60,531 bases of DNA from a virus. The position numbers were made by a program, and so were the translations under genes. Below are positions 1-60,531 of this stretch, piece after piece (within the stretch, counting starts at the first letter, position 1; each line of letters starts with the position of its first letter). The stretch covers positions 1 to 60,531 of the IMG/VR virus record IMGVR_UViG_3300046004_001101; one strand, 5' to 3'. The notes beneath the pieces were generated by a model. The model was given only the letters and a program-made list of their open reading frames with translations, was not told the DNA's origin and did no database searches.

Positions 1-921
1 GATAAAATTGATACGTTAAAAAATTATAGTATTCCTGCTTTAAACACATCATTAGCGATTACTTCAATTTATAGCGTAACTCAAGCAGCGCAATCAGCTT
101 TAGACGCATTGAAACAAATTGGCGCACAAAAAGATGCTGAATTAGCTAGACAGGCTGAATTAGCTAGACAGGCTGCTGAGGAAGCAAATCAACCTAAAGT
201 CCCTGAACTACCTAAAATTCCTGAAATACCTTCAATCCCAACCACACCTACCGTTCCTACAACACCTAGCACCCCAGTTGTCCCTACCGTTCCTACAACA
301 CCTACAGTTCCATCAATACCTACTAAATCACCAATACAAGAGTTTCTCACACCTTATTTAGATGCTATTAAAATACCTACTGCTGATGATATTAGAGCAA
401 TAACTACAGTAGCTGACGCTGAACGATATGGGATACCAATTGCTAAAAACATCACTGATTTTTACAGCTTAATAACAGGTGGTTCAGATAGGGTTTTCTA
501 CAAAAACGATGTGTTCACCAATGCAGGTGTGATGTCAGGTGCGACAATGACTGAACTTAACGGTGTATCTATACCTCGCGGTTATCGAAATTTAGATATT
601 CGTCCATTTGCAAACGGAGGTGCATTCACTAACGGTATTGTGTCTGAACCAACTATGTTTAATATGGGTGTAATGGGTGAAGCAGGTAGTGAAGCAATTA
701 TGCCGTTAGCTAATGTTGGTGGTAAATTAGGTGTTATAGCTGCTAATGATTCAGGTAACAATGAAGAAGAATTAGCAGAATTGAAAAAACAAAATCAGAT
801 TTTAATGGCACAAAATCAAATCTTACAAGCGGCATTCCAAGAAATGATTAGACAAAATGAAGTTGCAAACGATAAATTAGATTCAATTGATTCAACCACA
901 AGGAAACAAGTAAATGGCTAA
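1..921 (+). CDS. Tail tape-measure protein, C-terminal part
   Basis: The frame is open from base 1, so only the last 306 residues are visible; the start lies outside the window. A Pro/Thr/Val-rich linker (codons about 70-110) is followed by the signature seen near the C terminus of lambda-type tape-measure proteins: GGAFTNGIVSEPTMF, then GVMGEAGSEAIMPL. The end is a predicted coiled coil (EEELAELKKQNQILMAQNQ). Tape-measure proteins set tail length and fill the tail lumen. The next gene starts inside its last codons, which fits a co-translated tail operon. Confidence 0.85.
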   Translation, partial: DKIDTLKNYSIPALNTSLAITSIYSVTQAAQSALDALKQIGAQKDAELARQAELARQAAEEANQPKVPELPKIPEIPSIPTTPTVPTTPSTPVVPTVPTTPTVPSIPTKSPIQEFLTPYLDAIKIPTADDIRAITTVADAERYGIPIAKNITDFYSLITGGSDRVFYKNDVFTNAGVMSGATMTELNGVSIPRGYRNLDIRPFANGGAFTNGIVSEPTMFNMGVMGEAGSEAIMPLANVGGKLGVIAANDSGNNEEELAELKKQNQILMAQNQILQAAFQEMIRQNEVANDKLDSIDSTTRKQVNG

Positions 922-2731
922 AATTCAAGGTTCTTGGATTTGTACCATCAATGTTTTAGATTCGGCTGGGTTACCAGCCGTTCTCTACTTCTCTGATGAT
1001 GGGTACAAAGATACAAAAGGGATTTATTATCAACCACGCATGAAACAACCTGCTAGGATTACGATAGCAGTAAATGACGGTGGGTTATTACCTAATGTGT
1101 CAGGACAATCATCTATCGGTGAAATTGAACTTGATAATACAGACGGTAGATTGAACTACTTAGCAGATTATTATTTAGATGGTCGTGATTGTACTCTACA
1201 GTTAGTTAGTATAGATGGTACAGTTACAACGTGGTTTAAAGGCATTGTGACGCGAATTAACCAACGTGGCACAAGTATATATCTCACACTAAAAACGTTC
1301 TCAGAATCGTTAGATTTACCATTAAATCAGGCACGATATAATGGGTCAGGTGGTGTGGAAGGATTACCGACTGATGTGATGGGTAATGTTAAACCACGAA
1401 TATACGGTAATGTGTTAAATGCGTCACCTGTATTGTGTTATGCGTCATTAGGCATTTATCAAGTAAGTGATTTAGCTACTTGCTCTGTGTCAACTGTATA
1501 TCATAAAGGGTTAGCCTTAACATTAGGAGTAACTAGACCTAGTTTAGCCGCATTATTAGCAAACACACCTACAGCAGATACTTATGATAGATTTCAAGGT
1601 TACTTTCGATTGGGTACGATGGATGTACAAGAAATAACAGTGGATGCGTCTGATGACGTGAATAAAGCAGGTGATGTGTTTGATAAGATATGTCAATCAA
1701 TTTCGTTTTCATCTGGTATGCGAACCATTGCTGAAATACCAGCTTTATTAGACGCTCCTACGAATAAATATCAAGTAAGCGGGTCTACATCTACTGTGAT
1801 ACAAAATGTTTATAACAGCGGTGTATTGTTTGATTCTGGTACGATTGCGGCTGACTTATCGACCTTTAATTCAACCACTCCGTTAGCAGGCACTTGTGTT
1901 TCGTATCAAAACCTAGTTAAAATCACTCCTCGTAATAGCACTGAATACCCATTTGAACCAATACCGATTGTTGCTATCACTTGTGATTATATTGATTCCG
2001 CAGTTGACTATACATCAAGTAAAACAATCACAGTTAATTCAACCGCTATCACAAACCTTAATGCAGTAAGTACAGGTGGATTAGGATTATACATCAATCA
2101 AGAAACCACATTTAGAAGCGCGTTAGATTCTGTGGTTAAATCGGTTGGTGGGTATTGGTGGTTTGGTGATTCGATTGATAACAGTGCATTTATTATGAAT
2201 GCTGATATTTATTCTGAACCTGATGACATAGCTGATTTCACTGTTCAACCATATCAAATTCAATCTGCTGAACGTACTGCTACAGGTGTGGCTGAAAACG
2301 GCATTCCATTTTATTCTATTGTGGGTAAATACGGTAAGATTGAAACAGTCCAAAAAGATGTATTAGGTGCGACTACTCAAGCAAGACGTTCACGAGTAGC
2401 GCAACATTATTTAGTGTACGAATCATTTGATGGTGTGGTTAAACAAAAACACCCACAAGCACAACGATTAGAAATCGAAACCTTATTAAGTACATCGAGT
2501 GATACAACTGCTGTTACCGATAGATTGCTAAACTACTTTAAGAAACGTTGTGATATTGTGTCTGTGAACGCCTATTTTAGTAATTTACCTGAAATAAAAA
2601 TAGGTCAAACAGTTCTTGTAAAATACGATAAGCTGTGGTATAATGATGGGGTTAAATTTAGACTCATTGGTTATGAAATGGATATTAAACGTAAATCAGT
2701 TACGATGAAGTTAATGGGGTACAAAGTATGA
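914..2731 (+). CDS. Tail tip / baseplate-like structural protein
   Basis: 605 residues, starting eight bases before the tape-measure stop with AAGGAAA upstream. Position directly after the tape measure suggests a distal-tail or hub protein of a siphovirus. The first 140 residues alternate short beta strands (SGQSSIGEIELDNTDGRLN, then FKGIVTRINQRG), as in tail-tip proteins that read 'field tilt' style domains; no catalytic motif is visible. The role is inferred from order and composition; the exact tail family is not recognised. It overlaps the following gene by ATGA. Confidence 0.7.
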   Translation: MAKIQGSWICTINVLDSAGLPAVLYFSDDGYKDTKGIYYQPRMKQPARITIAVNDGGLLPNVSGQSSIGEIELDNTDGRLNYLADYYLDGRDCTLQLVSIDGTVTTWFKGIVTRINQRGTSIYLTLKTFSESLDLPLNQARYNGSGGVEGLPTDVMGNVKPRIYGNVLNASPVLCYASLGIYQVSDLATCSVSTVYHKGLALTLGVTRPSLAALLANTPTADTYDRFQGYFRLGTMDVQEITVDASDDVNKAGDVFDKICQSISFSSGMRTIAEIPALLDAPTNKYQVSGSTSTVIQNVYNSGVLFDSGTIAADLSTFNSTTPLAGTCVSYQNLVKITPRNSTEYPFEPIPIVAITCDYIDSAVDYTSSKTITVNSTAITNLNAVSTGGLGLYINQETTFRSALDSVVKSVGGYWWFGDSIDNSAFIMNADIYSEPDDIADFTVQPYQIQSAERTATGVAENGIPFYSIVGKYGKIETVQKDVLGATTQARRSRVAQHYLVYESFDGVVKQKHPQAQRLEIETLLSTSSDTTAVTDRLLNYFKKRCDIVSVNAYFSNLPEIKIGQTVLVKYDKLWYNDGVKFRLIGYEMDIKRKSVTMKLMGYKV

Positions 2732-3927
2732 GTAATGTTGCTATTGCTTATCCTAATCGCTTGCTCGAATTAAAGAAACTTCACCAAGTAACTTGGACGG
2801 ATAATTCTAACCTACCTTTAAGTAACATTACAACCAATATCTTAGCTGAAACTGCTCGTACTTCTGATTTTGGCAGCTTATCCGCTAAGAAAGTATCTTT
2901 CGGTGTTTCACTTGCTAACTTACCATATCGTACTTTCGGTGCAGTTGGTTTAATTAACCACAATTTATCAACCTCTGCAAAAGTTAAGTTTTCAGTTTTC
3001 AACGAACCTCCTATTGAATATAGTAACACACCAGCAGAAATCAATGGTACTAACACCGTTACGCTAACATTAAAATCATCTGTACCGACTATTGCAACAG
3101 GAACAAAATTAAAGTTTTATGCGTGCAGTTCCGACAAAAATGATTATATATCAGGTTCATATTTTTATGCAACTGTGGTGTCACATTCAGGTACAAGTTT
3201 AACAGTTAGTCGTACTGGTAATTATGTTAATAACGGTATTTTAACGACGTACAACGTCTGGTATGTAGGATACGGTCAACAATCGGGTAAAACTGAATCG
3301 TTTGTGTTGAATGCACCACAGTGGTTTAATGTGTGGAAACGAATTAAGCCAAGCGATTCGCCACAATTAACATGGCGGTCAACCAACTTGTGGCGTGGAA
3401 CTATCGAAGAAGAACAACGATTGTCATTCACAAAGATTCATATTTCATTTTTGAAAGATGAATTCACGGGCTACCAGCCCGTAGGAACACATTTGCATAT
3501 TGATTTAGATGATTCAAATGAAGCATCAAATCCTGATTTATTTATTGAATTAGGACGTTTGTTTATCGGTCAATATACACAACCTACAATCAATCCTGAA
3601 TACGGTGCAATTACACATGGATTTCAAGATAATTCTGAAATCAGCATTTCTAATTCAGGTACAGAGTTCTTCTATGAGAAACAAAAAGCGCGTACTGTGG
3701 ATGTACAGTGGAATTATCTAACAGAAGATGAAGCGTTCGGTGGCATTTATGAAGCTAGTCGTTCACAAGGTATCACAAGAGAAGTGCTTTATGCTTACGA
3801 TGTAGATGATACAGGTGCATATCAATATGCTAGAAGTTTCATAGGTCGTTTTACACAATTAAACCCGATAACTCAACCGAATGTTGGTTTATACGGTTCT
3901 TCAATTAACATTAAGGAGTTATTATGA
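2728..3927 (+). CDS. Tail tip-associated structural protein
   Basis: 399 residues, beginning in an ATGA overlap with the preceding tail gene and ending in an overlap with the fibre gene, so it belongs to the same translational unit. Composition is beta-rich with many Thr, Ser and Asn and no signal peptide or membrane segment, as expected of a structural component between the tail hub and the fibre. No catalytic motif is recognised. Function is inferred from position only; it could equally be a fibre-attachment protein. Confidence 0.6.
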   Translation: MSNVAIAYPNRLLELKKLHQVTWTDNSNLPLSNITTNILAETARTSDFGSLSAKKVSFGVSLANLPYRTFGAVGLINHNLSTSAKVKFSVFNEPPIEYSNTPAEINGTNTVTLTLKSSVPTIATGTKLKFYACSSDKNDYISGSYFYATVVSHSGTSLTVSRTGNYVNNGILTTYNVWYVGYGQQSGKTESFVLNAPQWFNVWKRIKPSDSPQLTWRSTNLWRGTIEEEQRLSFTKIHISFLKDEFTGYQPVGTHLHIDLDDSNEASNPDLFIELGRLFIGQYTQPTINPEYGAITHGFQDNSEISISNSGTEFFYEKQKARTVDVQWNYLTEDEAFGGIYEASRSQGITREVLYAYDVDDTGAYQYARSFIGRFTQLNPITQPNVGLYGSSINIKELL

Positions 3928-5474
3928 CAGTTACGGTAACTATTCCGCCAGTCATGTCTTATGACGGAACATCACACATTTATTCAGATGATTCTGACCC
4001 TTCAACAGGATTAGACGGTGGAGGTCATGTTGAGAGATTTGTTCCTGCTATAAAAGATGTCGTAAGTGTTGCAGAATATGTGACAAATGCCGCAATTAGC
4101 GTTTTAGGTGGGGCGACAACAAATAGCACCAGCACAACATCACTTGCGATTAGTACAGGCTCAAAATCAGTAACACTTGTCGAAAGCGGCAAAGCGTACA
4201 CGGTTGGGCAGTGGGTTATTATTGCATCAACAGCTAACCCTGCGAACAATATGAAGGGTCAAGTAACGGCATTTAGTGGAACATCGCTTGTTGTAAATGT
4301 TACTAGCGTGAGTGGTAGCGGTACGATTTCAGCATGGTCGATTAGTGTTACAGGTGGTGCTGACATCACATCAACAACATCAGTTTTGAAAGGTGATAAC
4401 TCTGGTAATGCCGTTGCCGCAACTGCTGGTACTGATTATGCTGGGATTGGAACACCGAACGTGTTTACACTTGACCAAACAATAAACGGTGTTCGTGTTG
4501 GCAGTGGTCCAGGTTCGCCCATTGCGAAAAACGCAGTCTTAGGTGCTGGGGGGGCGGCGCAAGCCAACGTCAACGGCGTGGAATCTGTCGTAATCGGCAA
4601 TGCCGCTTTTGGCTATTCAAAAGATTTTGTGCGCTCAGTCGCCATCGGGTTTGGTTCTGGATTGTGGTTAGGTAGCGATTACCACCCAACAACAGCAGGT
4701 TCGTTTGTTGTGGGGGGTCGATACATTATCAAATCAGTAGGGACAACAGACTTCACATTGATTGGTGCAGCATCAAATACGGTCGGTATAAGTTTTGTGG
4801 CAACGGGCGTTGGGTCAGGAACAGGCACAGCGAATGCAGTATGTGAAAGAGTGACGCTAGTCGGTGAAAACACTATGTGGAATTTTAACACCATCCCGTA
4901 CAAAAATTCATCTGCTTTCGGAGCTGGAGCTGTTTTTACTGGAAATAATCAGGTTAAATTGGGGGATAGTGCTACGCAGGTTTATTGCTATGGCGCATCA
5001 ATAAACTTTTTGTCAGACATCCGAGATAAAGCGGATGTTCGAGATACAATTTTAGGTTTAGATTTTATCAATGCTTTGCGACCTGTCGATTACAGATGGG
5101 ATATGCGTGAGGATTACAAATCTACATTACCAGCATTACTTGATATTCCAGCAGAAGCTACTGGTGAGGAAGCTGTGGAAATTGAAGCGCAAAATAAATT
5201 GCGAGTCGAATCTTGGGTTAATGAGAACAACATGGGAAGCTTGCAGCATAACGGTTCTAAAAAGAGGTTACGTTATCATCATGGTTTAATTGCTCAAGAA
5301 GTCAAAGCCTTGATTGATTCCACTGGTGTTGATTTCGGTGGCTTTCAAGACCACAAAATTAAAGGGGGTGAAGACGTTTTGTCAATTGGTTATGACGAAT
5401 TGATTGCACCGTTAATTAAAGCAGTGCAAGAAATTTCGGCTGATTTTGAAGCGTATAAATTGGCACATCCGTAA
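3924..5474 (+). CDS. Tail fibre with C-terminal S74 autoproteolytic chaperone domain
   Basis: 516 residues. The N-terminal part is Gly/Ser/Thr-rich beta structure, including GTGIGSGTGTA-like turns common in phage fibres (FVATGVGSGTGTA near residue 295). From about residue 360 the protein has a Peptidase_S74 (intramolecular chaperone) domain: FLSDIRDKADVRD places Ser364 and Lys369 five residues apart, the spacing of the catalytic dyad in endosialidase-type domains, followed by LRPVDYRWD, HHGLIAQEV and SIGYDELIAPLIKAVQE. Such domains trimerise the fibre and then cleave themselves off. Last gene of the tail operon, ending before a bidirectional terminator. Confidence 0.85.
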   Translation: MTVTVTIPPVMSYDGTSHIYSDDSDPSTGLDGGGHVERFVPAIKDVVSVAEYVTNAAISVLGGATTNSTSTTSLAISTGSKSVTLVESGKAYTVGQWVIIASTANPANNMKGQVTAFSGTSLVVNVTSVSGSGTISAWSISVTGGADITSTTSVLKGDNSGNAVAATAGTDYAGIGTPNVFTLDQTINGVRVGSGPGSPIAKNAVLGAGGAAQANVNGVESVVIGNAAFGYSKDFVRSVAIGFGSGLWLGSDYHPTTAGSFVVGGRYIIKSVGTTDFTLIGAASNTVGISFVATGVGSGTGTANAVCERVTLVGENTMWNFNTIPYKNSSAFGAGAVFTGNNQVKLGDSATQVYCYGASINFLSDIRDKADVRDTILGLDFINALRPVDYRWDMREDYKSTLPALLDIPAEATGEEAVEIEAQNKLRVESWVNENNMGSLQHNGSKKRLRYHHGLIAQEVKALIDSTGVDFGGFQDHKIKGGEDVLSIGYDELIAPLIKAVQEISADFEAYKLAHP

Positions 5475-5510
5475 TGAATAATATAACACTCTCGTACTGA
5501 ACCTGACAAT

Positions 5511-5541
5511 GAAAAAGGGAGCTTTTAAAGCTCCCTTTTTC
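5511..5541. terminator. Bidirectional Rho-independent terminator between convergent operons
   Basis: A perfect inverted repeat: GAAAAAGGGAGC, a short TTTTAAA centre, GCTCCCTTTTTC. It gives a GC stem followed by a T tract in both directions. It lies between the rightward fibre gene and the leftward endolysin gene. Confidence 0.93.
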
Positions 5542-6015
5542 TTATACTTTATTTGTTTTCATTATCTCAGCTAATTCCTTAGCTCGATAACCCACTTGTT
5601 TGTACCATCTACTCCGTAACATCTCATTAGATGCCATTGTCGTTTTGCCCTGTGACACATATTTAAGTGTCTTATCAAAGTTTTCTAACCCACCTAAACC
5701 TAAATTGTATCCCATATCGAGTAATACTAATGCGCGAGCATTAGATAAACCATTAAACCACTCATATTTCGCTTCTAAGCCTTCTTTTACGTTTAGACAT
5801 ACTTGCGAGGCTAGTTGTCTTGCACGAATCTCAGAGATGCCTTTACGTTTAAAATTTAATATCGTTTTCTTGTCTAAGTGAAGCTGATTATAAGTTAAGT
5901 TATAACCATAACCAATCGCTAAAGTACCATGTGAATCTTTATGTGCTTTTGGTGAAAAACCTTCATGTGTCATTGCACCATTTAAACACATTGCTAAAAC
6001 TGCTGATGTTATCAT
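5542..6015 (-). CDS. Endolysin, T4-lysozyme-like muramidase (GH24), copy 1
   Basis: 157 residues, the usual size for a T4-type phage lysozyme. The active-site region reads THEGFSPKAHKD then GTLAIGYGYNL. Glu18 and Asp27 have the same nine-residue spacing as T4 lysozyme E11/D20, but the residue aligned with catalytic Thr26 is Ala33. Downstream, DMGYNLGLGGLENFDKTL and RSRWYKQVGYRAKELAEIM match the second endolysin of this phage. No signal peptide is clear. It is the last gene of the leftward arm; its Shine-Dalgarno TAGGAGAA overlaps the stop of an upstream 42-residue membrane peptide, which suggests a lysis cassette. The Ala substitution could lower activity or reflect a different mechanism. Confidence 0.85.
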   Translation of the reverse strand: MITSAVLAMCLNGAMTHEGFSPKAHKDSHGTLAIGYGYNLTYNQLHLDKKTILNFKRKGISEIRARQLASQVCLNVKEGLEAKYEWFNGLSNARALVLLDMGYNLGLGGLENFDKTLKYVSQGKTTMASNEMLRSRWYKQVGYRAKELAEIMKTNKV

Positions 6016-6027
6016 TATTTAGTTCTC

Positions 6028-6156
6028 CTAAATGAACATTACTAAGACTAATGTGACCCATGACCAACCACTAATGTGGTCAAATAATTTAACGAAGTAC
6101 GAATCTTCTTTTTCATGTTCACACGCGCCTTGTACGAAGTAATTTGGATATGTCAT
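6028..6156 (-). CDS. Small protein with C-terminal membrane segment, possible lysis accessory
   Basis: 42 residues starting MTYPNYFVQGACEHEKED and ending in a hydrophobic stretch (WSWVTLVLVMFI). An AGAGAA site precedes the start, and the stop codon overlaps the ribosome site of the downstream endolysin, so the two are translationally linked. A single C-terminal transmembrane segment next to a lysozyme is compatible with a holin, antiholin or spanin-like role, but the sequence itself is not recognised. Confidence 0.5.
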   Translation of the reverse strand: MTYPNYFVQGACEHEKEDSYFVKLFDHISGWSWVTLVLVMFI

Positions 6157-6200
6157 AATTTTCTCTATTGTTTAGAAGTTGTTAGTGTAACAGACTTTTC

Positions 6201-6575
6201 TTAAAATAAACTTAATTGTTGTTTTTCATTAGTTTCTAATAAGTAAATTGGAATCCTCTTTTTCTTTGCAATATCAATCATGTGCTTCGTACCTTTACTC
6301 TCACCATCCCAAATACACACTAATTGTTCCGCATAGTCAGCCATTTCTTGATTACGAATGTAACCAGCGGATTTACCGTATTCATTCCAATTAGCAGGAA
6401 ATCGTTTAATCGGAATATCCCATCTATTACCCCACCATTCTCCATGATAATCCACTCCTTTTGCTGTACCTGACACGACTTCTGTGATTTCAACACCTAA
6501 TAATCTAAGTTCTGAAAGATACTCAATTGTTGTTTCAAAATCAATAGTTCGTGAACCTGCTATAATTGTTTTCAT
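6201..6575 (-). CDS. DUF2493 / SLOG-like Rossmann-fold protein
   Basis: 124 residues: MKTIIAGSRTIDF, then VVSGTAKGVDYHGEWWG, then GYIRNQEMADYAEQLVCIWDGESKGTKHMI split across the middle. This is the pattern of DUF2493 proteins of the DprA/LOG-like (SLOG) fold, with the SGTAKGVD nucleotide-binding loop and the RNxxM...DG.SKGT block. Such proteins are common in phages; the ligand is unknown. Start is preceded by TAGGAGAA. A stem-loop lies just upstream of that site. Confidence 0.8.
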   Translation of the reverse strand: MKTIIAGSRTIDFETTIEYLSELRLLGVEITEVVSGTAKGVDYHGEWWGNRWDIPIKRFPANWNEYGKSAGYIRNQEMADYAEQLVCIWDGESKGTKHMIDIAKKKRIPIYLLETNEKQQLSLF

Positions 6576-6596
6576 TTTATTCTCCTAATAATTGAA

Positions 6597-6621
6597 ACCG
6601 CTACCCGAAATAGATAGCGGT
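6597..6621 (-). terminator. Intergenic stem-loop (weak terminator or 5' mRNA hairpin)
   Basis: Inverted repeat ACCGCTA / TAGCGGT with an 11-base loop, between a 54-residue gene and the DUF2493 gene. On the transcribed strand it sits directly before the TAGGAGAA ribosome site and lacks a long U tract, so it may act as a 5' stabiliser instead of a terminator. Confidence 0.5.
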
Positions 6622-6636
6622 AGGTTGACACAATGT

Positions 6637-6801
6637 TTAATCGCAGTTAGCGTTGATTACAATAAACACATTGCCTTCATAATCATCAGTTGAAATAGAC
6701 GTTATGTCTAAGTAACGTTCATCAAACCTTTCTGCTAAAACGCACATCTGCGTATCTTCATCAAACTGTGATAAAAATTCAATCATTTCTTTTACTTTCA
6801 T
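6637..6801 (-). CDS. Small phage protein of the MKVKE type
   Basis: 54 residues: MKVKEMIEFLSQFDEDTQM, then CVLAERFDERYLDITSIST, ending FIVINANCD. A clear AGGAG lies upstream of the start. Short proteins starting MKVKELIE...DED are frequent in phages but have no assigned function. A second, diverged copy of the same design lies at 30044-30214 in this window. Follows the AntA/AntB gene in the same leftward unit. Confidence 0.65.
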   Translation of the reverse strand: MKVKEMIEFLSQFDEDTQMCVLAERFDERYLDITSISTDDYEGNVFIVINANCD

Positions 6802-6814
6802 TGCAAACTCCTAA

Positions 6815-7531
6815 TTAAGAATGTAAACGTAATAAATCTTTTTGAAAACGCGAACTAAACTTTTTATCGAATAATCGCTGCAATCTTGTTTTGCGAGTAT
6901 CTCTATCATAATCGCCTTCTTCCAACATCAATGTGTTAGCGTTCTGTAAAAAAGCAACTGCTTCTAATTCTAAAGGACTTAGATAATCACGAATAGATGA
7001 TTCATGTAAAGGAATACTGTTTCGATGTTTATATCCTTGTGCTGTTAATCCTAACACAATTTCATTAAGTATATCAAACTCTCTAGCATGGTCATACATA
7101 CTGATTTCTTTTTCATTCTCGATAGCACAATCATCAAAAGCGTCTAACATTGGATATGCTTCTTCTCTTGCAATCTGACGATGAATATATTTCTGGTTAG
7201 CTTGATTCTGACTTTCTCTCAACTTATCTTCGCACTTAATAAAGTAATCTCGATATTCATGAGCTTTCTTAGTTTTAGCCATCATAGCTAAATGTTTAGC
7301 AAAGTTTAAACTTATAGCAAATTCGTTGGTTTCATTGCCGTTCGTCACAATGACGAACCCTAACCAATCTCTATTTTCTAAGAAAAATTCATTATTAACA
7401 ATGTTCTTTTCAGACCATCTTTTCCAATTAGATTTATCTAAATCTAAACCCTCATATAACTCTTTAGCTGATACACTTTGTACATAAGAATCACTTAAAC
7501 GATTCATAGTAACTGAAATTAACTCTTTCAT
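6815..7531 (-). CDS. AntA/AntB-type phage antirepressor
   Basis: 238 residues. Residues about 20-105 form an AntA/AntB domain: VSAKELYEGLDLDKSNWKRW, NNEFFLENRDWLGF, then EFAISLNFAKHLAMMAKT and KAHEYRDYFIKCEDKL. Proteins with this domain counteract repressors in P1-like and lambdoid phages. The C-terminal 120 residues carry a different domain (LNEIVLGLTAQGYKHRN..., IRDYLSPLELEAVAFLQ) typical of antirepressor C-terminal partners. It has its own promoter (7660-7688) and a long structured leader. A second AntA/AntB protein is encoded rightward at 50635. Confidence 0.85.
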   Translation of the reverse strand: MKELISVTMNRLSDSYVQSVSAKELYEGLDLDKSNWKRWSEKNIVNNEFFLENRDWLGFVIVTNGNETNEFAISLNFAKHLAMMAKTKKAHEYRDYFIKCEDKLRESQNQANQKYIHRQIAREEAYPMLDAFDDCAIENEKEISMYDHAREFDILNEIVLGLTAQGYKHRNSIPLHESSIRDYLSPLELEAVAFLQNANTLMLEEGDYDRDTRKTRLQRLFDKKFSSRFQKDLLRLHS

Positions 7532-7556
7532 AATTTTAAAACTCCGAAAAATAAGA

Positions 7557-7633
7557 AACCCTTACAAAATAAACACTATATCGCCAAATATAAAAACCTA
7601 TTTTAAAAGGTTTAGTGTTCAATTGTAAGGGTT
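7557..7633 (-). promoter_or_regulatory. Three-tier stem-loop leader of the AntA/AntB gene
   Basis: Outer arms AACCCTTACAA / TTGTAAGGGTT enclose nested arms AACACTA / TAGTGTT and an inner AAACCT / AGGTTT hairpin. The structure lies wholly in the 5' leader between the promoter and the CGGAG ribosome site of the antirepressor gene. It may be an attenuator or a target for an antisense RNA; there is no strong U tract directly after it. Confidence 0.6.
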
Positions 7634-7659
7634 ATAGATTTTTATACTTGGCAATATAA

Positions 7660-7688
7660 ATACTACCATAGCATAAATATGATGTCAA
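7660..7688 (-). promoter_or_regulatory. Sigma70-type promoter for the AntA/AntB gene
   Basis: On the minus strand TTGACA, 17-bp spacer ending ATGG, TAGTAT. The -35 is perfect and the -10 has a TGG extension. It lies just downstream of the HNH gene and reads into the structured leader of the antirepressor. Confidence 0.75.
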
Positions 7689-7695
7689 GTTTTAT

Positions 7696-8265
7696 TTAAC
7701 CTCCATAAGGACTTACATATTCGCCATGATTGTGGAAATCACCGTACATCTCAATTCGTTTCAATCTAATAGCTTCTTCAGCATCTTCTATTCTACCGAA
7801 TCTACCGACCTTGATATTTCGCTTCCCGTCCCATATTTGAGCTAACCATTTAGAACATTCTTTATCCCAACAAACACCTTTTATTCCAGATGTATTATCT
7901 TTACGCATCAATCTGTTTCTAGCATTTTCACTGTCTGTAGCTTCGCGTAAATTACACCATCTATTATCATGTCTAACATTGTTAATATGGTCGATTTCGC
8001 TTTTAGGTTCTTGACCAGTTACTAACTTCCATATCAACCTATGGATACTAAACGTCATATCATTTACTTTCACTGTTAGATAACCTGTTTTATTTATCTT
8101 ACCTGCCGCAGTTCCTGCGAATCTCTTGTTAGAGCCTATATAATTGTTGTTCGATTGATAATGGTAACGAGGGCGATGTTTCCAAATAAAACTCCCTGTT
8201 TCTGGATTATAATCGAAACACTCGTTTAAGTATTCTTGTGGCGGAAGTTCATTATATTTTTTCAT
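7696..8265 (-). CDS. HNH homing endonuclease with AP2-like DNA-binding domain
   Basis: 189 residues. The HNH core reads SIHRLIWKLVTGQ, EIDHINNVRHDNRWCNLREAT and SENARNRL, with the metal-binding His-Asn-His pattern. The C terminus (NTSGIKGVCWDKECSKWLAQI, then KVGRFGRIEDAEEAI) is an AP2-like fold used for DNA recognition in free-standing homing endonucleases. It overlaps the 3' end of the DNA polymerase gene by 14 bases, so it is co-transcribed with it. Its likely role is its own spread between phage genomes. No flanking intron is apparent. Confidence 0.9.
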   Translation of the reverse strand: MKKYNELPPQEYLNECFDYNPETGSFIWKHRPRYHYQSNNNYIGSNKRFAGTAAGKINKTGYLTVKVNDMTFSIHRLIWKLVTGQEPKSEIDHINNVRHDNRWCNLREATDSENARNRLMRKDNTSGIKGVCWDKECSKWLAQIWDGKRNIKVGRFGRIEDAEEAIRLKRIEMYGDFHNHGEYVSPYGG

Positions 8266-10408
8266 ACTTGACTCCTATGTCTTTTAAAATAGAATATGCT
8301 TCGTTGATATACCAATCATAATCTAAATCTACTGGAATTGAAAGTGTTAGTTTCATTAAGGGTCTACACTTTTCACTTGTCGGTACGTTATTGCCGCTAT
8401 TAGCATACATTATAGATGTATTTGTTGATATACTGTGATAAAAACGAATTGTTTTCCCTAGATACTCAACATCCTTTATCGCGCCACCAGTTACGTTGCG
8501 AATAGTTAAAAACTTTCGTATATCTATACAATTAGTGACATAATCCTCAATAGTAGACATTCCTAATAAATAATTAGCTACTGCATCAGCGCATACGTTA
8601 TTTTGTGGATTTTTAACTAATGATTCTTCTGAATAAGCTCCTTTTCGTTTTAATTCGCCATTAGTCTTAACACTAAAATAATTATTCACGTCACGACTGT
8701 GGATAGATTTGTAATGGGTGTATTCCATCACATAACTTGTTTCAAGCTCCCATTGTTTAACAATAGAATTCAATAATTCCCTATCGGTTCGTTTTATTTT
8801 TATACACAGACCGTCTGTGTTTACCTGCACTATGTGAAAACCAACTTCTTCAAATCTTTCAGCTATCATCAAGATGCACATTTGACCACCAGTTGTAGTA
8901 GACAACATCAGTTCTGGTTCGTATAACACACTGTATTTACTAGCGGTTTTCCCATACGTCGCATTGCTCGCGATTTTCAATGCAGCGTCCGTTATTTTAT
9001 CTTTGTTCTTTTTAGCTTCAATACGTCGTTCTTTTACTGATGTATAAACTTTTAGAAACGAACTGCCTATTAACTTAGGATATAAACCTCTGTTAATAAT
9101 CCAAGACGGATACATTGATGCTACGTCAACATCAATTAGTTCGTATTCCTCATCTTCGTAATAACTAATATTTTCTTCACTACTGTGAACTCCACCAATA
9201 GATAATCGTATTGTAGACCCTCCTACATCAACTGCTAAATCAGCCATAAATCCTGCTTGCACAATTCCGTTGATTACATCGAATTTAGTAGAAGTTACTT
9301 TGTCATAAATTTCCTGTAAATCGTTTCGTTTGAATTTAATAAAATCCCATCGTTTAACTGTTACAAAAGGAATCATTCTTTCGGGATTAGGCGTGAATTT
9401 TTTACCAGCAGCTAATTCACATTCTATCTTGATAATAGCTTCCCCTATTTGAGCATCACTTTTACTTCTAGCATCAAACCCATATTGTTTGCCGATACTT
9501 TTCCTAAGTTCCACATTAGGTATCAACTTATTATACAAATACGCTGTCGTTTCAACGTCATTCAAACAATATCTACGCACGATTGAAATCTGGTCATCGT
9601 TTAAATTTATACCCACTTTAAATGGAAGGTCTTGTAAATTAGGTGTGTGTAATCTTGCACCATATAACTTCAATGAACCTTTTAATGGTGCAACTTCAAT
9701 CAAGTCAATATGGTCGATATTTTCTAACTTCACGCCTTTAAATTGTTTCACAACTTGATAAGGACGTAACCCGTTTTCATCGTTAATCAATAATTCGGTT
9801 ACTTTCCACAAATCATCTAAGCCTTTACCAGCTAACGCAACTTGTAATAAAGGTAAATCGAATTTAATCCCATTAAACGATACTAATGTGTGATTGTTGA
9901 TGAACCATTGTACACCTTGTATATCAAGTTCTTGTTCATCCGTTTTTTCAAAATACCAACATCTACCTGTGCGATAACCTAAGAACATGATTAGAAAATA
10001 GTTACCGTAAATCTCGATGTCGAATATCAATTCTTCATCTTGTGGTTGACTAATATCCTTAAAGAACTTGTACTGATAATTCAGTGATTCTTCTAAGTTA
10101 GGTAAGTAATCTGGTTCTTCCCATGTACGCTTAGGAATTACCTTTTCTTTCGCTTTCTTAGGCTTAACTTCTGTGAAGCCACCTAACAGGTCAAACTGAT
10201 ACTTTACGTCGCTCTGTGAGCCAAAATACTGCTCAATTTTACGTTGTGAAGATTCATCGAATTCATCTTTAATCAGTTCGTAATCACTTTGTGTAATTCT
10301 AGGAATTTCATCTTCACACAAAGCATTACTTGATAACACATCTACGACTTCATCGTAGGTTAAGTTTGAATAATGTGCTAGGTCGATACTTGAAATATAT
10401 TTAGCCAT
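8252..10408 (-). CDS. Family B DNA polymerase with 3'-5' exonuclease
   Basis: 718 residues. The exonuclease domain shows Exo I FDIEI (Asp130, Glu132), Exo II SFNGIKFD (Asn179, Asp184) and Exo III YCLND (Tyr280, Asp284). Polymerase motifs follow: A DVASMYPS (Asp428, Tyr433), B KIASNATYG (Lys478, Asn482, Tyr485), C VNTDG (Asp532; the usual DTD is NTD). The first 60 residues look helical and may form a small HTH. Between them and the exonuclease, QFDLL (71-75) matches the bacterial sliding-clamp binding motif, in keeping with a clamp gene at 33158. It is the replicative polymerase of this phage. A terminator-like hairpin precedes the gene. Confidence 0.95.
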   Translation of the reverse strand: MAKYISSIDLAHYSNLTYDEVVDVLSSNALCEDEIPRITQSDYELIKDEFDESSQRKIEQYFGSQSDVKYQFDLLGGFTEVKPKKAKEKVIPKRTWEEPDYLPNLEESLNYQYKFFKDISQPQDEELIFDIEIYGNYFLIMFLGYRTGRCWYFEKTDEQELDIQGVQWFINNHTLVSFNGIKFDLPLLQVALAGKGLDDLWKVTELLINDENGLRPYQVVKQFKGVKLENIDHIDLIEVAPLKGSLKLYGARLHTPNLQDLPFKVGINLNDDQISIVRRYCLNDVETTAYLYNKLIPNVELRKSIGKQYGFDARSKSDAQIGEAIIKIECELAAGKKFTPNPERMIPFVTVKRWDFIKFKRNDLQEIYDKVTSTKFDVINGIVQAGFMADLAVDVGGSTIRLSIGGVHSSEENISYYEDEEYELIDVDVASMYPSWIINRGLYPKLIGSSFLKVYTSVKERRIEAKKNKDKITDAALKIASNATYGKTASKYSVLYEPELMLSTTTGGQMCILMIAERFEEVGFHIVQVNTDGLCIKIKRTDRELLNSIVKQWELETSYVMEYTHYKSIHSRDVNNYFSVKTNGELKRKGAYSEESLVKNPQNNVCADAVANYLLGMSTIEDYVTNCIDIRKFLTIRNVTGGAIKDVEYLGKTIRFYHSISTNTSIMYANSGNNVPTSEKCRPLMKLTLSIPVDLDYDWYINEAYSILKDIGVKYEKI

Positions 10409-10434
10409 AAAGTCCTTTATCGGTAGACAAATAA

Positions 10435-10467
10435 AAACCTAGTCTATCACAAGAATAGACTAGGTTT
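10435..10467 (-). terminator. Rho-independent terminator upstream of the polymerase gene
   Basis: 13-bp arms AAACCTAGTCTAT / ATAGACTAGGTTT with a seven-base loop. On the minus strand the stem is followed by TTTTTATTT. It closes the endolysin/holin-like unit and lies in front of the polymerase ribosome site. Confidence 0.8.
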
Positions 10468-10490
10468 CAATGTAAATCTGAAATTTAATT

Positions 10491-10970
10491 CTAACCGACT
10501 TGTTTCTGAATCAACCAGAACATTACAGTTCCCATAGCAACGATAACAAATGAACCTGCACCATACACAACTTTTTCTAACGTAGTTGTTTTCTGCGCGA
10601 TATTAGCGAATTCGGTTACTTTAGCATCTAGTGATGTTACCTTACACTCCAAGTTTGACGATTTAGCGATTTGTAGTTCAACACCATGAATACCCGCATC
10701 CAATAACTCAATCTTATTACCGAAACGCTCAAACGTTTGTTTATTTAGATTTGCGCTTTCAAATGATGCTTTATCACGTTCATCAAGTTTAATGATTACT
10801 GATTGCATCGATTTGGCAAGCTCTGTTAATTGTGAACACAAGTTATTTACGCTTACTTTAATTTCACTTACATCTTCCTTTAAATTCTTAACATTGTGTT
10901 CAGTTTCAAATAATCGTCCTAATTCGCTGCATGGCTGCATGGCGTACGTTTCCTTATGTATATCCATCAT
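10491..10970 (-). CDS. Coiled-coil membrane protein, putative XhlA-like holin
   Basis: 159 residues. A long predicted coiled coil (about 25-135; VKNLKEDVSEIKVSVNNL, DAKVTEFANIAQKTTTLEK) is followed by one C-terminal transmembrane segment (VVYGAGSFVIVAMGTVMFWL) and a short QKQVG tail. This is the layout of XhlA-type hemolysin/holin accessory proteins, although longer than usual. The start overlaps the stop of the second endolysin gene by ATGA, so the pair forms a lysis cassette. The family assignment is inferred from topology and position, not from a motif. Confidence 0.55.
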   Translation of the reverse strand: MMDIHKETYAMQPCSELGRLFETEHNVKNLKEDVSEIKVSVNNLCSQLTELAKSMQSVIIKLDERDKASFESANLNKQTFERFGNKIELLDAGIHGVELQIAKSSNLECKVTSLDAKVTEFANIAQKTTTLEKVVYGAGSFVIVAMGTVMFWLIQKQVG

Positions 10971-11434
10971 CTTAATTTCCCTGTTTTCAAAATAGTTGAT
11001 AATTCTTTACTCCGATTACCCACTTGTTTCGCCCACTTTGAATTCAGCATTTCTACGCTTGCTTGTGAGTATTGCCCTTTTTCAATCAACCCTAACGTTT
11101 TCTTAAATTCCAATAAACCTTCAACTCCAAGATTGTAGCTCATGTTTATCATCACAAATTTAGTATTAGAATCTAAATCAGCAAACCAAGTCAATCGTCT
11201 TTGCAATTGTGCTTCAATTTGATTGCACACTAATTTTAAATAGTATTCTGCTTCAACCTGATTTGTCCCGCTAGTTCGCAATCGTTTAATCTCAGAATCC
11301 GATAACTTTAAGGGATTTGCTTCAATGTTTAGCCCATAGCCGATTGTATCTTTACCTGCTGGGCATTTATAAACCTTAGCTCTATATCCTTCATGTCTTT
11401 TTAAAATATCGCATTGTTCTTGGTTAATCGGCAT
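10967..11434 (-). CDS. Endolysin, GH24 lysozyme with Glu-Cys-Thr active site, copy 2
   Basis: 155 residues. The active-site segment RHEGYRAKVYKCPAGKDTIG gives Glu15, Cys24 and Thr30, matching the Glu-Cys-Thr arrangement of P22/R21-type phage lysozymes. The remainder parallels the first endolysin: NMSYNLGVEGLLEFKKTL, then NSKWAKQVGNRSKELSTI, so the two genes are paralogues. No secretion signal is obvious; release should depend on the overlapping holin-like gene downstream. It has its own promoter at 11474-11502. Confidence 0.92.
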   Translation of the reverse strand: MPINQEQCDILKRHEGYRAKVYKCPAGKDTIGYGLNIEANPLKLSDSEIKRLRTSGTNQVEAEYYLKLVCNQIEAQLQRRLTWFADLDSNTKFVMINMSYNLGVEGLLEFKKTLGLIEKGQYSQASVEMLNSKWAKQVGNRSKELSTILKTGKLR

Positions 11435-11458
11435 TTCTTAATTCCTATAAATAAAAAA

Positions 11459-11510
11459 ATCGTAATACATGGAATTATACCACATATTACGATAAAAGTC
11501 ATTGACTTTT
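11459..11510 (-). promoter_or_regulatory. Endolysin promoter embedded in two palindromes
   Basis: On the minus strand ATGACT, 17-bp spacer ending TGTGG, TATAAT (11474-11502). The -10 sits in the loop of the inverted repeat ATCGTAATA / TATTACGAT (11459-11493), and the -35 overlaps the palindrome AAAAGTCATTGACTTTT (11494-11510). This looks like a promoter under operator control. Confidence 0.65.
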
Positions 11511-11523
11511 TGTAAAAATAATG

Positions 11524-11661
11524 TTATGTGTTTCTAATCGAGATGAAATTATCGCACTTACCCGTTACATCTGAAAAGGGAAAATACACATATCTAACCA
11601 TACCTTTATTCTTCAATGATTGAAACTTACATATTACTGAACTAGGACATTTATCATTCAT
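11524..11661 (-). CDS. Small hypothetical protein
   Basis: 45 residues, MNDKCPSSVICKFQSLKNKG to SDVTGKCDNFISIRNT, overlapping the end of the upstream 108-residue gene by eight bases. Three Cys (5, 11, 36) might bind metal. No match recognised. Overlap with the preceding gene and an open frame are the only support. Confidence 0.45.
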   Translation of the reverse strand: MNDKCPSSVICKFQSLKNKGMVRYVYFPFSDVTGKCDNFISIRNT

Positions 11662-11980
11662 GCAAATTGTGTTCATCGATGAACTGCTCCAATGAAATTA
11701 ACATTGCGATATTTAATCTTACGATTTCTTCAAGTAATCTATCATTAGGATAATCTTCAAGTAATCGTTGAGCATACCCTGACGCATCCATTACTTCTTC
11801 TTTAAGATGTTCAACCCATTCACGTTTCGTTAAATCGGTACGTTCTAACGTTAATCCGTATTTAACGTAACCAACTCTAGTTCGACCATCAATTTTAGAT
11901 GAAATACGTTTTTTAATATCGAAACTAACATCTTGTAAATCCATTAACTTATCGATAACTTTATCTTCAATTTTACTCAT
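11654..11980 (-). CDS. Hypothetical all-helical protein, possibly MazG-like
   Basis: 108 residues, almost all predicted helix. The segment KYGLTLERTDLTKREWVEHL followed by KEEVMDASGYAQRLLED has the W..H..EE..DA spacing seen in some MazG-superfamily nucleotide pyrophosphohydrolase-like phage proteins, with acidic residues that could bind metal. The assignment is tentative. The start shares an ATGA overlap with a 34-residue membrane peptide upstream. Confidence 0.6.
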   Translation of the reverse strand: MSKIEDKVIDKLMDLQDVSFDIKKRISSKIDGRTRVGYVKYGLTLERTDLTKREWVEHLKEEVMDASGYAQRLLEDYPNDRLLEEIVRLNIAMLISLEQFIDEHNLHE

Positions 11981-12081
11981 AAATAATCACCTCTATCATT
12001 ACTTGACATTAACAGTATTAACAATCCTATCAGTACACTCATCATAATTGTATTGACTTGTGATATATCAATTTCATTCAT
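11977..12081 (-). CDS. 34-residue single-pass membrane peptide
   Basis: MNEIDISQVNTIMMSV, then LIGLLILLMSSNDRGDYL: one strong hydrophobic segment. Both ends are ATGA overlaps, with the 58-residue gene upstream and the 108-residue gene downstream, which argues strongly for translation. Function unknown. Confidence 0.6.
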   Translation of the reverse strand: MNEIDISQVNTIMMSVLIGLLILLMSSNDRGDYL

Positions 12082-12254
12082 TTATTAGCCCTCTTGTGTT
12101 TAAATGTAGCTTTATTCGTAAAACAACTCTTACGTTGTGGATATTGTAGCGTAACAATATGTTTTTGACAATCAGAATGTGACTTAAACTTCTTATGGTC
12201 GATATCTTTTACGAGTGTTGCTGATACAAGTGTGTAGATTATCCATGATGTCAT
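12078..12254 (-). CDS. 58-residue protein with N-terminal hydrophobic segment
   Basis: MTSWIIYTLVSATLVKDIDH, then SHSDCQKHIVTLQYPQRKSC. A hydrophobic start, an acidic D and a conserved-looking Cys pair resemble small DUF1482-like phage proteins that may be exported, but the match is uncertain. Start and stop are both in ATGA overlaps with neighbours. Confidence 0.6.
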   Translation of the reverse strand: MTSWIIYTLVSATLVKDIDHKKFKSHSDCQKHIVTLQYPQRKSCFTNKATFKHKRANK

Positions 12255-12655
12255 TTTTCAATCACCTGCCATGACTTAGATTTCCAACGTACTTCTTGGA
12301 AAATAAAATTATCAATCTTACCTTCATCAATCATTTTCAAAAGTAATTTCGACTTCAATTTGAACTCAGGCGTACTATCACCGCCTTTTACATCGCATAC
12401 TATGATTTCGCTTTTCGCTATATCATAGTATTTAAAATCCGCTTTATAGACAATATCACGAATCTTAACCCCGTTACGTCTGAATCCTTCCATCAATGTG
12501 AAGGTCGGTTGTAACTGTAAATCAAATATTTTACCTTCAGTTTCGAGTTCTTTTAAGTGTGTGTAGTATTTAGCTTCGACTTTACTATCGAATTTAAAAT
12601 CTCCGACTACCGTTTTAATTGCACCGTACTTTGACCCAGATTTACGTTTAAACAT
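12251..12655 (-). CDS. DUF1064 endonuclease-like protein
   Basis: 134 residues: FDSKVEAKYYTHLKELETEG, FDLQLQPTFTLMEGFRRNG, IRDIVYKADFKYYD, VCDVKGGDSTPEFKLKSKL. These blocks are those of DUF1064, a PD-(D/E)xK-like phage nuclease family; the Asp in ADF, the E in SKVEAK and the D-x-K in CDVKG are candidate catalytic residues. It overlaps the DNA methyltransferase gene and probably acts in recombination or restriction-type processing. Confidence 0.85.
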   Translation of the reverse strand: MFKRKSGSKYGAIKTVVGDFKFDSKVEAKYYTHLKELETEGKIFDLQLQPTFTLMEGFRRNGVKIRDIVYKADFKYYDIAKSEIIVCDVKGGDSTPEFKLKSKLLLKMIDEGKIDNFIFQEVRWKSKSWQVIEK

Positions 12656-13319
12656 TCACTTGCTCCAATCTATTCTTAGCAATTTCAAAATACTTTTCAT
12701 CTAATTCACAACCGATGAACTTTCTACCTGTATTAAGACAAGCAATACCTGTTGTACCAGAACCCATAAATGGGTCTAAAATAACATCATTTTCGTTAGA
12801 GTGAATTAGAACTAACTCGGTCATTAACTTTAAACTCTTTTGTGTTGGGTGCAAACCTTTATCTATTGAATGAACAAATTTAGGTCTTTGATACTTATCA
12901 TCTTGTCTGTTAAATACCCACTTAGCCCCATTTTTAACAAACCATATTGCACATTCATAATCTGTAATGTAGCGTCTATCTCTATTACGAGGCATTGGAT
13001 TTGTTTTTTCTAATCGTAGCATATCCTTTGTGACGAACCCGTGTGATTCAGCAAATCTCGCAATGTCACCTAGATTACGCCATGCGTTGAACACGATAAA
13101 TGAACCGTTTTCATTTAATACCCTACTAACTTCAACAATATAGCTAAATAAATCTGCATTTTTATCCCACTCTCCAAAGTCAATTCCAGCTCTGCCCATT
13201 GTTGTAAAATTATTTTCTCTAGCAATGTTATACGGTGGGTCTGTTATCACACAATCTACCGAATTATCTGGTAGCGATTTCATAAACTCAATACAATCTT
13301 GATTTGCTAACTTAATCAT
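12648..13319 (-). CDS. DNA adenine N6-methyltransferase (beta class)
   Basis: 223 residues. The catalytic DPPY motif (27-30, in CVITDPPYNIARE) comes first, and the AdoMet-binding block DPFMGSGTTG near the C terminus comes second, the order of beta-class methyltransferases. HPTQKSLKL is the usual motif between them. The enzyme should methylate adenine in phage DNA, probably to evade host restriction; no cognate restriction gene is present. Target specificity cannot be read from sequence. Confidence 0.92.
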   Translation of the reverse strand: MIKLANQDCIEFMKSLPDNSVDCVITDPPYNIARENNFTTMGRAGIDFGEWDKNADLFSYIVEVSRVLNENGSFIVFNAWRNLGDIARFAESHGFVTKDMLRLEKTNPMPRNRDRRYITDYECAIWFVKNGAKWVFNRQDDKYQRPKFVHSIDKGLHPTQKSLKLMTELVLIHSNENDVILDPFMGSGTTGIACLNTGRKFIGCELDEKYFEIAKNRLEQVNV

Positions 13320-13327
13320 TTTAAATC

Positions 13328-13572
13328 CTATTTCTTAAACTTAATTTTAACTTCACCATGTAACACATCTACAATCGGCTCATTATACTCATCTACTGCA
13401 ATCTTTTTCTTATCGTCAGCTCATATATACCTATCCAACCTTCATCTTCGTCAACTGTGTGCATCAAATACTTCTTTGTGATATTCACACCATCTAAATA
13501 AATCTGAAAGTAATCAGATTTTGCAACCATTGGATGAAATCCTTCATCATCTGGGTTTGTACTAATTCTCAC
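13328..13572 (-). pseudogene. Frameshifted small gene (about 81 codons)
   Basis: From a GTG at 13572, preceded by GGAGAG, the frame reads VRISTNPDDEGFHPMVAKSD, YFQIYLDGVNITKKYLMHTV, DEDEGWIGIYE and then stops after ELTIRKRLQ at 13393. The -1 frame continues the same style: ADDKKKIAVDEYNEPIVDVL, HGEVKIKFKK, ending at 13328 next to the methyltransferase start. The break is near 13418-13422. A one-base deletion would explain it; a sequencing error or rare -1 shift is possible. No classic slippery heptamer is in phase. Confidence 0.7.
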
Positions 13573-13591
13573 GCTAGGCTCTCCTTAATAA

Positions 13592-13625
13592 AATAATACC
13601 GCCTTAATAATGTGACGGTATTATT
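13592..13625 (-). terminator. Stem-loop terminator after the KilA-N gene
   Basis: 10-bp arms AATAATACCG / CGGTATTATT with a 14-base loop, followed on the minus strand by TTATT. It separates the KilA-N gene from the frameshifted gene and lies just before the latter's GGAGAG site. Confidence 0.65.
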
Positions 13626-13634
13626 ATTCAATAA

Positions 13635-14306
13635 TTACACTAAGTCAAGCTCAATCTGACCACTTACAAAACTCTTAACTTCATCACTAAACAACAATGT
13701 GCTACCTTTCTGACCAACGACATATTTACTATTTTGTGTAGGAAAATATCTCTTTTCAATCTTAATTGAATCAACGCATTCTAACTCACCTTTATCTACG
13801 AGTTTCATGTATGCTAATCGAATTGTATTAGGACTCCCACCAATGATATTCATTAGTGTGTTTTCGTTATCAGGTCTACGTTTACTCATCACTTGTAATT
13901 GTCCTGATAAGTACGCAGTTTTAGCTTCTAACGCCTGAATGGCTTTGTCTTGTACTTGTGATAGTTCGAGAATAGAAGTTGCGTTGACTAAATCTTTAAA
14001 TACTTGGATAACCTCAATATAAAACATTGGACTTAACCACATTGCGTAAATGTAGACTACATCTTCATGCACGAAAGTACCGCGATAATCACCGCCATGA
14101 ACCGTCATAAGTATTTGATTTTGTTCCAAACCGACTTTTTCCGCCAATGCTAATATCAATTCTTTTGTACTTTTTAACTTTAAAAAGTCATTAGCCTGCT
14201 TCGATTTCTGCTTACCGTTGGCTACCCATAAATCGTACAATGAGTACAATCCGTTTTCAGATTGATTTATTTTAACACCTAAAATCGTAATACTTTTCAT
14301 TTTCAA
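13635..14306 (-). CDS. KilA-N domain DNA-binding regulator
   Basis: 223 residues. Residues 1-105 form a KilA-N domain: GLYSLYDLWVANGKQKSKQA, NDFLKLKSTKELILALAEK, then VHGGDYRGTFVHEDVVYIYA and MWLSPMFYIEVIQVF. KilA-N proteins are DNA-binding, antirepressor-like regulators. A coiled coil (about 115-145) and a C-terminal winged-helix-like part (GGSPNTIRLAYMKLVDKGEL) follow. The gene has its own promoter (14354-14383) behind the nrdA stop codon and ends at a stem-loop. Confidence 0.85.
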   Translation of the reverse strand: MKMKSITILGVKINQSENGLYSLYDLWVANGKQKSKQANDFLKLKSTKELILALAEKVGLEQNQILMTVHGGDYRGTFVHEDVVYIYAMWLSPMFYIEVIQVFKDLVNATSILELSQVQDKAIQALEAKTAYLSGQLQVMSKRRPDNENTLMNIIGGSPNTIRLAYMKLVDKGELECVDSIKIEKRYFPTQNSKYVVGQKGSTLLFSDEVKSFVSGQIELDLV

Positions 14307-14323
14307 ATCTCCAGAAATTAAAA

Positions 14324-14353
14324 AACCTTACCTATCTTATGATAGGTAAGGTT
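14324..14353 (-). terminator. Rho-independent terminator after nrdA
   Basis: Perfect 13-bp arms AACCTTACCTATC / GATAGGTAAGGTT with loop ATAA on the minus strand, then TTTTTT. The strongest leftward terminator in the window. It overlaps the start region of the promoter at 14354-14383. Confidence 0.92.
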
Positions 14354-14383
14354 AGTGTAAAACTATTTATTAGAACGTGTCAA
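14354..14383 (-). promoter_or_regulatory. Promoter for the KilA-N gene, abutting a terminator
   Basis: On the minus strand TTGACA, 18-bp spacer, TACACT, placed between the nrdA stop and the terminator. Transcripts starting here would begin inside the terminator stem, so they could form only a short remnant of it and would escape termination. Confidence 0.5.
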
Positions 14384-14389
14384 ATTTTA

Positions 14390-16102
14390 TTATTGACAAC
14401 TTTCACAAGATTCAGTATTTAACTTACCTTGATGTGAATAACCTGACTTAGTTACGAGGTAGTATAACCCCTCTATCTGCTCATTATTAAACGCATCTTC
14501 ATGTAATTCAGCAATAACTGATTCAGGTGTGTCTGCTGGAATAAATAAATTTACTGATTGCCATTGGTCAACATATTTATTACGAATTGCCGCATAACGT
14601 AGTAACACATTCTGGTTCATTTCAAATGCAGTTCTAAATACTGCTTTCTCGTGGTCACTTAACCAATCTACATTTTGAACCGAACCGCCGTCATCAACAA
14701 TCTTATCAATTTCATCGTAATTAAACTTACCTTTAGCTTTCATAACAGCCACGAGTGACCCATTTATGCGGTCTATTTCACCTGATGCCGTTTGCTGTGT
14801 GTAGGTTGAACTTGGGTTAGGCGAAACGCCTTCAGACACACCTGCCATCAATAACGATGTTGATTTTGTAGGTGGGCAAGTCATTGTATGTGTATTTCTA
14901 ACACCGAACCCTTCACACCATTCTGGCTCACCAAGTTCCGTAGCCAACCATTGTGAAGCACGTTTAGATTCCTTTTGCATCAATTCAAACATTTCACACA
15001 TTTTAAACTGTGCATCTAACGATTCAAAGATAATATTGTGGTCTTGCATATAAGTATGCAATCCACACACACCTAATCCTAAAGCACGACCTTTTTCAGT
15101 GCATCTGACAATTTTCTCTAACCCTGATATTGAACGCGCTTTAGTTAAAAATTCTTCACATACACAATCTAAGAATACGGTAGCCCAAAACACAGCGTCT
15201 GTGTCCTTCCATTCGTCATACGTTGCTAGATTCATACTAGACAACACACATGAATAAGTATGGTCTTTATCTGAAAATAGAGTAATTTCCTGGCACAACT
15301 GACTACATTTAACCGTTAAACCATGCTTTTTATACATCTCTGGTACATGACGATTTACTTTATCCGTAAAGAAAAAATATCCGCGACCCGTAGTTAATTT
15401 TAACTTCATCGTTCTTTGGAATCGTCTAGTTGATTCTTCTTCATTGTTATTTAACTTACTAATGAATTCATCTGAAACACACCATCCGATATTAACATCA
15501 TCTGGTTCTGATGAAACATAATCTACAATTTCATCAAAATCACCATGTTCAATTGGAATATACCCAGCCCATGCACCACGTCTAACACCACCTTGCGACA
15601 CATTTCTAGTCATTGTTACAAAGTCTTTAAGGACAGGTAATACTCCGCTTGCTTTATTCCCATCTGCAATCAACGACCCTCTAGGTCTAATATCACCTAA
15701 ATAACTAGCCGTGCCAAATCCGAGCTTCGAAAGAATGGCACATTCTCGCAAGGCAGAATAAAAACCATCAATTGAATCTTCTACCACATTAGCCGCACAT
15801 GATACAGGCATACCTCTATTAGTACCCATGTTAGCTAAAACAGGCGTTGAAGGCGATAACCAACCGTTCCACAATAACTTTAAGAACCAATCATAACCTT
15901 CCTGTTCTTTACCGATACCTGATAAATGTTTAGCGGCGGTTGATGCAATACGTTCAAACTGACCTAATACGCTTCTACCTTCAGTTTGATATTCGTATCG
16001 TGACACAAACATTTGATAACCAGGTGTTATATACCAATCTGGAACTAACCCTTTAGCTTGTAAGTCTTTTCTTTCTTGTGATAATTTTTTATATTTAGAC
16101 AT
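14390..16102 (-). CDS. nrdA: Ribonucleotide reductase class I, large subunit
   Basis: 570 residues from the ATG that follows the nrdB stop (8-base overlap). Reduces ribonucleotides to deoxyribonucleotides with NrdB. Visible residues: redox Cys102 (GMPVSCAANV), thiyl Cys270 in SQLCQEI with Glu272, second redox Cys285 (YSCVLSSMNLATYDEW), and C-terminal shuttle cysteines ESCESCQ. The position equal to the catalytic Asn437 of E. coli is Gln268 here. There is no N-terminal ATP cone, so the overall activity site is missing, common in phages. Shorter than host NrdA (about 750). Confidence 0.92.
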   Translation of the reverse strand: MSKYKKLSQERKDLQAKGLVPDWYITPGYQMFVSRYEYQTEGRSVLGQFERIASTAAKHLSGIGKEQEGYDWFLKLLWNGWLSPSTPVLANMGTNRGMPVSCAANVVEDSIDGFYSALRECAILSKLGFGTASYLGDIRPRGSLIADGNKASGVLPVLKDFVTMTRNVSQGGVRRGAWAGYIPIEHGDFDEIVDYVSSEPDDVNIGWCVSDEFISKLNNNEEESTRRFQRTMKLKLTTGRGYFFFTDKVNRHVPEMYKKHGLTVKCSQLCQEITLFSDKDHTYSCVLSSMNLATYDEWKDTDAVFWATVFLDCVCEEFLTKARSISGLEKIVRCTEKGRALGLGVCGLHTYMQDHNIIFESLDAQFKMCEMFELMQKESKRASQWLATELGEPEWCEGFGVRNTHTMTCPPTKSTSLLMAGVSEGVSPNPSSTYTQQTASGEIDRINGSLVAVMKAKGKFNYDEIDKIVDDGGSVQNVDWLSDHEKAVFRTAFEMNQNVLLRYAAIRNKYVDQWQSVNLFIPADTPESVIAELHEDAFNNEQIEGLYYLVTKSGYSHQGKLNTESCESCQ

Positions 16103-17087
16103 TTTTGTATTTACCTTTAAAAGTGAAAGCCGTTTCATCCCAATTTCTATTGTATTCAGCTGACATACCAGTGAAAAAATCATTGAAACTATAGTTCTTA
16201 ATCCCTTTATAGAAGTAATCAGCAATCGGGTTTGATTCTACCACGAATAATTCAGCATAACCTAACTGTGTTAAGCAAATGTTAATTCTAGATTTTACAA
16301 ACAACTTCAAATCTTCTTTGTTACAATTATCAATATCTCCTTTCTCAAAAATCATTTCGATGATACGAGATTCATGTTCATAAATAGATTCAGCAATTTC
16401 AATAATGTCATCCAACAATGCTTCTTCATGTGAAGATTTCAGTTTCATTTGAGCTTTAAGTGATTTAAACGCCCAAGCACCAGCTAAACTATGTAAGTTT
16501 TCATCTCTAACCGAAAAATTCAAGCCCCTGACCATATTGGTGAGTTTATTTTTACCGTTAGATTGAAAGTGCTTCAAGAAGGCGAATGATGAATATAAAA
16601 TAGCCCCTTCAATCATTGAGAAACCTGCGATTGAAACCAAATCATTCTTACTATTTACAACAGAGTCAATGAAATCCATTCGAGATTTAAGTAGTGGGTC
16701 AGTCACATAAGATTCATAGAATTCATCCGTGTTAATGTGAAGCAACTCGTTAATCTTGTTATAAAATGGTTTGTGAACCGCTAATTCAAACATTCCAAAT
16801 GTAGCCGCCATAGCTTGAATCTCAGGTCGTTTAAACATCCGCATGAATCTACCTGTCCAGTAATCACTACCTGCTTTCAACTCATATAGTGTAAATAACT
16901 TTAATGTAGTAATAACCCCATGTTTTTCTGATTCAGTGAAGTCAGTTAAGATTGATGCAATGTCTTTTTCAACATTAACTTCTTTAGCTGTCCAAAAAAT
17001 ATCTAATTGGTCTTCCATAAACTGTACTGATTCAGGGTATCGAATTACAAAAGACTCTGTTTTTTCTTGAATATGTGGTTTAGCCAT
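16095..17087 (-). CDS. nrdB: Ribonucleotide reductase class I, small subunit
   Basis: 330 residues. Holds the metal cofactor that makes the radical for NrdA. Candidate ligands: Glu69 (TLYELKAG), Glu101 and His105 (FELAVHKPFYN), Glu160 (SMIEGAIL), Glu196 and His199 (RDENLHS). The first Glu-His pair is spaced ExxxH, not the usual ExxH. Start chosen at the ATG six bases after AGAGG; it overlaps the stop of a 35-residue membrane peptide. An alternative GTG lies one codon upstream. Confidence 0.92.
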   Translation of the reverse strand: MAKPHIQEKTESFVIRYPESVQFMEDQLDIFWTAKEVNVEKDIASILTDFTESEKHGVITTLKLFTLYELKAGSDYWTGRFMRMFKRPEIQAMAATFGMFELAVHKPFYNKINELLHINTDEFYESYVTDPLLKSRMDFIDSVVNSKNDLVSIAGFSMIEGAILYSSFAFLKHFQSNGKNKLTNMVRGLNFSVRDENLHSLAGAWAFKSLKAQMKLKSSHEEALLDDIIEIAESIYEHESRIIEMIFEKGDIDNCNKEDLKLFVKSRINICLTQLGYAELFVVESNPIADYFYKGIKNYSFNDFFTGMSAEYNRNWDETAFTFKGKYKNV

Positions 17088-17194
17088 CACAAACCTCTCA
17101 TATAATCAATAATTACCATTCCAACACCTACTAACGTCGCTAAATAAGCAGTAGCTACATAACTTGCTAACACACCAGCAATAAACTTAATCAC
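17087..17194 (-). CDS. 35-residue membrane peptide, GTG start
   Basis: A GTG start preceded by GAGGAG seven bases away, inside the end of the upstream gene: (M)IKFIAGVLASYVATAYLAT, then LVGVGMVIIDYMRGL. Mostly hydrophobic, one or two membrane segments. Its stop TGA overlaps the nrdB start codon. Function unknown. Confidence 0.55.
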   Translation of the reverse strand: MIKFIAGVLASYVATAYLATLVGVGMVIIDYMRGL

Positions 17195-17411
17195 AATTAA
17201 ACTCCTCAATATGTGTAATCAATGAATCCAAATCAGTTTTAGTATCTTCTAAATCTAACACAATAGTTTTAAGAAAAGGTAACAACCCTGTACTAATCTG
17301 ACGTTTTAATTCGGCATTACATATCGTTCTAGCGAACGAATCAATACTACCTGATTCCCAACCTAGCGCGATTAACGCATCACGACCTTGTTGTATTTGT
17401 TCTTCATTCAT
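17187..17411 (-). CDS. Hypothetical protein
   Basis: 74 residues from the ATG eight bases after GGAG: MNEEQIQQGRDALIALGWES, then SFARTICNAELKRQIS and an acidic helical end (DLEDTKTDLDSLITHIEEF). Overlaps its neighbours on both sides. Not recognised. Confidence 0.65.
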   Translation of the reverse strand: MNEEQIQQGRDALIALGWESGSIDSFARTICNAELKRQISTGLLPFLKTIVLDLEDTKTDLDSLITHIEEFNCD

Positions 17412-17562
17412 TTTTATCACTCCGCAGTTTAGCTAATTCTTTTTTAAGTTGTTCATACTTCTGTTTTAATGCCGAAACCTGTTTTTGTTTTCGATTGATT
17501 TCGTTACCGATTATTGCTATTTCATTCTGATACCCTCTAATTAACGCATCATTCATCTTCAT
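17404..17562 (-). CDS. Small coiled-coil protein (Rz-like topology absent)
   Basis: 52 residues, MKMNDALIRGYQNEIAIIGN, then NRKQKQVSALKQKYEQLKKE, a basic coiled coil without a membrane segment. It overlaps the end of the upstream 50-residue gene and the start of the downstream gene (8 bases), so translation is likely coupled. Function unknown. Confidence 0.55.
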   Translation of the reverse strand: MKMNDALIRGYQNEIAIIGNEINRKQKQVSALKQKYEQLKKELAKLRSDKNE

Positions 17563-17701
17563 CACCGCTTACGAATCGCCCTTCATCATCGAAGTCATCA
17601 TCATTATACTTATAGGCACACCATTGTGCAAAGTAAAAGATTTCTTCTGGGGTAAGTCCCGTTTCTTCACAGATTTCTGTGTACATCACGTTAAAGTTCA
17701 C
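17549..17701 (-). CDS. Small acidic hypothetical protein, GTG start
   Basis: 50 residues from GTG, six bases after GGGAG: (M)NFNVMYTEICEETGLTPEE, IFYFAQWCAYKYNDDDFDDE. Strongly acidic C terminus. Not recognised; supported by a good ribosome site and by overlap with the downstream gene. Confidence 0.55.
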   Translation of the reverse strand: MNFNVMYTEICEETGLTPEEIFYFAQWCAYKYNDDDFDDEGRFVSGDEDE

Positions 17702-17704
17702 TTC

Positions 17705-17938
17705 TCACTCCCATGTGTTTAAATCAGACAATAAAACCGCTTTATCATCAACTTGTTTCTGTAAGTCTTGTAACTGTTCATTGTTACCTAAGAATTCACG
17801 AAGATAATGTACGCTGAAATCAGCAATATCAACTACGCCAAATTCCATTAACGACAACTTCATTTTATCATAAATCACTTTGTTCATATTTTCACCACCT
17901 TTTTCAAGTGAATGTACTGAGATATTTTTAGATTGCAT
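17705..17938 (-). CDS. Hypothetical protein
   Basis: 77 residues from an ATG six bases after GGAG (MQSKNISVHSLEKGG...). A second ATG at 17887, after AAGGTGGTG, would give a 60-residue product (MNKVIYDKMKLSLMEFGVVD). Both starts are in one frame and cannot be told apart by eye. Helical, no motif recognised. Confidence 0.6.
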   Translation of the reverse strand: MQSKNISVHSLEKGGENMNKVIYDKMKLSLMEFGVVDIADFSVHYLREFLGNNEQLQDLQKQVDDKAVLLSDLNTWE

Positions 17939-18080
17939 AACTAACTCCTTCAAAGTTCAAATCAGACAATATTCTATCAAACAATACATCTATTAAGCAA
18001 GCCTTAGTTGATACGTTATCAAAATAAGGTAAATCTAAATGTGGGAAACTAATGTGCGGTACGATTTCTGTAAATTTCAT
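17928..18080 (-). CDS. Small hypothetical protein downstream of thyX
   Basis: 50 residues from an ATG that overlaps the thyX stop (ATGA), seven bases after GGAG: MKFTEIVPHISFPHLDLPYF, then DVLFDRILSDLNFEGVSYAI. Not recognised. Ends by overlapping the next gene. Confidence 0.6.
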   Translation of the reverse strand: MKFTEIVPHISFPHLDLPYFDNVSTKACLIDVLFDRILSDLNFEGVSYAI

Positions 18081-18976
18081 TTCATTTCTCCAGTTAATAA
18101 TGCTCGATGTTGAATCCACCCACGAAAGTTATTTGACCAACAATTACCATTGACATCGACATGAGTTACGCCACATTTTTTATTTTTTAAAACCATACCA
18201 TAAAAATCATTTGAATCCATAGGTTTAGCCTGATGTTCAAATGGTGAGAAGTGACCTACATCACTACCTTTCAGTAATCGTTCAGCTAACGATAAATCAT
18301 TTTCGATATTAGGATTTGAATTATCGTGATTTAGATATGATACTCTCGCACATCTAGCTGCGCTGATTAAAGGTAATTTCTTTTGAAAATGCTCGAAAAT
18401 CGTTCCACCTGTACTACACTCATACATATCATCGTAAGTTACATACGGTAAATGCCATTCATCGTTATGTAAAAAATTAGGTTTTGATTCATCCATTGCA
18501 GATTTCATCAACTGTGACAATTCCTGAATCTCTGGTTGAGCATCGTGATGTAATCTAAGATTAAAGAAGTTATCCCATTCGGTAGCTGTTACTACGACTT
18601 TAATTGTAGCGAATGGTTCTAATAATCGATTAACCCATTGTTTATGTACGCCTAAATCAAGCATTACTTCAGCTTGTGCTATTGCATAATCACACGCTTG
18701 ATTCCAATACTTAACAGCGTAATCATGCTCCCAATCTTTGAATTCTTCACCAGCTTGCATACCTGCTTTATTTTTCAAAAAATGCGGTGATGACAAGTCA
18801 CGAATCAACTCAATTTGTTTAGCTGTAGGAATAGCTCTACTGGATTGAGCATTACGGCTAAACATCCGATGAGTCATAAACTGACTATGAATGAATCTTT
18901 CATAAGTCAATTCCATCGTCGTAATCCTGATACCTGCTTCGCTGATAGAATCAGCAACAATTTTAACTTCCATCAT
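18077..18976 (-). CDS. thyX: FAD-dependent thymidylate synthase ThyX
   Basis: 299 residues. The ThyX signature is present as HRMFSRNAQSSR (36-47), the nucleotide/FAD-binding motif. Further blocks: WNQACDYAIAQAEVMLDLG, LRLHHDAQPEIQELS and SFARRYARVSYL-like AARCARVSYLNHD. Converts dUMP to dTMP using methylene-tetrahydrofolate and reduced FAD. Together with dUTPase and ribonucleotide reductase it supplies dTTP for replication. AAGGTG precedes the start, within a tiny upstream frame. Confidence 0.95.
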   Translation of the reverse strand: MMEVKIVADSISEAGIRITTMELTYERFIHSQFMTHRMFSRNAQSSRAIPTAKQIELIRDLSSPHFLKNKAGMQAGEEFKDWEHDYAVKYWNQACDYAIAQAEVMLDLGVHKQWVNRLLEPFATIKVVVTATEWDNFFNLRLHHDAQPEIQELSQLMKSAMDESKPNFLHNDEWHLPYVTYDDMYECSTGGTIFEHFQKKLPLISAARCARVSYLNHDNSNPNIENDLSLAERLLKGSDVGHFSPFEHQAKPMDSNDFYGMVLKNKKCGVTHVDVNGNCWSNNFRGWIQHRALLTGEMK

Positions 18977-19032
18977 TTCACCTTCTTAATTCTAATTTTA
19001 ACGGATTGACCTTTCTTTAATTTAATTTTCAT
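18973..19032 (-). CDS. 19-residue basic peptide between helicase and thyX
   Basis: MKIKLKKGQSVKIRIKKVK, with AAGGA eight bases upstream, starting inside the helicase gene end and stopping in an ATGA overlap with thyX. Extremely Lys-rich. It may be a coupling peptide that keeps ribosomes flowing into thyX. Low certainty. Confidence 0.35.
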   Translation of the reverse strand: MKIKLKKGQSVKIRIKKVK

Positions 19033-20863
19033 AAGTAGCTTCCTTTAGTTCTAAATCATCAGCAAACTCAACTTTAACTACGTTTAGATATTTGCCATTC
19101 TGTTTCACCTGTACTCTTTCAGGTGTAGCTAATTGTGACACAACTACTAATGCGTCGTCAATACTTTTTGGAACATCGCCAATAATTCTTGATTTCCACC
19201 AGTTGTAAGCCATACCCCTAGCACGTTCACCTTCACCATGTTCAATTCCGATGTATTCATGCACGGTGGTGTAACCACACATATAGCTGACTTTTAATGT
19301 GTCTGGTTTACCCATTTTACCTTTATTTTTACCATAACTAACGTGAGTTACGTCTAACCATTCGTTGTTGAAGGTGTGGTTGATGATTTCGGTTCTTGGT
19401 TTGGTTGCTACAATATCAAGCATACTAGCTTTTTCAGTTAGTTTCGTGTTGAAAATAAATTCACCACCACAACATTCACAAAACTTAGCTGATGGATGGT
19501 GAATTGTGTTGCATAACTCAGTTACATTATGAATATCACATTTATCATGATAATGATACATAGGGTACGGTTTACCATTGATATAATCGACAGTTCGTTT
19601 AGTAATATCTTCTGAGTTACATCCGCATAAAAAGTATTTACAGGTCTTAACAGGAGCTTCACCTCCACCGCCAGAACCTTTCTTTTTCGGCTTGATAATA
19701 TCGTTGATTGCACCACAACGGGCGGTATTTCCTGCGAAATCAGCCACAAGTCCACCTCTAGCTTTAACTCCTTGTGAAATAGCGTATGCTCGTTGTTCTT
19801 TGGTATCTAAAGGTAATCCTTCTTTCGGTGCAATACGCAAAATTCTCCCGATTACTTGAACATGACGAGCTGGCGATGCTGTTGGTAATAATACAACTAA
19901 AAAATCAATCTGCGGAATATCAACACCTGTAGTTAAAATAAGATTATTCACGCAAGCAGTATATTTACCTGCTTTAAAATCGCCTATCCGTTGTGTACGT
20001 TCTTGGTCTGTCATTTTTGAGTGAACAAATGTACTAGATATATTGAATTCTACATTCAACATATTAGATATGTGTTCAACGTGTTCAATAGAACTCCCAA
20101 ATACTAACCAACAGTTTCTATCAAACCCCATTTCAACTGCTTCTGTTAATGCAGCCCTCGTTATTTCTTCTTTATCAATCGCTATTTGTAATTCTTTTTG
20201 GTTGAAATCACCTTTTGTCATTTTAACATTACTTACATCTAATTTGGTTTTGGTTTGCTTAGACGTGATTTTAGATAGATAATTTTCATTAAAAAACCAG
20301 TTGTACGATTTAAAATCAGTCATATCGACAACAAACTCATCAAAAATATGACCTTCTGTTAAACAACCGCCGCCCATACGATATGGGCTTGCTGAATACC
20401 CAACCACTTGTAAATTTTCATTAGCTTCTTTTAGATTATTCAATAACTTTCTATATTGGGTATCTTCATCGTGCGATACACAATGAACTTCATCAATCAA
20501 TATAAAATCAATTCTTCCAAATAATTCATGTTTATTTGCAACAGAACCAATAGACCCTATTGTAATTTGACCGATTTCTTTACGTCTTAACGATGAACAA
20601 TACACACCTACTGGGGCAGTTCGCCATAATCGCAATAATGCTTGTTCGTCATTCGCTACCAATTCCATACTGTGTGTTAAAACAAGAACTTTAGTTCTAG
20701 GATTAGCAAATAACAATCGTCGTATTGTTTCAGCTATCGCGTACGTTTTTCCACTTGCGGTTGGCATACCAACAAGACCGTTCTTTTTAGGATTTTCTGG
20801 TAGCCATTTAATTGTTTTATCAGCCGCTATTAACTGATGTGGTCGTAATTTAATTTCAGACAT
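19022..20863 (-). CDS. SF2 DEVH-box helicase
   Basis: 613 residues from the ATG after AAAGGAAT. Motifs in order: Walker A GMPTASGKT (32-40), Ia LVLTHSMEL, II IDEVHCVSHD, III GYSASPYR, then C-terminal RecA fold with FVHSKMTDQERTQRIGDF and motif VI HVQVIGRILRIAP. The last 200 residues carry Cys/His clusters (CKYFLCGCNSED, YHDKCDIH, AKFCECCGGEF) that probably bind zinc. An ATP-dependent DNA helicase of the UvsW/RecG-like phage type, likely in replication or recombination restart. A C4-like RNA element lies antisense in its leader. Confidence 0.9.
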   Translation of the reverse strand: MSEIKLRPHQLIAADKTIKWLPENPKKNGLVGMPTASGKTYAIAETIRRLLFANPRTKVLVLTHSMELVANDEQALLRLWRTAPVGVYCSSLRRKEIGQITIGSIGSVANKHELFGRIDFILIDEVHCVSHDEDTQYRKLLNNLKEANENLQVVGYSASPYRMGGGCLTEGHIFDEFVVDMTDFKSYNWFFNENYLSKITSKQTKTKLDVSNVKMTKGDFNQKELQIAIDKEEITRAALTEAVEMGFDRNCWLVFGSSIEHVEHISNMLNVEFNISSTFVHSKMTDQERTQRIGDFKAGKYTACVNNLILTTGVDIPQIDFLVVLLPTASPARHVQVIGRILRIAPKEGLPLDTKEQRAYAISQGVKARGGLVADFAGNTARCGAINDIIKPKKKGSGGGGEAPVKTCKYFLCGCNSEDITKRTVDYINGKPYPMYHYHDKCDIHNVTELCNTIHHPSAKFCECCGGEFIFNTKLTEKASMLDIVATKPRTEIINHTFNNEWLDVTHVSYGKNKGKMGKPDTLKVSYMCGYTTVHEYIGIEHGEGERARGMAYNWWKSRIIGDVPKSIDDALVVVSQLATPERVQVKQNGKYLNVVKVEFADDLELKEATYEN

Positions 20864-20902
20864 TTTAAATTCCTTTAGTGTAAGGTTTAAGTGACGATTA
20901 GT

Positions 20903-20958
20903 AAAAGTGGTCAGAAGTTCACTACGCTTCATTTCAGGAGCTACCATAGACCACTTTT
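20903..20958 (+). ncRNA. Candidate C4-like three-stem RNA, copy 1
   Basis: Perfect outer arms AAAAGTGGTC / GACCACTTTT enclose two small hairpins: GAAG(...)CTTC and GG-AGCTA-CC. The same plan, with different stem bases but the same AGCTA loop, occurs at 25278-25348 and, less clearly, at 50299-50333. Wobble pairs in the other copies favour the plus strand. It lies between two leftward genes, antisense to the helicase leader. C4 antisense RNAs of P1/P7 control antirepressor genes; membership is an inference. Confidence 0.4.
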
Positions 20959-20969
20959 GATATTCTGCA

Positions 20970-21704
20970 TTATTGAATCTTATCAATCAAGCTAATAAAA
21001 TGGTCATACCCATTAACTAAATCAGCTTTAATAAAACTAATCAAACTATTTTCAATTCTAGTTCTATACGCTAATTCTTCGTGTGTAGCTGTATTCCAAT
21101 GTCCACCAGTAGGGTTAACTTTCTTTCTGATTAAATTAGCTACGTTCATGTAAATTGCAGTATAAGCGCGTTGACCTGATTGTTTTAAACATACTTCATC
21201 AATTGCAATGTTTAATGCTTTATATGAATCTCCAGAATCATCTCGCCATTGTAATAACCCACCTTCAACAACTCGTTTATAGATTTGAACTTTAAACGAT
21301 GCGTCTAATTTACCAGCCGCATCTAACAAGATATATAGATGTGTCCAAGTACCACCGTAACGACCTTCTTTAGTTTTAATCAGTGGTGATTTGATTGTTT
21401 TTACAACACCTTTCTTCTTTTTAGATTTAATTTCTAACTCCGTGGAATCCACGGAGTTAGAATCTTCAATACTTTCAATATCTTGAATATCTCTAATACC
21501 AAACTCAATTTCACAAGCTCTTACGAGTTCTTCTGTTTCTGGTGAACGTAGGTAGTTTGATAGGTCTAATTCAGGCAAACCTTTCTTGGCTCGCATCGCA
21601 TTTCCAATAGTCCAAAGTTTTGTAATACTACCCATCATATCTTTGTGACCAATATCTAAATTGTAATCGTCGAATTGTAATTGCATAATCTGATTTGTTT
21701 TCAT
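20970..21704 (-). CDS. KilA-N domain protein
   Basis: 244 residues. An N-terminal helical part (KDMMGSITKLWTIGNAMRA, LDLSNYLRSPETEELVRA) resembles the start of phage KilA-N proteins. The second half holds the KilA-N core: KTKEGRYGGTWTHLYILLDA, GKLDASFKVQIYKRVVEGGL and LQWRDDSGDSYKALN. A Lys-rich linker joins them. DNA-binding regulator of antirepressor type. Its promoter (21736-21764) has near-consensus -35 and -10 boxes. Confidence 0.85.
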   Translation of the reverse strand: MKTNQIMQLQFDDYNLDIGHKDMMGSITKLWTIGNAMRAKKGLPELDLSNYLRSPETEELVRACEIEFGIRDIQDIESIEDSNSVDSTELEIKSKKKKGVVKTIKSPLIKTKEGRYGGTWTHLYILLDAAGKLDASFKVQIYKRVVEGGLLQWRDDSGDSYKALNIAIDEVCLKQSGQRAYTAIYMNVANLIRKKVNPTGGHWNTATHEELAYRTRIENSLISFIKADLVNGYDHFISLIDKIQ

Positions 21705-21735
21705 GTTTATTTACCAACTGTAGTTAAAAAATGCA

Positions 21736-21764
21736 ATTCTAACATAAGTTAGTTTAAATGTCAA
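21736..21764 (-). promoter_or_regulatory. Strong sigma70-type promoter for the KilA-N gene
   Basis: Minus strand TTGACA, 17-bp spacer ending TATGT, TAGAAT, with a TG extension at -14. One of the best promoters in the window. Confidence 0.85.
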
Positions 21765-21790
21765 GGGATACTTTACCGTGTTTATTTTGT

Positions 21791-21816
21791 ACCGTTGCAC
21801 TTTTTAGTGCAACGGT
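21791..21816. terminator. Stem-loop between transcription units
   Basis: Perfect 11-bp arms ACCGTTGCACT / AGTGCAACGGT around a TTTT loop. It follows the 85-residue gene and precedes the KilA-N promoter. It lacks a U tract on either strand, so termination would be factor-assisted, if at all. Confidence 0.6.
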
Positions 21817-21824
21817 AATTTAAA

Positions 21825-22082
21825 TCACATCATATAAACTTCAATGTCAGCATCTTTTATCGCTTCCGTTACGTCTTCAATGTGTTCTTTAGCGATATGA
21901 ACAACATGACAACTATACTCACACCATTCAAAATAAATTTGCAATGCTCGCAATGCTTGTTTACCTGACATTACAGGTTTTACACCTTTACTGGTCATTA
22001 AACACATATAGGTTACATGAGTAGGTGTTTGCCATAAATTATAGCTTTCGCCGTTAATTCTTAAACATAAATTCATACTCAT
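21825..22082 (-). CDS. Small MSMNL-type phage protein, copy 1
   Basis: 85 residues from the ATG after GAGAG: MSMNLCLRINGESYNLWQTP, YMCLMTSKGVKPVMSGKQAL, RALQIYFEWCEY. It is a diverged copy of the gene at 22350-22661, which shares MSMNL, TCLM/ICLMS, SGKQALRAL/TGKKAVRAL and an acidic C terminus. Function unknown. Confidence 0.65.
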   Translation of the reverse strand: MSMNLCLRINGESYNLWQTPTHVTYMCLMTSKGVKPVMSGKQALRALQIYFEWCEYSCHVVHIAKEHIEDVTEAIKDADIEVYMM

Positions 22083-22083
22083 C

Positions 22084-22353
22084 TTAAAATCTCTCCATAA
22101 TAATTTTACAACCACACAACATACAAAATTGATTCATTTTTAATTGACTTTCAAACCATATCTTATCTTCCAACCAATATCCATTTCGATAAGGTAATAA
22201 TAAGTAACCTTTCACACCATCATCGTGAGCATACTCATACCAAATACCTGTGTCGAACTCAATGTTTTCTCTAAGATATTGCCAAACTAAAACATCATCA
22301 CTAAGTTCTTTAGATTGTTGAGCGACTTTTAAATTCTTACCTTTAATAGTCAT
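22084..22353 (-). CDS. Hypothetical protein between the two MSMNL genes
   Basis: 89 residues from an ATG in ATGA overlap with the upstream gene: MTIKGKNLKVAQQSKELSDD, IEFDTGIWYEYAHDDGVKGY, MNQFCMLCGCKIIMERF. A C-terminal CxxCxC cluster might bind metal. Not recognised. Confidence 0.65.
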   Translation of the reverse strand: MTIKGKNLKVAQQSKELSDDVLVWQYLRENIEFDTGIWYEYAHDDGVKGYLLLPYRNGYWLEDKIWFESQLKMNQFCMLCGCKIIMERF

Positions 22354-22661
22354 TGCATCCAAGCCTCAAAAATATAACCTTCTTCAATACCTTCTTTCAA
22401 AATGGATTCCATTTCCTTAATGTGTTCCATATCGTAAGCTAAATGACCATCAGGGTCTTTACCGCCTACTCTATTGCACGCATTCTGATGATACATTCTT
22501 TGAAATGCAATATAACATCTTAACGCTCTAACTGCCTTCTTACCAGTGACACTTCCTTTAACACCACTTGCTGACATTAAACATATTTCAGTTTCATAGG
22601 TAGAAGTTTGTCTGATTGGGAGTTCGCAATTGTTCACACATACATATAAATTCATACTCAT
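22350..22661 (-). CDS. Small MSMNL-type phage protein, copy 2
   Basis: 103 residues, MSMNLYVCVNNCELPIRQTS, ICLMSASGVKGSVTGKKAVR, then a polar C terminus (DPDGHLAYDMEHIKEMESIL). Paralogue of the 21825-22082 gene; the two flank one unrelated gene, so an old tandem duplication is likely. Starts in ATGA overlap with the upstream gene. Confidence 0.65.
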   Translation of the reverse strand: MSMNLYVCVNNCELPIRQTSTYETEICLMSASGVKGSVTGKKAVRALRCYIAFQRMYHQNACNRVGGKDPDGHLAYDMEHIKEMESILKEGIEEGYIFEAWMQ

Positions 22662-23113
22662 TGTAATTCTCTCATTTTCAATTTACGTTCTTCCCATCTG
22701 CGTTCTTTTTCCATATAACCATCGGCATTAGCTTCAGCAGCGGTTAACAAAGCAACTACATCTTGCTTACCGTTCATATTATCTGTTCTCGCGTTCCATT
22801 CTTTACCATCAAACTCTACCACAAAATACGAATCGTCATAGAAATAGTTACCAATAAACGACGATATATGTTCAGCCATTGAACATGAGAACTCGTTAAA
22901 CGAGAACTCATAGTAATCACTTATCTGCCAACATAATCGATGCAAAGATGATGTAAGGTATTGTGTACGTCTATCATCACCATCATAAATCATAATCTCT
23001 ACGAATCGTTCAATATCTGGATTATCACAATATGAAATAATGTCAGCTAAATCACGTTCTAAACGTAGAAGTTCAATCTTTCTAATCTTCTTAATCATTT
23101 TTAATGGTGTCAT
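22658..23113 (-). CDS. Hypothetical protein
   Basis: 151 residues from the ATG after GAGGAAG: MTPLKMIKKIRKIELLRLER, a basic helix, then CDNPDIERFVEIMIYDGDD and a mixed alpha/beta part ending in a charged helix (EKERRWEERKLKMREL). Not recognised. Couples to its neighbours by overlap. Confidence 0.65.
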   Translation of the reverse strand: MTPLKMIKKIRKIELLRLERDLADIISYCDNPDIERFVEIMIYDGDDRRTQYLTSSLHRLCWQISDYYEFSFNEFSCSMAEHISSFIGNYFYDDSYFVVEFDGKEWNARTDNMNGKQDVVALLTAAEANADGYMEKERRWEERKLKMRELQ

Positions 23114-23114
23114 T

Positions 23115-23273
23115 TCATCTTCCTCTAGCAAACACATTATCGTACACAATTTCTAACTTACTACGTCTATTCTGTACCGCTTCTTTAGTCGTAACTCGAT
23201 ACGTCATAAATAATAACTCTTTTGTGTACCATTTTTGAATGTAAAACTTACCGTTTATGATACCTGATTTCAT
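23115..23273 (-). CDS. Small hypothetical protein
   Basis: 52 residues from an ATG in ATGA overlap with the nuclease gene: MKSGIINGKFYIQKWYTKEL, then TTKEAVQNRRSKLEIVYDNV. GGAGAG lies upstream. Basic, beta-rich; not recognised. Confidence 0.6.
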   Translation of the reverse strand: MKSGIINGKFYIQKWYTKELLFMTYRVTTKEAVQNRRSKLEIVYDNVFARGR

Positions 23274-24199
23274 GATAAATCTCTCCATTCTAATTTTGAA
23301 CAACCAAACATTGCTTTGTCAGCAGGAATTATACACATAAATTTACTACAACACCATTTACCAGCTTCATTTTCATGTGGTGAAGGATAGCTGAATTTAC
23401 ATTGACGACAGTTCCAATCTCTTTGTGATTCATCGCCATCATGACATAAAGTCGAGAAACTACAATACTTACAGTCAAAGTATTCTTTATTTTTGTGTAG
23501 ACGTTTCGGTGGTTTATCAGCCCACACAATAGATTCAGCTCGTTCTAAATAGTGTTGTGCTACATAAGTATTAGCTTCAATAATCTCCATGTGAAGCTCA
23601 TCAGTATTCTTGTTCACGCTGATATACATAGCGTATTTAAGTCCCATTAGCTCAAGATACATTTGCATTTGAATGTAATGTTCGATTTTTGCAGATTGAA
23701 CTCCTGATTTTTTTAACTTTTTAAAACTTGAATCATTGTGAGTTTTCATTTCAAGCAAGCATTTTTCACCTTTAGGTACGTCTGGAACACCTATCGCAAT
23801 ACCATCACCTGAGCCTTTAAAATGCCCATTTACGGCGGATACACCGAATTGACGACCAGTTTCAGGGTCATTTTGTAATACTTCAACGCCTATTGAATCT
23901 AATAATGCACAAAAACGTGCTTCATACAACTGACCAGTTGAAAATAGCAAATTTAATCTACCATCGAACTTTGTATTGCAAGTCCATCGGCTATTATAAT
24001 AAATTTCTCTATCACAAGGTTTTCCAATCACAGAGCAACCTAGATGATTTCTGTGCGATTTTAGACTGCTTGGTTTGTACGCATCTTCGATGATATTGAA
24101 CCACTTTTTAAGTAATCCTCTATATTCACTACCTTGACTGGCGCGCATTGTAGCTTCAATCATTTCTAATGTAATTGAAGCAGGTTTAAATTGTTCCAT
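23270..24199 (-). CDS. Cas4/RecB-like PD-(D/E)xK nuclease
   Basis: 309 residues from the ATG six bases after GGAG. The nuclease core shows GTGQLYEARF-like FSTGQLYEARFCALL, GSGDGIAIG (Asp132), LLEMKTHND (Glu150, Lys152) and QMQMYLELMG. The C terminus is rich in Cys (FDCKYCSFSTLCHDG, WNCRQCKF, KWCCSKFMC), as in Cas4-like enzymes that hold an Fe-S cluster or zinc. Probably the 5'-3' exonuclease of a recombination system that includes the Sak4-like ATPase and the DUF669 protein encoded upstream. Confidence 0.85.
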   Translation of the reverse strand: MEQFKPASITLEMIEATMRASQGSEYRGLLKKWFNIIEDAYKPSSLKSHRNHLGCSVIGKPCDREIYYNSRWTCNTKFDGRLNLLFSTGQLYEARFCALLDSIGVEVLQNDPETGRQFGVSAVNGHFKGSGDGIAIGVPDVPKGEKCLLEMKTHNDSSFKKLKKSGVQSAKIEHYIQMQMYLELMGLKYAMYISVNKNTDELHMEIIEANTYVAQHYLERAESIVWADKPPKRLHKNKEYFDCKYCSFSTLCHDGDESQRDWNCRQCKFSYPSPHENEAGKWCCSKFMCIIPADKAMFGCSKLEWRDLS

Positions 24200-25245
24200 C
24201 TTGTTCTCCATTTTTAATGTTTTCTAAGTAAAATTTATAAGCTGGTGATTCCTGATAATTTTCAAAGTGCGATTCTATTAAATCAGGTAGAATTTTATTA
24301 TATTTAACGATGTTATCATGAGCCGATAAGGGTCTGAAATTAGTATAATGTGATAATGCAAGTACAGATTCTTTATCGAAGGCTAGGCTTATTGGAATAA
24401 TATGGTCTAAATGATTATCTCTATTTAATACAAATTCCGAATTTTGATTCAAAATGTAATCTTTAAACTCAAAAATACTACAACCAAGAACTTCTATGCT
24501 ATGAATATCTTTAACTAAAGTAGTATTCTTAAATGCGGCAACCACTGCTTTTCTAAATCTAGTTTTAAGAATTGCAATATCATCCTTAGTAGAATGATAT
24601 TTTGCTATTTTACATCTCCTTCTTCTTACATATTCGCTAATGTTTTTATTTTTATGGTAGTTACTATCACATTCCTTGCAACAAGCTGCAAAACCACTTT
24701 TATGTTTTTTATTTATTCTAAAATAATCGGTTGATAATACTTTTTTTACATTGAGAACATTTCTTTTCTAAAATAGAGCTATTTTTATCGTAATTTACAG
24801 TTACTTGATATTCCTTTATACAAAATACACAAGTTCCATTAAAACCATCTCGCATAGCTTTATTAAAATGAAAATAATAGACGTACCACTCATTGTTACA
24901 TACTCTGCATATCTTAGTTATTAAAGACGTATCAGGCTTATTATTTTTCAGTTTATTATAGATACTTTCACAAAGTTTACATACGTTATTATAACCAGTC
25001 TTACATTTTCGGTCTAAAGAAAATAAGTTTACTTCTTTTTCTTCTTTGCATTTAGTACATTTTATAAATAATATATTTTTATCAGGTTCATTTCGTAGTG
25101 ATTTTGTTGTTTTTGATATGCACTCTTTACATTGTGTTTTTAATTTATCTAAAGTTGATTTTTGCTTACTAAACATCTCAGCAGGTTTATGTTCGTGACA
25201 TTTTGAACATTCTTTCAAACCAGTTTCTTCGTTTAATCTTGGCAT
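24186..25245 (-). pseudogene. Frameshifted zinc-ribbon HNH endonuclease
   Basis: The first frame (25245 to 24718) gives 175 residues with repeated CxxC zinc ribbons (ECSKCHEHKPAEMF, CKECIS, KCTKCKEEKEVNLFS, CSQCKK) and stops. Skipping one base in the seven-A run (24741-24747) continues as VLSTDYFRINKKHKSGFAAC, CKECDSNYHKNKN, then RFRKAVVAAFKN and the HNH end LDHIIPISLAFDKES, SHYTNFRPLSAHDNIVKYNK, to 24186. The joined product of about 352 residues parallels the intact endonuclease at 34818. Either mutation, sequencing error in a homopolymer, or rescue by slippage. Confidence 0.8.
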
Positions 25246-25277
25246 TTTATGATTCCTTTTATCAATTATGGAAGTGT

Positions 25278-25348
25278 GATTATCAATTAAAACGTAGCAA
25301 CAGGTGATAAGTCTGCTTTCGGGAGCTACCCTAGCTACATTGATAATT
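25278..25348 (+). ncRNA. Candidate C4-like three-stem RNA, copy 2
   Basis: Outer arms GATTATCAAT / ATTGATAATT (one G-U pair on the plus strand) and GTAGC / GCTAC enclose an AGCA...TGCT hairpin and a GGG-AGCTA-CCC hairpin. The layout matches the element at 20903-20958 with compensating stem differences. It is antisense to the leader of the frameshifted HNH gene and its right arm overlaps that gene's -10 box. Confidence 0.4.
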
Positions 25349-25374
25349 ATTTCATAAAATTACGGTTTTGTCAA
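25346..25374 (-). promoter_or_regulatory. Promoter for the frameshifted HNH gene
   Basis: Minus strand TTGACA, 17-bp spacer ending TATGA, AATAAT. It lies just after the stop of the cytosine methyltransferase gene and reads through the structured leader at 25278-25348. Confidence 0.65.
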
Positions 25375-25395
25375 CCAAATCAAGTTTATCTTTAT

Positions 25396-26274
25396 TCATT
25401 TCAAACCTCCAAAAATATGTGCAATTACATCTACAGTCCACGAATTACCTAACATCTTGTATCGTTGACTGTTACTAACTGATTTAGTATAGGTATCTGG
25501 AAATGTTTGCAATCTTTCACATTCTATAGGTGTTAGTTTTCTGAAATACATTATTGAATCTTCAGGTTCACATACAACTAAACCTAATTTACTTCTAGTA
25601 ACCATTGATTTTGCGTTCTCTTTATAAATCGTAGCTAATATAGTGTTTGATTTATTTTTAAAAACTAATTGTCTACGATTCTTTTCAAAATACGATTTTA
25701 AGTTACCACCTTTAAAGTAGTTTGCATCAATACGGAATGATTTATCTCTATCAACAAAACCAGTTTCAAGTTCATCTTTAAGTGATATACCTCTATCATC
25801 AGGTTGTGTTACATTAGGAATGTTAGTCCAATATAGTCGTTTTCTGTTCTGTGCAGATACTAATGCTGAGTTAATCATAATAGGTTGCACACCTAACGCT
25901 TCACTAATCACATCTTGATATTCCTGTTTCATTACTACATTTTCAAGTAAGAAATACTTTGGCTTAACATGACGTAAGATATTCACAAACTCAAAGAATA
26001 ATGCACTTCTAGGGTCATTGAAGTTTAATTGCTTACCCGCAAAACTAAAACCTTGACATGGACTGCCACCGATAACTAAATCAATTTCTGGTAAATCCCA
26101 TTCTTCCCATTTAGTCACGTCACCTAATCTAATAATTTTAGGGTAATTTTCTTGTGATACTTGAATCGCATACTTATCAACTTCAGACGCATAATAGTCA
26201 GTCACTTCAATACCAGCTCGTTCTAATGCAACCATGCCTGCTGAAATACCATCAAATAAACTTAAAATATTCAT
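25396..26274 (-). CDS. DNA cytosine-5 methyltransferase
   Basis: 292 residues. Motif I SLFDGISAG (5-13), motif IV GSPCQGFSFAG with the catalytic Cys73, motif VI FLLENV, motif VIII QNRKRLYWTN, motif IX-X RKLTPIECERLQTFPDTYT and MLGNSWTVDVI. All motifs of a small Dcm-type enzyme are present. Likely protects phage DNA from host restriction; no partner nuclease is present. With the N6 enzyme at 12648 the phage has two types of base methylation. Confidence 0.95.
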   Translation of the reverse strand: MNILSLFDGISAGMVALERAGIEVTDYYASEVDKYAIQVSQENYPKIIRLGDVTKWEEWDLPEIDLVIGGSPCQGFSFAGKQLNFNDPRSALFFEFVNILRHVKPKYFLLENVVMKQEYQDVISEALGVQPIMINSALVSAQNRKRLYWTNIPNVTQPDDRGISLKDELETGFVDRDKSFRIDANYFKGGNLKSYFEKNRRQLVFKNKSNTILATIYKENAKSMVTRSKLGLVVCEPEDSIMYFRKLTPIECERLQTFPDTYTKSVSNSQRYKMLGNSWTVDVIAHIFGGLK

Positions 26275-26286
26275 TCCAATTCTCCC

Positions 26287-26469
26287 TTACTTTTTATAAC
26301 ACCCAATATGAAACTGCTCCAAATGCTTAAACTGTGTCACAGATTCAGTCATAGCGGTCTTAGCGTGTTCACACGATTCCATTGAATCGAACACAATCGT
26401 TTGTGATGTAGTTGCTGGGTTAGCTACGCTACCACCATAAAAGAATAAAATCATTACTAATGTTGTCAT
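26287..26469 (-). CDS. Small protein with N-terminal hydrophobic segment
   Basis: 60 residues from the ATG nine bases after GGAG: MTTLVMILFFYGGSVANPAT, then VFDSMESCEHAKTAMTES, ending HIGCYKK. The hydrophobic start, DSMESC and terminal Cys resemble small DUF1482-like phage proteins and the 58-residue protein at 12078. A signal peptide or single anchor is likely; function unknown. Confidence 0.6.
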   Translation of the reverse strand: MTTLVMILFFYGGSVANPATTSQTIVFDSMESCEHAKTAMTESVTQFKHLEQFHIGCYKK

Positions 26470-26495
26470 GTTGTGTTGCTCCAATGCTAAATAAA

Positions 26496-26522
26496 CCCTT
26501 AACGAATTACCTTCGTTAAGGG
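26496..26522 (-). terminator. Rho-independent terminator
   Basis: 11-bp arms CCCTTAACGAA / TTCGTTAAGGG with a five-base loop, followed on the minus strand by TTTATTT. It ends the unit containing the 62-residue gene and stands before the 60-residue gene. Confidence 0.8.
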
Positions 26523-26554
26523 TGAAAGTCATACTACGTTAAAAACGTTATGGT

Positions 26555-26743
26555 TTAACAGTCCTCGAAATACATACTTTTTTCAATTTTTATACGTTTT
26601 ACTTCTTTATTTTTTTCATTCTTAATCGATAACTTTTCGTTTATCAACTGACAACGAAATTCTAATGGAAATTTACTTAATTCTGATATTAAATCATTTA
26701 TTGAGTTTACACAATCCCTTTCTGTATCATTTAATGTAATCAT
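26555..26743 (-). CDS. Small hypothetical protein
   Basis: 62 residues, MITLNDTERDCVNSINDLIS, ELSKFPLEFRCQLINEKLSI, then a Lys-rich end. Isolated between two terminators, so it is probably expressed from its own or a read-through transcript. Not recognised. Confidence 0.6.
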   Translation of the reverse strand: MITLNDTERDCVNSINDLISELSKFPLEFRCQLINEKLSIKNEKNKEVKRIKIEKSMYFEDC

Positions 26744-26756
26744 TTCGTTCTCCGAA

Positions 26757-26781
26757 AAACCCGTTAGTAAATAACGGGTTT
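26757..26781 (-). terminator. Rho-independent terminator after the DUF669 gene
   Basis: 10-bp arms AAACCCGTTA / TAACGGGTTT around a five-base loop, then TTTTC on the minus strand. Confidence 0.85.
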
Positions 26782-26797
26782 CTTAATTTAATTATTG

Positions 26798-27499
26798 TTA
26801 TTCAGCAGAGAGCCACGCTGGTTCATCTGAAATATCCGCTTCAGTCGTTGTCACATCTGGTACAGATACAGGTGCAACAGGAGTGGGTTTAGCTACTGGT
26901 GGAGCTTTAGGTGCTACTGGAATAGAAGGCGGAGCTGACGGTGGTCGTGAACCTACTGGAACAGGTGTCGCTACTGAACCACCTAATTCAGCTACTTTCG
27001 CTTTATACGCATCTGACTTTAATGTGTCAGCAATCGACACTAACGGTAAATCTTCACCTTTAACAGTTGAATCCACGCTATAAAACCCTTTAATGCGTGC
27101 ATTAACACCAACTTTTTCATTACCGTCTTTATCTTTGTACGTTGAGAACTCATGTTTAGCACGAACTTTCAATGGTTTTTTATACAACTGTGAAGGATGT
27201 GATGCAACTAAACCTAACGCATCGAATACTTGTTTAATTGTACCCATACTAATTTCAACTGCTTTTTCGTTAGGATTTTTATGGTTAAGATAGTGACTTG
27301 TTTCTGCACCTTCAAATTCTTTATTACCGATGACCTGTAAAGTCCATAATTCACCTAAATGAGTTGCTTCATTTTTACCTGGTTTGAATTCTGATTTGAT
27401 AATCATCGCTGTAACAACCCCTTCAGGGAATCCCACAAAAGATGATTCGCCGTTAGCTTGTACTTCATTCCAATTTTTTACTGATTCATATAAAGACAT
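26798..27499 (-). CDS. DUF669 family protein, probable ssDNA-binding protein
   Basis: 233 residues from the ATG after GGAGAAATAAA. The N-terminal 140 residues (MSLYESVKNWNEVQANGESS, FPEGVVTAMIIKSEFKPGKN, ELWTLQVIGNKEFEG, YLNHKNPNEKAVEISMGTIK) fit DUF669, a phage family found beside recombination ATPases. A Pro/Ala/Val linker (about 180-215) leads to an acidic tip ending DISDEPAWLSAE, like the protein-interaction tail of SSB proteins. Likely coats single-stranded DNA for the Sak4-like ATPase or polymerase. Confidence 0.8.
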   Translation of the reverse strand: MSLYESVKNWNEVQANGESSFVGFPEGVVTAMIIKSEFKPGKNEATHLGELWTLQVIGNKEFEGAETSHYLNHKNPNEKAVEISMGTIKQVFDALGLVASHPSQLYKKPLKVRAKHEFSTYKDKDGNEKVGVNARIKGFYSVDSTVKGEDLPLVSIADTLKSDAYKAKVAELGGSVATPVPVGSRPPSAPPSIPVAPKAPPVAKPTPVAPVSVPDVTTTEADISDEPAWLSAE

Positions 27500-27520
27500 T
27501 TTATTTCTCCAATTAAGTAT

Positions 27521-27543
27521 GGTTAGTTTTAATCGGACTAACC
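27521..27543 (-). promoter_or_regulatory. 5' stem-loop of the DUF669 mRNA
   Basis: Arms GGTTAGT / ACTAACC with a nine-base loop, 15-20 bases before the GGAG site and just after the promoter at 27558-27586. One of many such 5' hairpins on the leftward strand. Confidence 0.5.
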
Positions 27544-27557
27544 TTAACCGATGATTC

Positions 27558-27586
27558 ATTGTATTTTAAACTGATTCTTGTGTCAA
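27558..27586 (-). promoter_or_regulatory. Sigma70-type promoter for the DUF669 gene
   Basis: Minus strand TTGACA, 17-bp spacer, TACAAT. It overlaps the 3' end of the 58-residue gene upstream. Confidence 0.8.
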
Positions 27587-27742
27587 CAACTTTCTTTGCA
27601 AATCACAAATACACATTGAAAGACGTAACGCTTCGGTAGCTAAGATATTGTATTTGAATGAATCTGGTTCATTACCAAGGTCATACAAATCAAGTTTAAG
27701 TGATGTTAATTCATCAGTCCATTCATTTAATAAGAAATTCAT
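27566..27742 (-). CDS. Small hypothetical helical protein
   Basis: 58 residues from the ATG six bases after GAGG: MNFLLNEWTDELTSLKLDLY, DLGNEPDSFKYNILATEALR, LSMCICDLQRKLLTQESV. Looks like a helical bundle; not recognised. Its 3' end contains the promoter of the next gene. Confidence 0.6.
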   Translation of the reverse strand: MNFLLNEWTDELTSLKLDLYDLGNEPDSFKYNILATEALRLSMCICDLQRKLLTQESV

Positions 27743-27745
27743 TTA

Positions 27746-27976
27746 TTACCTCGTGTGTCTTGGAATCGTTAATTTACCACATTGATAGTTACCGTTATTT
27801 TCTTTCGGCTTAGTTCTTTCTAGCTTTTCTTCCCACCACAGTAAGAATGGTTCGATATGTGATTCATCCCATTCACTGTGCAAATTAGGTTTAGGTATCA
27901 TACCAGAATAAATAGACATCTCTACCTGCTTCGTTGTAACATTTACGCGATTGATAATATCTTCAATTGTTGTCAT
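27746..27976 (-). CDS. Small protein with putative MerR/excisionase-like HTH
   Basis: 76 residues from MTTIEDIINRVNVTTKQVEM; then SIYSGMIPKPNLHSEWDESH and IEPFLLWWEEKL. The helix-turn-helix pattern followed by a strand and 'W...DI.PF...W' resembles AlpA/excisionase-like winged HTH proteins. DNA binding is inferred. Overlaps the upstream gene end. Confidence 0.6.
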   Translation of the reverse strand: MTTIEDIINRVNVTTKQVEMSIYSGMIPKPNLHSEWDESHIEPFLLWWEEKLERTKPKENNGNYQCGKLTIPRHTR

Positions 27977-28259
27977 TAGTTTCACCTGTTGCTTTAGCTA
28001 TTAGTGCGCGAGTTCTGTCTGCCAAATCTTGCATTGCTGTATTTTCTATACCAATTCCACAATCACATAGACGCTTTAATGCTTCATCCGTATAGGAAAG
28101 ATGCTCAATAAGCATTTCAAGCAAATCAGGTGCGGCGGAAATTAGTTTGACATTTGCTTTAGCTTCTTCATGACCGTAACCAATCCAAGCATTGCAGCCT
28201 GATATTCGATAACCATTGCCCCTTCCATTAGGCTCAGATACTTCCCATTTAGTTGTCAT
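27963..28259 (-). CDS. Phage hypothetical protein of the 'KLISAAPDLLEML' type
   Basis: 98 residues: MTTKWEVSEPNGRGNGYRIS, then EEAKANVKLISAAPDLLEML, a motif frequent in small phage and prophage proteins of unknown role, followed by LCDCGIGIE and a helical end. Starts in ATGA overlap with the upstream gene. Confidence 0.7.
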   Translation of the reverse strand: MTTKWEVSEPNGRGNGYRISGCNAWIGYGHEEAKANVKLISAAPDLLEMLIEHLSYTDEALKRLCDCGIGIENTAMQDLADRTRALIAKATGETNDNN

Positions 28260-28666
28260 TCACCACCTCCCGCACGCTCAAATTTAGCGAGTTCATCTTC
28301 CGAACATATCTTTATCACCTTGCGTAATGTCCTATTTTCATTTTCTAGGTCGTTTATTCTGCTTAGGTGTGTGTTAATAGTGTCCCAAGCACTTCTCAAG
28401 TCATCTTTGTGACGTTTTTGCTCACCATCCTTGTATTCTTGCGAGGCAGCATTGACTTTCTCATACCACTCTTTTGAATCTTTGACGATAAATTCTTTGT
28501 TTCGGAATGTTCTTTCTACTGCGGTTATCAGGAGAGTGTAAGCATTACTTGACCAGAAGGTTATTGATACGAAAGGAACACCAATAGAACACAAGCCATC
28601 TACCTCGCTATGTTTTCCAGCGTGAAACCTAAACTCAGTATGGAAATTTATTACAATTGCACTCAT
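28256..28666 (-). CDS. Hypothetical protein with C-terminal coiled coil
   Basis: 136 residues. An N-terminal beta-rich part (MSAIVINFHTEFRFHAGKHS, GLCSIGVPFVSITFWSSNAY) is followed by a charged coiled coil (about 75-125). Not recognised. AGGTG precedes the start. Confidence 0.65.
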   Translation of the reverse strand: MSAIVINFHTEFRFHAGKHSEVDGLCSIGVPFVSITFWSSNAYTLLITAVERTFRNKEFIVKDSKEWYEKVNAASQEYKDGEQKRHKDDLRSAWDTINTHLSRINDLENENRTLRKVIKICSEDELAKFERAGGGE

Positions 28667-28668
28667 GA

Positions 28669-28740
28669 TTACACCTGTTCAATTTGTACTAAATCCGTGT
28701 TAATGGAATTCAGTAATTCCTGTACTTTTTCTTTGTTCAT
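28669..28740 (-). CDS. 23-residue leader peptide candidate
   Basis: MNKEKVQELLNSINTDLVQI then EQV, with AGGAG eight bases upstream; its last codons form the AGGTG ribosome site of the next gene. May serve translational coupling. Low certainty. Confidence 0.3.
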   Translation of the reverse strand: MNKEKVQELLNSINTDLVQIEQV

Positions 28741-28791
28741 TTTTCATTCTCCTAAAGTTAAGCTCATCCTTGAGCGAATTTAAATCCTAGT

Positions 28792-29592
28792 TTATTTTAC
28801 TCGGTAGTCTTTTCCGTAGCATCTTAGCACAACTTCTGCAAATGCGTTCCAACCATCATGTCTAGGGATAGTTATTTTTTCATCAATATCTAATCTATTT
28901 TTAGCATAATACGAATCGTTAGGTACGCAGTCTAAAACACGATTGCGTTCACCTTTTTCATTAGGTTCGCTAATGTACAAATAAGCAATACAATCGCTCC
29001 ATTGCTGCACAAGGTGACGACCGCCGTACTTACCTTCTTTAGTTGGTGCATTTAAAAGAATGTCAATAAAGTCATGTTCAACTGAGTATTCACCTTTTTT
29101 AACTTGTGTGACTACGCTATGTGCGGCGCACAAGATGTTAATACCACAACTAGAAAAATAATCCAACCAGTGTAATAGGGAACACCATTCTTTATTCAAT
29201 ATAACTGCTCCGTTTCCGTAACCTTTGTGACAAGTGTTAATTGACGCTGATTTATCATTTACCATCTTAGGGTCGCTAGAAATAACATATTGAGTCATCA
29301 TTCTTTCAATGCTAGATAAACTGTCAATAGTAATGTTCTCAAAAGTATTAGTTCCGTTTGCAATCAATTCGGCAACTTCACCAAATAAAGATAATAACGA
29401 TTGATAATCTGAAATTGGAATAACCGTATTTCTTTTTTTATCAAGATTTAAATATCCGTTTTCAGCGGCACAATACAATGTGTTATTTAAACTACCCATA
29501 AAGGTTGATTTACCACAACCTTCTCTACTTAGAACCACAAATTTAATACCTTGTTTTAAATCTTCGTGTACTGCCGTTGATAACATGCTCAT
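28792..29592 (-). CDS. Sak4-like RecA-fold ATPase (AAA_24), recombination protein
   Basis: 266 residues. Walker A SREGCGKST (22-30, Lys28), Walker B strand ENITIDSLSS (Asp90). The compact RecA fold without N- or C-terminal extensions, and the neighbourhood of DUF669 and Cas4-like nuclease genes, point to a Sak4-type single-strand annealing ATPase of phage recombination. Start follows GGAGATGTGAA. A general AAA_24 phage ATPase is the alternative. Confidence 0.85.
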   Translation of the reverse strand: MSMLSTAVHEDLKQGIKFVVLSREGCGKSTFMGSLNNTLYCAAENGYLNLDKKRNTVIPISDYQSLLSLFGEVAELIANGTNTFENITIDSLSSIERMMTQYVISSDPKMVNDKSASINTCHKGYGNGAVILNKEWCSLLHWLDYFSSCGINILCAAHSVVTQVKKGEYSVEHDFIDILLNAPTKEGKYGGRHLVQQWSDCIAYLYISEPNEKGERNRVLDCVPNDSYYAKNRLDIDEKITIPRHDGWNAFAEVVLRCYGKDYRVK

Positions 29593-29593
29593 T

Positions 29594-29830
29594 TCACATC
29601 TCCAATTTCATTTTAATTAAACTAACCAATTCTTCTGACTTATTTATACGTTTATTAACCAAGTCAACTAAACAATACAAAATAAACTTTCTACCACCAT
29701 TACCTACAAAGATAGGTTTGGTATAGCCTTTTTCATCATAGTAGTTTAGAAAGTTAGCCGATTTACCTAATTGCTTACACAATACACTACGCGATATAAA
29801 CTGGGTGTCAAATCGTTCTTGTGTCATCAT
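29594..29830 (-). CDS. Small HTH protein
   Basis: 78 residues: MMTQERFDTQFISRSVLCKQ, LGKSANFLNYYDEKGYTKPI, FVGNGGRKFILYCLVDLVNK. The 'SRSVLCKQLGKSANFLNYYDEKG' core has the spacing of a MerR-like helix-turn-helix with a following strand. Starts in ATGA overlap with the upstream gene. Target unknown. Confidence 0.65.
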   Translation of the reverse strand: MMTQERFDTQFISRSVLCKQLGKSANFLNYYDEKGYTKPIFVGNGGRKFILYCLVDLVNKRINKSEELVSLIKMKLEM

Positions 29831-30027
29831 AATATGTAATCCACTTTATCAAACTGACGTAAGTAATTCTGTACTTCTTCAAACTCACTCATTACTCGTT
29901 CAATCCATTTAACTTTATCTAACGGTAATTCGTTACCAACTGCACCAATTTCATTCATCTTACCATGTGTCATTCTAATAATTTGATAGAATGGGTACAA
30001 CTCATCTACATCAATAAATACTTTCAT
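29827..30027 (-). CDS. Hypothetical protein
   Basis: 66 residues: MKVFIDVDELYPFYQIIRMT, LPLDKVKWIERVMSEFEEVQ, NYLRQFDKVDYIL. Alpha/beta; not recognised. Coupled to the downstream HTH gene. Confidence 0.65.
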   Translation of the reverse strand: MKVFIDVDELYPFYQIIRMTHGKMNEIGAVGNELPLDKVKWIERVMSEFEEVQNYLRQFDKVDYIL

Positions 30028-30043
30028 TTTTATTCTCCGTTAA

Positions 30044-30214
30044 TTATCTTGCATCATCAAACGTTTCTAATACTACTTCTTTATTACCATGTGCAGTAAC
30101 ATCATAATAGATTTTATCTATATTTGTATTATATGTCCAATCTACTTGATATAATTTAACATCAAGTTCTTCATCGAAGATAGCCAAAGCTTCTATCAAT
30201 TCTTTCACTTTCAT
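30044..30214 (-). CDS. Small phage protein of the MKVKE type, copy 2
   Basis: 56 residues: MKVKELIEALAIFDEELDVK, then a beta part ending KEVVLETFDDAR. Same opening and design as the 54-residue protein at 6637-6801. GAGGAAT lies upstream, after a stem-loop. Function unknown. Confidence 0.6.
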   Translation of the reverse strand: MKVKELIEALAIFDEELDVKLYQVDWTYNTNIDKIYYDVTAHGNKEVVLETFDDAR

Positions 30215-30242
30215 TTTCTTATTCCTCGTTTAAATTCGTACC

Positions 30243-30271
30243 GAATCACACTTAACTTTTAGGTGTGATTC
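30243..30271 (-). promoter_or_regulatory. Stem-loop upstream of the second MKVKE gene
   Basis: Perfect arms GAATCACAC / GTGTGATTC with an 11-base loop. No U tract follows on the minus strand. It marks a unit boundary or stabilises the downstream mRNA. Confidence 0.5.
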
Positions 30272-30286
30272 ATTATCCAACTTATT

Positions 30287-30442
30287 TCACATTATGTCAA
30301 TACCGAGAATGAAATTCTCTGCTTCAAGCCAATTTGCATCAGAATCATCACTAAATCCTGATAGCCACAAATAATAAGCACATTCAGATACACGCTGATA
30401 TAAGCAGTAATTATCGTAGAACACTAAGCCGTTTTTAAGCAT
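30287..30442 (-). CDS. DUF2934-like small protein
   Basis: 51 residues: MLKNGLVFYDNYCLYQRVSE, then CAYYLWLSGFSDDSDANWLE, AENFILGIDIM. The A..LW..G..D.S...W..AE pattern is that of DUF2934. Its start overlaps the end of the upstream repeat protein by eight bases, after GGACGG. Function of DUF2934 is unknown. Confidence 0.6.
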   Translation of the reverse strand: MLKNGLVFYDNYCLYQRVSECAYYLWLSGFSDDSDANWLEAENFILGIDIM

Positions 30443-31196
30443 TATGACCGTCCCATTTAACACAGTTGTCAAAACCTTTCTTTTCTTTAGCATTCCATGA
30501 AGTAGCCCCATAATTCCATACCATAGGTTTTCCTGATTCATGAACACCCGCAAAATAACCTTTGTGTCGTCTGAAATCACCATCATCCCACACAATAACC
30601 TTATCATCAACCTTAAAGTCAGCGTAAGGATTGACTTCGATTAGGTCTAAATCAGATTCACACTGATTATCTATGTGAAATTTACCGTATACCGACCATT
30701 TTGTCATTGATATTCCATCTAAAAATCCATACACAGAACTATTTTTAATAACTGCTAGTTCAACTGTGCGACCGTCTTTTGTTTCGTACTTCTTATCCAT
30801 ACTAATTTCTTTCATTTTAACCTCTCTAACTAATTTATATTCATTTTTAATATCTAAACCTGAAATACAATATCCGTTTTTATCCCATATCGTTAGAACA
30901 CCTGGTTTACCATCGTATTTAAGCATACCTTCAAATTGACCGAAAGCATTAACACGAAGTAATTGTGCATCACATCTATTTTCAGTTTTATACTTTTTAC
31001 CAATTTCAAATTCTTTCATTTCATACCCACCTTCTAAATCTGTTTTCGGATTCCATAATTCTAGCTGGTCAGAATAACGCCACGCGCCATCTGACAATCT
31101 ACATCTCTGTGATATTTCAGTTACTTCACAAACTTCATTCTCTCCACCAATAGTTTCATTTACTATTACTTTGTCGCCAATTTTAAATTCATTCAT
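30435..31196 (-). CDS. Modular beta-barrel repeat protein
   Basis: 253 residues built of four similar modules, each opening with a F/I-x-hydrophobic-x-D/G-K-V/Y pattern: MNEFKIGDKVIVN, MKEFEIGKKYKTE, MKEISMDKKYETK, ADFKVDDKVIVWDD. Such modules resemble small Tudor/KOW-like barrels. Two internal module starts are Met codons with their own ribosome sites (GAAGGTGGG and AGAGAGG), so shorter products or a past fusion of tandem genes are possible. Function unknown. Confidence 0.65.
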   Translation of the reverse strand: MNEFKIGDKVIVNETIGGENEVCEVTEISQRCRLSDGAWRYSDQLELWNPKTDLEGGYEMKEFEIGKKYKTENRCDAQLLRVNAFGQFEGMLKYDGKPGVLTIWDKNGYCISGLDIKNEYKLVREVKMKEISMDKKYETKDGRTVELAVIKNSSVYGFLDGISMTKWSVYGKFHIDNQCESDLDLIEVNPYADFKVDDKVIVWDDGDFRRHKGYFAGVHESGKPMVWNYGATSWNAKEKKGFDNCVKWDGHNA

Positions 31197-31443
31197 CTTC
31201 ATTCTCCAACACAAACCATTCAATTCGATACTCGTGGTTTTCATCTACTTCATACTGATAGATATTATCAGATAAATGATGTGTTACATAGTCTACAAAT
31301 ACATATTCATCATTGTTTTTATCCACACTAATACAGAAGTAATTAACGATGTTTCCGTCTATACAAAGTAAATAGGCTTCTTTAATGAATCCACCTTGGG
31401 TTGAACGTTCTTTCAACTTACGCTTAAATTTTTCAAATTTCAT
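31189..31443 (-). CDS. Hypothetical protein
   Basis: 84 residues: MKFEKFKRKLKERSTQGGFI, EYVFVDYVTHHLSDN, acidic C terminus (EWFVLENEDE). Start overlaps the ligase stop (ATGA). Not recognised. Confidence 0.65.
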   Translation of the reverse strand: MKFEKFKRKLKERSTQGGFIKEAYLLCIDGNIVNYFCISVDKNNDEYVFVDYVTHHLSDNIYQYEVDENHEYRIEWFVLENEDE

Positions 31444-32327
31444 GACATATCATCCTCATGTCTTACACCTAAATACACTGGAAATCGAGGTAACTCAACC
31501 ACACCTACCTCAAAGAATTTATAAGTAATTATCTTACCGAGATACCAATCTCTGTTATTCCATATTTCAGCTCTCTGTTCAGACGTAAATCCTGAGCCTA
31601 CATTGAATTCTAAGCCGCTGGAAGCATCTTTTACTAAAAGTGACCCTAACGTATTGCCATCCACTTTACCAGCCTTAGACGAGCTTCTAGCGGTATTGCC
31701 GACCTCGTTAATCATCTTCTCATTGAGATTATTTTGTAGTTCCTCGAAACCAATAATGATTGCTTCGGCTGACGAAAATCGTTTTAATTTACTTAAATAA
31801 CCTTCTTTAAGTGTACTACGACCTTGTTTATAACCATCTTTAGAACGTATCATTACACCTTCAAATCCGCTTGCTAACGCACGTTCTTCAAAATCTAATA
31901 ATTGTGTTAAATCTTCACATACTTCTTCATGTACCGTTTTAATTTCAGGATTCATGAATGCGATACAAGATATTTGATGTAATTTATTTTTACGACTTAA
32001 ATTATTATCAATTGTGTCGAACACAAAGAATCTAACACCATCCGCAGAACCTTTAATCGTCATAACCTGTGAAGTTGTTTTATTAAATACATCTGGTTCA
32101 TTAGGTTTCCCAACAATTAACTCACCATCTAAACCATTAAATTTACTACGTCCAAATTTAGCTTGAATTTCTTTGTTTGGAATTGGTTTCATCGACCTAC
32201 TTAATACAACACCATCAATCACGATAGCTCTAATGCCATCTAACTTTAAACTAGCGACACATGGAAATTTAACATCTTTTGATACGTCCTTAATTGTGGC
32301 TGCTAACATCGGTTTCTTAATACTCAT
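31440..32327 (-). CDS. ATP-dependent DNA ligase
   Basis: 295 residues. Motif I SLKLDGIRA with the adenylated Lys28, motif III FFVFDTID, motif IV FEGVMIR, motif V YLSKLKRF, then an OB-like C-terminal part. Size and motifs match T7-like phage ligases. Seals nicks during replication and recombination. Joined by ATGA overlaps to the neighbours on both sides. Confidence 0.94.
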   Translation of the reverse strand: MSIKKPMLAATIKDVSKDVKFPCVASLKLDGIRAIVIDGVVLSRSMKPIPNKEIQAKFGRSKFNGLDGELIVGKPNEPDVFNKTTSQVMTIKGSADGVRFFVFDTIDNNLSRKNKLHQISCIAFMNPEIKTVHEEVCEDLTQLLDFEERALASGFEGVMIRSKDGYKQGRSTLKEGYLSKLKRFSSAEAIIIGFEELQNNLNEKMINEVGNTARSSSKAGKVDGNTLGSLLVKDASSGLEFNVGSGFTSEQRAEIWNNRDWYLGKIITYKFFEVGVVELPRFPVYLGVRHEDDMS

Positions 32328-32584
32328 AATCCACCTCTAATGAATTGAACACATAGTTGATTATCAAAATGGACTCTAGGTTTATTATTGCCAGCTAACG
32401 GACTAATACGTCTAACCGCTACACTGACAATATCCACTATATCTACTTCGTTAAATATGTTTTTCCTAGTACACCCAACTTTTACTACTTTCGCAGGTTT
32501 AATTCCTGCTTTGTTGATTCTAGTTCTAGCTGTTTCTATACCGATATTATACTTTTTTGAAATATCACTAATACTAAGTAACAT
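32324..32584 (-). CDS. Small HTH DNA-binding protein
   Basis: 86 residues: MLLSISDISKKYNIGIETAR, TRINKAGIKPAKVVKV, IFNEVDIVDIVSVAVR. The N-terminal 30 residues have a clear helix-turn-helix spacing, as in MerR/AlpA-like proteins. Coupled to the ligase gene by ATGA. Confidence 0.65.
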   Translation of the reverse strand: MLLSISDISKKYNIGIETARTRINKAGIKPAKVVKVGCTRKNIFNEVDIVDIVSVAVRRISPLAGNNKPRVHFDNQLCVQFIRGGL

Positions 32585-32585
32585 A

Positions 32586-32798
32586 TTAAATTCCTCCTAA
32601 AATAACTTCATTCGTAAATTTGTGTAACAATCCTGAATCATCCACACCTTGATACAACGTAATATAACCTAACTGTTTGACAGACACAATAGATACGGCT
32701 AACGCTTGCTTTAATTTGTGACTGAAAATCGTTACATAACAACCTTCGGCTAAATCTAAGTGTTTCCCATTAGCGGGTGTAAAATCTAAACCTGTCAT
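32586..32798 (-). CDS. Hypothetical protein
   Basis: 70 residues: MTGLDFTPANGKHLDLAEGC, IVSVKQLGYITLYQGVDDSG. Beta-rich; not recognised. Start overlaps the upstream gene. Confidence 0.6.
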   Translation of the reverse strand: MTGLDFTPANGKHLDLAEGCYVTIFSHKLKQALAVSIVSVKQLGYITLYQGVDDSGLLHKFTNEVILGGI

Positions 32799-33148
32799 GA
32801 TAACATCTCCTTCATATCTGAAAAGAACTTCGCTTTAGCAGAAATTGATTCTTCTTGATGACGCTGTAATAACTCATCTTGGTCAACATCAATTGCTTGA
32901 TAACGTTCTAATACGCGTTTCACACTAAATACGCGGATTAATTTCTCATTTTCAAGAATAACGTAATTGTTAGGTTTAACCATGATATTAAATTCACCGT
33001 CTATCGACGATATTTTAAGTTTATCTTTACGAAGTGTCACTTCAAAATGTTCACCAACCATTTCAGCAATTTTAACCACACTGCATAATAAGCCATCGAA
33101 ACGAACTGCTTTGATTTGTGGTTGAATTCTATATCTTAAACTAATCAT
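32795..33148 (-). CDS. Hypothetical protein
   Basis: 117 residues: MISLRYRIQPQIKAVRFDGL, VVKIAEMVGEHFEVTLRKDK, VKPNNYVILENEKLIRVFSV. The 'IQAVRFDG ... V.PG.Y.....' layout is common in small phage proteins of unknown role. Lies directly downstream of the clamp gene. Confidence 0.65.
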   Translation of the reverse strand: MISLRYRIQPQIKAVRFDGLLCSVVKIAEMVGEHFEVTLRKDKLKISSIDGEFNIMVKPNNYVILENEKLIRVFSVKRVLERYQAIDVDQDELLQRHQEESISAKAKFFSDMKEMLS

Positions 33149-33157
33149 GGTTATCTC

Positions 33158-34231
33158 CTATACGCGCATTGTCATAACAACTACTTTATGTTCACCTTGT
33201 TCACATAAAGTAGTTGATTCATCGTTTGAAAGTTGTAATATAAATTCTTCATCTTTACATACACCTAAAGCAGCATTCAAATACTGTAAGTTTAATCCGA
33301 ATCGGACATCTTTTTTGTCATACTGTGTACAAAAGTAAGTCTTAATCTGACACAATTCTTTACTTGTGGTAGATAAAGTTAATTCATTTGAATTCAAATT
33401 GATAATTAAACAATTATCTTCAACCAAAGGGCTAATCTCTTTTAGTTTCAACGTTAATTCTTTTGTGTTGAAACGAATGGTTGTATCAAATGCGTTACCA
33501 AATACGCGATTAAAGTCAGGATAGTTTCTATCAACCAATGCAGACGTAACACTAATTTTTTCTTCTAAGAAGTTAAATTCAACCACATTAGGTCGTCCAT
33601 CTTGAAATTGACTAACGTACACATTAACGAATCCTGTAAGCTTAATTTTACTTAATACATCGAACATAGTTCTGGTGACAGTGAAGTTATAGTTTCCAAA
33701 TGTGTTTTCTACAGGTACTGTTTTCGTTAATAATGTGTGACCGTTACTAGCGGTAATTGTTAAAACTCCATCAGCTACAATTACGTTAAATCCATTCAAA
33801 TAATATCGCACATCATGCTTACCCATAAACGCTTTAATATCAGCTAACATTGATGCGTATTGTTTAGGGTTCATTCTGAAACACAATTTAGAATCATCGA
33901 TTGAACAATCGAAAATATCAAAATTAAAATCATCCACTTTTGATACAGCTACTTCATAGCCATTTAAGGTGGCTAATTCATCGCTGACGACGTTTAATTC
34001 AGAAAGTGACCCAATCATACTGGTAACTAATTTACCGTCAATCTGGGCGAATTTAACGTCGTTAAAACGGTCATCATAAATTCGTGTTACAACTTCACCA
34101 TTACACGCTGTAATGAATCCTTCGTTAATTGACAAATTATTCAACTGTTTATTACTTGGTTTAGTAGGTATCGTTGCTTTCAACGCAGCAATCTGATTTT
34201 TATTTACTTGTTTTTCTGTTTTTGTGTTCAT
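33158..34231 (-). CDS. dnaN: DNA polymerase III beta-like sliding clamp
   Basis: 357 residues, close to host DnaN length. Three-domain layout with the diagnostic middle segment SALVDRNYPDFNRVF (compare GKYPDYRRVI in DnaN), TITASNGHTLLTKTV in domain 1-2, and a C-terminal VVVMTMRV like the VMPMRL end of bacterial clamps. Encircles DNA to hold the polymerase; the phage polymerase has a QFDLL clamp-binding motif. It has its own promoter (34279-34307). Confidence 0.88.
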   Translation of the reverse strand: MNTKTEKQVNKNQIAALKATIPTKPSNKQLNNLSINEGFITACNGEVVTRIYDDRFNDVKFAQIDGKLVTSMIGSLSELNVVSDELATLNGYEVAVSKVDDFNFDIFDCSIDDSKLCFRMNPKQYASMLADIKAFMGKHDVRYYLNGFNVIVADGVLTITASNGHTLLTKTVPVENTFGNYNFTVTRTMFDVLSKIKLTGFVNVYVSQFQDGRPNVVEFNFLEEKISVTSALVDRNYPDFNRVFGNAFDTTIRFNTKELTLKLKEISPLVEDNCLIINLNSNELTLSTTSKELCQIKTYFCTQYDKKDVRFGLNLQYLNAALGVCKDEEFILQLSNDESTTLCEQGEHKVVVMTMRV

Positions 34232-34248
34232 GATTATTCTCCAATTAA

Positions 34249-34273
34249 ACCTTCTAAGCCAATCTCAGAAGGT
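34249..34273 (-). promoter_or_regulatory. 5' stem-loop of the clamp mRNA
   Basis: Arms ACCTTCT / AGAAGGT with an 11-base loop, just downstream of the promoter -10 and before TTGGAG. Confidence 0.5.
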
Positions 34274-34278
34274 GATTT

Positions 34279-34307
34279 ATTCTATTATATGTTTCGTGCT
34301 AAGTCAA
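34279..34307 (-). promoter_or_regulatory. Sigma70-type promoter for the clamp gene
   Basis: Minus strand TTGACT, 17-bp spacer, TAGAAT. Confidence 0.8.
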
Positions 34308-34310
34308 CAA

Positions 34311-34688
34311 CTATAAATAAGTACCTTTCACTTCAATCAACAATCTATCGAACTCGTTATTCAACAACTGACGAGTATGACCTTTCACTTCTTCATACGA
34401 CATTTCATTCGATTCAATCCAATCATCTAACAAAAGCAAATGATATGAAACTAAACGTTTCAAGGTTTCAATCGCACAGATTGAACGTGTGTCACATAGG
34501 GTATTCGCCCTGTGCATAACGAGTAACTCATACAAGTAAGTCCAGTATTCTTTTCTAGCTGGGACAATACCAATTTCTTCTACGCAACGTAGTTTGTAAC
34601 GTACATTAGGTAAAAGGTTTAAACTGAATTCTTCGATATTTTTAAGGCTATGTAAGACGCTAGTCTGTGATTCATGTAGGATAGTCAT
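34311..34688 (-). CDS. Hypothetical helical protein
   Basis: 125 residues from the ATG six bases after GGAG: MTILHESQTSVLHSLKNIEE, NLLPNVRYKLRCVEEIGIV, CDTRSICAIETLKRLVSYHL. Mostly helix; no motif recognised. Own promoter at 34730-34758 with a GTACC/GGTAC hairpin (34708-34722) before the ribosome site. Confidence 0.7.
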   Translation of the reverse strand: MTILHESQTSVLHSLKNIEEFSLNLLPNVRYKLRCVEEIGIVPARKEYWTYLYELLVMHRANTLCDTRSICAIETLKRLVSYHLLLLDDWIESNEMSYEEVKGHTRQLLNNEFDRLLIEVKGTYL

Positions 34689-34729
34689 TTCATTCTCCAA
34701 TAATTAAGTACCGACTTGGTACGATTCAA

Positions 34730-34758
34730 ATTCTATAGATGTTTTATTCTTATGTCAA
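34730..34758 (-). promoter_or_regulatory. Sigma70-type promoter
   Basis: Minus strand TTGACA, 17-bp spacer, TAGAAT, reading into the 125-residue gene. Confidence 0.82.
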
Positions 34759-34817
34759 CAACTAATTAACGCCTAACTTTTATTCGAGAGTTAGGAAACT
34801 CGGTTTGATTATGTCAT

Positions 34818-35753
34818 TTAGTTTCCACTAAGTTTTGATAAATATAATAAAAAAGGAGGTGCTGATTCATTACCTTTAAAATGATTTCGTATAACGTCGT
34901 CTAATACTTTATCAAATTTAGATATATTCTCAGCAGCTTCTAAAGGTCTTAGGTTGGTATAATGTGAAAGAGTGTTTAGTTCTTCTTCATTTTCACCAAA
35001 GCTCAGTGGAATTACATGGTCAATATGCCAGTACGAACCTTTATTTTTCCAAGTCATATTTTCATCAAACATCGATTCAAAAATATCACATATTTCAATA
35101 TAGGTACATCCTAAAACAGTTAGTGTGTTTTTAGATTTAGTTTTATTATTTCTTAAAAAGAAATCTCTAATTCTACTTCGTATAGAACAAGCTACTGCGT
35201 ATAATTTGTCATTTTTATATCTGTAGTTTAGCTTATGTCGATTATTCTTCTTATATAAACTTTTTTTAATTTTTATAACCGCTAGGTTTTTATCTCTATA
35301 TGCTTTATCATAATCACGTTTGCTATCTTTAGTTATCTGATTATAGCACTTTCTACACATTGGTCTAAACCCGTTTAGTGAATTAGTTGCTTTTGAAAAA
35401 TGACTAACGTGATGTATCTGTTCACATATTGAACATGATAAAGTATCTTCTTCTCCACCTATACAATTTATTTTGTTGGTATAACATTCAATACATCTTC
35501 TAGCTAAAAAGTCTTTTGTTTGACCCGCTAAATTAAATTTACTTATTGATTTAGTTGTGTCGCAGGTTATACAATACTTATCTTTAGTGTTAAATATAAA
35601 ATCAACGTATTTCTTTCTTAAATTCATTTCTTTTGATTTTATATTTTTACAAGATTTACAAGTCCCTTGTAAACCGTCCCAACTAACTGAAGATTTGTGA
35701 AATTCAGACGCATCGAATTCAATTTTACAACATCCGCATTTTTTCTTAGACAT
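34818..35753 (-). CDS. Zinc-ribbon HNH endonuclease
   Basis: 311 residues. Four zinc ribbons in the first half: KKCGCCKIEFDASEF with CKSCKN; YCITCDTTKSISKF with CIEC; CSICEQIHHVSHF with CRKCYN. The C-terminal nuclease reads YWHIDHVIPLSFGENEEE, LSHYTNLRPLEAAENISKFD, an HNH core. Probably a free-standing homing endonuclease with a repeat zinc-ribbon DNA-binding arm. A frameshifted relative lies at 24186-25245. Its leader (35758-35875) can hide the ribosome site. Confidence 0.88.
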   Translation of the reverse strand: MSKKKCGCCKIEFDASEFHKSSVSWDGLQGTCKSCKNIKSKEMNLRKKYVDFIFNTKDKYCITCDTTKSISKFNLAGQTKDFLARRCIECYTNKINCIGGEEDTLSCSICEQIHHVSHFSKATNSLNGFRPMCRKCYNQITKDSKRDYDKAYRDKNLAVIKIKKSLYKKNNRHKLNYRYKNDKLYAVACSIRSRIRDFFLRNNKTKSKNTLTVLGCTYIEICDIFESMFDENMTWKNKGSYWHIDHVIPLSFGENEEELNTLSHYTNLRPLEAAENISKFDKVLDDVIRNHFKGNESAPPFLLYLSKLSGN

Positions 35754-35757
35754 TAAA

Positions 35758-35875
35758 AACTCCTTATATGAAATTATTAGACCCTGAAACCGTACTATGT
35801 ACGTTGTAGTTATTCGTATATTTACTACAAATCTAATAACCCCATATAAGGAGTTCTACTATGTAACGGTTTCAG
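35758..35875 (-). promoter_or_regulatory. Pseudoknotted leader that can sequester the ribosome site
   Basis: In mRNA order: CTGAAACCGT (A), AACTCCTTATATG (B), TTATTAGA (C), a GTAGT/ACTAC hairpin, ACGGTTTCAG (A'), TCTAATAA (C'), CATATAAGGAGTT (B'). B-B' and C-C' nest; A-A' crosses B-B', so the two foldings form a pseudoknot or exclude each other. B' contains the AAGGAG site of the HNH gene. Confidence 0.7.
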
Positions 35876-35889
35876 ACGTTATGTATCCG

Positions 35890-35919
35890 AATATACCATA
35901 TTACAGTAGAACTTGTCAA
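35890..35919 (-). promoter_or_regulatory. Promoter for the HNH gene
   Basis: Minus strand TTGACA, 18-bp spacer ending TATGG, TATATT; located just after the dUTPase stop. Confidence 0.75.
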
Positions 35920-35926
35920 GCTAAAA

Positions 35927-36352
35927 TTAACCAGTAGAACCAAATCCACCAGAACCACGTTCAGTGTCATCCAATTCATCACATAGTTCAAAGTCAACCA
36001 ACTCTACTTTATTTATTACCATTTGAGCAATCGCAGAACCAGACTTAAATTCAACTTCTGTATTACCGTGATTTATTAGAATAACCCCCAACTCACCACG
36101 ATATTGTTGGTCAATTGTACCAGGTGAGTTTAAGACAACTGCTCCGTGTTTATAAGCGTTCCCGCTACGACTTCTAATTTGAACCTCGTAACCTACTGGG
36201 ATTTCGATTGCTAAACCTACCTTTACCAACTTACGTTGACCAACACCGATAATAACATCTTCATAGGTAAATAAATCTATCCCCGCATCGCTAGGGTACG
36301 CTCGTTTTGGTAGAATTGCGTTTTCATTCAATTTTTTAATTTTAAAACTCAT
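35927..36352 (-). CDS. dut: Deoxyuridine triphosphatase
   Basis: 141 residues, normal length for a trimeric dUTPase. All five motifs are visible: AGIDLFT, RSRSGNA, GTIDQQYRGELGVIL, GSAIAQMV and C-terminal RGSGGFGSTG. Hydrolyses dUTP to dUMP, the substrate of ThyX, and keeps uracil out of phage DNA. AGGAGG precedes the start; a 19-residue upstream peptide overlaps it by ATGA. Confidence 0.96.
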   Translation of the reverse strand: MSFKIKKLNENAILPKRAYPSDAGIDLFTYEDVIIGVGQRKLVKVGLAIEIPVGYEVQIRSRSGNAYKHGAVVLNSPGTIDQQYRGELGVILINHGNTEVEFKSGSAIAQMVINKVELVDFELCDELDDTERGSGGFGSTG

Positions 36353-36408
36353 TTCATGCCTCCTACCGATTCACGTCTAATTGCGATTACTTGTTCAAAT
36401 TTGCTCAT
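36349..36408 (-). CDS. 19-residue upstream peptide of dut
   Basis: MSKFEQVIAIRRESVGGMK, with TTGGAG upstream and an ATGA overlap with dut; its codons for VGG form the AGGAGG site of dut. Probably ensures coupled translation. Low certainty. Confidence 0.4.
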   Translation of the reverse strand: MSKFEQVIAIRRESVGGMK

Positions 36409-36426
36409 TTTGTTTCTCCAATTAAG

Positions 36427-36726
36427 TTATACTAATAAATTCTTAGCGTATTCAATTATACTAACTTTATGCTCATAAGGATAGCTAAATCCTTCCGTTT
36501 CACTTTCAATAAGTGAAAGTAATCTTTGAACACAATCTGTTAGTTTGTCAATCTTGATAGCCGCTAATTCACATCCAATATCAGCATCTTCTAAGCTAGA
36601 ATCTCTATCGGATAATGAATCGAATAGGTCATCAATCAAAGCATCTTTTTCGTTAAGTTCTTCGATTCTATTAGCTAATTCCCCTTTAAGAATCATATTT
36701 TCAATCTCTAAATCAAACTTTGTCAT
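36427..36726 (-). CDS. Coiled-coil hypothetical protein
   Basis: 99 residues: MTKFDLEIENMILKGELANR, IEELNEKDALIDDLFDSLSD, an acidic coiled coil over the first 70 residues. Not recognised. Confidence 0.65.
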   Translation of the reverse strand: MTKFDLEIENMILKGELANRIEELNEKDALIDDLFDSLSDRDSSLEDADIGCELAAIKIDKLTDCVQRLLSLIESETEGFSYPYEHKVSIIEYAKNLLV

Positions 36727-36898
36727 ATTCTTTCCACATTTTGAACACTGATTCTTGCTGAGTTATTTCTTCATCGTCATCAACCCAATCTAAATCATTC
36801 ACAATAGCCCAATTCAAATCAATTGCTAATTGTAACCCTGTACCATGTTGTTTACACGCATGGATAATTGAATGTTTAATATCATAACCTTTGCTCAT
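36713..36898 (-). CDS. Small acidic hypothetical protein
   Basis: 61 residues: MSKGYDIKHSIIHACKQHGT, LAIDLNWAIVNDLDWVDDDE. Acidic; not recognised. Start in ATGA overlap with a 31-residue membrane peptide. Confidence 0.6.
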   Translation of the reverse strand: MSKGYDIKHSIIHACKQHGTGLQLAIDLNWAIVNDLDWVDDDEEITQQESVFKMWKEYDKV

Positions 36899-36990
36899 CT
36901 TAATTCCCCTTGTTTAACCATATAACCACAATAAAAACCAACTGACATGATAAATATACCGATAAGCATTCCTAGTAGAAAGTCATTCAT
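36895..36990 (-). CDS. 31-residue single-pass membrane peptide
   Basis: MNDFLLGMLIGIFIMSVGFY, then CGYMVKQGELR: one membrane segment with a basic C-terminal end. GGAGAG precedes it and ATGA couples it to the next gene. Unknown role. Confidence 0.55.
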   Translation of the reverse strand: MNDFLLGMLIGIFIMSVGFYCGYMVKQGELR

Positions 36991-36993
36991 TTC

Positions 36994-37353
36994 TCACTCT
37001 CCTAATTTAATAAAATGTAACCAATAAGGTAAATCATACACTAAACCACAGCTACTGTCACGCTCTGAATAAAAGTATTCTATGACGGAATACACAGTAT
37101 TTTCATGGTCAATACATTCAATCACGCAAGCATAACCATCTTTAACTTCCCAGCGCGAATTAGCATCGAATCCAATACCATCTTCGTGATATTCACAGTA
37201 TTCACCCATAAGATAATTAAATCTTTGTGTAGTTACAACACTATACGACGATGATTCTTTTAATTCAACTTCAGTCGTGAAACCAATATCCAAATCTTCT
37301 GTTGAATAATAAGACTCGTTAGCGAAGTCATTTATCTTATATAGTTTGAACAT
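36994..37353 (-). CDS. Hypothetical protein
   Basis: 119 residues: MFKLYKINDFANESYYSTED, TTEVELKESSSYSVVTTQRF, DGYACVIECIDHENTVYSVI. Aromatic and acidic, alpha/beta. Overlaps the upstream gene by 17 bases. Not recognised. Confidence 0.65.
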   Translation of the reverse strand: MFKLYKINDFANESYYSTEDLDIGFTTEVELKESSSYSVVTTQRFNYLMGEYCEYHEDGIGFDANSRWEVKDGYACVIECIDHENTVYSVIEYFYSERDSSCGLVYDLPYWLHFIKLGE

Positions 37354-37741
37354 TGTTAACTCCCGCTAAATAAAAATCTCGTGTACGTTCAATTAGTTCA
37401 AGATGTAATCGTTTTCTTTCTAAGTCATTCGCTAACATACTGATTCTAGTTTTAAAAGCGACATCAGATTCTTCTCGTTTATATGAAATATACGCGATAC
37501 CACATTCATTACTATCCGATTCTAAAACAATACCACTCGCATCATTATACTTTCTTAATGTATTTTTCACATCCTGTAAATAAGCGATGGCTTCATCAAT
37601 ACTTAACCCTTCTAACTCTAAGTATTCGTAATCAAATTCCATCATTTTACCGTTACTTACAGCTAAATCGTATTCTTCTTTCGCTTTAAGCATAGCGAAT
37701 ACTTGTTTTTGTACTAATTTGTTAAAGTCATCTATGAACAT
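37337..37741 (-). CDS. Helical hypoth. protein
   Basis: 134 residues from the ATG eight bases after GGAG: MFIDDFNKLVQKQVFAMLKA, LEGLSIDEAIAYLQDVKNTL, LANDLERKRLHLELIERTRD. Mostly charged helix; not recognised. Starts three bases from the upstream gene end. Confidence 0.65.
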   Translation of the reverse strand: MFIDDFNKLVQKQVFAMLKAKEEYDLAVSNGKMMEFDYEYLELEGLSIDEAIAYLQDVKNTLRKYNDASGIVLESDSNECGIAYISYKREESDVAFKTRISMLANDLERKRLHLELIERTRDFYLAGVNNVQTI

Positions 37742-37743
37742 GC

Positions 37744-38358
37744 TTATTCTCCCATGTACCACGCGGCACTCCGTCCATTATCAATAGTATAACCATGAAC
37801 ACCAGTACATACACCTGTCATTGGATATTCATTAGTCATAAATTCACTATGTGTAACAAAATTATCTTTCTTATCGAATTTACGTCGTTCAATCTGTTGT
37901 TCAGTTGTAGTAATACGCGCATTAGGGAACTTATCGAGTACACACTCTGCAAAACAACGTTCTGTATTTCCAGTACGATGAAACGCATGACCGTAATAAA
38001 AATATAAAATATCTTTTGAATCCGATTCATCGTTTCTTACTGTGAATACTGTACCGTCACATACAGTTATTGTGTGAGCTACACCCTGCTTACGCGATAC
38101 TTTGTATTTAAAATCTTTGTAATCAAGCATATAGATGTTTTTTAAGAGTTTATCACGTTTAACGTAACCACGTTTATCGCTTAGTTCTGAGAACTCGCTT
38201 TCTTGATAATCTTGCACCGTAATTAAACCATCTTCATGTTGTTTGATACACACATATTCTTCGGTGTATTTATCTTCAAGGAATAACAATACGTTTTCTT
38301 TGTCTATGTCAGATAAGTTATTAAATCTGCTTTTTGTGTCGATGTGTAATGTGTTCAT
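37744..38358 (-). CDS. Hypothetical protein
   Basis: 204 residues: MNTLHIDTKSRFNNLSDIDK, YVCIKQHEDGLITVQDYQES, a Tyr-rich middle and a C terminus GYTIDNGRSAAWYMGE. No motif recognised. Own promoter (38403-38432) and a GCCTT/AAGGC hairpin (38381-38396) before the ribosome site. Confidence 0.7.
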   Translation of the reverse strand: MNTLHIDTKSRFNNLSDIDKENVLLFLEDKYTEEYVCIKQHEDGLITVQDYQESEFSELSDKRGYVKRDKLLKNIYMLDYKDFKYKVSRKQGVAHTITVCDGTVFTVRNDESDSKDILYFYYGHAFHRTGNTERCFAECVLDKFPNARITTTEQQIERRKFDKKDNFVTHSEFMTNEYPMTGVCTGVHGYTIDNGRSAAWYMGE

Positions 38359-38402
38359 TGTAATTCTCCAAGTAATTTAAGCCTTTTTGTTAAGGCAGGT
38401 GT

Positions 38403-38432
38403 AGTTTAATTGTGTTTTTTGTACTATGTCAA
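38403..38432 (-). promoter_or_regulatory. Promoter for the 204-residue gene
   Basis: Minus strand TTGACA, 18-bp spacer, TAAACT (weak -10). Confidence 0.55.
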
Positions 38433-38435
38433 ACT

Positions 38436-38978
38436 TTATTTTACAAAATTTAAATCTTTTTCCACCACTTTGAATTTAGGGAGTTCCATCGAATTACGTT
38501 GCACAATAACAGAGCGATGTTTTTTCGTGATTTCAAGTAATGATGTTTGTTCATCGTATAGTTGTTCTTGAATGATTTTAGCGCGTTTAAATTCATCCAC
38601 CATCTTGACACGATTCAAGTCGATAAGACCGTAACGTGGTTTTTCTGTTGGTTGAATGTATTGGAGTTTCTTTTTAGCTTTGCTTTTTTTAATTGCGATA
38701 CCTATACAAAGTTTACAGTATATTGAATATCCATCACATCTATTTTTGTCTTTATGAAACTCCGAAACTCCTTTTTCTATCCCACATTTAGGACACGCCT
38801 TAGTTTGTTTTTTAATATATTTAATTTCCCCTGTAATTCTCTTTTTTTGAGTAATTGACTTTTGAGAATCTCTGCAAATTTTACAGGCAGATTCTAAACC
38901 ATTTTTAGCACCAGATTTCTTATAAAACTCATCTACCGACTTAACTTCTTTACATTTAGTACATTGTTTCGTATTCAT
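38436..38978 (-). CDS. Zinc-ribbon protein without nuclease domain
   Basis: 180 residues. Two CxxC zinc-ribbon pairs: QCTKCKEVKSVDEFYKKSG with CKICRD, and ACPKCGIEKGVSEFHKDKN with CKLC. These match the N-terminal arms of the zinc-ribbon HNH proteins in this phage, but the HNH core is absent. The C-terminal 70 residues are a basic helical part ending VVEKDLNFVK. It may be a degraded or repurposed homing-endonuclease gene now acting as a DNA-binding protein. Confidence 0.7.
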   Translation of the reverse strand: MNTKQCTKCKEVKSVDEFYKKSGAKNGLESACKICRDSQKSITQKKRITGEIKYIKKQTKACPKCGIEKGVSEFHKDKNRCDGYSIYCKLCIGIAIKKSKAKKKLQYIQPTEKPRYGLIDLNRVKMVDEFKRAKIIQEQLYDEQTSLLEITKKHRSVIVQRNSMELPKFKVVEKDLNFVK

Positions 38979-39003
38979 TATCGTTTCCTTTAGTTTGAAG
39001 AAA

Positions 39004-39024
39004 GGATAGGTACTAAACCTACCC
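39004..39024 (-). promoter_or_regulatory. Stem-loop upstream of the zinc-ribbon gene
   Basis: Minus strand GGGTAGGT / ACCTATCC (one G-U) with a five-base loop, then TTTCTT. Separates it from the Dda-like helicase gene; may terminate or stabilise. Confidence 0.5.
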
Positions 39025-39055
39025 CTTCGATTATTTTAAATTTAAGAATTTTGTT

Positions 39056-40423
39056 TTACATCGTCATAACTATATGGTTCTTAGCCCGTGAAAACGCGAC
39101 ATAGAGCAACTTCAATGCAGTTTGTAAACCGTTATATCGTTCTGCGCTAAGTATATCACTTACGTTGATAAACACAATATCGTAAGTTGAACCTTGTACA
39201 GAATGTGCAGTGCCACTATAGACTATTTGTGGAGCTGATACGAATTCGTTAATACGTCTAGCGTATTCATAAGCTGGATTACCCATTCTATGTTTTTTAC
39301 ATAGGTTATTCATTTCGGATAATATAGTTTCGTGTTCAAGTAGGTTCTTAGCGACGTTAAATTCGTATTCATCACCTGTACCCAAACATCTAGCGATAAT
39401 TCGATTACTACCTAATTTAAATTCATCCCATAAATTAGTCGTTGAATTGATTTGATACGCATCGATTAGTAGTGGTGGGTTTTCCTTCACATATAAGACT
39501 TCTAATTCACTTCCTATTGGTAAGAGTATTTCATCAGAACCTTCTTTAGCATGCAGTGACGGGTTATATCCGACTAAGGTCTGCATTTCCGTTAAGGCTT
39601 TTCGTAATACGATGATTTCGCCCTGATTGTAGTTAATTCTAGTATCGTAACCTTGTGCTTTTCGTACTGTGTTTCCCATATTGGTACAGGCGCGATTTGT
39701 CCAAGCAATTGCTTTACTGTAATCTGTGTTTTCGGTAGTCATACACATAGAATGAGCAACTAACGCTTGATTGAACGTGTTGTAATCACATTCTGATACT
39801 GATTTTTCTTCTTCTACTACACAAAAGCTAAGAAGTTCTGCTTTAGTTGGTTTGTGGTTATCATCAATCCACTTTCTTGTTTGGATACACAAGTCTAAAA
39901 CACATCCTTTTGTACGTTCAACTTTAGTCAAACGTAACGTCGTAATATCTTTAAATGCAAGTGATTGTACCTCCCCTACAGGGGGAGCTTGATAATCATC
40001 ACCCACAAAGATGATTTTAGTATGTGAACCTTGTTGCGCTAAATCTAATTTGGACAATAATGATTTACCTAACATCGATGATTCGTCAATAATAAGTAAA
40101 TCAAAATCAGACACTTTACTTTTACCTTTCTGCTCTAATTCAGTGAGGTCTTTATTACTAATTGGTACTAATCCAAGTAAGGAATGAATTGTTTTGTATT
40201 CTACGGTAGGGTATTCGATACTGGATTTAATAACGCGAAGTGAGCGATGTGTAGGCGCACAGACGCATACGGTATGTGAATGTTGTATTTTACCTAATAG
40301 TTGGTTAATAACGGTAGTCTTACCTACGCCACCTCCACCAACTAAAGCGATTCTATTCGCGTATCCTGATAAGAAATCGGTTAGTTTATCTAACACGTAT
40401 AATTGGTCGTTATTTAAGTTCAT
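39056..40423 (-). CDS. Dda/RecD2-like SF1B helicase
   Basis: 455 residues. Motif I VGGGGVGKTTV (28-38, Lys35), Ia CVCAPTHRSLRVI, II LLIIDESSMLG, III FVGDDYQAPPV, VI/C-terminal VQGSTYDIVFINVSD and YVAFSRAKNHIVM. Layout and length fit T4 Dda-type 5'-3' DNA helicases used at replication starts and forks. A 13-bp stem-loop lies before its ribosome site. Confidence 0.92.
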   Translation of the reverse strand: MNLNNDQLYVLDKLTDFLSGYANRIALVGGGGVGKTTVINQLLGKIQHSHTVCVCAPTHRSLRVIKSSIEYPTVEYKTIHSLLGLVPISNKDLTELEQKGKSKVSDFDLLIIDESSMLGKSLLSKLDLAQQGSHTKIIFVGDDYQAPPVGEVQSLAFKDITTLRLTKVERTKGCVLDLCIQTRKWIDDNHKPTKAELLSFCVVEEEKSVSECDYNTFNQALVAHSMCMTTENTDYSKAIAWTNRACTNMGNTVRKAQGYDTRINYNQGEIIVLRKALTEMQTLVGYNPSLHAKEGSDEILLPIGSELEVLYVKENPPLLIDAYQINSTTNLWDEFKLGSNRIIARCLGTGDEYEFNVAKNLLEHETILSEMNNLCKKHRMGNPAYEYARRINEFVSAPQIVYSGTAHSVQGSTYDIVFINVSDILSAERYNGLQTALKLLYVAFSRAKNHIVMTM

Positions 40424-40457
40424 TGTTGTTCTCCAGTTAGTTTTATTTATTTTGTAA

Positions 40458-40489
40458 ATTCAATACACCGTGTTATCGGTGTATTGAAT
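40458..40489 (-). promoter_or_regulatory. 13-bp stem-loop between primase and helicase genes
   Basis: Perfect arms ATTCAATACACCG / CGGTGTATTGAAT with loop of six. No U tract on the minus strand; placed after the primase gene and before the helicase ribosome site. Confidence 0.6.
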
Positions 40490-40502
40490 CATATTCAAGT
40501 GG

Positions 40503-43142
40503 CTATATCGTAAGCGACGCTTGAATATCGGCTAGTTTATCGACGTATTTCGCTTCAAGCAACTGATAATACACGCCACGAATAGTTCGACCTGTATGTT
40601 TAGCGACGAGTTCTTTCGCGGAATCCGTTAGTACCGCAATTTCACCGTTCTTAACGGCACTGTCTAAGATAAGTTCTAAGGTTTTGATGTTCGACATCTG
40701 ACCAATTTTAAACGAATTACCCTGTAAGCGTTGTGTCATAAGACTGCGTGGGAAAATACCTAAGTCTAATAAATGACCGTAGTTCTTAGCGGTTTTATCG
40801 CGTTCTTTTGGGTGTTTAACGAGTTTGTAGATTAACGCCATGACACGACGTTTACAATTCTGTTCAGACACACCTACCGAACCATCGCGCAGCTTATTTG
40901 CCATGTTGAATACATCGCGCATGACTAGATTACGCGCCCATTGGAAATCTTCCATTGAGATAGACGGGTCACCTAAGTTACGGGTAAAGGCGAGTAATGA
41001 CGCGATAACCATGACCTTTAAGTAAGCACGTCCGTAGATTTGACGATAACCTTCATCTTTTGATGTATTGAATTTCAACGTTAAATAGTTTTCTAATCTA
41101 TCCGCTTCTTCAAATACTAAAGGGTCATCGAGTTTTACTTCAACGGTATCTTTACGGTTGTATAACGATGTGACCTGTTGAATTAAGTAACCTAAGTCAT
41201 CAATTACATTTTTAGGGACTTGTACTGTATGTGCAAACTTATCGGATTTATGCTTAATGGTACTGTAATGCTCCAAGATGATGAATCGTGATAGAAAGCC
41301 ACCTGAACACATTTCTTCAGTGATACCTTCATAGAAGTCAGGTACAGTATCGCCGATTAACGAGAAGGCGGGACTTTCCATACTGCCGCGATTATTTTCT
41401 GAATTCGCGTGTTGCGAACCGCCGTACTGACTATTCAATTTATTCTTCGTTACTGCATCTAAAAGTTCCGCTTTTAAACCACCCATTGCGCCATCTTTAC
41501 CTTGTTTCATTTGTTCAATCAACTGTGCAAATTCAGGTAGCGTTGCACCGATAGAACCGTATTCAGAATTCGACATCAATTGTCGTAAAGCCCCACCCGA
41601 CGATATTTTATCAAAACAAAAAAACTTATCGCCACCAACAGGCGCGGTAGCTTTAGCAATAGCCGATAAAGTAGACGAACAGGTTTCTTTACCCATTGTC
41701 GAATTAGCGACCACAATAATAGCTAAGTTTAACGATGAACCTTTAAAGCGTACCTGACGACCCGCTATTGCCGATATACACACTAAGGCAGCAGCGATAT
41801 GCGCTACTTTGAGTTTGTGTGGTGCAGATGCCATCGAGTATTTAGCGATTTCACCGATTAAGCCAGATGGAAACGGAATATCTTTGAATGCTTCATTCGC
41901 TTCTTCGTATTCATTTTCAATAGCGGTCAAATCTACGTCGTCTTCGCTGGTACAGTCAGCCATCGCTAACTTTTCATTTTCAATGCGTTTATCGAAGATT
42001 TCTTTCTGTTTTTCATAATACATATTTACAACATTCTCCACATAGGTGTTTACATGAGTCATATTTAATTCCGACCTAATAATCGTTAGGCAGCGATTGA
42101 TATGATAATCGTTTTTTGCGTATTTATCGCGTAACGATAACGGCGCACTTTTAAATATCCGTTTTGCTTGTTCATTTGATTTCGTGAATCGACACACAAT
42201 GTTAAAGTACGCTAACACAGCTTCAGATGCAGACGGATAATGTGTTGTTTCCCAATCAGTATTATTGTTAAAGGTTCTAATGTGTGAAAACTTATCTGCA
42301 AAGGCTGAATCTAAGATGTTATCCACTACTTCGTCGTCAGATAAATTGCTCGGAACTTCAGCTAATTCCGATATGATTTCTTCTTCTTCATTATAACCTA
42401 ACTGTGCTAATAAAGCAGTTACTTGCGCTTCTCGATAGCCGATAGGGTCATTGATAGACTTAGCTAGGGCGTTACTTCTAGGTAATTTGTATTCTTCGAC
42501 TACGTCGATTACTTCTTCTGTTGAATCATCACCACTGGACGTAATTGTTGACACGCGATTACCCGTTAAGAGCATAAAACGGTCTTTGTAAGAATAGATT
42601 TCGATACCAAACTTACGAAAGTTCTTAGCGATGAGTTTTTCCGTCTTAATAATGATGTGATAACCTTCACCTGATTTCGATAATTCCGTGTAAGAATCGA
42701 AAGCCTTAATGATTTGATGAAAACCTTTTAAGCGGGTCTGTTTATCGGCTTCAGGTAATCCTTTCGCATCAAGGTCGATAACCGCTAAATGGTCGGCAGT
42801 AGTCAGGACAATGCCTAAATCATAGCCGTATTTTTCGTTGAATGAATCCACCATAACGTAGGGTAAGGTATCGTGACCCATACGCTTATTGTAGCGTTGC
42901 AACATATCTGAATCGGTCACAATATGGGGGATTTTACCGTCAGGTTGACCTTCTTCATCAGCCGCTAATAGCCAGATAGAAGACTGTTTAAGTTCGTTAG
43001 GAATGTAAATTAAGTTGCGTTCTTTTGTACCTTTAAATGAAATAGGTTGAAACACAGTTGGGACGTATTCGTAGTCGTTGTATTCTGGTGCATCATCGTA
43101 GTTGGTTTGTGTAATTTGTGTAGTATTGTATTGTGATGTCAT
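40503..43142 (-). CDS. PrimPol-DUF3987 primase-helicase
   Basis: 879 residues. The N-terminal part fits an archaeo-eukaryotic primase/PrimPol domain: AVIDLDAKG (Asp123, Asp125), SKSGEGYHII (His162) and EIYSYKDRFMLLTGNR (181-196). The C-terminal half is a DUF3987 ATPase region: AHIAAALVCISAIAGRQVRF, then VVANSTMGKETCSS, where the P-loop has Glu instead of Ser/Thr after GK (Lys485), and LPEFAQLIEQMKQG. Likely makes primers and unwinds DNA for the phage polymerase. First replication gene after the control region. Confidence 0.85.
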   Translation of the reverse strand: MTSQYNTTQITQTNYDDAPEYNDYEYVPTVFQPISFKGTKERNLIYIPNELKQSSIWLLAADEEGQPDGKIPHIVTDSDMLQRYNKRMGHDTLPYVMVDSFNEKYGYDLGIVLTTADHLAVIDLDAKGLPEADKQTRLKGFHQIIKAFDSYTELSKSGEGYHIIIKTEKLIAKNFRKFGIEIYSYKDRFMLLTGNRVSTITSSGDDSTEEVIDVVEEYKLPRSNALAKSINDPIGYREAQVTALLAQLGYNEEEEIISELAEVPSNLSDDEVVDNILDSAFADKFSHIRTFNNNTDWETTHYPSASEAVLAYFNIVCRFTKSNEQAKRIFKSAPLSLRDKYAKNDYHINRCLTIIRSELNMTHVNTYVENVVNMYYEKQKEIFDKRIENEKLAMADCTSEDDVDLTAIENEYEEANEAFKDIPFPSGLIGEIAKYSMASAPHKLKVAHIAAALVCISAIAGRQVRFKGSSLNLAIIVVANSTMGKETCSSTLSAIAKATAPVGGDKFFCFDKISSGGALRQLMSNSEYGSIGATLPEFAQLIEQMKQGKDGAMGGLKAELLDAVTKNKLNSQYGGSQHANSENNRGSMESPAFSLIGDTVPDFYEGITEEMCSGGFLSRFIILEHYSTIKHKSDKFAHTVQVPKNVIDDLGYLIQQVTSLYNRKDTVEVKLDDPLVFEEADRLENYLTLKFNTSKDEGYRQIYGRAYLKVMVIASLLAFTRNLGDPSISMEDFQWARNLVMRDVFNMANKLRDGSVGVSEQNCKRRVMALIYKLVKHPKERDKTAKNYGHLLDLGIFPRSLMTQRLQGNSFKIGQMSNIKTLELILDSAVKNGEIAVLTDSAKELVAKHTGRTIRGVYYQLLEAKYVDKLADIQASLTI

Positions 43143-43184
43143 GTTTTAGATTTCCTTATTGTGTAGGTTAATTAGAATAACACA

Positions 43185-44327
43185 TTAAAACGAGTTGAAG
43201 CTATTTGCGGCTTTAAAGATGAATCCGTAAGACTGTGTTAAAACAGATTTCATTGTGCTTTGTGGTGCATTCAAGGTTTTAGATGATAGTTTAAAGTCGT
43301 GTGTGGCTTTAAACTTAGGTAATAGTGAAATTAAGTTGTCTAATTCACGAAGGGTAAGTGACCAGATTGATGAATCTAACGGTTTAATGTTAGCGAACAC
43401 ATTATCTTTGCCGATAGAGCTGAATCTAGCTGTTAGATAGTTGACTAATAATCCGCCATTACAAGGTAAGAATGTTTCACACATCATGGTGTTATCACAG
43501 TGGGTATTAAGCATCAAAATAAGCTCTTTATTGAACGTAGCAATATGTTTCTCGATAGCATCGAAGGTTTGGGTTGTGTATGAACCTGAATCACGAATAG
43601 CGGCGTAATTATGCACATAATGTTCATAGGTTGTTTTAGGTAATCCTAATTCATGACTTATTAAATCATTAATACTTCTATCTGCGAACACAGTAATAGA
43701 TGAAGGGAATGTAGCCGCTAGTAATGTGTATAGGTTAGCATTTGAATCTTCATGTAGTGTAAATGTAGGTGTGGTAGTAACTGTAGACGTAGCTAAAGAC
43801 CCTACCCCGTCAGTTATTTTGAAATCTTGAAATTCTATGTGGGAAATTTTTGATTCGTTATCTGACACATTAGATGAAGTCATCATTTGATTATTCAGAA
43901 TTTTTCTAATCTGTTCTTTCAATGAGGTAACTTCGTTTTCTAGTGTGCTAACTTTGGAGGTTAATTCAGACACATTCATGACATCAGTAAGATTAACGTC
44001 GTTAATAAATTGGGTGATGAGTTCAAGTCTATCGTCATCGAAGATAGTCGCTTTACAGAAGTTCGCGAGCTTAGTTGATGATGCTTCGCCATGATACTTA
44101 ATGTATAAGTCTAGGAAGTGTGTCATTACACCATTAGCTGAATAGTTATTACCATGTTGAATAGCGGTGAATAAGTCACGAACAGGTGTTGATACTCGAA
44201 CACTAAGTCTGTCGGTAGCTTCTATTGTGGTGATGTTTGGTTCAGTAGGTGAGTTATTAGAATTATTAGAGTTAGGTTTGGTTTTATCCACATTAGTATG
44301 TGTTGGAGATGATGCTTTAGAAGCCAT
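43185..44327 (-). CDS. Putative RHH DNA-binding protein with coiled coil
   Basis: 380 residues. After a low-complexity Ser/Asn/Pro tail (1-35), residues about 40-80 (DRLSVRVSTPVRDLFTAIQH, YSANGVMTHFLDLYIKY) have the strand-helix-helix pattern of ribbon-helix-helix proteins. A coiled coil follows (about 120-145), then a 220-residue helical domain of unknown type. First gene of the leftward arm, facing the iteron array across its promoter; a role in origin binding or switch control is inferred. Confidence 0.6.
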   Translation of the reverse strand: MASKASSPTHTNVDKTKPNSNNSNNSPTEPNITTIEATDRLSVRVSTPVRDLFTAIQHGNNYSANGVMTHFLDLYIKYHGEASSTKLANFCKATIFDDDRLELITQFINDVNLTDVMNVSELTSKVSTLENEVTSLKEQIRKILNNQMMTSSNVSDNESKISHIEFQDFKITDGVGSLATSTVTTTPTFTLHEDSNANLYTLLAATFPSSITVFADRSINDLISHELGLPKTTYEHYVHNYAAIRDSGSYTTQTFDAIEKHIATFNKELILMLNTHCDNTMMCETFLPCNGGLLVNYLTARFSSIGKDNVFANIKPLDSSIWSLTLRELDNLISLLPKFKATHDFKLSSKTLNAPQSTMKSVLTQSYGFIFKAANSFNSF

Positions 44328-44395
44328 GATTGAGATTCCTTTTGGTTGATATGAATAGGATGAAGTCTATATGAATATCCTGATACAGACACAAT

Positions 44396-44430
44396 ACGGG
44401 TAAGTTGAATAAGTCGTTACCGATATTGTG
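44396..44430 (-). promoter_or_regulatory. Imperfect hairpin in the leftward leader
   Basis: Arms CAATATCGGTAA / TTACCCGTATTG (two mismatches) directly downstream of the main leftward promoter. Possible operator or 5' stem-loop. Confidence 0.4.
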
Positions 44431-44436
44431 TGAGGG

Positions 44437-44465
44437 ATTATAGCTGAGTTGGAGAGATTTGTAAA
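44437..44465 (-). promoter_or_regulatory. Main leftward promoter
   Basis: Minus strand TTTACA, 17-bp spacer, TATAAT. It reads into the RHH/coiled-coil gene and the primase gene, with a leader of about 100 bases. Confidence 0.8.
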
Positions 44466-44709
44466 GTGGAGATGTTAGTGTGAGGATAAAAGTGGTTAAG
44501 TTATGTGCGTAAGTACATGATTTTAAATAGGAAAATCATAAGTCATTGATTTATTTCGTCCATGATTGATTTATAAGGAGTTTTTTATTTTGTCTGACAT
44601 GAAATAATTTTAGTGTTGGTTGAAAGGTAGATTATATAAGGGTTTTGGTTGATTTATGAAGTTTTAATTTTTTTCTTATAGGGTTTTTTATTTTTGATGT
44701 TAATTTGGA
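44466..44709. other. AT-rich intergenic region without gene
   Basis: No credible frame. Contains TGTCTGACA (44591-44599), which recurs in the centre of the palindrome at 44710-44742, and T-rich tracts. Nothing else stands out. Confidence 0.5.
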
Positions 44710-44742
44710 AATTTGTACATTTGTCTGACAAATGTACAAATT
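44710..44742. repeat. 33-bp near-perfect palindrome
   Basis: 16-bp arms AATTTGTACATTTGTC / GACAAATGTACAAATT around one T. Its centre is TGTCTGACA. Likely a dimer-binding operator or an origin element in the divergent control region. Confidence 0.8.
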
Positions 44743-44795
44743 AACAATTACCCATTTACCCTAAATACCCCCTTTTATCAGAAGAAAAAACATGG

Positions 44796-44845
44796 ATTAT
44801 AATATATATATATATTATTAATATATATTATTATAATAATCAATT
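44796..44845. other. AT-only tract, possible DNA-unwinding element
   Basis: About 50 bases almost entirely of A and T, with alternating TA repeats, about 190 bp from the iteron array. Such tracts melt readily and occur at replication origins. Confidence 0.5.
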
Positions 44846-45029
44846 ACTTACATTTTATTTTCACTTAATTTCAACTTTTTTACTTAGTACGAAAAATTCA
44901 CCTAAGTCATTGATTTTATTATACTTGAATTTTACAAAGGGTAACTTTTATAAGCTGTTGATTTATAAGAAAATTATTTTTTGAAAAAAATCAAAAAAGT
45001 TAAGTTGTTGTTTTTGTTACATTTTTAAA

Positions 45030-45292
45030 GGTATATCTTGAAGTATATTTCGATATACTTGACGGTATATTTCGATATACTTTTTATCCTAATTTAGTAT
45101 ATCTAGTGACCTAATTTAGATATACCGTGTATCCTTATTTGATATACCTAGTTACCAAATTTGATATACCTTCAGATATACCTAGATAAACCAAGTACCC
45201 CGCTTTTGATATACTAATTATATCAAGAAGATATACCTAAAGGTATATTTAGATATACTATTGAATATAATTATTTTACCTTTAGGTATATC
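45030..45292. repeat. Iteron array, GATATACY at 22-bp period
   Basis: The 8-mer GATATACC/T (or its reverse complement) starts at 45030(rev), 45052, 45074, 45096(rev), 45119, 45141, 45163, 45185 (GATAAACC), 45208, 45230 and 45252: a 22-23 bp ladder of eleven sites, two helical turns apart. Extra sites lie at 45042(rev), 45064(rev), 45175, 45241(rev) and 45285(rev). The 18-mer GTATATTTCGATATACTT is repeated exactly at 45043 and 45065. Operator array and/or origin iterons. Confidence 0.88.
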
Positions 45293-45298
45293 TTTTCG

Positions 45299-45326
45299 TT
45301 AACATCCTTTGTTTTATTGGTATAAT
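45299..45326 (+). promoter_or_regulatory. Rightward promoter next to the iterons
   Basis: TTAACA, 16-bp spacer ending TTGG, TATAAT. The last iteron (45285-45292) abuts its -35 box, so array binding should control it. Confidence 0.8.
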
Positions 45327-45356
45327 GACATTTCTTTCAACCAACTAGGAGTTTTT

Positions 45357-45611
45357 ATGAGCATCATTAAGTTCTCAAATCCAGAATCCGCTAAGGAATT
45401 CTCAGCCGTTAAACGTGAATATGAATACTTGAACAAAGTAACAATCTCAAATTCAGAGTTTTTAACATTAGTTTTAGACGGATTCAAGAACAAACCAACT
45501 GTTAAACCTGAAGATAAGGTCGTAAATATGCTTTCAGCGATGACTGACCAAATCGCAAACCTACACAAATACGTTGTGTATCAAATAAATTTAACTAAAG
45601 AAGGAATGTAA
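45357..45611 (+). CDS. Small putative RHH regulator
   Basis: 84 residues from the ATG five bases after AGGAG. Residues 3-45 (IIKFSNPESAKEFSAVKREY, VTISNSEFLTLVLDGFK) follow a strand-helix-helix pattern of ribbon-helix-helix regulators; the rest is helical. First rightward gene, immediately after the iteron array, hence a likely autoregulator of it. Confidence 0.65.
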   Translation: MSIIKFSNPESAKEFSAVKREYEYLNKVTISNSEFLTLVLDGFKNKPTVKPEDKVVNMLSAMTDQIANLHKYVVYQINLTKEGM

Positions 45612-45612
45612 C

Positions 45613-46041
45613 ATGACACAAGCAACATTAAGATTATCGAGTGAAGAAGATTTACAAGCGTTCAGAGAGTTTAAGGAAGCTAATTATGCTGGTATGACGA
45701 ATAGTGCGGCGTTGAGCAAATTAATTAACGATGTAAAATCAACACAAACTGAGGAACTACCAATGAAAACAGAAAACGTAATGCTTAGACTTACAAACAA
45801 ACTCACACTTACCAACTTTCAAGCATTGAAAGATATTGTGTCGAAATCACATCAACAGCGTTACACAAATGATGGCTTTCAGCAATTACTATTAGATTCA
45901 TTCATGAAGAATGAATTGAAAATTGAAACTAGCGTTTCTGAATCTTCATATAGATTACGCGAATGCGAAGAACATATAAACGATTTGTATAATAAATATG
46001 ATAGAGTAATGTCAATGGTAAGCAGGTTACTTGCAGAATAA
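45613..46041 (+). CDS. Putative regulator with two tandem RHH-like units
   Basis: 142 residues. Two copies of one pattern: ATLRLSSEEDLQAFREFKEA with TNSAALSKLINDV (4-41), and VMLRLTNKLTLTNFQALKDI with YTNDGFQQLLLDSF (55-97), each a strand followed by two helices. A C-terminal coiled coil follows. Immediately downstream of the 84-residue paralogue and followed by a terminator. A single chain with two RHH units could act as a pseudo-dimer on the iterons. Confidence 0.65.
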   Translation: MTQATLRLSSEEDLQAFREFKEANYAGMTNSAALSKLINDVKSTQTEELPMKTENVMLRLTNKLTLTNFQALKDIVSKSHQQRYTNDGFQQLLLDSFMKNELKIETSVSESSYRLRECEEHINDLYNKYDRVMSMVSRLLAE

Positions 46042-46053
46042 CACACAAACACG

Positions 46054-46078
46054 AATACCGAGCCATAAGCTCGGTATT
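46054..46078 (+). terminator. Stem-loop terminator after the RHH genes
   Basis: 10-bp arms AATACCGAGC / GCTCGGTATT with loop CATAA, followed by CTATATT. Ends the two-gene regulator unit. Confidence 0.75.
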
Positions 46079-46140
46079 CTATATTGAAATTCATGGTAAA
46101 AATCGATTTGAAAATTTGTACAAAACTAATCAGGGGTTTT

Positions 46141-46236
46141 ATGAATTCGAGCGAGTTTGTTCTACCGTCAGCGAGTTCCGAACGTGCCTTTCATCTCACT
46201 TCCCTCCTGCCGTTCCGCTTCGCTACACTCACATTG
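46141..46236. other. GC-richer segment of foreign look
   Basis: About 96 bases with clearly higher GC than the surroundings, containing GCGAG repeats and, on the minus strand, GGCAGGAGGG before a nine-codon frame. Composition suggests recent acquisition; no gene is supported. Confidence 0.4.
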
Positions 46237-46254
46237 TGTCTGAAAATCGGATTA

Positions 46255-46404
46255 CTATTGTGTCAATCCAATCATCAAATCAACTAATTCTGCAACTTCA
46301 ATCAATTCAAGAGTTTTTGCTGCGAGTTTATAAATCTCAGCGAGTAAGTGATTGGTGTGTTGAACTTTATCTAGCGTAATCATGGTATTTATATCGCGTA
46401 GCAT
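46255..46404 (-). CDS. 49-residue helical protein, lone leftward gene
   Basis: MLRDINTMITLDKVQHTNHL, LAEIYKLAAKTLELIEVAEL, VDLMIGLTQ. AGGAG lies seven bases before the ATG. A regular amphipathic helix; not recognised. It is the only credible gene on the minus strand within this rightward region. Confidence 0.5.
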   Translation of the reverse strand: MLRDINTMITLDKVQHTNHLLAEIYKLAAKTLELIEVAELVDLMIGLTQ

Positions 46405-46627
46405 GGTACATCTCCTGTTTAATTATTGTGTCTGGAAATCCGAAAATGAATTTCATGGGAATTTGAATCTGAATTTTATTCAGGGGCTAGAGTAGTATTT
46501 ACTAAATCCTAGCCACCTGAGTGGTCACTCAGGACGTTTTCTAATCTAAGTCATCCGATTGTATTAGTCATGTCGAGAACGTGGCGTAAATCGCATTTAT
46601 GAATCCTTACTTTTTGTATGGTTATTT

Positions 46628-46785
46628 GATAGCGTTTCTATCGTGGATAATAGCTTTCAAGTTTAATAGTAAAACTATCAAACTTGAAATCGTGACACAT
46701 TATCGCCGCGTAACATTGTTTTACTTTCAAAAACGATAGCTTTACTATCATCAAAGATAGCATTCAACTATAGCGAATCGCTATC
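46628..46785. repeat. GATAGC / GCTATC repeat cluster
   Basis: GATAGC at 46628, 46735 and 46756; its inverse (CTATCG or ACTATC) at 46638, 46674 and 46744; an ATAGCGAATCGCTAT palindrome at 46770-46784; and a 35-base hairpin with TTTCAAGTTT / AAACTTGAAA arms (46655-46689) whose inner arms are ATAGT / ACTAT. Confidence 0.6.
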
Positions 46786-46822
46786 AATATAGTGTCGATT
46801 AACTACAATCTAAAATTCTAGT

Positions 46823-46882
46823 GGAACTACTCAAATTTGAGTAGTTCCAGTTTAAGGGTATGTTTGTATTCCTAAACTGGAA
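46823..46882. repeat. 26-bp perfect palindrome overlapping a second inverted repeat
   Basis: GGAACTACTCAAA / TTTGAGTAGTTCC is a perfect 26-bp palindrome (46823-46848). Its right end TTCC begins the next inverted repeat TTCCAGTTTA / TAAACTGGAA (46845-46854 and 46873-46882). The two cannot form together. Confidence 0.8.
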
Positions 46883-47121
46883 ACGTTGCTTACACGTCAA
46901 TTTTGATGCCTTATGAATAGAGTTTTATACTATATATAATGCAAAAATTGAACGCCCGAAAGTGTTTTGTTTACTTAATATGCATACTTTGCCATTGGTA
47001 ACAGTTTATTTTGTTATAAAATGGAATTCAATATGGTAAATTGTCGCATGATAAGTTATTGATATATAAGAAAATAGGTTGTTTTGATTTGCACGACTTA
47101 AAAAAGTTTTCGTTTTTTCTT

Positions 47122-47149
47122 TTGACGTAAAAATAAAAATACGTATAAT
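47122..47149 (+). promoter_or_regulatory. Strong early rightward promoter
   Basis: TTGACG, 16-bp A-rich spacer, TATAAT, with A/T tracts upstream. Drives the small-gene cluster through a leader of about 280 bases. Confidence 0.85.
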
Positions 47150-47437
47150 TCTTTTCAACGGGGCAGGATGCACCAAGCGGTAAAAAAACGGATTTATAGG
47201 CGGATTATTTGCCTAGCTCTTTAACAATATGGTTTAGTTAGTTTCAAAGTCTAACTTGTAAATAAAATACTCAATGGCGCGGTATTGATACAGGTTAGTA
47301 ACTTGAAACAGTTTAGCTGATTATAGATTGACGTGAGTCAAACGTGGACAGAATGAAATATCAGCAATTAAACTTTAGCGCGTTTGTATAAGCGCGTTAA
47401 ACTTTAATTTTAAACACATATGAAAGAGAGTAATGAA
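47150..47437 (+). promoter_or_regulatory. Untranslated leader of the small-gene cluster
   Basis: No gene. Holds the boxB/boxA-like pair (47197-47227), GGGCAGGATGCACC (47161-47174, near-repeated at 50282), and TTTAGCGCG / GCGCGTTAAA arms near 47386-47412 before the AGAGAG ribosome site. Confidence 0.6.
47197..47227 (+). promoter_or_regulatory. boxB-boxA, rRNA-operon-like antitermination site
   Basis: A TAGGC / GCCTA hairpin with a nine-base loop (boxB-like) is followed at once by GCTCTTTAACAA (47216-47227), which equals the boxA core of enterobacterial rRNA operons (TGCTCTTTAACA). The order boxB then boxA is that of rrn leaders, not of lambda nut sites. Confidence 0.75.
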
Positions 47438-47590
47438 ATGATAGAAAAAATTAAAATGGGCGGATATAACATCACACAATTCAAAGACGGTTCAATTGTT
47501 GTGAATAAAAACGGGCTTGAGTTTTACAGCGAGTTAAATACAGCAACAAACCTCTTCCTAAAACAATTTTTTAATCAGGTGAGATTATGA
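47438..47590 (+). CDS. Small early protein
   Basis: 50 residues: MIEKIKMGGYNITQFKDGSI, VVNKNGLEFYSELNTATNLF. AGAGAG upstream; ends in ATGA overlap with the next gene. First gene after the antitermination leader. Unknown; resembles small host-takeover proteins only by context. Confidence 0.65.
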   Translation: MIEKIKMGGYNITQFKDGSIVVNKNGLEFYSELNTATNLFLKQFFNQVRL

Positions 47591-47862
47591 AAAAATTAGA
47601 AAAATGGTTTTTTGTTGTAACATTTACCGATACTTTCGGTGGTGAATTAAATTATTGCTGGATTAAAAAATTTACTTTCGGCGCGGATAGCATGACAGCG
47701 AAACATGCCTTAACTCTCGCAAAACAAGAGTTTTTTAATGTATTACCGCGTCACCGTTTAATGTGGGGCGAATTGTCGAATTTATCACATAATTGCGCTG
47801 TAAAGTTTGACCATTGTTGCATTGCAGCTACAATTGAATTGGTCGAAGAGGATTATTTATGA
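47587..47862 (+). CDS. Small early protein
   Basis: 91 residues: MKKLEKWFFVVTFTDTFGGE, LNYCWIKKFTFGADSMTAKH, VKFDHCCIAATIELVEEDYL. Alpha/beta; not recognised. Overlaps both neighbours by ATGA. Confidence 0.65.
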   Translation: MKKLEKWFFVVTFTDTFGGELNYCWIKKFTFGADSMTAKHALTLAKQEFFNVLPRHRLMWGELSNLSHNCAVKFDHCCIAATIELVEEDYL

Positions 47863-47960
47863 TTTATGGTTTAATTGGTTTATTATTATGCGTTGCATTC
47901 ATGGCAACATTATTTTTTATTTGCCGCGCCATTGTCGGCGCGAGTTATCCAAAATTTTAA
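47859..47960 (+). CDS. 33-residue membrane peptide
   Basis: MIYGLIGLLLCVAFMATLFF, ICRAIVGASYPKF: one membrane segment with a short positive end. ATGA overlap with the preceding gene supports translation. Confidence 0.55.
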   Translation: MIYGLIGLLLCVAFMATLFFICRAIVGASYPKF

Positions 47961-47974
47961 AAATGTAGGTTAAA

Positions 47975-48235
47975 ATGAAAATGATAAAAGAAAAAAGGTT
48001 GTTGCTTGAAACAATAATGATAGATAATTGTACACAATTCGAATTTGAGTTAGCACGCGGTAACTTAGCCGCTAATCCAAAAATCAAAGATTCTCACGTT
48101 GCGGCTAGTTGGTTGGTGTTTCATTATGTCAATAAAAAATTCGAATATTCCTTCAGTGAAGGATTGGACGATAAAAGCATTGAATGTGTTATAACTAAAA
48201 TTTACCAAAAAGAGGGTTTAAAATGGAAAGAGTAA
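47975..48235 (+). CDS. Small early protein
   Basis: 86 residues: MKMIKEKRLLLETIMIDNCT, LARGNLAANPKIKDSHVAAS, SIECVITKIYQKEGLKWKE. Helical; not recognised. TAGGT upstream; overlaps the next gene by 13 bases. Confidence 0.62.
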   Translation: MKMIKEKRLLLETIMIDNCTQFEFELARGNLAANPKIKDSHVAASWLVFHYVNKKFEYSFSEGLDDKSIECVITKIYQKEGLKWKE

Positions 48236-48444
48236 AATTCATTATTTTTCATGGCGTATGTGTAGCATTATTTGTCGATATAGCAGAAAACAATAATTGT
48301 ATTTTAAGTTATGCACACGTTGGCCAGCATGGCGTAGCTAGTAAAACATTGACACGATACAAACGCGCAACAATTGAACAGTATACCCTGTTAAAAAACG
48401 AGTTAGAGTCTTATCCTTTCAATTATAAAATTAAGGTGATTTAA
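48223..48444 (+). CDS. Small early protein
   Basis: 73 residues: MERVKFIIFHGVCVALFVDI, NNCILSYAHVGQHGVASKTL, a beta-rich small protein. Not recognised. GAGGGTTTAAA precedes the start. Confidence 0.62.
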   Translation: MERVKFIIFHGVCVALFVDIAENNNCILSYAHVGQHGVASKTLTRYKRATIEQYTLLKNELESYPFNYKIKVI

Positions 48445-48445
48445 A

Positions 48446-48667
48446 ATGTCAAAGTATCAACAAAAATTGCACGACCTTTACGAGTTTACACCTGTTAAAA
48501 CAGGGAATATAATACCTTATCACAATTTTTATATTCACTCTGTGACGTTTAAAGGCAATGTTACAATTCATTGTGTAAGGCTAATCGGTTGCGCTTGCTA
48601 TTACAGCAAATCGATTGTACAAGTTAAAAAAAGAATCCGCGCATTTAAAAAATCGTTTAACCTTTAA
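48446..48667 (+). CDS. Small basic early protein
   Basis: 73 residues: MSKYQQKLHDLYEFTPVKTG, YIHSVTFKGNVTIHCVRLIG, a Lys/Arg-rich C terminus (QVKKRIRAFKKSF). Not recognised. AGGTGAT precedes the start. Confidence 0.62.
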   Translation: MSKYQQKLHDLYEFTPVKTGNIIPYHNFYIHSVTFKGNVTIHCVRLIGCACYYSKSIVQVKKRIRAFKKSFNL

Positions 48668-48756
48668 AGTTTAAAACGTTCCGATACTTTGTAAAAGGTG
48701 TCGGCGCGGTTTGAATTTATCAAGCCTTAATTTTTTAATTTACTGGAGTTACTACA

Positions 48757-49266
48757 ATGTCAAAAGATTACACAAAAGAAATAAGCGAGTTTTTATCGTC
48801 AAAAAATATTGCATTTAAAGCGCATTTCATACCGCAAACAATCGCAACATTAACAAAGGGCGCACGGTTGAATTTTAAAATTGAACTGATTAAAGGTTCA
48901 AACGTTGTCGATTTTGATTATTTTAAAGGGCAGGGAAATTGCTTAGCTAACCGAGTTAATAAAGCGCGTCTTGATAGAAGTTATCACACTAAAAATCGTT
49001 TAATTTTAGATGAATTACAAACTGGAAGATGTGATTTAGGTAAAACTAAACAACCGACCGCCGCTGATGTAATTTACTGTTTATTGCTAGATTATGACTC
49101 AGGAGTAATGTCATTTGATGAGTTTTGCAACGAGTTTGGTTATGATAACGACTCAATGACCAATTTTAAAGTGTATCGAACTTGTACAGAATCAGCTAAA
49201 AAACTAAGTTTAATTTTTAGCGCGAGCGATATCGAATCATTATGTGTTATTTTGGAGGGTTTTTAA
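48757..49266 (+). CDS. Hypothetical early protein
   Basis: 169 residues, the largest product of this cluster: MSKDYTKEISEFLSSKNIAF, LTKGARLNFKIELIKGSNVV, KQPTAADVIYCLLLDYDSGV, FDEFCNEFGYDNDSMTNFKV. The last block resembles a conserved element (YD...G...FDEFC.EFGYDTDS) seen in small phage and plasmid proteins of unknown role. GGAG precedes the start. Confidence 0.7.
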   Translation: MSKDYTKEISEFLSSKNIAFKAHFIPQTIATLTKGARLNFKIELIKGSNVVDFDYFKGQGNCLANRVNKARLDRSYHTKNRLILDELQTGRCDLGKTKQPTAADVIYCLLLDYDSGVMSFDEFCNEFGYDNDSMTNFKVYRTCTESAKKLSLIFSASDIESLCVILEGF

Positions 49267-49267
49267 A

Positions 49268-49525
49268 ATGTTAGATTTCATCAAGGTTAAAACAGTATCT
49301 GATTTAAAATATAATGTTGTACAAACAGGTTCATTTTTCTTCAATCGTAAAACAATGAGATTCTTCGGTGATTCAATGGGTAATTATGCGGTATCGAGTA
49401 AAACAGTAACGTATAAAGGTGTTGAATGTTATGAATTGCGACGTAAAAGAGCGGTTTCAGGCGGCGGCAATAAATGTCATGAATCTACATTTTTTGATGC
49501 TGCAACGTTTCAGCGAGTGATTTAA
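49268..49525 (+). CDS. Small early protein
   Basis: 85 residues from the ATG after GGAGGG: MLDFIKVKTVSDLKYNVVQT, GSFFFNRKTMRFFGDSMGNY, ELRRKRAVSGGGNKCHESTF. The FFNR.TMRFFGDSM.NY segment looks like a beta-hairpin module repeated in host-interaction proteins; the family is not identified. Confidence 0.65.
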   Translation: MLDFIKVKTVSDLKYNVVQTGSFFFNRKTMRFFGDSMGNYAVSSKTVTYKGVECYELRRKRAVSGGGNKCHESTFFDAATFQRVI

Positions 49526-49527
49526 TT

Positions 49528-49713
49528 ATGAAAGTAAAAATCAATAAAACAAGGCTTAACGATGGAGTAATCTTAGGCTTTCAAGGTTGCGAGTTTTATC
49601 TTAGCATTAGTGGTTATTATGTAATACATTGCACAAAAAGCCACAAATTGTTTGAGTTTAGTAATTATGATTCTGCAAGAAGGTTTCTAACTAATTTTTT
49701 GAAAGGGCAATGA
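49528..49713 (+). CDS. Small early protein
   Basis: 61 residues: MKVKINKTRLNDGVILGFQG, CEFYLSISGYYVIHCTKSHK, a small beta-rich basic protein. Not recognised. Confidence 0.6.
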   Translation: MKVKINKTRLNDGVILGFQGCEFYLSISGYYVIHCTKSHKLFEFSNYDSARRFLTNFLKGQ

Positions 49714-49714
49714 A

Positions 49715-49909
49715 ATGTTAGAAAAAGGTTATAAATGTTACACAGGTAAAGTGCTATCAGATAATGAAATAGCACTTTACACTCGTTACTGTAAAAGGGT
49801 AGAAGAATTGGAACTTACTTGTAAAACTGGTACATTAGCACAATTGGAACTTGAACACGCTAAAAATCAGCGGCATAAGATGTTTATCATGTTGGCGGAA
49901 TTAAAATAA
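49715..49909 (+). CDS. Small early protein
   Basis: 64 residues: MLEKGYKCYTGKVLSDNEIA, RVEELELTCKTGTLAQLELE, helical C-terminal half. Not recognised. AGGGCAATGAA precedes it. Confidence 0.6.
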   Translation: MLEKGYKCYTGKVLSDNEIALYTRYCKRVEELELTCKTGTLAQLELEHAKNQRHKMFIMLAELK

Positions 49910-49918
49910 CAATATATT

Positions 49919-49941
49919 AACCGCGTCAAAATGACGCGGTT
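49919..49941 (+). terminator. Stem-loop within the early cluster
   Basis: Perfect arms AACCGCGTCA / TGACGCGGTT with loop AAA, followed by TAGCTTAG. GC-rich stem without a U tract; may pause or be overridden by antitermination before the last gene of the cluster. Confidence 0.55.
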
Positions 49942-49966
49942 TAGCTTAGAATAAGGAATACATAAA

Positions 49967-50224
49967 ATGAAAAATGAATTTAATAGAATGGTAACTAAAA
50001 ACAACAAACTATCTAACATGAGGCTCGATGCTAAAGTTATCAATTGTTTAGTCAGTCAAGTGGTAAAAGTAAACAATAGGCGTTTTATGGTTCATGCGGG
50101 CATCTATGACAATATATCAATTTTTGCAACCTGGACAAACGATTTTACATTGTATGCTAATACACTAAACACGTTAAAACGTAAGATAGTAAAGTATAAA
50201 TTAGAGCCTTTTGATATAGTTTAG
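49967..50224 (+). CDS. Small basic early protein
   Basis: 85 residues: MKNEFNRMVTKNNKLSNMRL, VKVNNRRFMVHAGIYDNISI, FATWTNDFTLYANTLNTLKR. Last gene before the strong terminator. Not recognised. Confidence 0.62.
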   Translation: MKNEFNRMVTKNNKLSNMRLDAKVINCLVSQVVKVNNRRFMVHAGIYDNISIFATWTNDFTLYANTLNTLKRKIVKYKLEPFDIV

Positions 50225-50238
50225 TGGTTGAATAGGAT

Positions 50239-50268
50239 AAAAAAAGGACATAACTGTCCTTTTTTTTT
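50239..50268. terminator. Strong Rho-independent terminator of the early cluster
   Basis: AAAAAAAGGACA, loop TAAC, TGTCCTTTTTTTT. Works in both directions. Confidence 0.93.
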
Positions 50269-50298
50269 GCCTAGAATTTAAGGGCAGGATTGACCCCA

Positions 50299-50333
50299 GC
50301 CCGTACCATGCCGACGGTCAGGAGCTATCGGGC
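50299..50333 (+). ncRNA. Candidate C4-like RNA, copy 3 (weaker)
   Basis: Outer GCCC / GGGC, an ACC(...)GGT hairpin and a GG-AGCTA-TC hairpin with a G-U pair, in the order seen at 20903 and 25278. It lies between the early terminator and the promoters of an AntA/AntB gene, as C4 RNA lies upstream of ant in P1. Alternative pairing TGACC/GGTCA (50291-50320) also exists. GC content is much higher than the surroundings. Confidence 0.35.
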
Positions 50334-50345
50334 GCGTATCATTCC

Positions 50346-50438
50346 ACCTTCTGCATTCTTACCGAATTTACCCAACTAACCCCACCCCATATAACCAACA
50401 ACAAACTCTAACAAAATCAACCACTTATAAACTATTCC
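50346..50438. other. Short non-coding stretch
   Basis: No gene. C/A-rich (ACCTTCTGC, AACTAACCCCACCCC, AACCAACAACAAAC), low in G on this strand. No clear structure seen. Confidence 0.5.
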
Positions 50439-50467
50439 TTGACTTTTACGAAGTAAAATGTTACTAT
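50439..50467 (+). promoter_or_regulatory. Rightward promoter with palindromic spacer
   Basis: TTGACT, 17-bp spacer, TACTAT with TG extension. The spacer contains the palindrome TTTTACGAAGTAAAA, a likely operator. Confidence 0.72.
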
Positions 50468-50492
50468 TATCATCGTTAAGTACAAATTATGC

Positions 50493-50521
50493 TTGACAAG
50501 ACCGTTTGGAATCGGTTAAAT
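50493..50521 (+). promoter_or_regulatory. Second rightward promoter before the AntA/AntB gene
   Basis: TTGACA, 17-bp spacer, TTAAAT; the spacer has ACCG / CGGT arms. Confidence 0.6.
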
Positions 50522-50535
50522 TAGTGAAACCAGAT

Positions 50536-50618
50536 AAAATAAAGATTTGAAGGTTATATGTGGTCGCAAGACACTGATTACTAATTATCAGATTCCAAAC
50601 ACATATAACCTTTATTTT
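50536..50618 (+). promoter_or_regulatory. Long leader hairpin of the AntA/AntB gene
   Basis: Arms AGGTTATATGTG / CACATATAACCT (50551-50562, 50600-50611), flanked by AAATAAAG and TTTATTTTATT, with an inner CTGAT / ATCAG hairpin. A U-rich tail follows, so it could terminate or attenuate transcription into the antirepressor gene, which has no clear Shine-Dalgarno. Confidence 0.65.
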
Positions 50619-50634
50619 ATTATGGTACATTATT

Positions 50635-51228
50635 ATGAAATTATCAGTACAAACCTCAGCTTTACCATCATTTATCACGTCTATTACAGACAACTTATCC
50701 ACCCCTTGTATTAACGCTCGTGATTTACACCACTTCTTAGATTCAAAACGTAAATTTGCTGATTGGATTAAATATCGAATCGACCAATATGACTTCGTTG
50801 AGGGTGTGGATTATTCCGTTCACAAAAATGTGAACACTACTATGAAAGGGTTTAATGAATATATTGACTACATTGTGTCACCTCACATGGCTAAAGAACT
50901 TGGTATGTTAGAAAACAACGAGCGAGGTAAGTCTATCCGTAAATACTTCATCCAATGTGAGCAAAATTTAATTAACTATCTACAGGTACAAAACAACATG
51001 AAAGAAAAACTATTACAACAACCTAATAGAGTTGTATTAAAACGTAACACGATTAAAGACCTATCATACCTACTAGGTGTGCCTGAATTTAAACTAAACA
51101 CTGTGTTGTACGATAATGGTTATTGTGATGATACAGGATTTCCGTTAGCGTTAGCTAACCGACACTTCGATTGTGTAGATGATGAAATTAGATGGTCGTT
51201 ACCGCTAATAACGAAGTTATTAAAATAA
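50635..51228 (+). CDS. AntA/AntB-type antirepressor
   Basis: 197 residues. The AntA/AntB core spans about 25-115: CINARDLHHFLDSKRKFADW, IKYRIDQYDFVEGVDYSVHK, YIVSPHMAKELGMLENNERG, KSIRKYFIQCEQNL. The C-terminal 70 residues (RNTIKDLSYLLGVPEFKLNT) form a second helical domain. The start has no good ribosome site, in line with the regulated leader. Together with the leftward copy at 6815 the phage has two such genes. Confidence 0.85.
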   Translation: MKLSVQTSALPSFITSITDNLSTPCINARDLHHFLDSKRKFADWIKYRIDQYDFVEGVDYSVHKNVNTTMKGFNEYIDYIVSPHMAKELGMLENNERGKSIRKYFIQCEQNLINYLQVQNNMKEKLLQQPNRVVLKRNTIKDLSYLLGVPEFKLNTVLYDNGYCDDTGFPLALANRHFDCVDDEIRWSLPLITKLLK

Positions 51229-51310
51229 CAGCTCGTTACACTCACAGTCTAAGGTAGCCTAAAAACTACCTTAGACCCTATCCCTACATTACACAAGAAA
51301 ACATATTAAA

Positions 51311-51688
51311 ATGAAATTATTAAAACAAGGCAACAACGATTGTGTATTAGCGTGTATCGCAATGTGTTTAGATTTAACGCTTGAACAAGTACATAAACAC
51401 TATCCTGACTATAAAGGTGAAGGAATCAATATGCGTCAAACTATGACAATCCTAGATAGATTAGGTCATCATGACTATGTACAATGTGTGACGAATACCT
51501 TATTTTCGGATAGAACCTATATTATTACCGTACCCAGCTTAACTGTACGCGGAGGTAATCACGCTATTGTGGTTCACAATCATCAGGTATTTGACCCTAA
51601 TGCAATTGATAAACCTGATGATAGTTATAACAGTAATACTCTTACTTCATGGTCAGAAGTATTGGAAATTGTGAATCCTGTAGGTTAA
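51311..51688 (+). CDS. C39-like papain-fold cysteine peptidase-like protein
   Basis: 125 residues. QGNNDCVLACIAMCL has a Gln6/Cys11 pair, and GGNHAIVVHNHQVFDPN supplies His84 and Asp95: the Gln-Cys-His-Asp order of the C39/papain-like peptidases. Small phage homologues are known but their targets are not. It lies between the antirepressor and terminase genes; it might process a structural or host protein. Activity is inferred only. Confidence 0.7.
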   Translation: MKLLKQGNNDCVLACIAMCLDLTLEQVHKHYPDYKGEGINMRQTMTILDRLGHHDYVQCVTNTLFSDRTYIITVPSLTVRGGNHAIVVHNHQVFDPNAIDKPDDSYNSNTLTSWSEVLEIVNPVG

Positions 51689-51867
51689 ATTATGAGTCTG
51701 AATTTTTATTGTGGTTGAATAGTACAAATCCAATCACTATTTTATTCACACTTATAGGCGGTATCATTGTATTTATACCGCTTATTGTGTTCTTCGGTAT
51801 GTTTATAATAGCTTTATTTAAAGCATCGTCTAGCGGTAATGGAAATAATGATTGCGGTTGGTTGTAG
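51649..51867 (+). CDS. Small membrane protein, start uncertain
   Basis: The frame ends with TNPITILFTLIGGIIVFIPL, IVFFGMFIIALFKASSSGNG: one or two membrane segments and a Ser/Gly/Asn tail. The upstream part overlaps the peptidase gene. An ATG at 51692 with AGGT upstream (MSLNF...) runs out of frame in a five-T run, so a one-base deletion may have occurred; an intact product would be about 58 residues. Confidence 0.45.
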   Translation: MVRSIGNCESCRLNYESEFLLWLNSTNPITILFTLIGGIIVFIPLIVFFGMFIIALFKASSSGNGNNDCGWL

Positions 51868-51899
51868 TTTGATATTCACGTCAGGGAATATCACGTAGC

Positions 51900-51947
51900 T
51901 TGACTTTTCATATAAAGTATGATAGCCTTATAACTATCATACTTTAT
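51900..51947 (+). promoter_or_regulatory. Promoter inside a 14-bp inverted repeat before terS
   Basis: TTGACT, 17-bp spacer ending TATGA, TAGCCT (51900-51928). Arms ATAAAGTATGATAG / CTATCATACTTTAT (51912-51925, 51934-51947) cover the -10 and start region, so the repeat may be an operator or a 5' hairpin. Confidence 0.6.
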
Positions 51948-51964
51948 TTCAATTTATAGACATT

Positions 51965-52459
51965 ATGGATAATGAATTAAGAATACAATCAGACCCACCT
52001 CCTTATGAACAGGAGATTATGCTTAAATTTGTCGAAGAATATAGTTTCGATAAAGACCCTAGAAAAGCCGCATTACGAATTGGAATTACTGCTGTCCATG
52101 CTCAAACTGTGGCTGATAAGTTTATGAACTCACCATTCGTACAAGGACACATCAAGAAACGTCAGTACAAAGACGCTATTATCGTTCAAGACCCTGAGAA
52201 GTTGAAACAGGAACTTATCATCAATCTAATGAACATCGTAAGATATGATGGTGAAGCGGCTAATCCTTCTGCTCGCGTAGCTGCCGCTAAAACGATTGCT
52301 CAATTGACAGGTATTGAAGCTCCTAAACAAGAAACAGCTACACAGATTTCCAATATCATGTTGATTCCATCCCCTATGTCAGTAGATGACTGGAGTTCCG
52401 TAGCTCAAACACAACAATCAAAACTTCAAAAAGACTTAGAAGCGAGTTTAGTATCATGA
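51965..52459 (+). CDS. terS: Terminase small subunit
   Basis: 164 residues. MDNELRIQSDPPPYEQEIML, YSFDKDPRKAALRIGITAVH then AQTVADKFMNSPFVQGHIKK: an N-terminal helix-turn-helix and a helical stalk as in phage TerS proteins, with VAAAKTIAQLTGIEAPKQ in the oligomerisation part. Recognises the packaging site. The large subunit follows after three small genes. Confidence 0.85.
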   Translation: MDNELRIQSDPPPYEQEIMLKFVEEYSFDKDPRKAALRIGITAVHAQTVADKFMNSPFVQGHIKKRQYKDAIIVQDPEKLKQELIINLMNIVRYDGEAANPSARVAAAKTIAQLTGIEAPKQETATQISNIMLIPSPMSVDDWSSVAQTQQSKLQKDLEASLVS

Positions 52460-52716
52460 GTTCATACACATCAAAATTAAAGACAGGTTATTACTGTTAT
52501 AAGCCTCATCAAGGTGTAACGTTTTTAGACACACATTTGTATTATAATGAACTACCAGCGGATGCGGTATTCGTCATGCCGCATATATTCCATCAAATCA
52601 TTAACGATTTCGATAGTTATGAATCTACGCCTATTATCTGTGCGTTTAAACAGGATGATTCGTTACTGATAGATTTATGTGATTCACATACGATTCGAGG
52701 TTTATATGAAAGCTGA
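52456..52716 (+). CDS. Hypothetical protein in the terminase operon
   Basis: 86 residues: MSSYTSKLKTGYYCYKPHQG, LPADAVFVMPHIFHQIINDF, IICAFKQDDSLLIDLC. Alpha/beta; not recognised. ATGA overlap with terS. Confidence 0.6.
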   Translation: MSSYTSKLKTGYYCYKPHQGVTFLDTHLYYNELPADAVFVMPHIFHQIINDFDSYESTPIICAFKQDDSLLIDLCDSHTIRGLYES

Positions 52717-53026
52717 GTTAGAACAGAAATTACTTAACAACGATGAAGAATTTATTAAATACACTTCGCTAACACTCGCTAATCAATTAACGCTACTGAT
52801 TGATAGATTGATTACGAGTAAACGATTAACGTTCACACAGAAGCAGGTGATTGAACGATACCGCGATAATGGTGTGTTTAATAACATTATTCTAGGTAAC
52901 TTTCATTATGTGTCGTTACTTGATTTAATTACTATTGTGTCTGAATTCAAGTTAGGTCTGAGCGTTTCAACACTTGACATATCAAACTTGATAAGCTCAG
53001 GTAACGATATAACATTACAACATTAA
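52706..53026 (+). CDS. Hypothetical helical protein in the terminase operon
   Basis: 106 residues from the ATG after CGAGG: MKAELEQKLLNNDEEFIKYT, LTLLIDRLITSKRLTFTQKQ, a helical protein overlapping the previous gene. Not recognised. Confidence 0.6.
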   Translation: MKAELEQKLLNNDEEFIKYTSLTLANQLTLLIDRLITSKRLTFTQKQVIERYRDNGVFNNIILGNFHYVSLLDLITIVSEFKLGLSVSTLDISNLISSGNDITLQH

Positions 53027-53039
53027 GGAAATAATTAAA

Positions 53040-53198
53040 ATGGATGACGATGAATTTTATGAATTAGATTCACTAGCGGATGTCGATATCGATACGTTAT
53101 TGTGTGATTCAGCTACCACAGATTTAAAGTTTAGACTACAAAGTGAGTTTGATATGGTTGATGATTTTAATGCGTTGATAGGTGTGTTTTATGATTGA
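53040..53198 (+). CDS. Small acidic protein upstream of terL
   Basis: 52 residues: MDDDEFYELDSLADVDIDTL, LCDSATTDLKFRLQSEFDMV, very acidic. TAAGGA upstream; its stop overlaps the terL start. Not recognised. Confidence 0.6.
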   Translation: MDDDEFYELDSLADVDIDTLLCDSATTDLKFRLQSEFDMVDDFNALIGVFYD

Positions 53199-54750
53199 TG
53201 CTGGGTTTCAAGTACCTAAGAATGTGAATGTGGTATTTCGACCTAATCCAGGTTCTCAAACTTTGGCATTAAATTGTCCTGCGGACGAAGTGCTATATTC
53301 ATCTGGACGCGGGGTCGGTAAGTCGATTGCACAGTTAGCTAGGTTTAGAGCTACTGTTGGTAGGGGTTACAAAAGTCACTGGGTTGGGGTCATTATTGAT
53401 AGGGGATATAAAAACTTAGATAACTTAATCATGGAATCGAAAAGAATGTATAGTGCATTCGATGACGGAGCTAAGTTTTATTCATCTAAAGGTGATTTAA
53501 AGTGGCAGTGGAAATCGGGGGAAACACTTATGTTTCGCTCTGTTGAAACTGAGGAGGAATACCAAAATTTACATGGTTTTTCTGTACCTTTTATTGGTAT
53601 AAACGAGTTGACCCAGTATAGAGATTTACGAATTTATGATTTATTACTATCTATCAATCGAAGTGGATTTGTGCCTGAAGACCACCCGCTACCAGACGGC
53701 TCTATTCTACCTCCAATCCCTATGTGTGTGTTCTCGACGACTAATCCCTCTGGCGTTTCGGCTCTAGCAGTAAAAAAGCGATTCGTTGATATTGGGAAAC
53801 CAGGTGAAATTGTTAAAAAACATACTGAAATTATCGACCAAATTTCAAAAGAAAAGAAAATAATCACTAGAACAATCTGTCATATTCAAGGTCATTATAC
53901 TGAAAATCCTAAATTAGACCAGTCTTATATCGCGTCGCTATCTAACATTCAAGACCCTAGATTACGCGCTTGTTGGGTCGATGGTGATTGGAACGCCGTT
54001 GCAGATGAATCGGGTATTTTTGCAAATGTCTGGGACTTTGATACTCACGCAATCGACCCATTTGATATTCCATCTGATTGGTACATAGATAGGGTCATGG
54101 ACTGGGGACAATCGAGTCCGTCAGCAGTGATTTATTTTGCCGAATCGAATGGAGAAGATGTCCGTCTAAAAAATGGGAAAACGAAATCAACTATTAAAGG
54201 CGATTTATTTATTTTTAATTCCATCTATACTTGTATGGAAGATAGATTGGACATAGGTACTGATATTCTACCTAAAGAACTTGCTGAACTTATCGTTAGA
54301 CATGAATTGGCGCATGGTATTTATGGTAGAGTAAATGACGGGGTTTGCGACACAGCTATGTTTGCTCAAATAAGTGGAAATAGCGTGTGCGGATTGATGA
54401 ATCAACCTGTCACAGTGGGTAATAAAGTGTATAAAGGGATTACCTGGCGTAGATTTGAAGGATTGAAAAAAGCAGGTACTCGTGTTGATGGGATTACTTT
54501 ATTTAAAGAACGATTGTTTAATTCAATGATAACACCTAATAAAAGTTATCGTGATAAACCTGGTATCTTTGTGTTCAACATTGATGAAAATAGAGCGTTA
54601 TTAGAAATTGTACCGTACATGATGCGCGATAAAAAGAACCCTGATGACGTAGACGGTCACAATGACCACCATCTTGACACAATTCGATATAAACTATTAT
54701 CTATGAATGCTGCGGGTGGAAAAGGAGGTCGTGTTGTAGGTTTGACTTGA
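53191..54750 (+). CDS. terL: Terminase large subunit
   Basis: 519 residues. ATPase: Walker A SSGRGVGKS (37-45), Walker B-like FIGINELTQ with Glu139, then VFSTTNPSG (motif III/coupling). Nuclease half: DRVMDWGQSSPS with the first catalytic Asp, VCDTAMF and HNDHHLDTIRY near the C terminus. The packaging motor and headful/cos nuclease. Start chosen at ATG 53191 overlapping the preceding gene; GTG 53182 is possible. Confidence 0.93.
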   Translation: MIDAGFQVPKNVNVVFRPNPGSQTLALNCPADEVLYSSGRGVGKSIAQLARFRATVGRGYKSHWVGVIIDRGYKNLDNLIMESKRMYSAFDDGAKFYSSKGDLKWQWKSGETLMFRSVETEEEYQNLHGFSVPFIGINELTQYRDLRIYDLLLSINRSGFVPEDHPLPDGSILPPIPMCVFSTTNPSGVSALAVKKRFVDIGKPGEIVKKHTEIIDQISKEKKIITRTICHIQGHYTENPKLDQSYIASLSNIQDPRLRACWVDGDWNAVADESGIFANVWDFDTHAIDPFDIPSDWYIDRVMDWGQSSPSAVIYFAESNGEDVRLKNGKTKSTIKGDLFIFNSIYTCMEDRLDIGTDILPKELAELIVRHELAHGIYGRVNDGVCDTAMFAQISGNSVCGLMNQPVTVGNKVYKGITWRRFEGLKKAGTRVDGITLFKERLFNSMITPNKSYRDKPGIFVFNIDENRALLEIVPYMMRDKKNPDDVDGHNDHHLDTIRYKLLSMNAAGGKGGRVVGLT

Positions 54751-54754
54751 TTTA

Positions 54755-54783
54755 TTTACTTTATAAAAATAGTATGGTACTAT
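54755..54783 (+). promoter_or_regulatory. Late promoter, first of a tandem pair before rha
   Basis: TTTACT, 17-bp spacer ending GTATGG, TACTAT. ATAGTATGGTACTAT (54769-54783) is itself palindromic. Confidence 0.65.
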
Positions 54784-54794
54784 GAAGATTTATA

Positions 54795-54823
54795 TTGACA
54801 TTTACTTTAAGATATGATACTAT
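54795..54823 (+). promoter_or_regulatory. Late promoter, second of a tandem pair before rha
   Basis: TTGACA, 17-bp spacer ending ATATGA, TACTAT. A TGCCA / TGGCA hairpin lies between it and the ribosome site. Confidence 0.8.
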
Positions 54824-54865
54824 TTTCTTGCCAATTGTGGCATAACCTAATAAAAGGAAAATATC

Positions 54866-55540
54866 ATGTCAAATACTGATTTAATCACATTAGTTCAATC
54901 TGAGTTTCGCGTAGATTCTCGTCTTTTAGCTACTCAACTAGACCATCGTCATCGTACAATTTACGAATCCATTGTTAAATATAGTAAGGAATTACAAGAA
55001 CTTGGACTGCTCCCAGTTGAATCGGAGTCAGTGAAGGAGGAAGGTAATCGAGGCGCAAAACTTCATAAATTCTATCTTTTAAATGAAGACCAATGTTATT
55101 TTGTATTAACTAATATGCGAAACAACGATAAGGTTGTTAAATTAAAATTAAATTTAGTTAAAGCATTTAGTAATGCTAGAAAACAATTAGCTGAACGAGA
55201 TTTAGCTAGGTTGGAAGGTAAAAAAGTTCGTAGAAGTGAAACTGACGCGATTAAGGATTTGATTGCATACGCTAAAGGCAATGGTTCAAAAACTGCCGAT
55301 AAATGGTTTTACGTCAATCTAACAACTATGACAAATAAAGTCATGGGTGTCGAAGCAGGTCAACGCGACTTTATGGATTCACGTCAGTTACAGTTATTAA
55401 AACTAGCTGAAACAATGATTGAGATTGCAATTCGTGATGGGATGAAAGCTGAATTATCGCATAGCGAAATTTATACTTTGTGTAAAGATAGAGTAAGTGA
55501 CATCATTATCCCTCTACGACAAGATAAATTGTTAAAATAA
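54866..55540 (+). CDS. rha: Rha-family phage regulatory protein
   Basis: 224 residues. N-terminal Rha domain: FRVDSRLLATQLDHRHRTIY, ESIVKYSKELQELG, FYLLNEDQCYFVLTNMRNND, VKLKLNLVKAFSNARKQL. Rha proteins regulate phage growth and are DNA-binding, antirepressor-like. A C-terminal helical domain follows. Own tandem promoters upstream and a stem-loop terminator downstream. Confidence 0.88.
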   Translation: MSNTDLITLVQSEFRVDSRLLATQLDHRHRTIYESIVKYSKELQELGLLPVESESVKEEGNRGAKLHKFYLLNEDQCYFVLTNMRNNDKVVKLKLNLVKAFSNARKQLAERDLARLEGKKVRRSETDAIKDLIAYAKGNGSKTADKWFYVNLTTMTNKVMGVEAGQRDFMDSRQLQLLKLAETMIEIAIRDGMKAELSHSEIYTLCKDRVSDIIIPLRQDKLLK

Positions 55541-55550
55541 ATGTGACATC

Positions 55551-55580
55551 AACCTAGCTGTAGTAAAATACAGTTAGGTT
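55551..55580 (+). terminator. Terminator after rha
   Basis: AACCTAGCTGTA / TACAGTTAGGTT (one G-U) with a six-base loop, then TTCC. Moderate. Confidence 0.7.
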
Positions 55581-55603
55581 TTCCAACTTCGGATAACAAA
55601 CCA

Positions 55604-55909
55604 ATGAAAATTAAACAAATAAACGACACTGAGAGCATCATTAACACAGTAACTCTAAGCAGGGTGAATGAACATGACTACCGATTAGTTATTAAATTAA
55701 ACTCTAATCCAACTATTCATCACACTACTACAAATACAATCTTACTACAGCAATTCGAGTATAGAGGTTTAAACAGAACGGTTCAGACAGCTAGAATTGA
55801 CTTAGATTTTAATACAACGTATGATTGGTACACATTTAAAGAAGGTAATGTATTAGCAATTATCTTTTACAACAATATGAAAACACGATTATTAAACGAG
55901 GTAAAATAA
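55604..55909 (+). CDS. Hypothetical protein
   Basis: 101 residues: MKIKQINDTESIINTVTLSR, NTILLQQFEYRGLNRTVQTA, RIDLDFNTTYDWYTFKEGNV. Beta-rich, similar to small phage structural or Ig-like proteins; not recognised. Overlaps the next gene by one base. Confidence 0.62.
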   Translation: MKIKQINDTESIINTVTLSRVNEHDYRLVIKLNSNPTIHHTTTNTILLQQFEYRGLNRTVQTARIDLDFNTTYDWYTFKEGNVLAIIFYNNMKTRLLNEVK

Positions 55910-56076
55910 TGAAACCAGAAGTACATCATGGTAAGTGGAATGGCGGTAAAGGTTCAACGCCCAGACCAACGAATCAACAAAAATATGCTGCCAATTGGGA
56001 TAGAATCTTCGGTAAAAAAGAATTGACAGATAAACCTGATTCAGATATAATCGCTGAAACTTTAACTAGGAGATAA
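55909..56076 (+). CDS. Small phage protein with KGSTPRP...NWDRIFGKK motif
   Basis: 55 residues: MKPEVHHGKWNGGKGSTPRP, TNQQKYAANWDRIFGKK. The GKGS.PRP..Q.K...NWD.IFGKK string recurs in many tailed phages in short proteins of unknown role. Confidence 0.72.
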   Translation: MKPEVHHGKWNGGKGSTPRPTNQQKYAANWDRIFGKKELTDKPDSDIIAETLTRR

Positions 56077-56077
56077 A

Positions 56078-56284
56078 ATGAAAGTAGAATTAGTACCAGA
56101 AGTAGGTGATGTAGTTTATTTAAACTCGGATTTTGACCGTTCTACACCAATGACGATTGAAAGTATCAATGATTCATGTGAATGTTGTGATGAACGTATT
56201 GTGAGTGTTGTTTACGCTGATTACGGTGATATTAAACGCGATGAATTCGATATTAAAATGTTATCGTATGAAGAATTAGGTTAA
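56078..56284 (+). CDS. YodC/DUF2158-like small protein
   Basis: 68 residues: MKVELVPEVGDVVYLNSDFD, RSTPMTIESINDSCECCDER, VVYADYGDIKRDEFDIKML. The GDVV.L.S....MT.E.I...........R.EF pattern is like DUF2158. AGGAGA precedes the start. Confidence 0.65.
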   Translation: MKVELVPEVGDVVYLNSDFDRSTPMTIESINDSCECCDERIVSVVYADYGDIKRDEFDIKMLSYEELG

Positions 56285-56302
56285 GTTTTATCCAATTTAG
56301 CG

Positions 56303-56337
56303 AACCCTTTATGATTAAAAATCATAAAGGGTTTTTT
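56303..56337 (+). terminator. Rho-independent terminator
   Basis: 13-bp arms AACCCTTTATGAT / ATCATAAAGGGTT, five-base loop, then TTTTATT. Confidence 0.92.
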
Positions 56338-56356
56338 ATTGTCCATAAATAATATA

Positions 56357-56385
56357 TTGACTTTATAAAGATAGTATGCTATGAT
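56357..56385 (+). promoter_or_regulatory. Late promoter for the tail-spike gene
   Basis: TTGACT, 17-bp spacer ending GTATGC, TATGAT. Confidence 0.8.
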
Positions 56386-56414
56386 TTCAAGTATTTAGCT
56401 AAGGAAATACTACA

Positions 56415-58304
56415 ATGAAAGACTGTAAAAATTATATTGTAACTGATACGGGTAGAGAATATGATGTACCAATATTCAAATACATAACAACTTCTGATAA
56501 ACCAATTCCGCTATCAACATTAACTCCTTATGTGGATGAAGTGGTTTATACTGACCAGAATGGATTAAAATTGTATTCTGATGGAGAATCGTTAGTTTCT
56601 ATAAACGGACAATCAACAAAACGCCTAACCACAATTATGGTTGGCAATTCAATCACGGCACAATGTCAGGTTGCGGATGGTAAAAGCCAATTCAATGCTG
56701 GAAGTGAGATGGTATGGGCTAACATTTTTTCAGGCGGAGCGTTCCGATTGCCTGAATTAAGCAGTGTATATATTTCAAGTGTTAATTTTTGTGATTCGAG
56801 AGGTGTGCATGGACATGGCGGGGCGACATCAACTACGATTGCCAATGAAGTAGATTCAATGCTTTTCAAAGCGTGCAAATCAAGCAATGTAATTCCTGAT
56901 TTACTTTGGATTCATGCACTTTTTGAAAATGACTTAGGGCAGGACTTGTCTGTCGATACCTCTATTGCAAACCTAAATAAAATTATCGCATTAGCTCGTG
57001 CAGCTTTTCCAAACATTAAAATACTGATTGGAAAATGTAGACCTTCTGCATCTGTCTTTCCTAATGCCACTAGATTAGCTAATTTTATTGAGCTTAACTC
57101 TCGATTAGATAGTTATGCAGATGGGAAAATTACGTTTGTATATGACCCTGGTGCTAGTTATTCGGAATCAACAGCTAGATGGAAAACAGTCAAAGCGGTT
57201 GGAACTATCTCAGGTACAACGCTGACAGTCAATAGTATCACTGACAACACCACTATTGGATTAAATCAATTAGTTACGATTACAACAGATTATGTTCCTG
57301 GCTGGACTTATGCAACTATTACCAACACAGGTACAACAAACGGTGGTGTAGGTACTTACACGATTACTAACGCAAGTGGGTTAGCGATAACAAATGGAAA
57401 CATTGAAATTCATACTTACACTGACACTGTAGTTCACCCAACGCCACCCGCTGTAATGTGTTCAGCAAGAGTGGCTATTTCAGCTATTGGTAGCTTGATT
57501 AGTAACCCAGTTAATGAAAACAAAACAGTTTCTTCAAATCCAGCGTTGACAGGTTCTGTAGCATTAACTGGAACAAATATAGTCCCAGGTTCAACCACAC
57601 CTACGGGGTGTGTATATAGTGCTGGCACACTTGGTTGGGGTTTAATCACAACTACTGCGTTGAATCCTGGTTTGCGATTTAGCGTGACCAATGTTAATAC
57701 TAGTGGATTACTATTTAAACCGCTAGGCTCATTATTGCTTACAGACTTTACACCAACAATTCCTTACGATGCGGTAAGACCTTACGCAGTAGTCAAAATA
57801 CGAAGCGGAGCGGAATTTATAAGAAGCATCTCAATCAACCCTAGATACAAAATAGGGGCTACTCAATTGGGGATTGAAAGTATGTACAATTTTCAATCTT
57901 CACACGCTGATGGTGAGTTTAGAAATGGTGATATTGTTAAAGAAATAATATTGTGTCCGTATCGTTCACCTGACAACGGAGCGAATTACATAACAAACGT
58001 AAAGTTATATTTGCAAACTTACATCAAATCACACACACCTACTGATGCCATTATTGAGTTTGATGTGATTGATTGTGGCTTTGAAGTAATTGACGACAAT
58101 ACCTATATCGCAACATTAGTAGCTGGCACTGTTACTGTATCATCACCACTTGTTACACAATCATCAAAAGTATTTGTTGCGCGTCGTAATCAGGCTGGTA
58201 CGGTTGGTCAAATAACTGAAACGGCGAGAGTACCTGGAACATCAATCACATTTACATCTAGTTCTGCGACAGATACATCTTCGATTATCTGGAAAATTCT
58301 GTAA
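56415..58304 (+). CDS. Tail spike with SGNH/GDSL hydrolase domain
   Basis: 629 residues. SGNH blocks: I MVGNSIT (Ser79), II GHGGATS (Gly136), III FENDLGQD (Asn172), V DTVVHPTPP (Asp337, His341). Between blocks III and V an inserted beta-rich piece (about 260-333; VGTISGTTLTVNSIT, ITNTGTTNGGVGTYTITNA) interrupts the fold. The C-terminal 280 residues are beta-rich with Asn/Thr turns. Such enzymes deacylate host capsule or O-antigen. Own promoter; not in the tail operon. Confidence 0.85.
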   Translation: MKDCKNYIVTDTGREYDVPIFKYITTSDKPIPLSTLTPYVDEVVYTDQNGLKLYSDGESLVSINGQSTKRLTTIMVGNSITAQCQVADGKSQFNAGSEMVWANIFSGGAFRLPELSSVYISSVNFCDSRGVHGHGGATSTTIANEVDSMLFKACKSSNVIPDLLWIHALFENDLGQDLSVDTSIANLNKIIALARAAFPNIKILIGKCRPSASVFPNATRLANFIELNSRLDSYADGKITFVYDPGASYSESTARWKTVKAVGTISGTTLTVNSITDNTTIGLNQLVTITTDYVPGWTYATITNTGTTNGGVGTYTITNASGLAITNGNIEIHTYTDTVVHPTPPAVMCSARVAISAIGSLISNPVNENKTVSSNPALTGSVALTGTNIVPGSTTPTGCVYSAGTLGWGLITTTALNPGLRFSVTNVNTSGLLFKPLGSLLLTDFTPTIPYDAVRPYAVVKIRSGAEFIRSISINPRYKIGATQLGIESMYNFQSSHADGEFRNGDIVKEIILCPYRSPDNGANYITNVKLYLQTYIKSHTPTDAIIEFDVIDCGFEVIDDNTYIATLVAGTVTVSSPLVTQSSKVFVARRNQAGTVGQITETARVPGTSITFTSSSATDTSSIIWKIL

Positions 58305-58342
58305 TAATTTATTTAAACCCCTATTTTATTTAATTAAAGGTA

Positions 58343-58372
58343 TTGACAAGTGTGCTACACTTATGATACTAT
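58343..58372 (+). promoter_or_regulatory. Late promoter for the HU-like gene
   Basis: TTGACA, 18-bp spacer ending TTATGA, TACTAT. The spacer begins with the palindrome AGTGTGCTACACT, a possible operator. Confidence 0.8.
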
Positions 58373-58422
58373 TCCCACTGTTTTAAATCAAATCAAATAA
58401 ATCATTCCTATTGGAGATAATC

Positions 58423-58689
58423 ATGGCGTTAAAAGAAGTAGTAAAAGAAGTTCAAACTCAATTGGCTTTAGCTGGTGTAGAAGTAAGTCAGAAATCAGCT
58501 CGTGAAGTATTAGACATCGTTCTAACTATCGTGAAGAATACATCTGTAGAAGAAGGTAAATTAACTGTGCCTAACTTTGGTACATTTAAAGTTAAACAAC
58601 GCGCTGAACGTAATGGACGTAACCCGCAAACAGGTGAAGCATTGACTATTCCTGCTAAACAAGTTTTGACGTTCAAAGCAAGTAAATAA
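58423..58689 (+). CDS. HU/IHF-like DNA-binding protein
   Basis: 88 residues, the usual HU size: EVSQKSAREVLDIVLTIVKN, KLTVPNFGTFKVKQRAERNG, RNPQTGEALTIPAKQVLTFK. The GRNPQTGE arm is characteristic. Bends or packages DNA, possibly helping terminase or replication. Own late promoter. Confidence 0.9.
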   Translation: MALKEVVKEVQTQLALAGVEVSQKSAREVLDIVLTIVKNTSVEEGKLTVPNFGTFKVKQRAERNGRNPQTGEALTIPAKQVLTFKASK

Positions 58690-58708
58690 GTTCTAAGGAA
58701 GGTTTAGA

Positions 58709-58969
58709 ATGGACGAATTATCTGAATTAAAATTACAGGTAGCACAGTTAAGAGAAGAATTAACTTCTCTTAAAACACCATCCGAGTATAAACCTTCTTT
58801 GTGGCAACGATTCAAGTTCAAATTGAGTGAAAAAGGTTCGCAACAAGGTGTGTTAGCAATAATCCCCTTACTTGCGACCCAGTTTCATATACCTACTGAA
58901 AGTTTAGTAGCGATATTTGCATTTGTGCTTGGTATTGCTGGAATTCATAATTTTATATTAGAAGGGTAA
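58709..58969 (+). CDS. Small membrane protein, holin-like
   Basis: 86 residues. A short N-terminal coiled coil (ELKLQVAQLREELTSLKT), a basic middle and two C-terminal hydrophobic stretches (GVLAIIPLLATQFHI, LVAIFAFVLGIAGIHNFIL). This resembles small phage holins, but the position next to the portal is unusual. A virion or assembly protein is also possible. Confidence 0.5.
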   Translation: MDELSELKLQVAQLREELTSLKTPSEYKPSLWQRFKFKLSEKGSQQGVLAIIPLLATQFHIPTESLVAIFAFVLGIAGIHNFILEG

Positions 58970-58971
58970 TG

Positions 58972-60477
58972 ATGCAAGCCACATTAACACATCCATTATA
59001 TACTTACGCATTAGAAGATTGGACTTTGATGCGCGATTGTTATAAAGGTGAGAAACAAGTTAAAAGTAAAGGTGAAGTGTATTTACCTGCTACAAGTGGA
59101 CATCAAATTGATGGAATGCTGTCAGGTCAACTAGGTAAAGAAGCATACGATTCATACAAGAAACGAGCTGTTTATCATAACTTTCCTTATGATGCAGTAG
59201 AGTCTTATATAGGCTTATTGCACTATAAGCCGACACAAATTAACCTACCGAAAGAAATGGAATTCTTGCGAAGCAAGGCTACCATTAACGGTGATTCATT
59301 ATCGTATTTGTTGCGTAGAATTCACGCACAACAGTTAATTACAGGTCGAGTAGGCTTGCTTGCTGATATTGATTCATCAGGTTCAGGTATGCCTTATATT
59401 GCTGTGTATCATGCAGAAAACATTGTAAATTGGGATGAAGGTTCTGATAATGTCGGTATGAATGCACTTAACCTAATTGTGTTGGATGAAACTGAATGGG
59501 TTCGTAATAACGGCTTAGGTTGGAGTGAAGAAGTTAAATACCGCGTATTATCGCTAGGTGATGTGTTTGCTAACGAAGAAGACAGACAATCTAGTATTTA
59601 TTCACAAAGTATTCTTTTAGGAAACGTTGATACTGCTACACCATCGGATTTCATTACACCTAAATATCGTGGTCAAACATTAAATGAAATCCCATTTGTG
59701 TTTGTCAATAGTAAGGATGTATTAGCAACACCAGACACACCTCCGTTATTAGGTTTAGCGAATTTATCGTTAGCTATTTATCGCGCTGAAGCAGATTATC
59801 GTCACACATTATATATGCAAGGTCAAGATACCTTAGTTGTGATTGGTGGCGTTAATCATGGTGAAGATTCAGCTACACGAGTTGGAGCTGGCGCAAAGAT
59901 TGATGTTGACCCAGGCGGTGACGCGAAGTTTATTGGTGTGTCTAGTTCAGGTTTAGCTGAAATGCGCCAAGCAATCGCTAACGATAAAGAAGCTGCTGTC
60001 GGTAAAGCTGGACAGTTGATGAACAGTAATTCTAAGCAAGAATCAGGTGACGCACTTAAAATTCGTATGGCTGCACAAACAGCTAACTTAAACCAAGTTG
60101 CTGTGACGGCTGCCTACGCATTAGAAGAACTGCTTAAAAAGGTTGCTAGATGGATGAACCTTGACGATAGTCAAGTTGTGGTCATTCCAAACCTACAGTT
60201 CTCTGATAAAGATATGCGTGGTCAAGACTTCGCACAGTTAATCGCAGCTAAGAACACAGGGTTATTACCTCTAGCGGATGAATCTGTACATAATATCTTG
60301 AAAGAGCAAGGTTACACAAAACTAACGTATGAAGAAGAACGTAAGTTAATGAAGAAGAATGTGTTAGAACCACCTATTAAGCCTGAAACTACTTCAGGTG
60401 ATGTAGGAGTTCAACAACCTACTGCATCAATGGCTGTTGACCGTGTCACTGTGAATAACAAGCCAATTAACGGGTGA
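58972..60477 (+). CDS. Portal protein (DUF4055-type)
   Basis: 501 residues, typical portal size. HPLYTYALEDWTLMRDCYKG, VYLPATSGHQIDGMLSGQLG, YDSYKKRAVYHNFPYDAVES, then VGLLADIDSSGSGMPYIAVY and ADYRHTLYMQGQDTLVVIGG match DUF4055 portal proteins found after the terminase in siphoviruses. Forms the DNA entry ring. Start chosen at ATG 58972, five bases after AAGGG; ATG 58969 is possible. Confidence 0.85.
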   Translation: MQATLTHPLYTYALEDWTLMRDCYKGEKQVKSKGEVYLPATSGHQIDGMLSGQLGKEAYDSYKKRAVYHNFPYDAVESYIGLLHYKPTQINLPKEMEFLRSKATINGDSLSYLLRRIHAQQLITGRVGLLADIDSSGSGMPYIAVYHAENIVNWDEGSDNVGMNALNLIVLDETEWVRNNGLGWSEEVKYRVLSLGDVFANEEDRQSSIYSQSILLGNVDTATPSDFITPKYRGQTLNEIPFVFVNSKDVLATPDTPPLLGLANLSLAIYRAEADYRHTLYMQGQDTLVVIGGVNHGEDSATRVGAGAKIDVDPGGDAKFIGVSSSGLAEMRQAIANDKEAAVGKAGQLMNSNSKQESGDALKIRMAAQTANLNQVAVTAAYALEELLKKVARWMNLDDSQVVVIPNLQFSDKDMRGQDFAQLIAAKNTGLLPLADESVHNILKEQGYTKLTYEEERKLMKKNVLEPPIKPETTSGDVGVQQPTASMAVDRVTVNNKPING

Positions 60478-60480
60478 TTT

Positions 60481-60531
60481 ATGACATTTACTGAAGATGA
60501 GTTATCAGATGACGCTAACGCTATTTTTAAT
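60481..60531 (+). CDS. Start of a structural gene (truncated)
   Basis: ATG three bases after the portal stop; the visible frame MTFTEDELSDDANAIFN runs off the window. By order it may be a head morphogenesis protein. Too short to identify. Confidence 0.5.
   Translation, partial: MTFTEDELSDDANAIFN

Follow-up and report, generated by a model that had tools for sequence, protein, structure and literature searches.

A phased iteron array near an AT-only element as a probable replication origin in an uncultured distant relative of the Queuovirinae

In phage lambda, the replication origin belongs to the O/P module, in which iterons and AT-rich DNA are combined with an initiator gene located beside a recruitment function; the entire module is exchanged en bloc among related phages. 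DnaA boxes are common, albeit not universal, in the vicinity of iterons. Proteins of the ribbon-helix-helix (RHH) type have been described in the roles of repressor, antitoxin, adaptor in relaxosomes and partition systems, and competitor for iterons. The origin of the plasmid pMBL6842 consists of a 44-bp element (89% AT) followed by iterons, which are bound by the RHH antitoxin PrpA, so that the initiator RepB is blocked by competition (PMC7848731). The RHH proteins of the ParR type bind repeats of 10, 11, 17, or 20 bp (PMC9426499). The literature searched contained no report of an RHH protein acting as a phage replication initiator and no mapped origin for phages of the Queuovirinae type.

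The DNA analyzed here (the window) is a single IMG/VR virus record of 60,531 bases that represents an uncultured phage. Its annotation includes genes of tailed phages (portal, large terminase, and small terminase), genes of nucleotide metabolism (ribonucleotide reductase, ThyX, and dUTPase), and replication genes for a B-family-like DNA polymerase, a primase, a Dda-like helicase, a clamp-like protein, a ligase, and a Sak4-like protein. The phage supplies its own replisome, as shown by the polymerase, the helicases, the clamp-like and Sak4-like proteins, and the ligase. The B-type polymerase is up to 43% identical to its Queuovirinae-type homologs, and the primase is 27 to 30% identical to the primases of Seurat, CAjan, yong3, and others; given the low identity of the primase, the phage can be considered only a distant relative of the Queuovirinae. 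No integrase was detected in the 60.5-kb window; despite that, it carries two genes with AntA-type antirepressor domains and one gene for a Rha-type regulator (positions 50635 to 51228, 6815 to 7531, and 54866 to 55540).

The replication genes run leftward and the packaging and structural genes run rightward from a divergent gap at positions 44328 to 45356. The leftward operon comprises the genes for a 380-aa protein, the primase, and the helicase, in that order, and the rightward operon opens with the genes for an 84-aa protein and then a 142-aa protein (Table 1). Three minus-strand genes (39056 to 44327) have a third-codon GC skew opposite to that of most others on this strand (-0.15 to -0.39), a hint that the replication-initiation block was exchanged recently or that replication has an effect here.

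Table 1. Features of the divergent gap and its flanking genes (positions in the window)
Feature	Start	End	Strand	Description
Dda-like SF1 helicase	39056	40423	-	PHROG 325, E=4.6e-59
DNA primase/helicase	40503	43142	-	PHROG 3022, E=6.8e-123
380-aa protein	43185	44327	-	RHH-like segment at the N terminus, then a coiled region and a helical C-terminal domain; candidate iteron-binding initiator
Leftward sigma70-like promoter	44437	44465	-	TTTACA-17-TATAAT, 11/12, consensus match only; precedes 380-aa gene and primase
Palindrome	44710	44742	none	Longest near-perfect palindrome in window, 16-bp arms, 1-nt center; candidate regulator or origin accessory site
AT-only run	44796	44840	none	45 bp, longest in window (next, 24 bp); candidate DNA unwinding element
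Iteron array	45030	45292	none	15 sites resembling GATATACY (12 of them exact) on an 11.11-bp ladder with main units of 22 bp; both orientations
Rightward sigma70-like promoter	45299	45326	+	TTAACA-16-TATAAT, 11/12, consensus match only; 6 bp past last iteron
84-aa RHH-like protein	45357	45611	+	First gene after array; fold is a prediction
142-aa protein	45613	46041	+	Two segments judged RHH-like by eye; model of low confidence begins with strand-helix-helix

The right part of the gap is occupied by an array of GATATACY sites. This octamer is found 17 times in the window, against 4.6 expected and a maximum of 10 in shuffled sequences, and 12 of these copies fall within the array. In a sliding scan of the contig, the best 300-bp stretch contained 16 copies of one 8-mer (with at most one mismatch), compared to 4.25 in shuffles; the next unrelated stretch had 7 copies, making the array the strongest 8-mer cluster of the 60.5 kb. 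All 15 sites fit an 11.11-bp ladder with residuals of no more than 0.9 bp (Rayleigh R=0.97 at 11.1 bp), a phasing that none of the 1,000 random placements with the same exclusion equaled at any period. The best-filled rungs are the even ones, which are spaced by 22 or 23 bp (45030, 45052, 45074, 45096, 45119, 45141, 45163, 45185, 45208, 45230, and 45252) and include a degenerate site, GATAAACC, at 45185; half-rung sites are found at 45064(-), 45175, 45242(-), and 45285(-). Five of the 15 sites, those at 45030, 45064, 45096, 45242, and 45285, are inverted. The initial annotation had described a phased GATATACY array here, with a 22- to 23-bp ladder that included one degenerate site and an 18-mer repeated exactly at 45043 and 45065. 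The 18-mer and the rung positions are as given there; the number of sites, 12 exact and 15 with one mismatch allowed, had been slightly understated, and the finer period is 11.11 bp.

AT-rich words are common in AT-rich DNA, and Tandem Repeats Finder reported only a modest array at this locus, as would suit a neutral 22-bp minisatellite or a chance repeat. However, the 8-bp core and the 11-bp phase persist across linkers that vary, with sites in both orientations, so the array is not a simple tandem duplication. In addition, the shuffles never came near the observed count of GATATACY, and arrays with other words occupy the equivalent place in relatives of this phage (see below), which makes a neutral or chance origin of the repeats extremely improbable.

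Two further elements of the same gap, the AT-only run and a palindrome, had not been part of the initial annotation. According to nearest-neighbor energies, the segments of 60, 100, and 200 bp with the lowest stability in the entire window all begin at positions 44796 to 44798, with the AT-only run, which is separated from the array by 190 bp. The second-least-stable 100 bp start at 45203, inside the array. The palindrome, AATTTGTACATTTGTC-T-GACAAATGTACAAATT, separates the AT-only run from the leftward promoter-like site. Sites resembling promoters are no more numerous in this region than in shuffles. No DnaA boxes were found in the gap, and their number in the window corresponds to that expected by chance.

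Using the primase as a query, 80 loci were fetched from viral contigs, of which 63 non-redundant ones were used for counting low-stability positions. In 42 of the 63, the least stable 100 bp lay within 3 kb upstream of the primase, against 13.9 expected for a uniform distribution, a null model that is generous given that intergenic DNA is AT-rich in general. Most of these low-stability spots are found 1.0 to 1.8 kb upstream of the primase. A generic scan for repeat words was swamped by low-complexity repeats in coding regions and was replaced by tests on low-stability spots and on intergenic gaps. Repeat words above the shuffle level were present at 14 of the 64 upstream low-stability spots and at 7 of the 64 control spots (paired Wilcoxon P=0.026), with several of the repeat-bearing control spots lying just 3' of the primase. 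For intergenic gaps, the contrast between 4 of 135 upstream and 1 of 68 downstream with repeat words was too weak to be of use. Among the relatives, L007 has 10 exact copies of TGGATACA, with 0.6 expected, next to an AT run of 26 bp; L034 has 7 exact copies of TGTGACAC, with 0.45 expected, and an AT run of 29 bp adjoins five of these. The repeat word of L039 is TGTAATAG, and Seurat carries TATAGGG-like words in the AT-rich noncoding gap upstream of its primase. Another word, TTGCTAAT/ATTAGCAA, common to some GC-rich relatives, had few exact matches and is not relied on here. Thus, the distant relatives of this phage (Queuovirinae and their kin) have a low-stability and often repeat-bearing gap 1 to 2 kb upstream of the primase, with each lineage using its own word.

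The strongest single argument for a co-specific origin/initiator cassette comes from the comparison of L007 and L034. Their DNA is 87 to 97% identical on both sides of a 4.7-kb block (L007 3050 to 7789, L034 5130 to 9871), and a terminase-type protein of 166 aa encoded in the flank shows 99% identity. Inside the block, which includes the AT run, the array, the genes for small and long RHH-like proteins, and the primase, DNA similarity is limited to one 93-bp patch, and protein identity falls to 44% for the small RHH-like protein, 22% for the long one, and 38% for the primase. The word of the array differs between the two phages together with these proteins, as would be expected of a co-specific cassette. 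Since the exchange is seen in a single pair, it represents one event.

Homologs of the 380-aa protein are encoded immediately before the primase in L006, L007, and L034. They share a better-conserved C-terminal domain and have variable N termini that look RHH-like; the searches of viral contigs with the 84-aa or the 380-aa protein alone returned no relatives. Assignment of the flanking proteins to the RHH type, as predicted in the initial annotation, is plausible from a profile comparison, although the Pfam RHH_1 domain (PF01402) had no match anywhere in the window. In that comparison, a profile of six candidate segments aligned by hhalign with Arc, CopG, and FitA sequences that were supplied by hand gave a score of 17.1, at a probability of only 12%; 30 column shuffles scored no higher than 11.9. 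Neither Pfam nor NCBIfam nor PHROGs provided a meaningful family for the 380-, 84-, or 142-aa RHH-like proteins. AlphaFold models had a mean pLDDT of 50 for the 380-aa protein (four sequences) and 52 for the 142-aa protein (single sequence), and Foldseek found no fold matches for these low-confidence models.

The position of the RHH-like genes directly after the array would also suit a cooperative operator, in which the 84- and 142-aa proteins spread over 260 bp and control the rightward promoter, and perhaps also the leftward one, as an early/late switch with no role in replication. RHH regulators do bind phased repeats, with ParR proteins as examples (PMC9426499). The initial annotation had the array ending at the -35 box of a rightward promoter; the last site does lie just before this promoter-like box but ends 6 bp upstream of it, and none of the array sites overlaps the -35 or the -10 box. 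L034 also has a promoter-like site, a weak one (TTGCTA-16-TAAAAT, 9/12, at 5486), that begins 7 bp past the last array site, but the number of such sites is within chance (5 found, 4.2 in shuffles). In L007, the small RHH-like gene has its best promoter-like match (TTGACA-17-TACATT, 3753 to 3781) ~236 bp away from the array, whereas the arrays of L007 and L034 both keep 50 to 80 bp from the AT-only run. As an operator alone would leave the AT element and the joint exchange with the primase unexplained, a purely regulatory function of the array appears rather unlikely.

A centromere-like partition site of the ParMRC kind, with an RHH protein as its adaptor, would imply that the phage persists as a plasmid. 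The ~11-bp phasing of the array resembles the 11-bp repeats of R1 parC (PMC9426499), its repeat length is within the range of such sites (about 10 to 11 bp or 20 bp), and iterons of the Bacillus phage-plasmid B83 adjoin genes for a predicted RHH protein and a ParM-like protein (PMC6669507). However, the window had no ParA-type match (PF13614) in a search with a positive control in 14 of 14 genomes, and no match to actin-like proteins (PF17989 and PF06406), for which the controls were weak or silent, with that for PF06406 giving nothing. The absence of a detected integrase from the window, the location of the array at the primase operon, and the exchange of arrays along with the primase in relatives also argue against a partition site, which is therefore a very improbable explanation.

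The gap is best interpreted as an iteron-type replication origin of the phage, linked to a co-specific initiator/primase module, with a probability of roughly 0.65. Among the operator, origin, and partition functions considered in the initial annotation, an origin is now favored, with the other two fitting less well, because the minimum of stability in the genome lies by the array, the primase operon is alongside, the position is conserved in relatives, and the array is exchanged en bloc with the primase. Observations that weigh against an origin include the array abutting a promoter-like site, the single exchange pair, the presence in L006, the closest relative by primase, of only a small CGTTAC cluster (6156 to 6201) adjoining AT-rich DNA, and the location of the GC-skew minimum at ~40 to 42 kb, away from the array; however, GC skew is mixed with gene direction here and was set aside as evidence on origins. 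As in iteron-type theta origins, the repeats are phased above chance and adjoin an AT-rich element of low stability. Since the gap has no DnaA boxes and the contig no Rep_3 initiator gene (PF01051, at E<=1), there is no classical plasmid initiator, and, despite having the anatomy of an iteron origin, the gap is not placed in any named origin family.

In such an origin, a phage protein would bind the iterons cooperatively; the most likely one is the 380-aa RHH-like protein of the primase operon, for which the small RHH-like proteins encoded rightward could act as competitors or modulators. The bound complex could be expected to strain and melt the AT-only element, and the C-terminal domain of the 380-aa protein would then recruit the primase/helicase encoded next door, after which replication would continue with the phage polymerase, clamp, helicases, and ligase. 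The array, AT element, initiator, and primase would form a single co-specific module in evolution and recombination. A broader suggestion, that this is a clade of phages with an RHH-type initiator, in which an RHH segment is fused to a helical domain recruiting the primase/helicase and origin specificity is swapped as a cassette between near-identical phages, is offered tentatively. If the origin assignment is correct, the combination of an AT-only run, lineage-specific iterons, and a primase cassette would predict the location of the origin in many such phages, as well as the genes that carry origin specificity. L007 and L034, in which a change of array type went along with changes of the RHH-like proteins and the primase, could serve as a natural pair for studying the coevolution of initiators and origins, and the ways in which related phages in a common host could evade or take advantage of each other's replication machinery.

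Triple GATATACY sites at 22-bp spacing were also found in 11 viral and 36 bacterial contigs, whereas one permuted control word of equal composition gave such triples in a single viral contig. These 22-bp-phased arrays (L111 to L121 and L122 to L157) have different linkers and belong to unrelated phages and to Prevotella/Bacteroidetes metagenome-assembled genomes (MAGs). In the MAGs, the copies occupy many intergenic places, and GATATAC often has self-complementary flanks (e.g., AAAAGATATACTCTTTT). In L119 (6305 to 7006), L117 (537 to 1351), and L112 (2103 to 2743), an array with 11-bp inverted half-sites adjoins a gene for a RepL-like initiator; in the unrelated phage L119, the distance is ~135 bp and the RepL-like match scores 23.5 bits, above the Pfam cutoff, an arrangement that speaks for an origin role of the array in the window. 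A DnaA-box-like TTATCCACA is found beside the array in L112 and L117. As the neighboring genes differ among the array-bearing contigs, the idea that GATATAC marks an initiator shared across phages and plasmids was considered but not adopted.

Among the closest counterparts of the gap are the iteron origins of plasmids, such as R6K, P1, F, and pMBL6842, in which phased repeats likewise lie by a short AT-rich element next to a replication gene. In contrast to these plasmids, the phage lacks DnaA boxes in the gap and a Rep_3 gene in the contig, has its own polymerase, and carries repeats that are degenerate beyond the 8-bp core and face both ways. The similarity to PrpA and pMBL6842 would consist in an RHH(-like) protein binding iterons beside an AT-rich element, which for the phage is a proposal. 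The roles would differ as well: PrpA inhibits initiation, whereas the RHH-like protein encoded before the primase is proposed to be the initiator, or the small ones to be modulators. With the ParMRC centromeres of R1, pSK41, and the Clostridium perfringens plasmid pCW3, the phage shares repeats of approximately one or two helical turns and, potentially, an RHH adaptor, but no motor gene was detected and the array is linked to the primase rather than to parM.

Among phages, the lambda origin offers iterons, AT-rich DNA, and en bloc exchange, and has its counterpart of the candidate DNA-binding initiator encoded beside a recruitment gene. Unlike in lambda, the array lies between genes and not inside that of the initiator, the initiator proposed here resembles RHH proteins and has no relation to O, and it is followed by a primase/helicase instead of a helicase loader. 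The Seurat-like phages of the Queuovirinae share an AT-rich, repeat-containing noncoding gap upstream of a homologous primase; their repeat words differ from GATATACY, and a short HTH-like gene precedes the primase where the window has the gene for the RHH-like protein.
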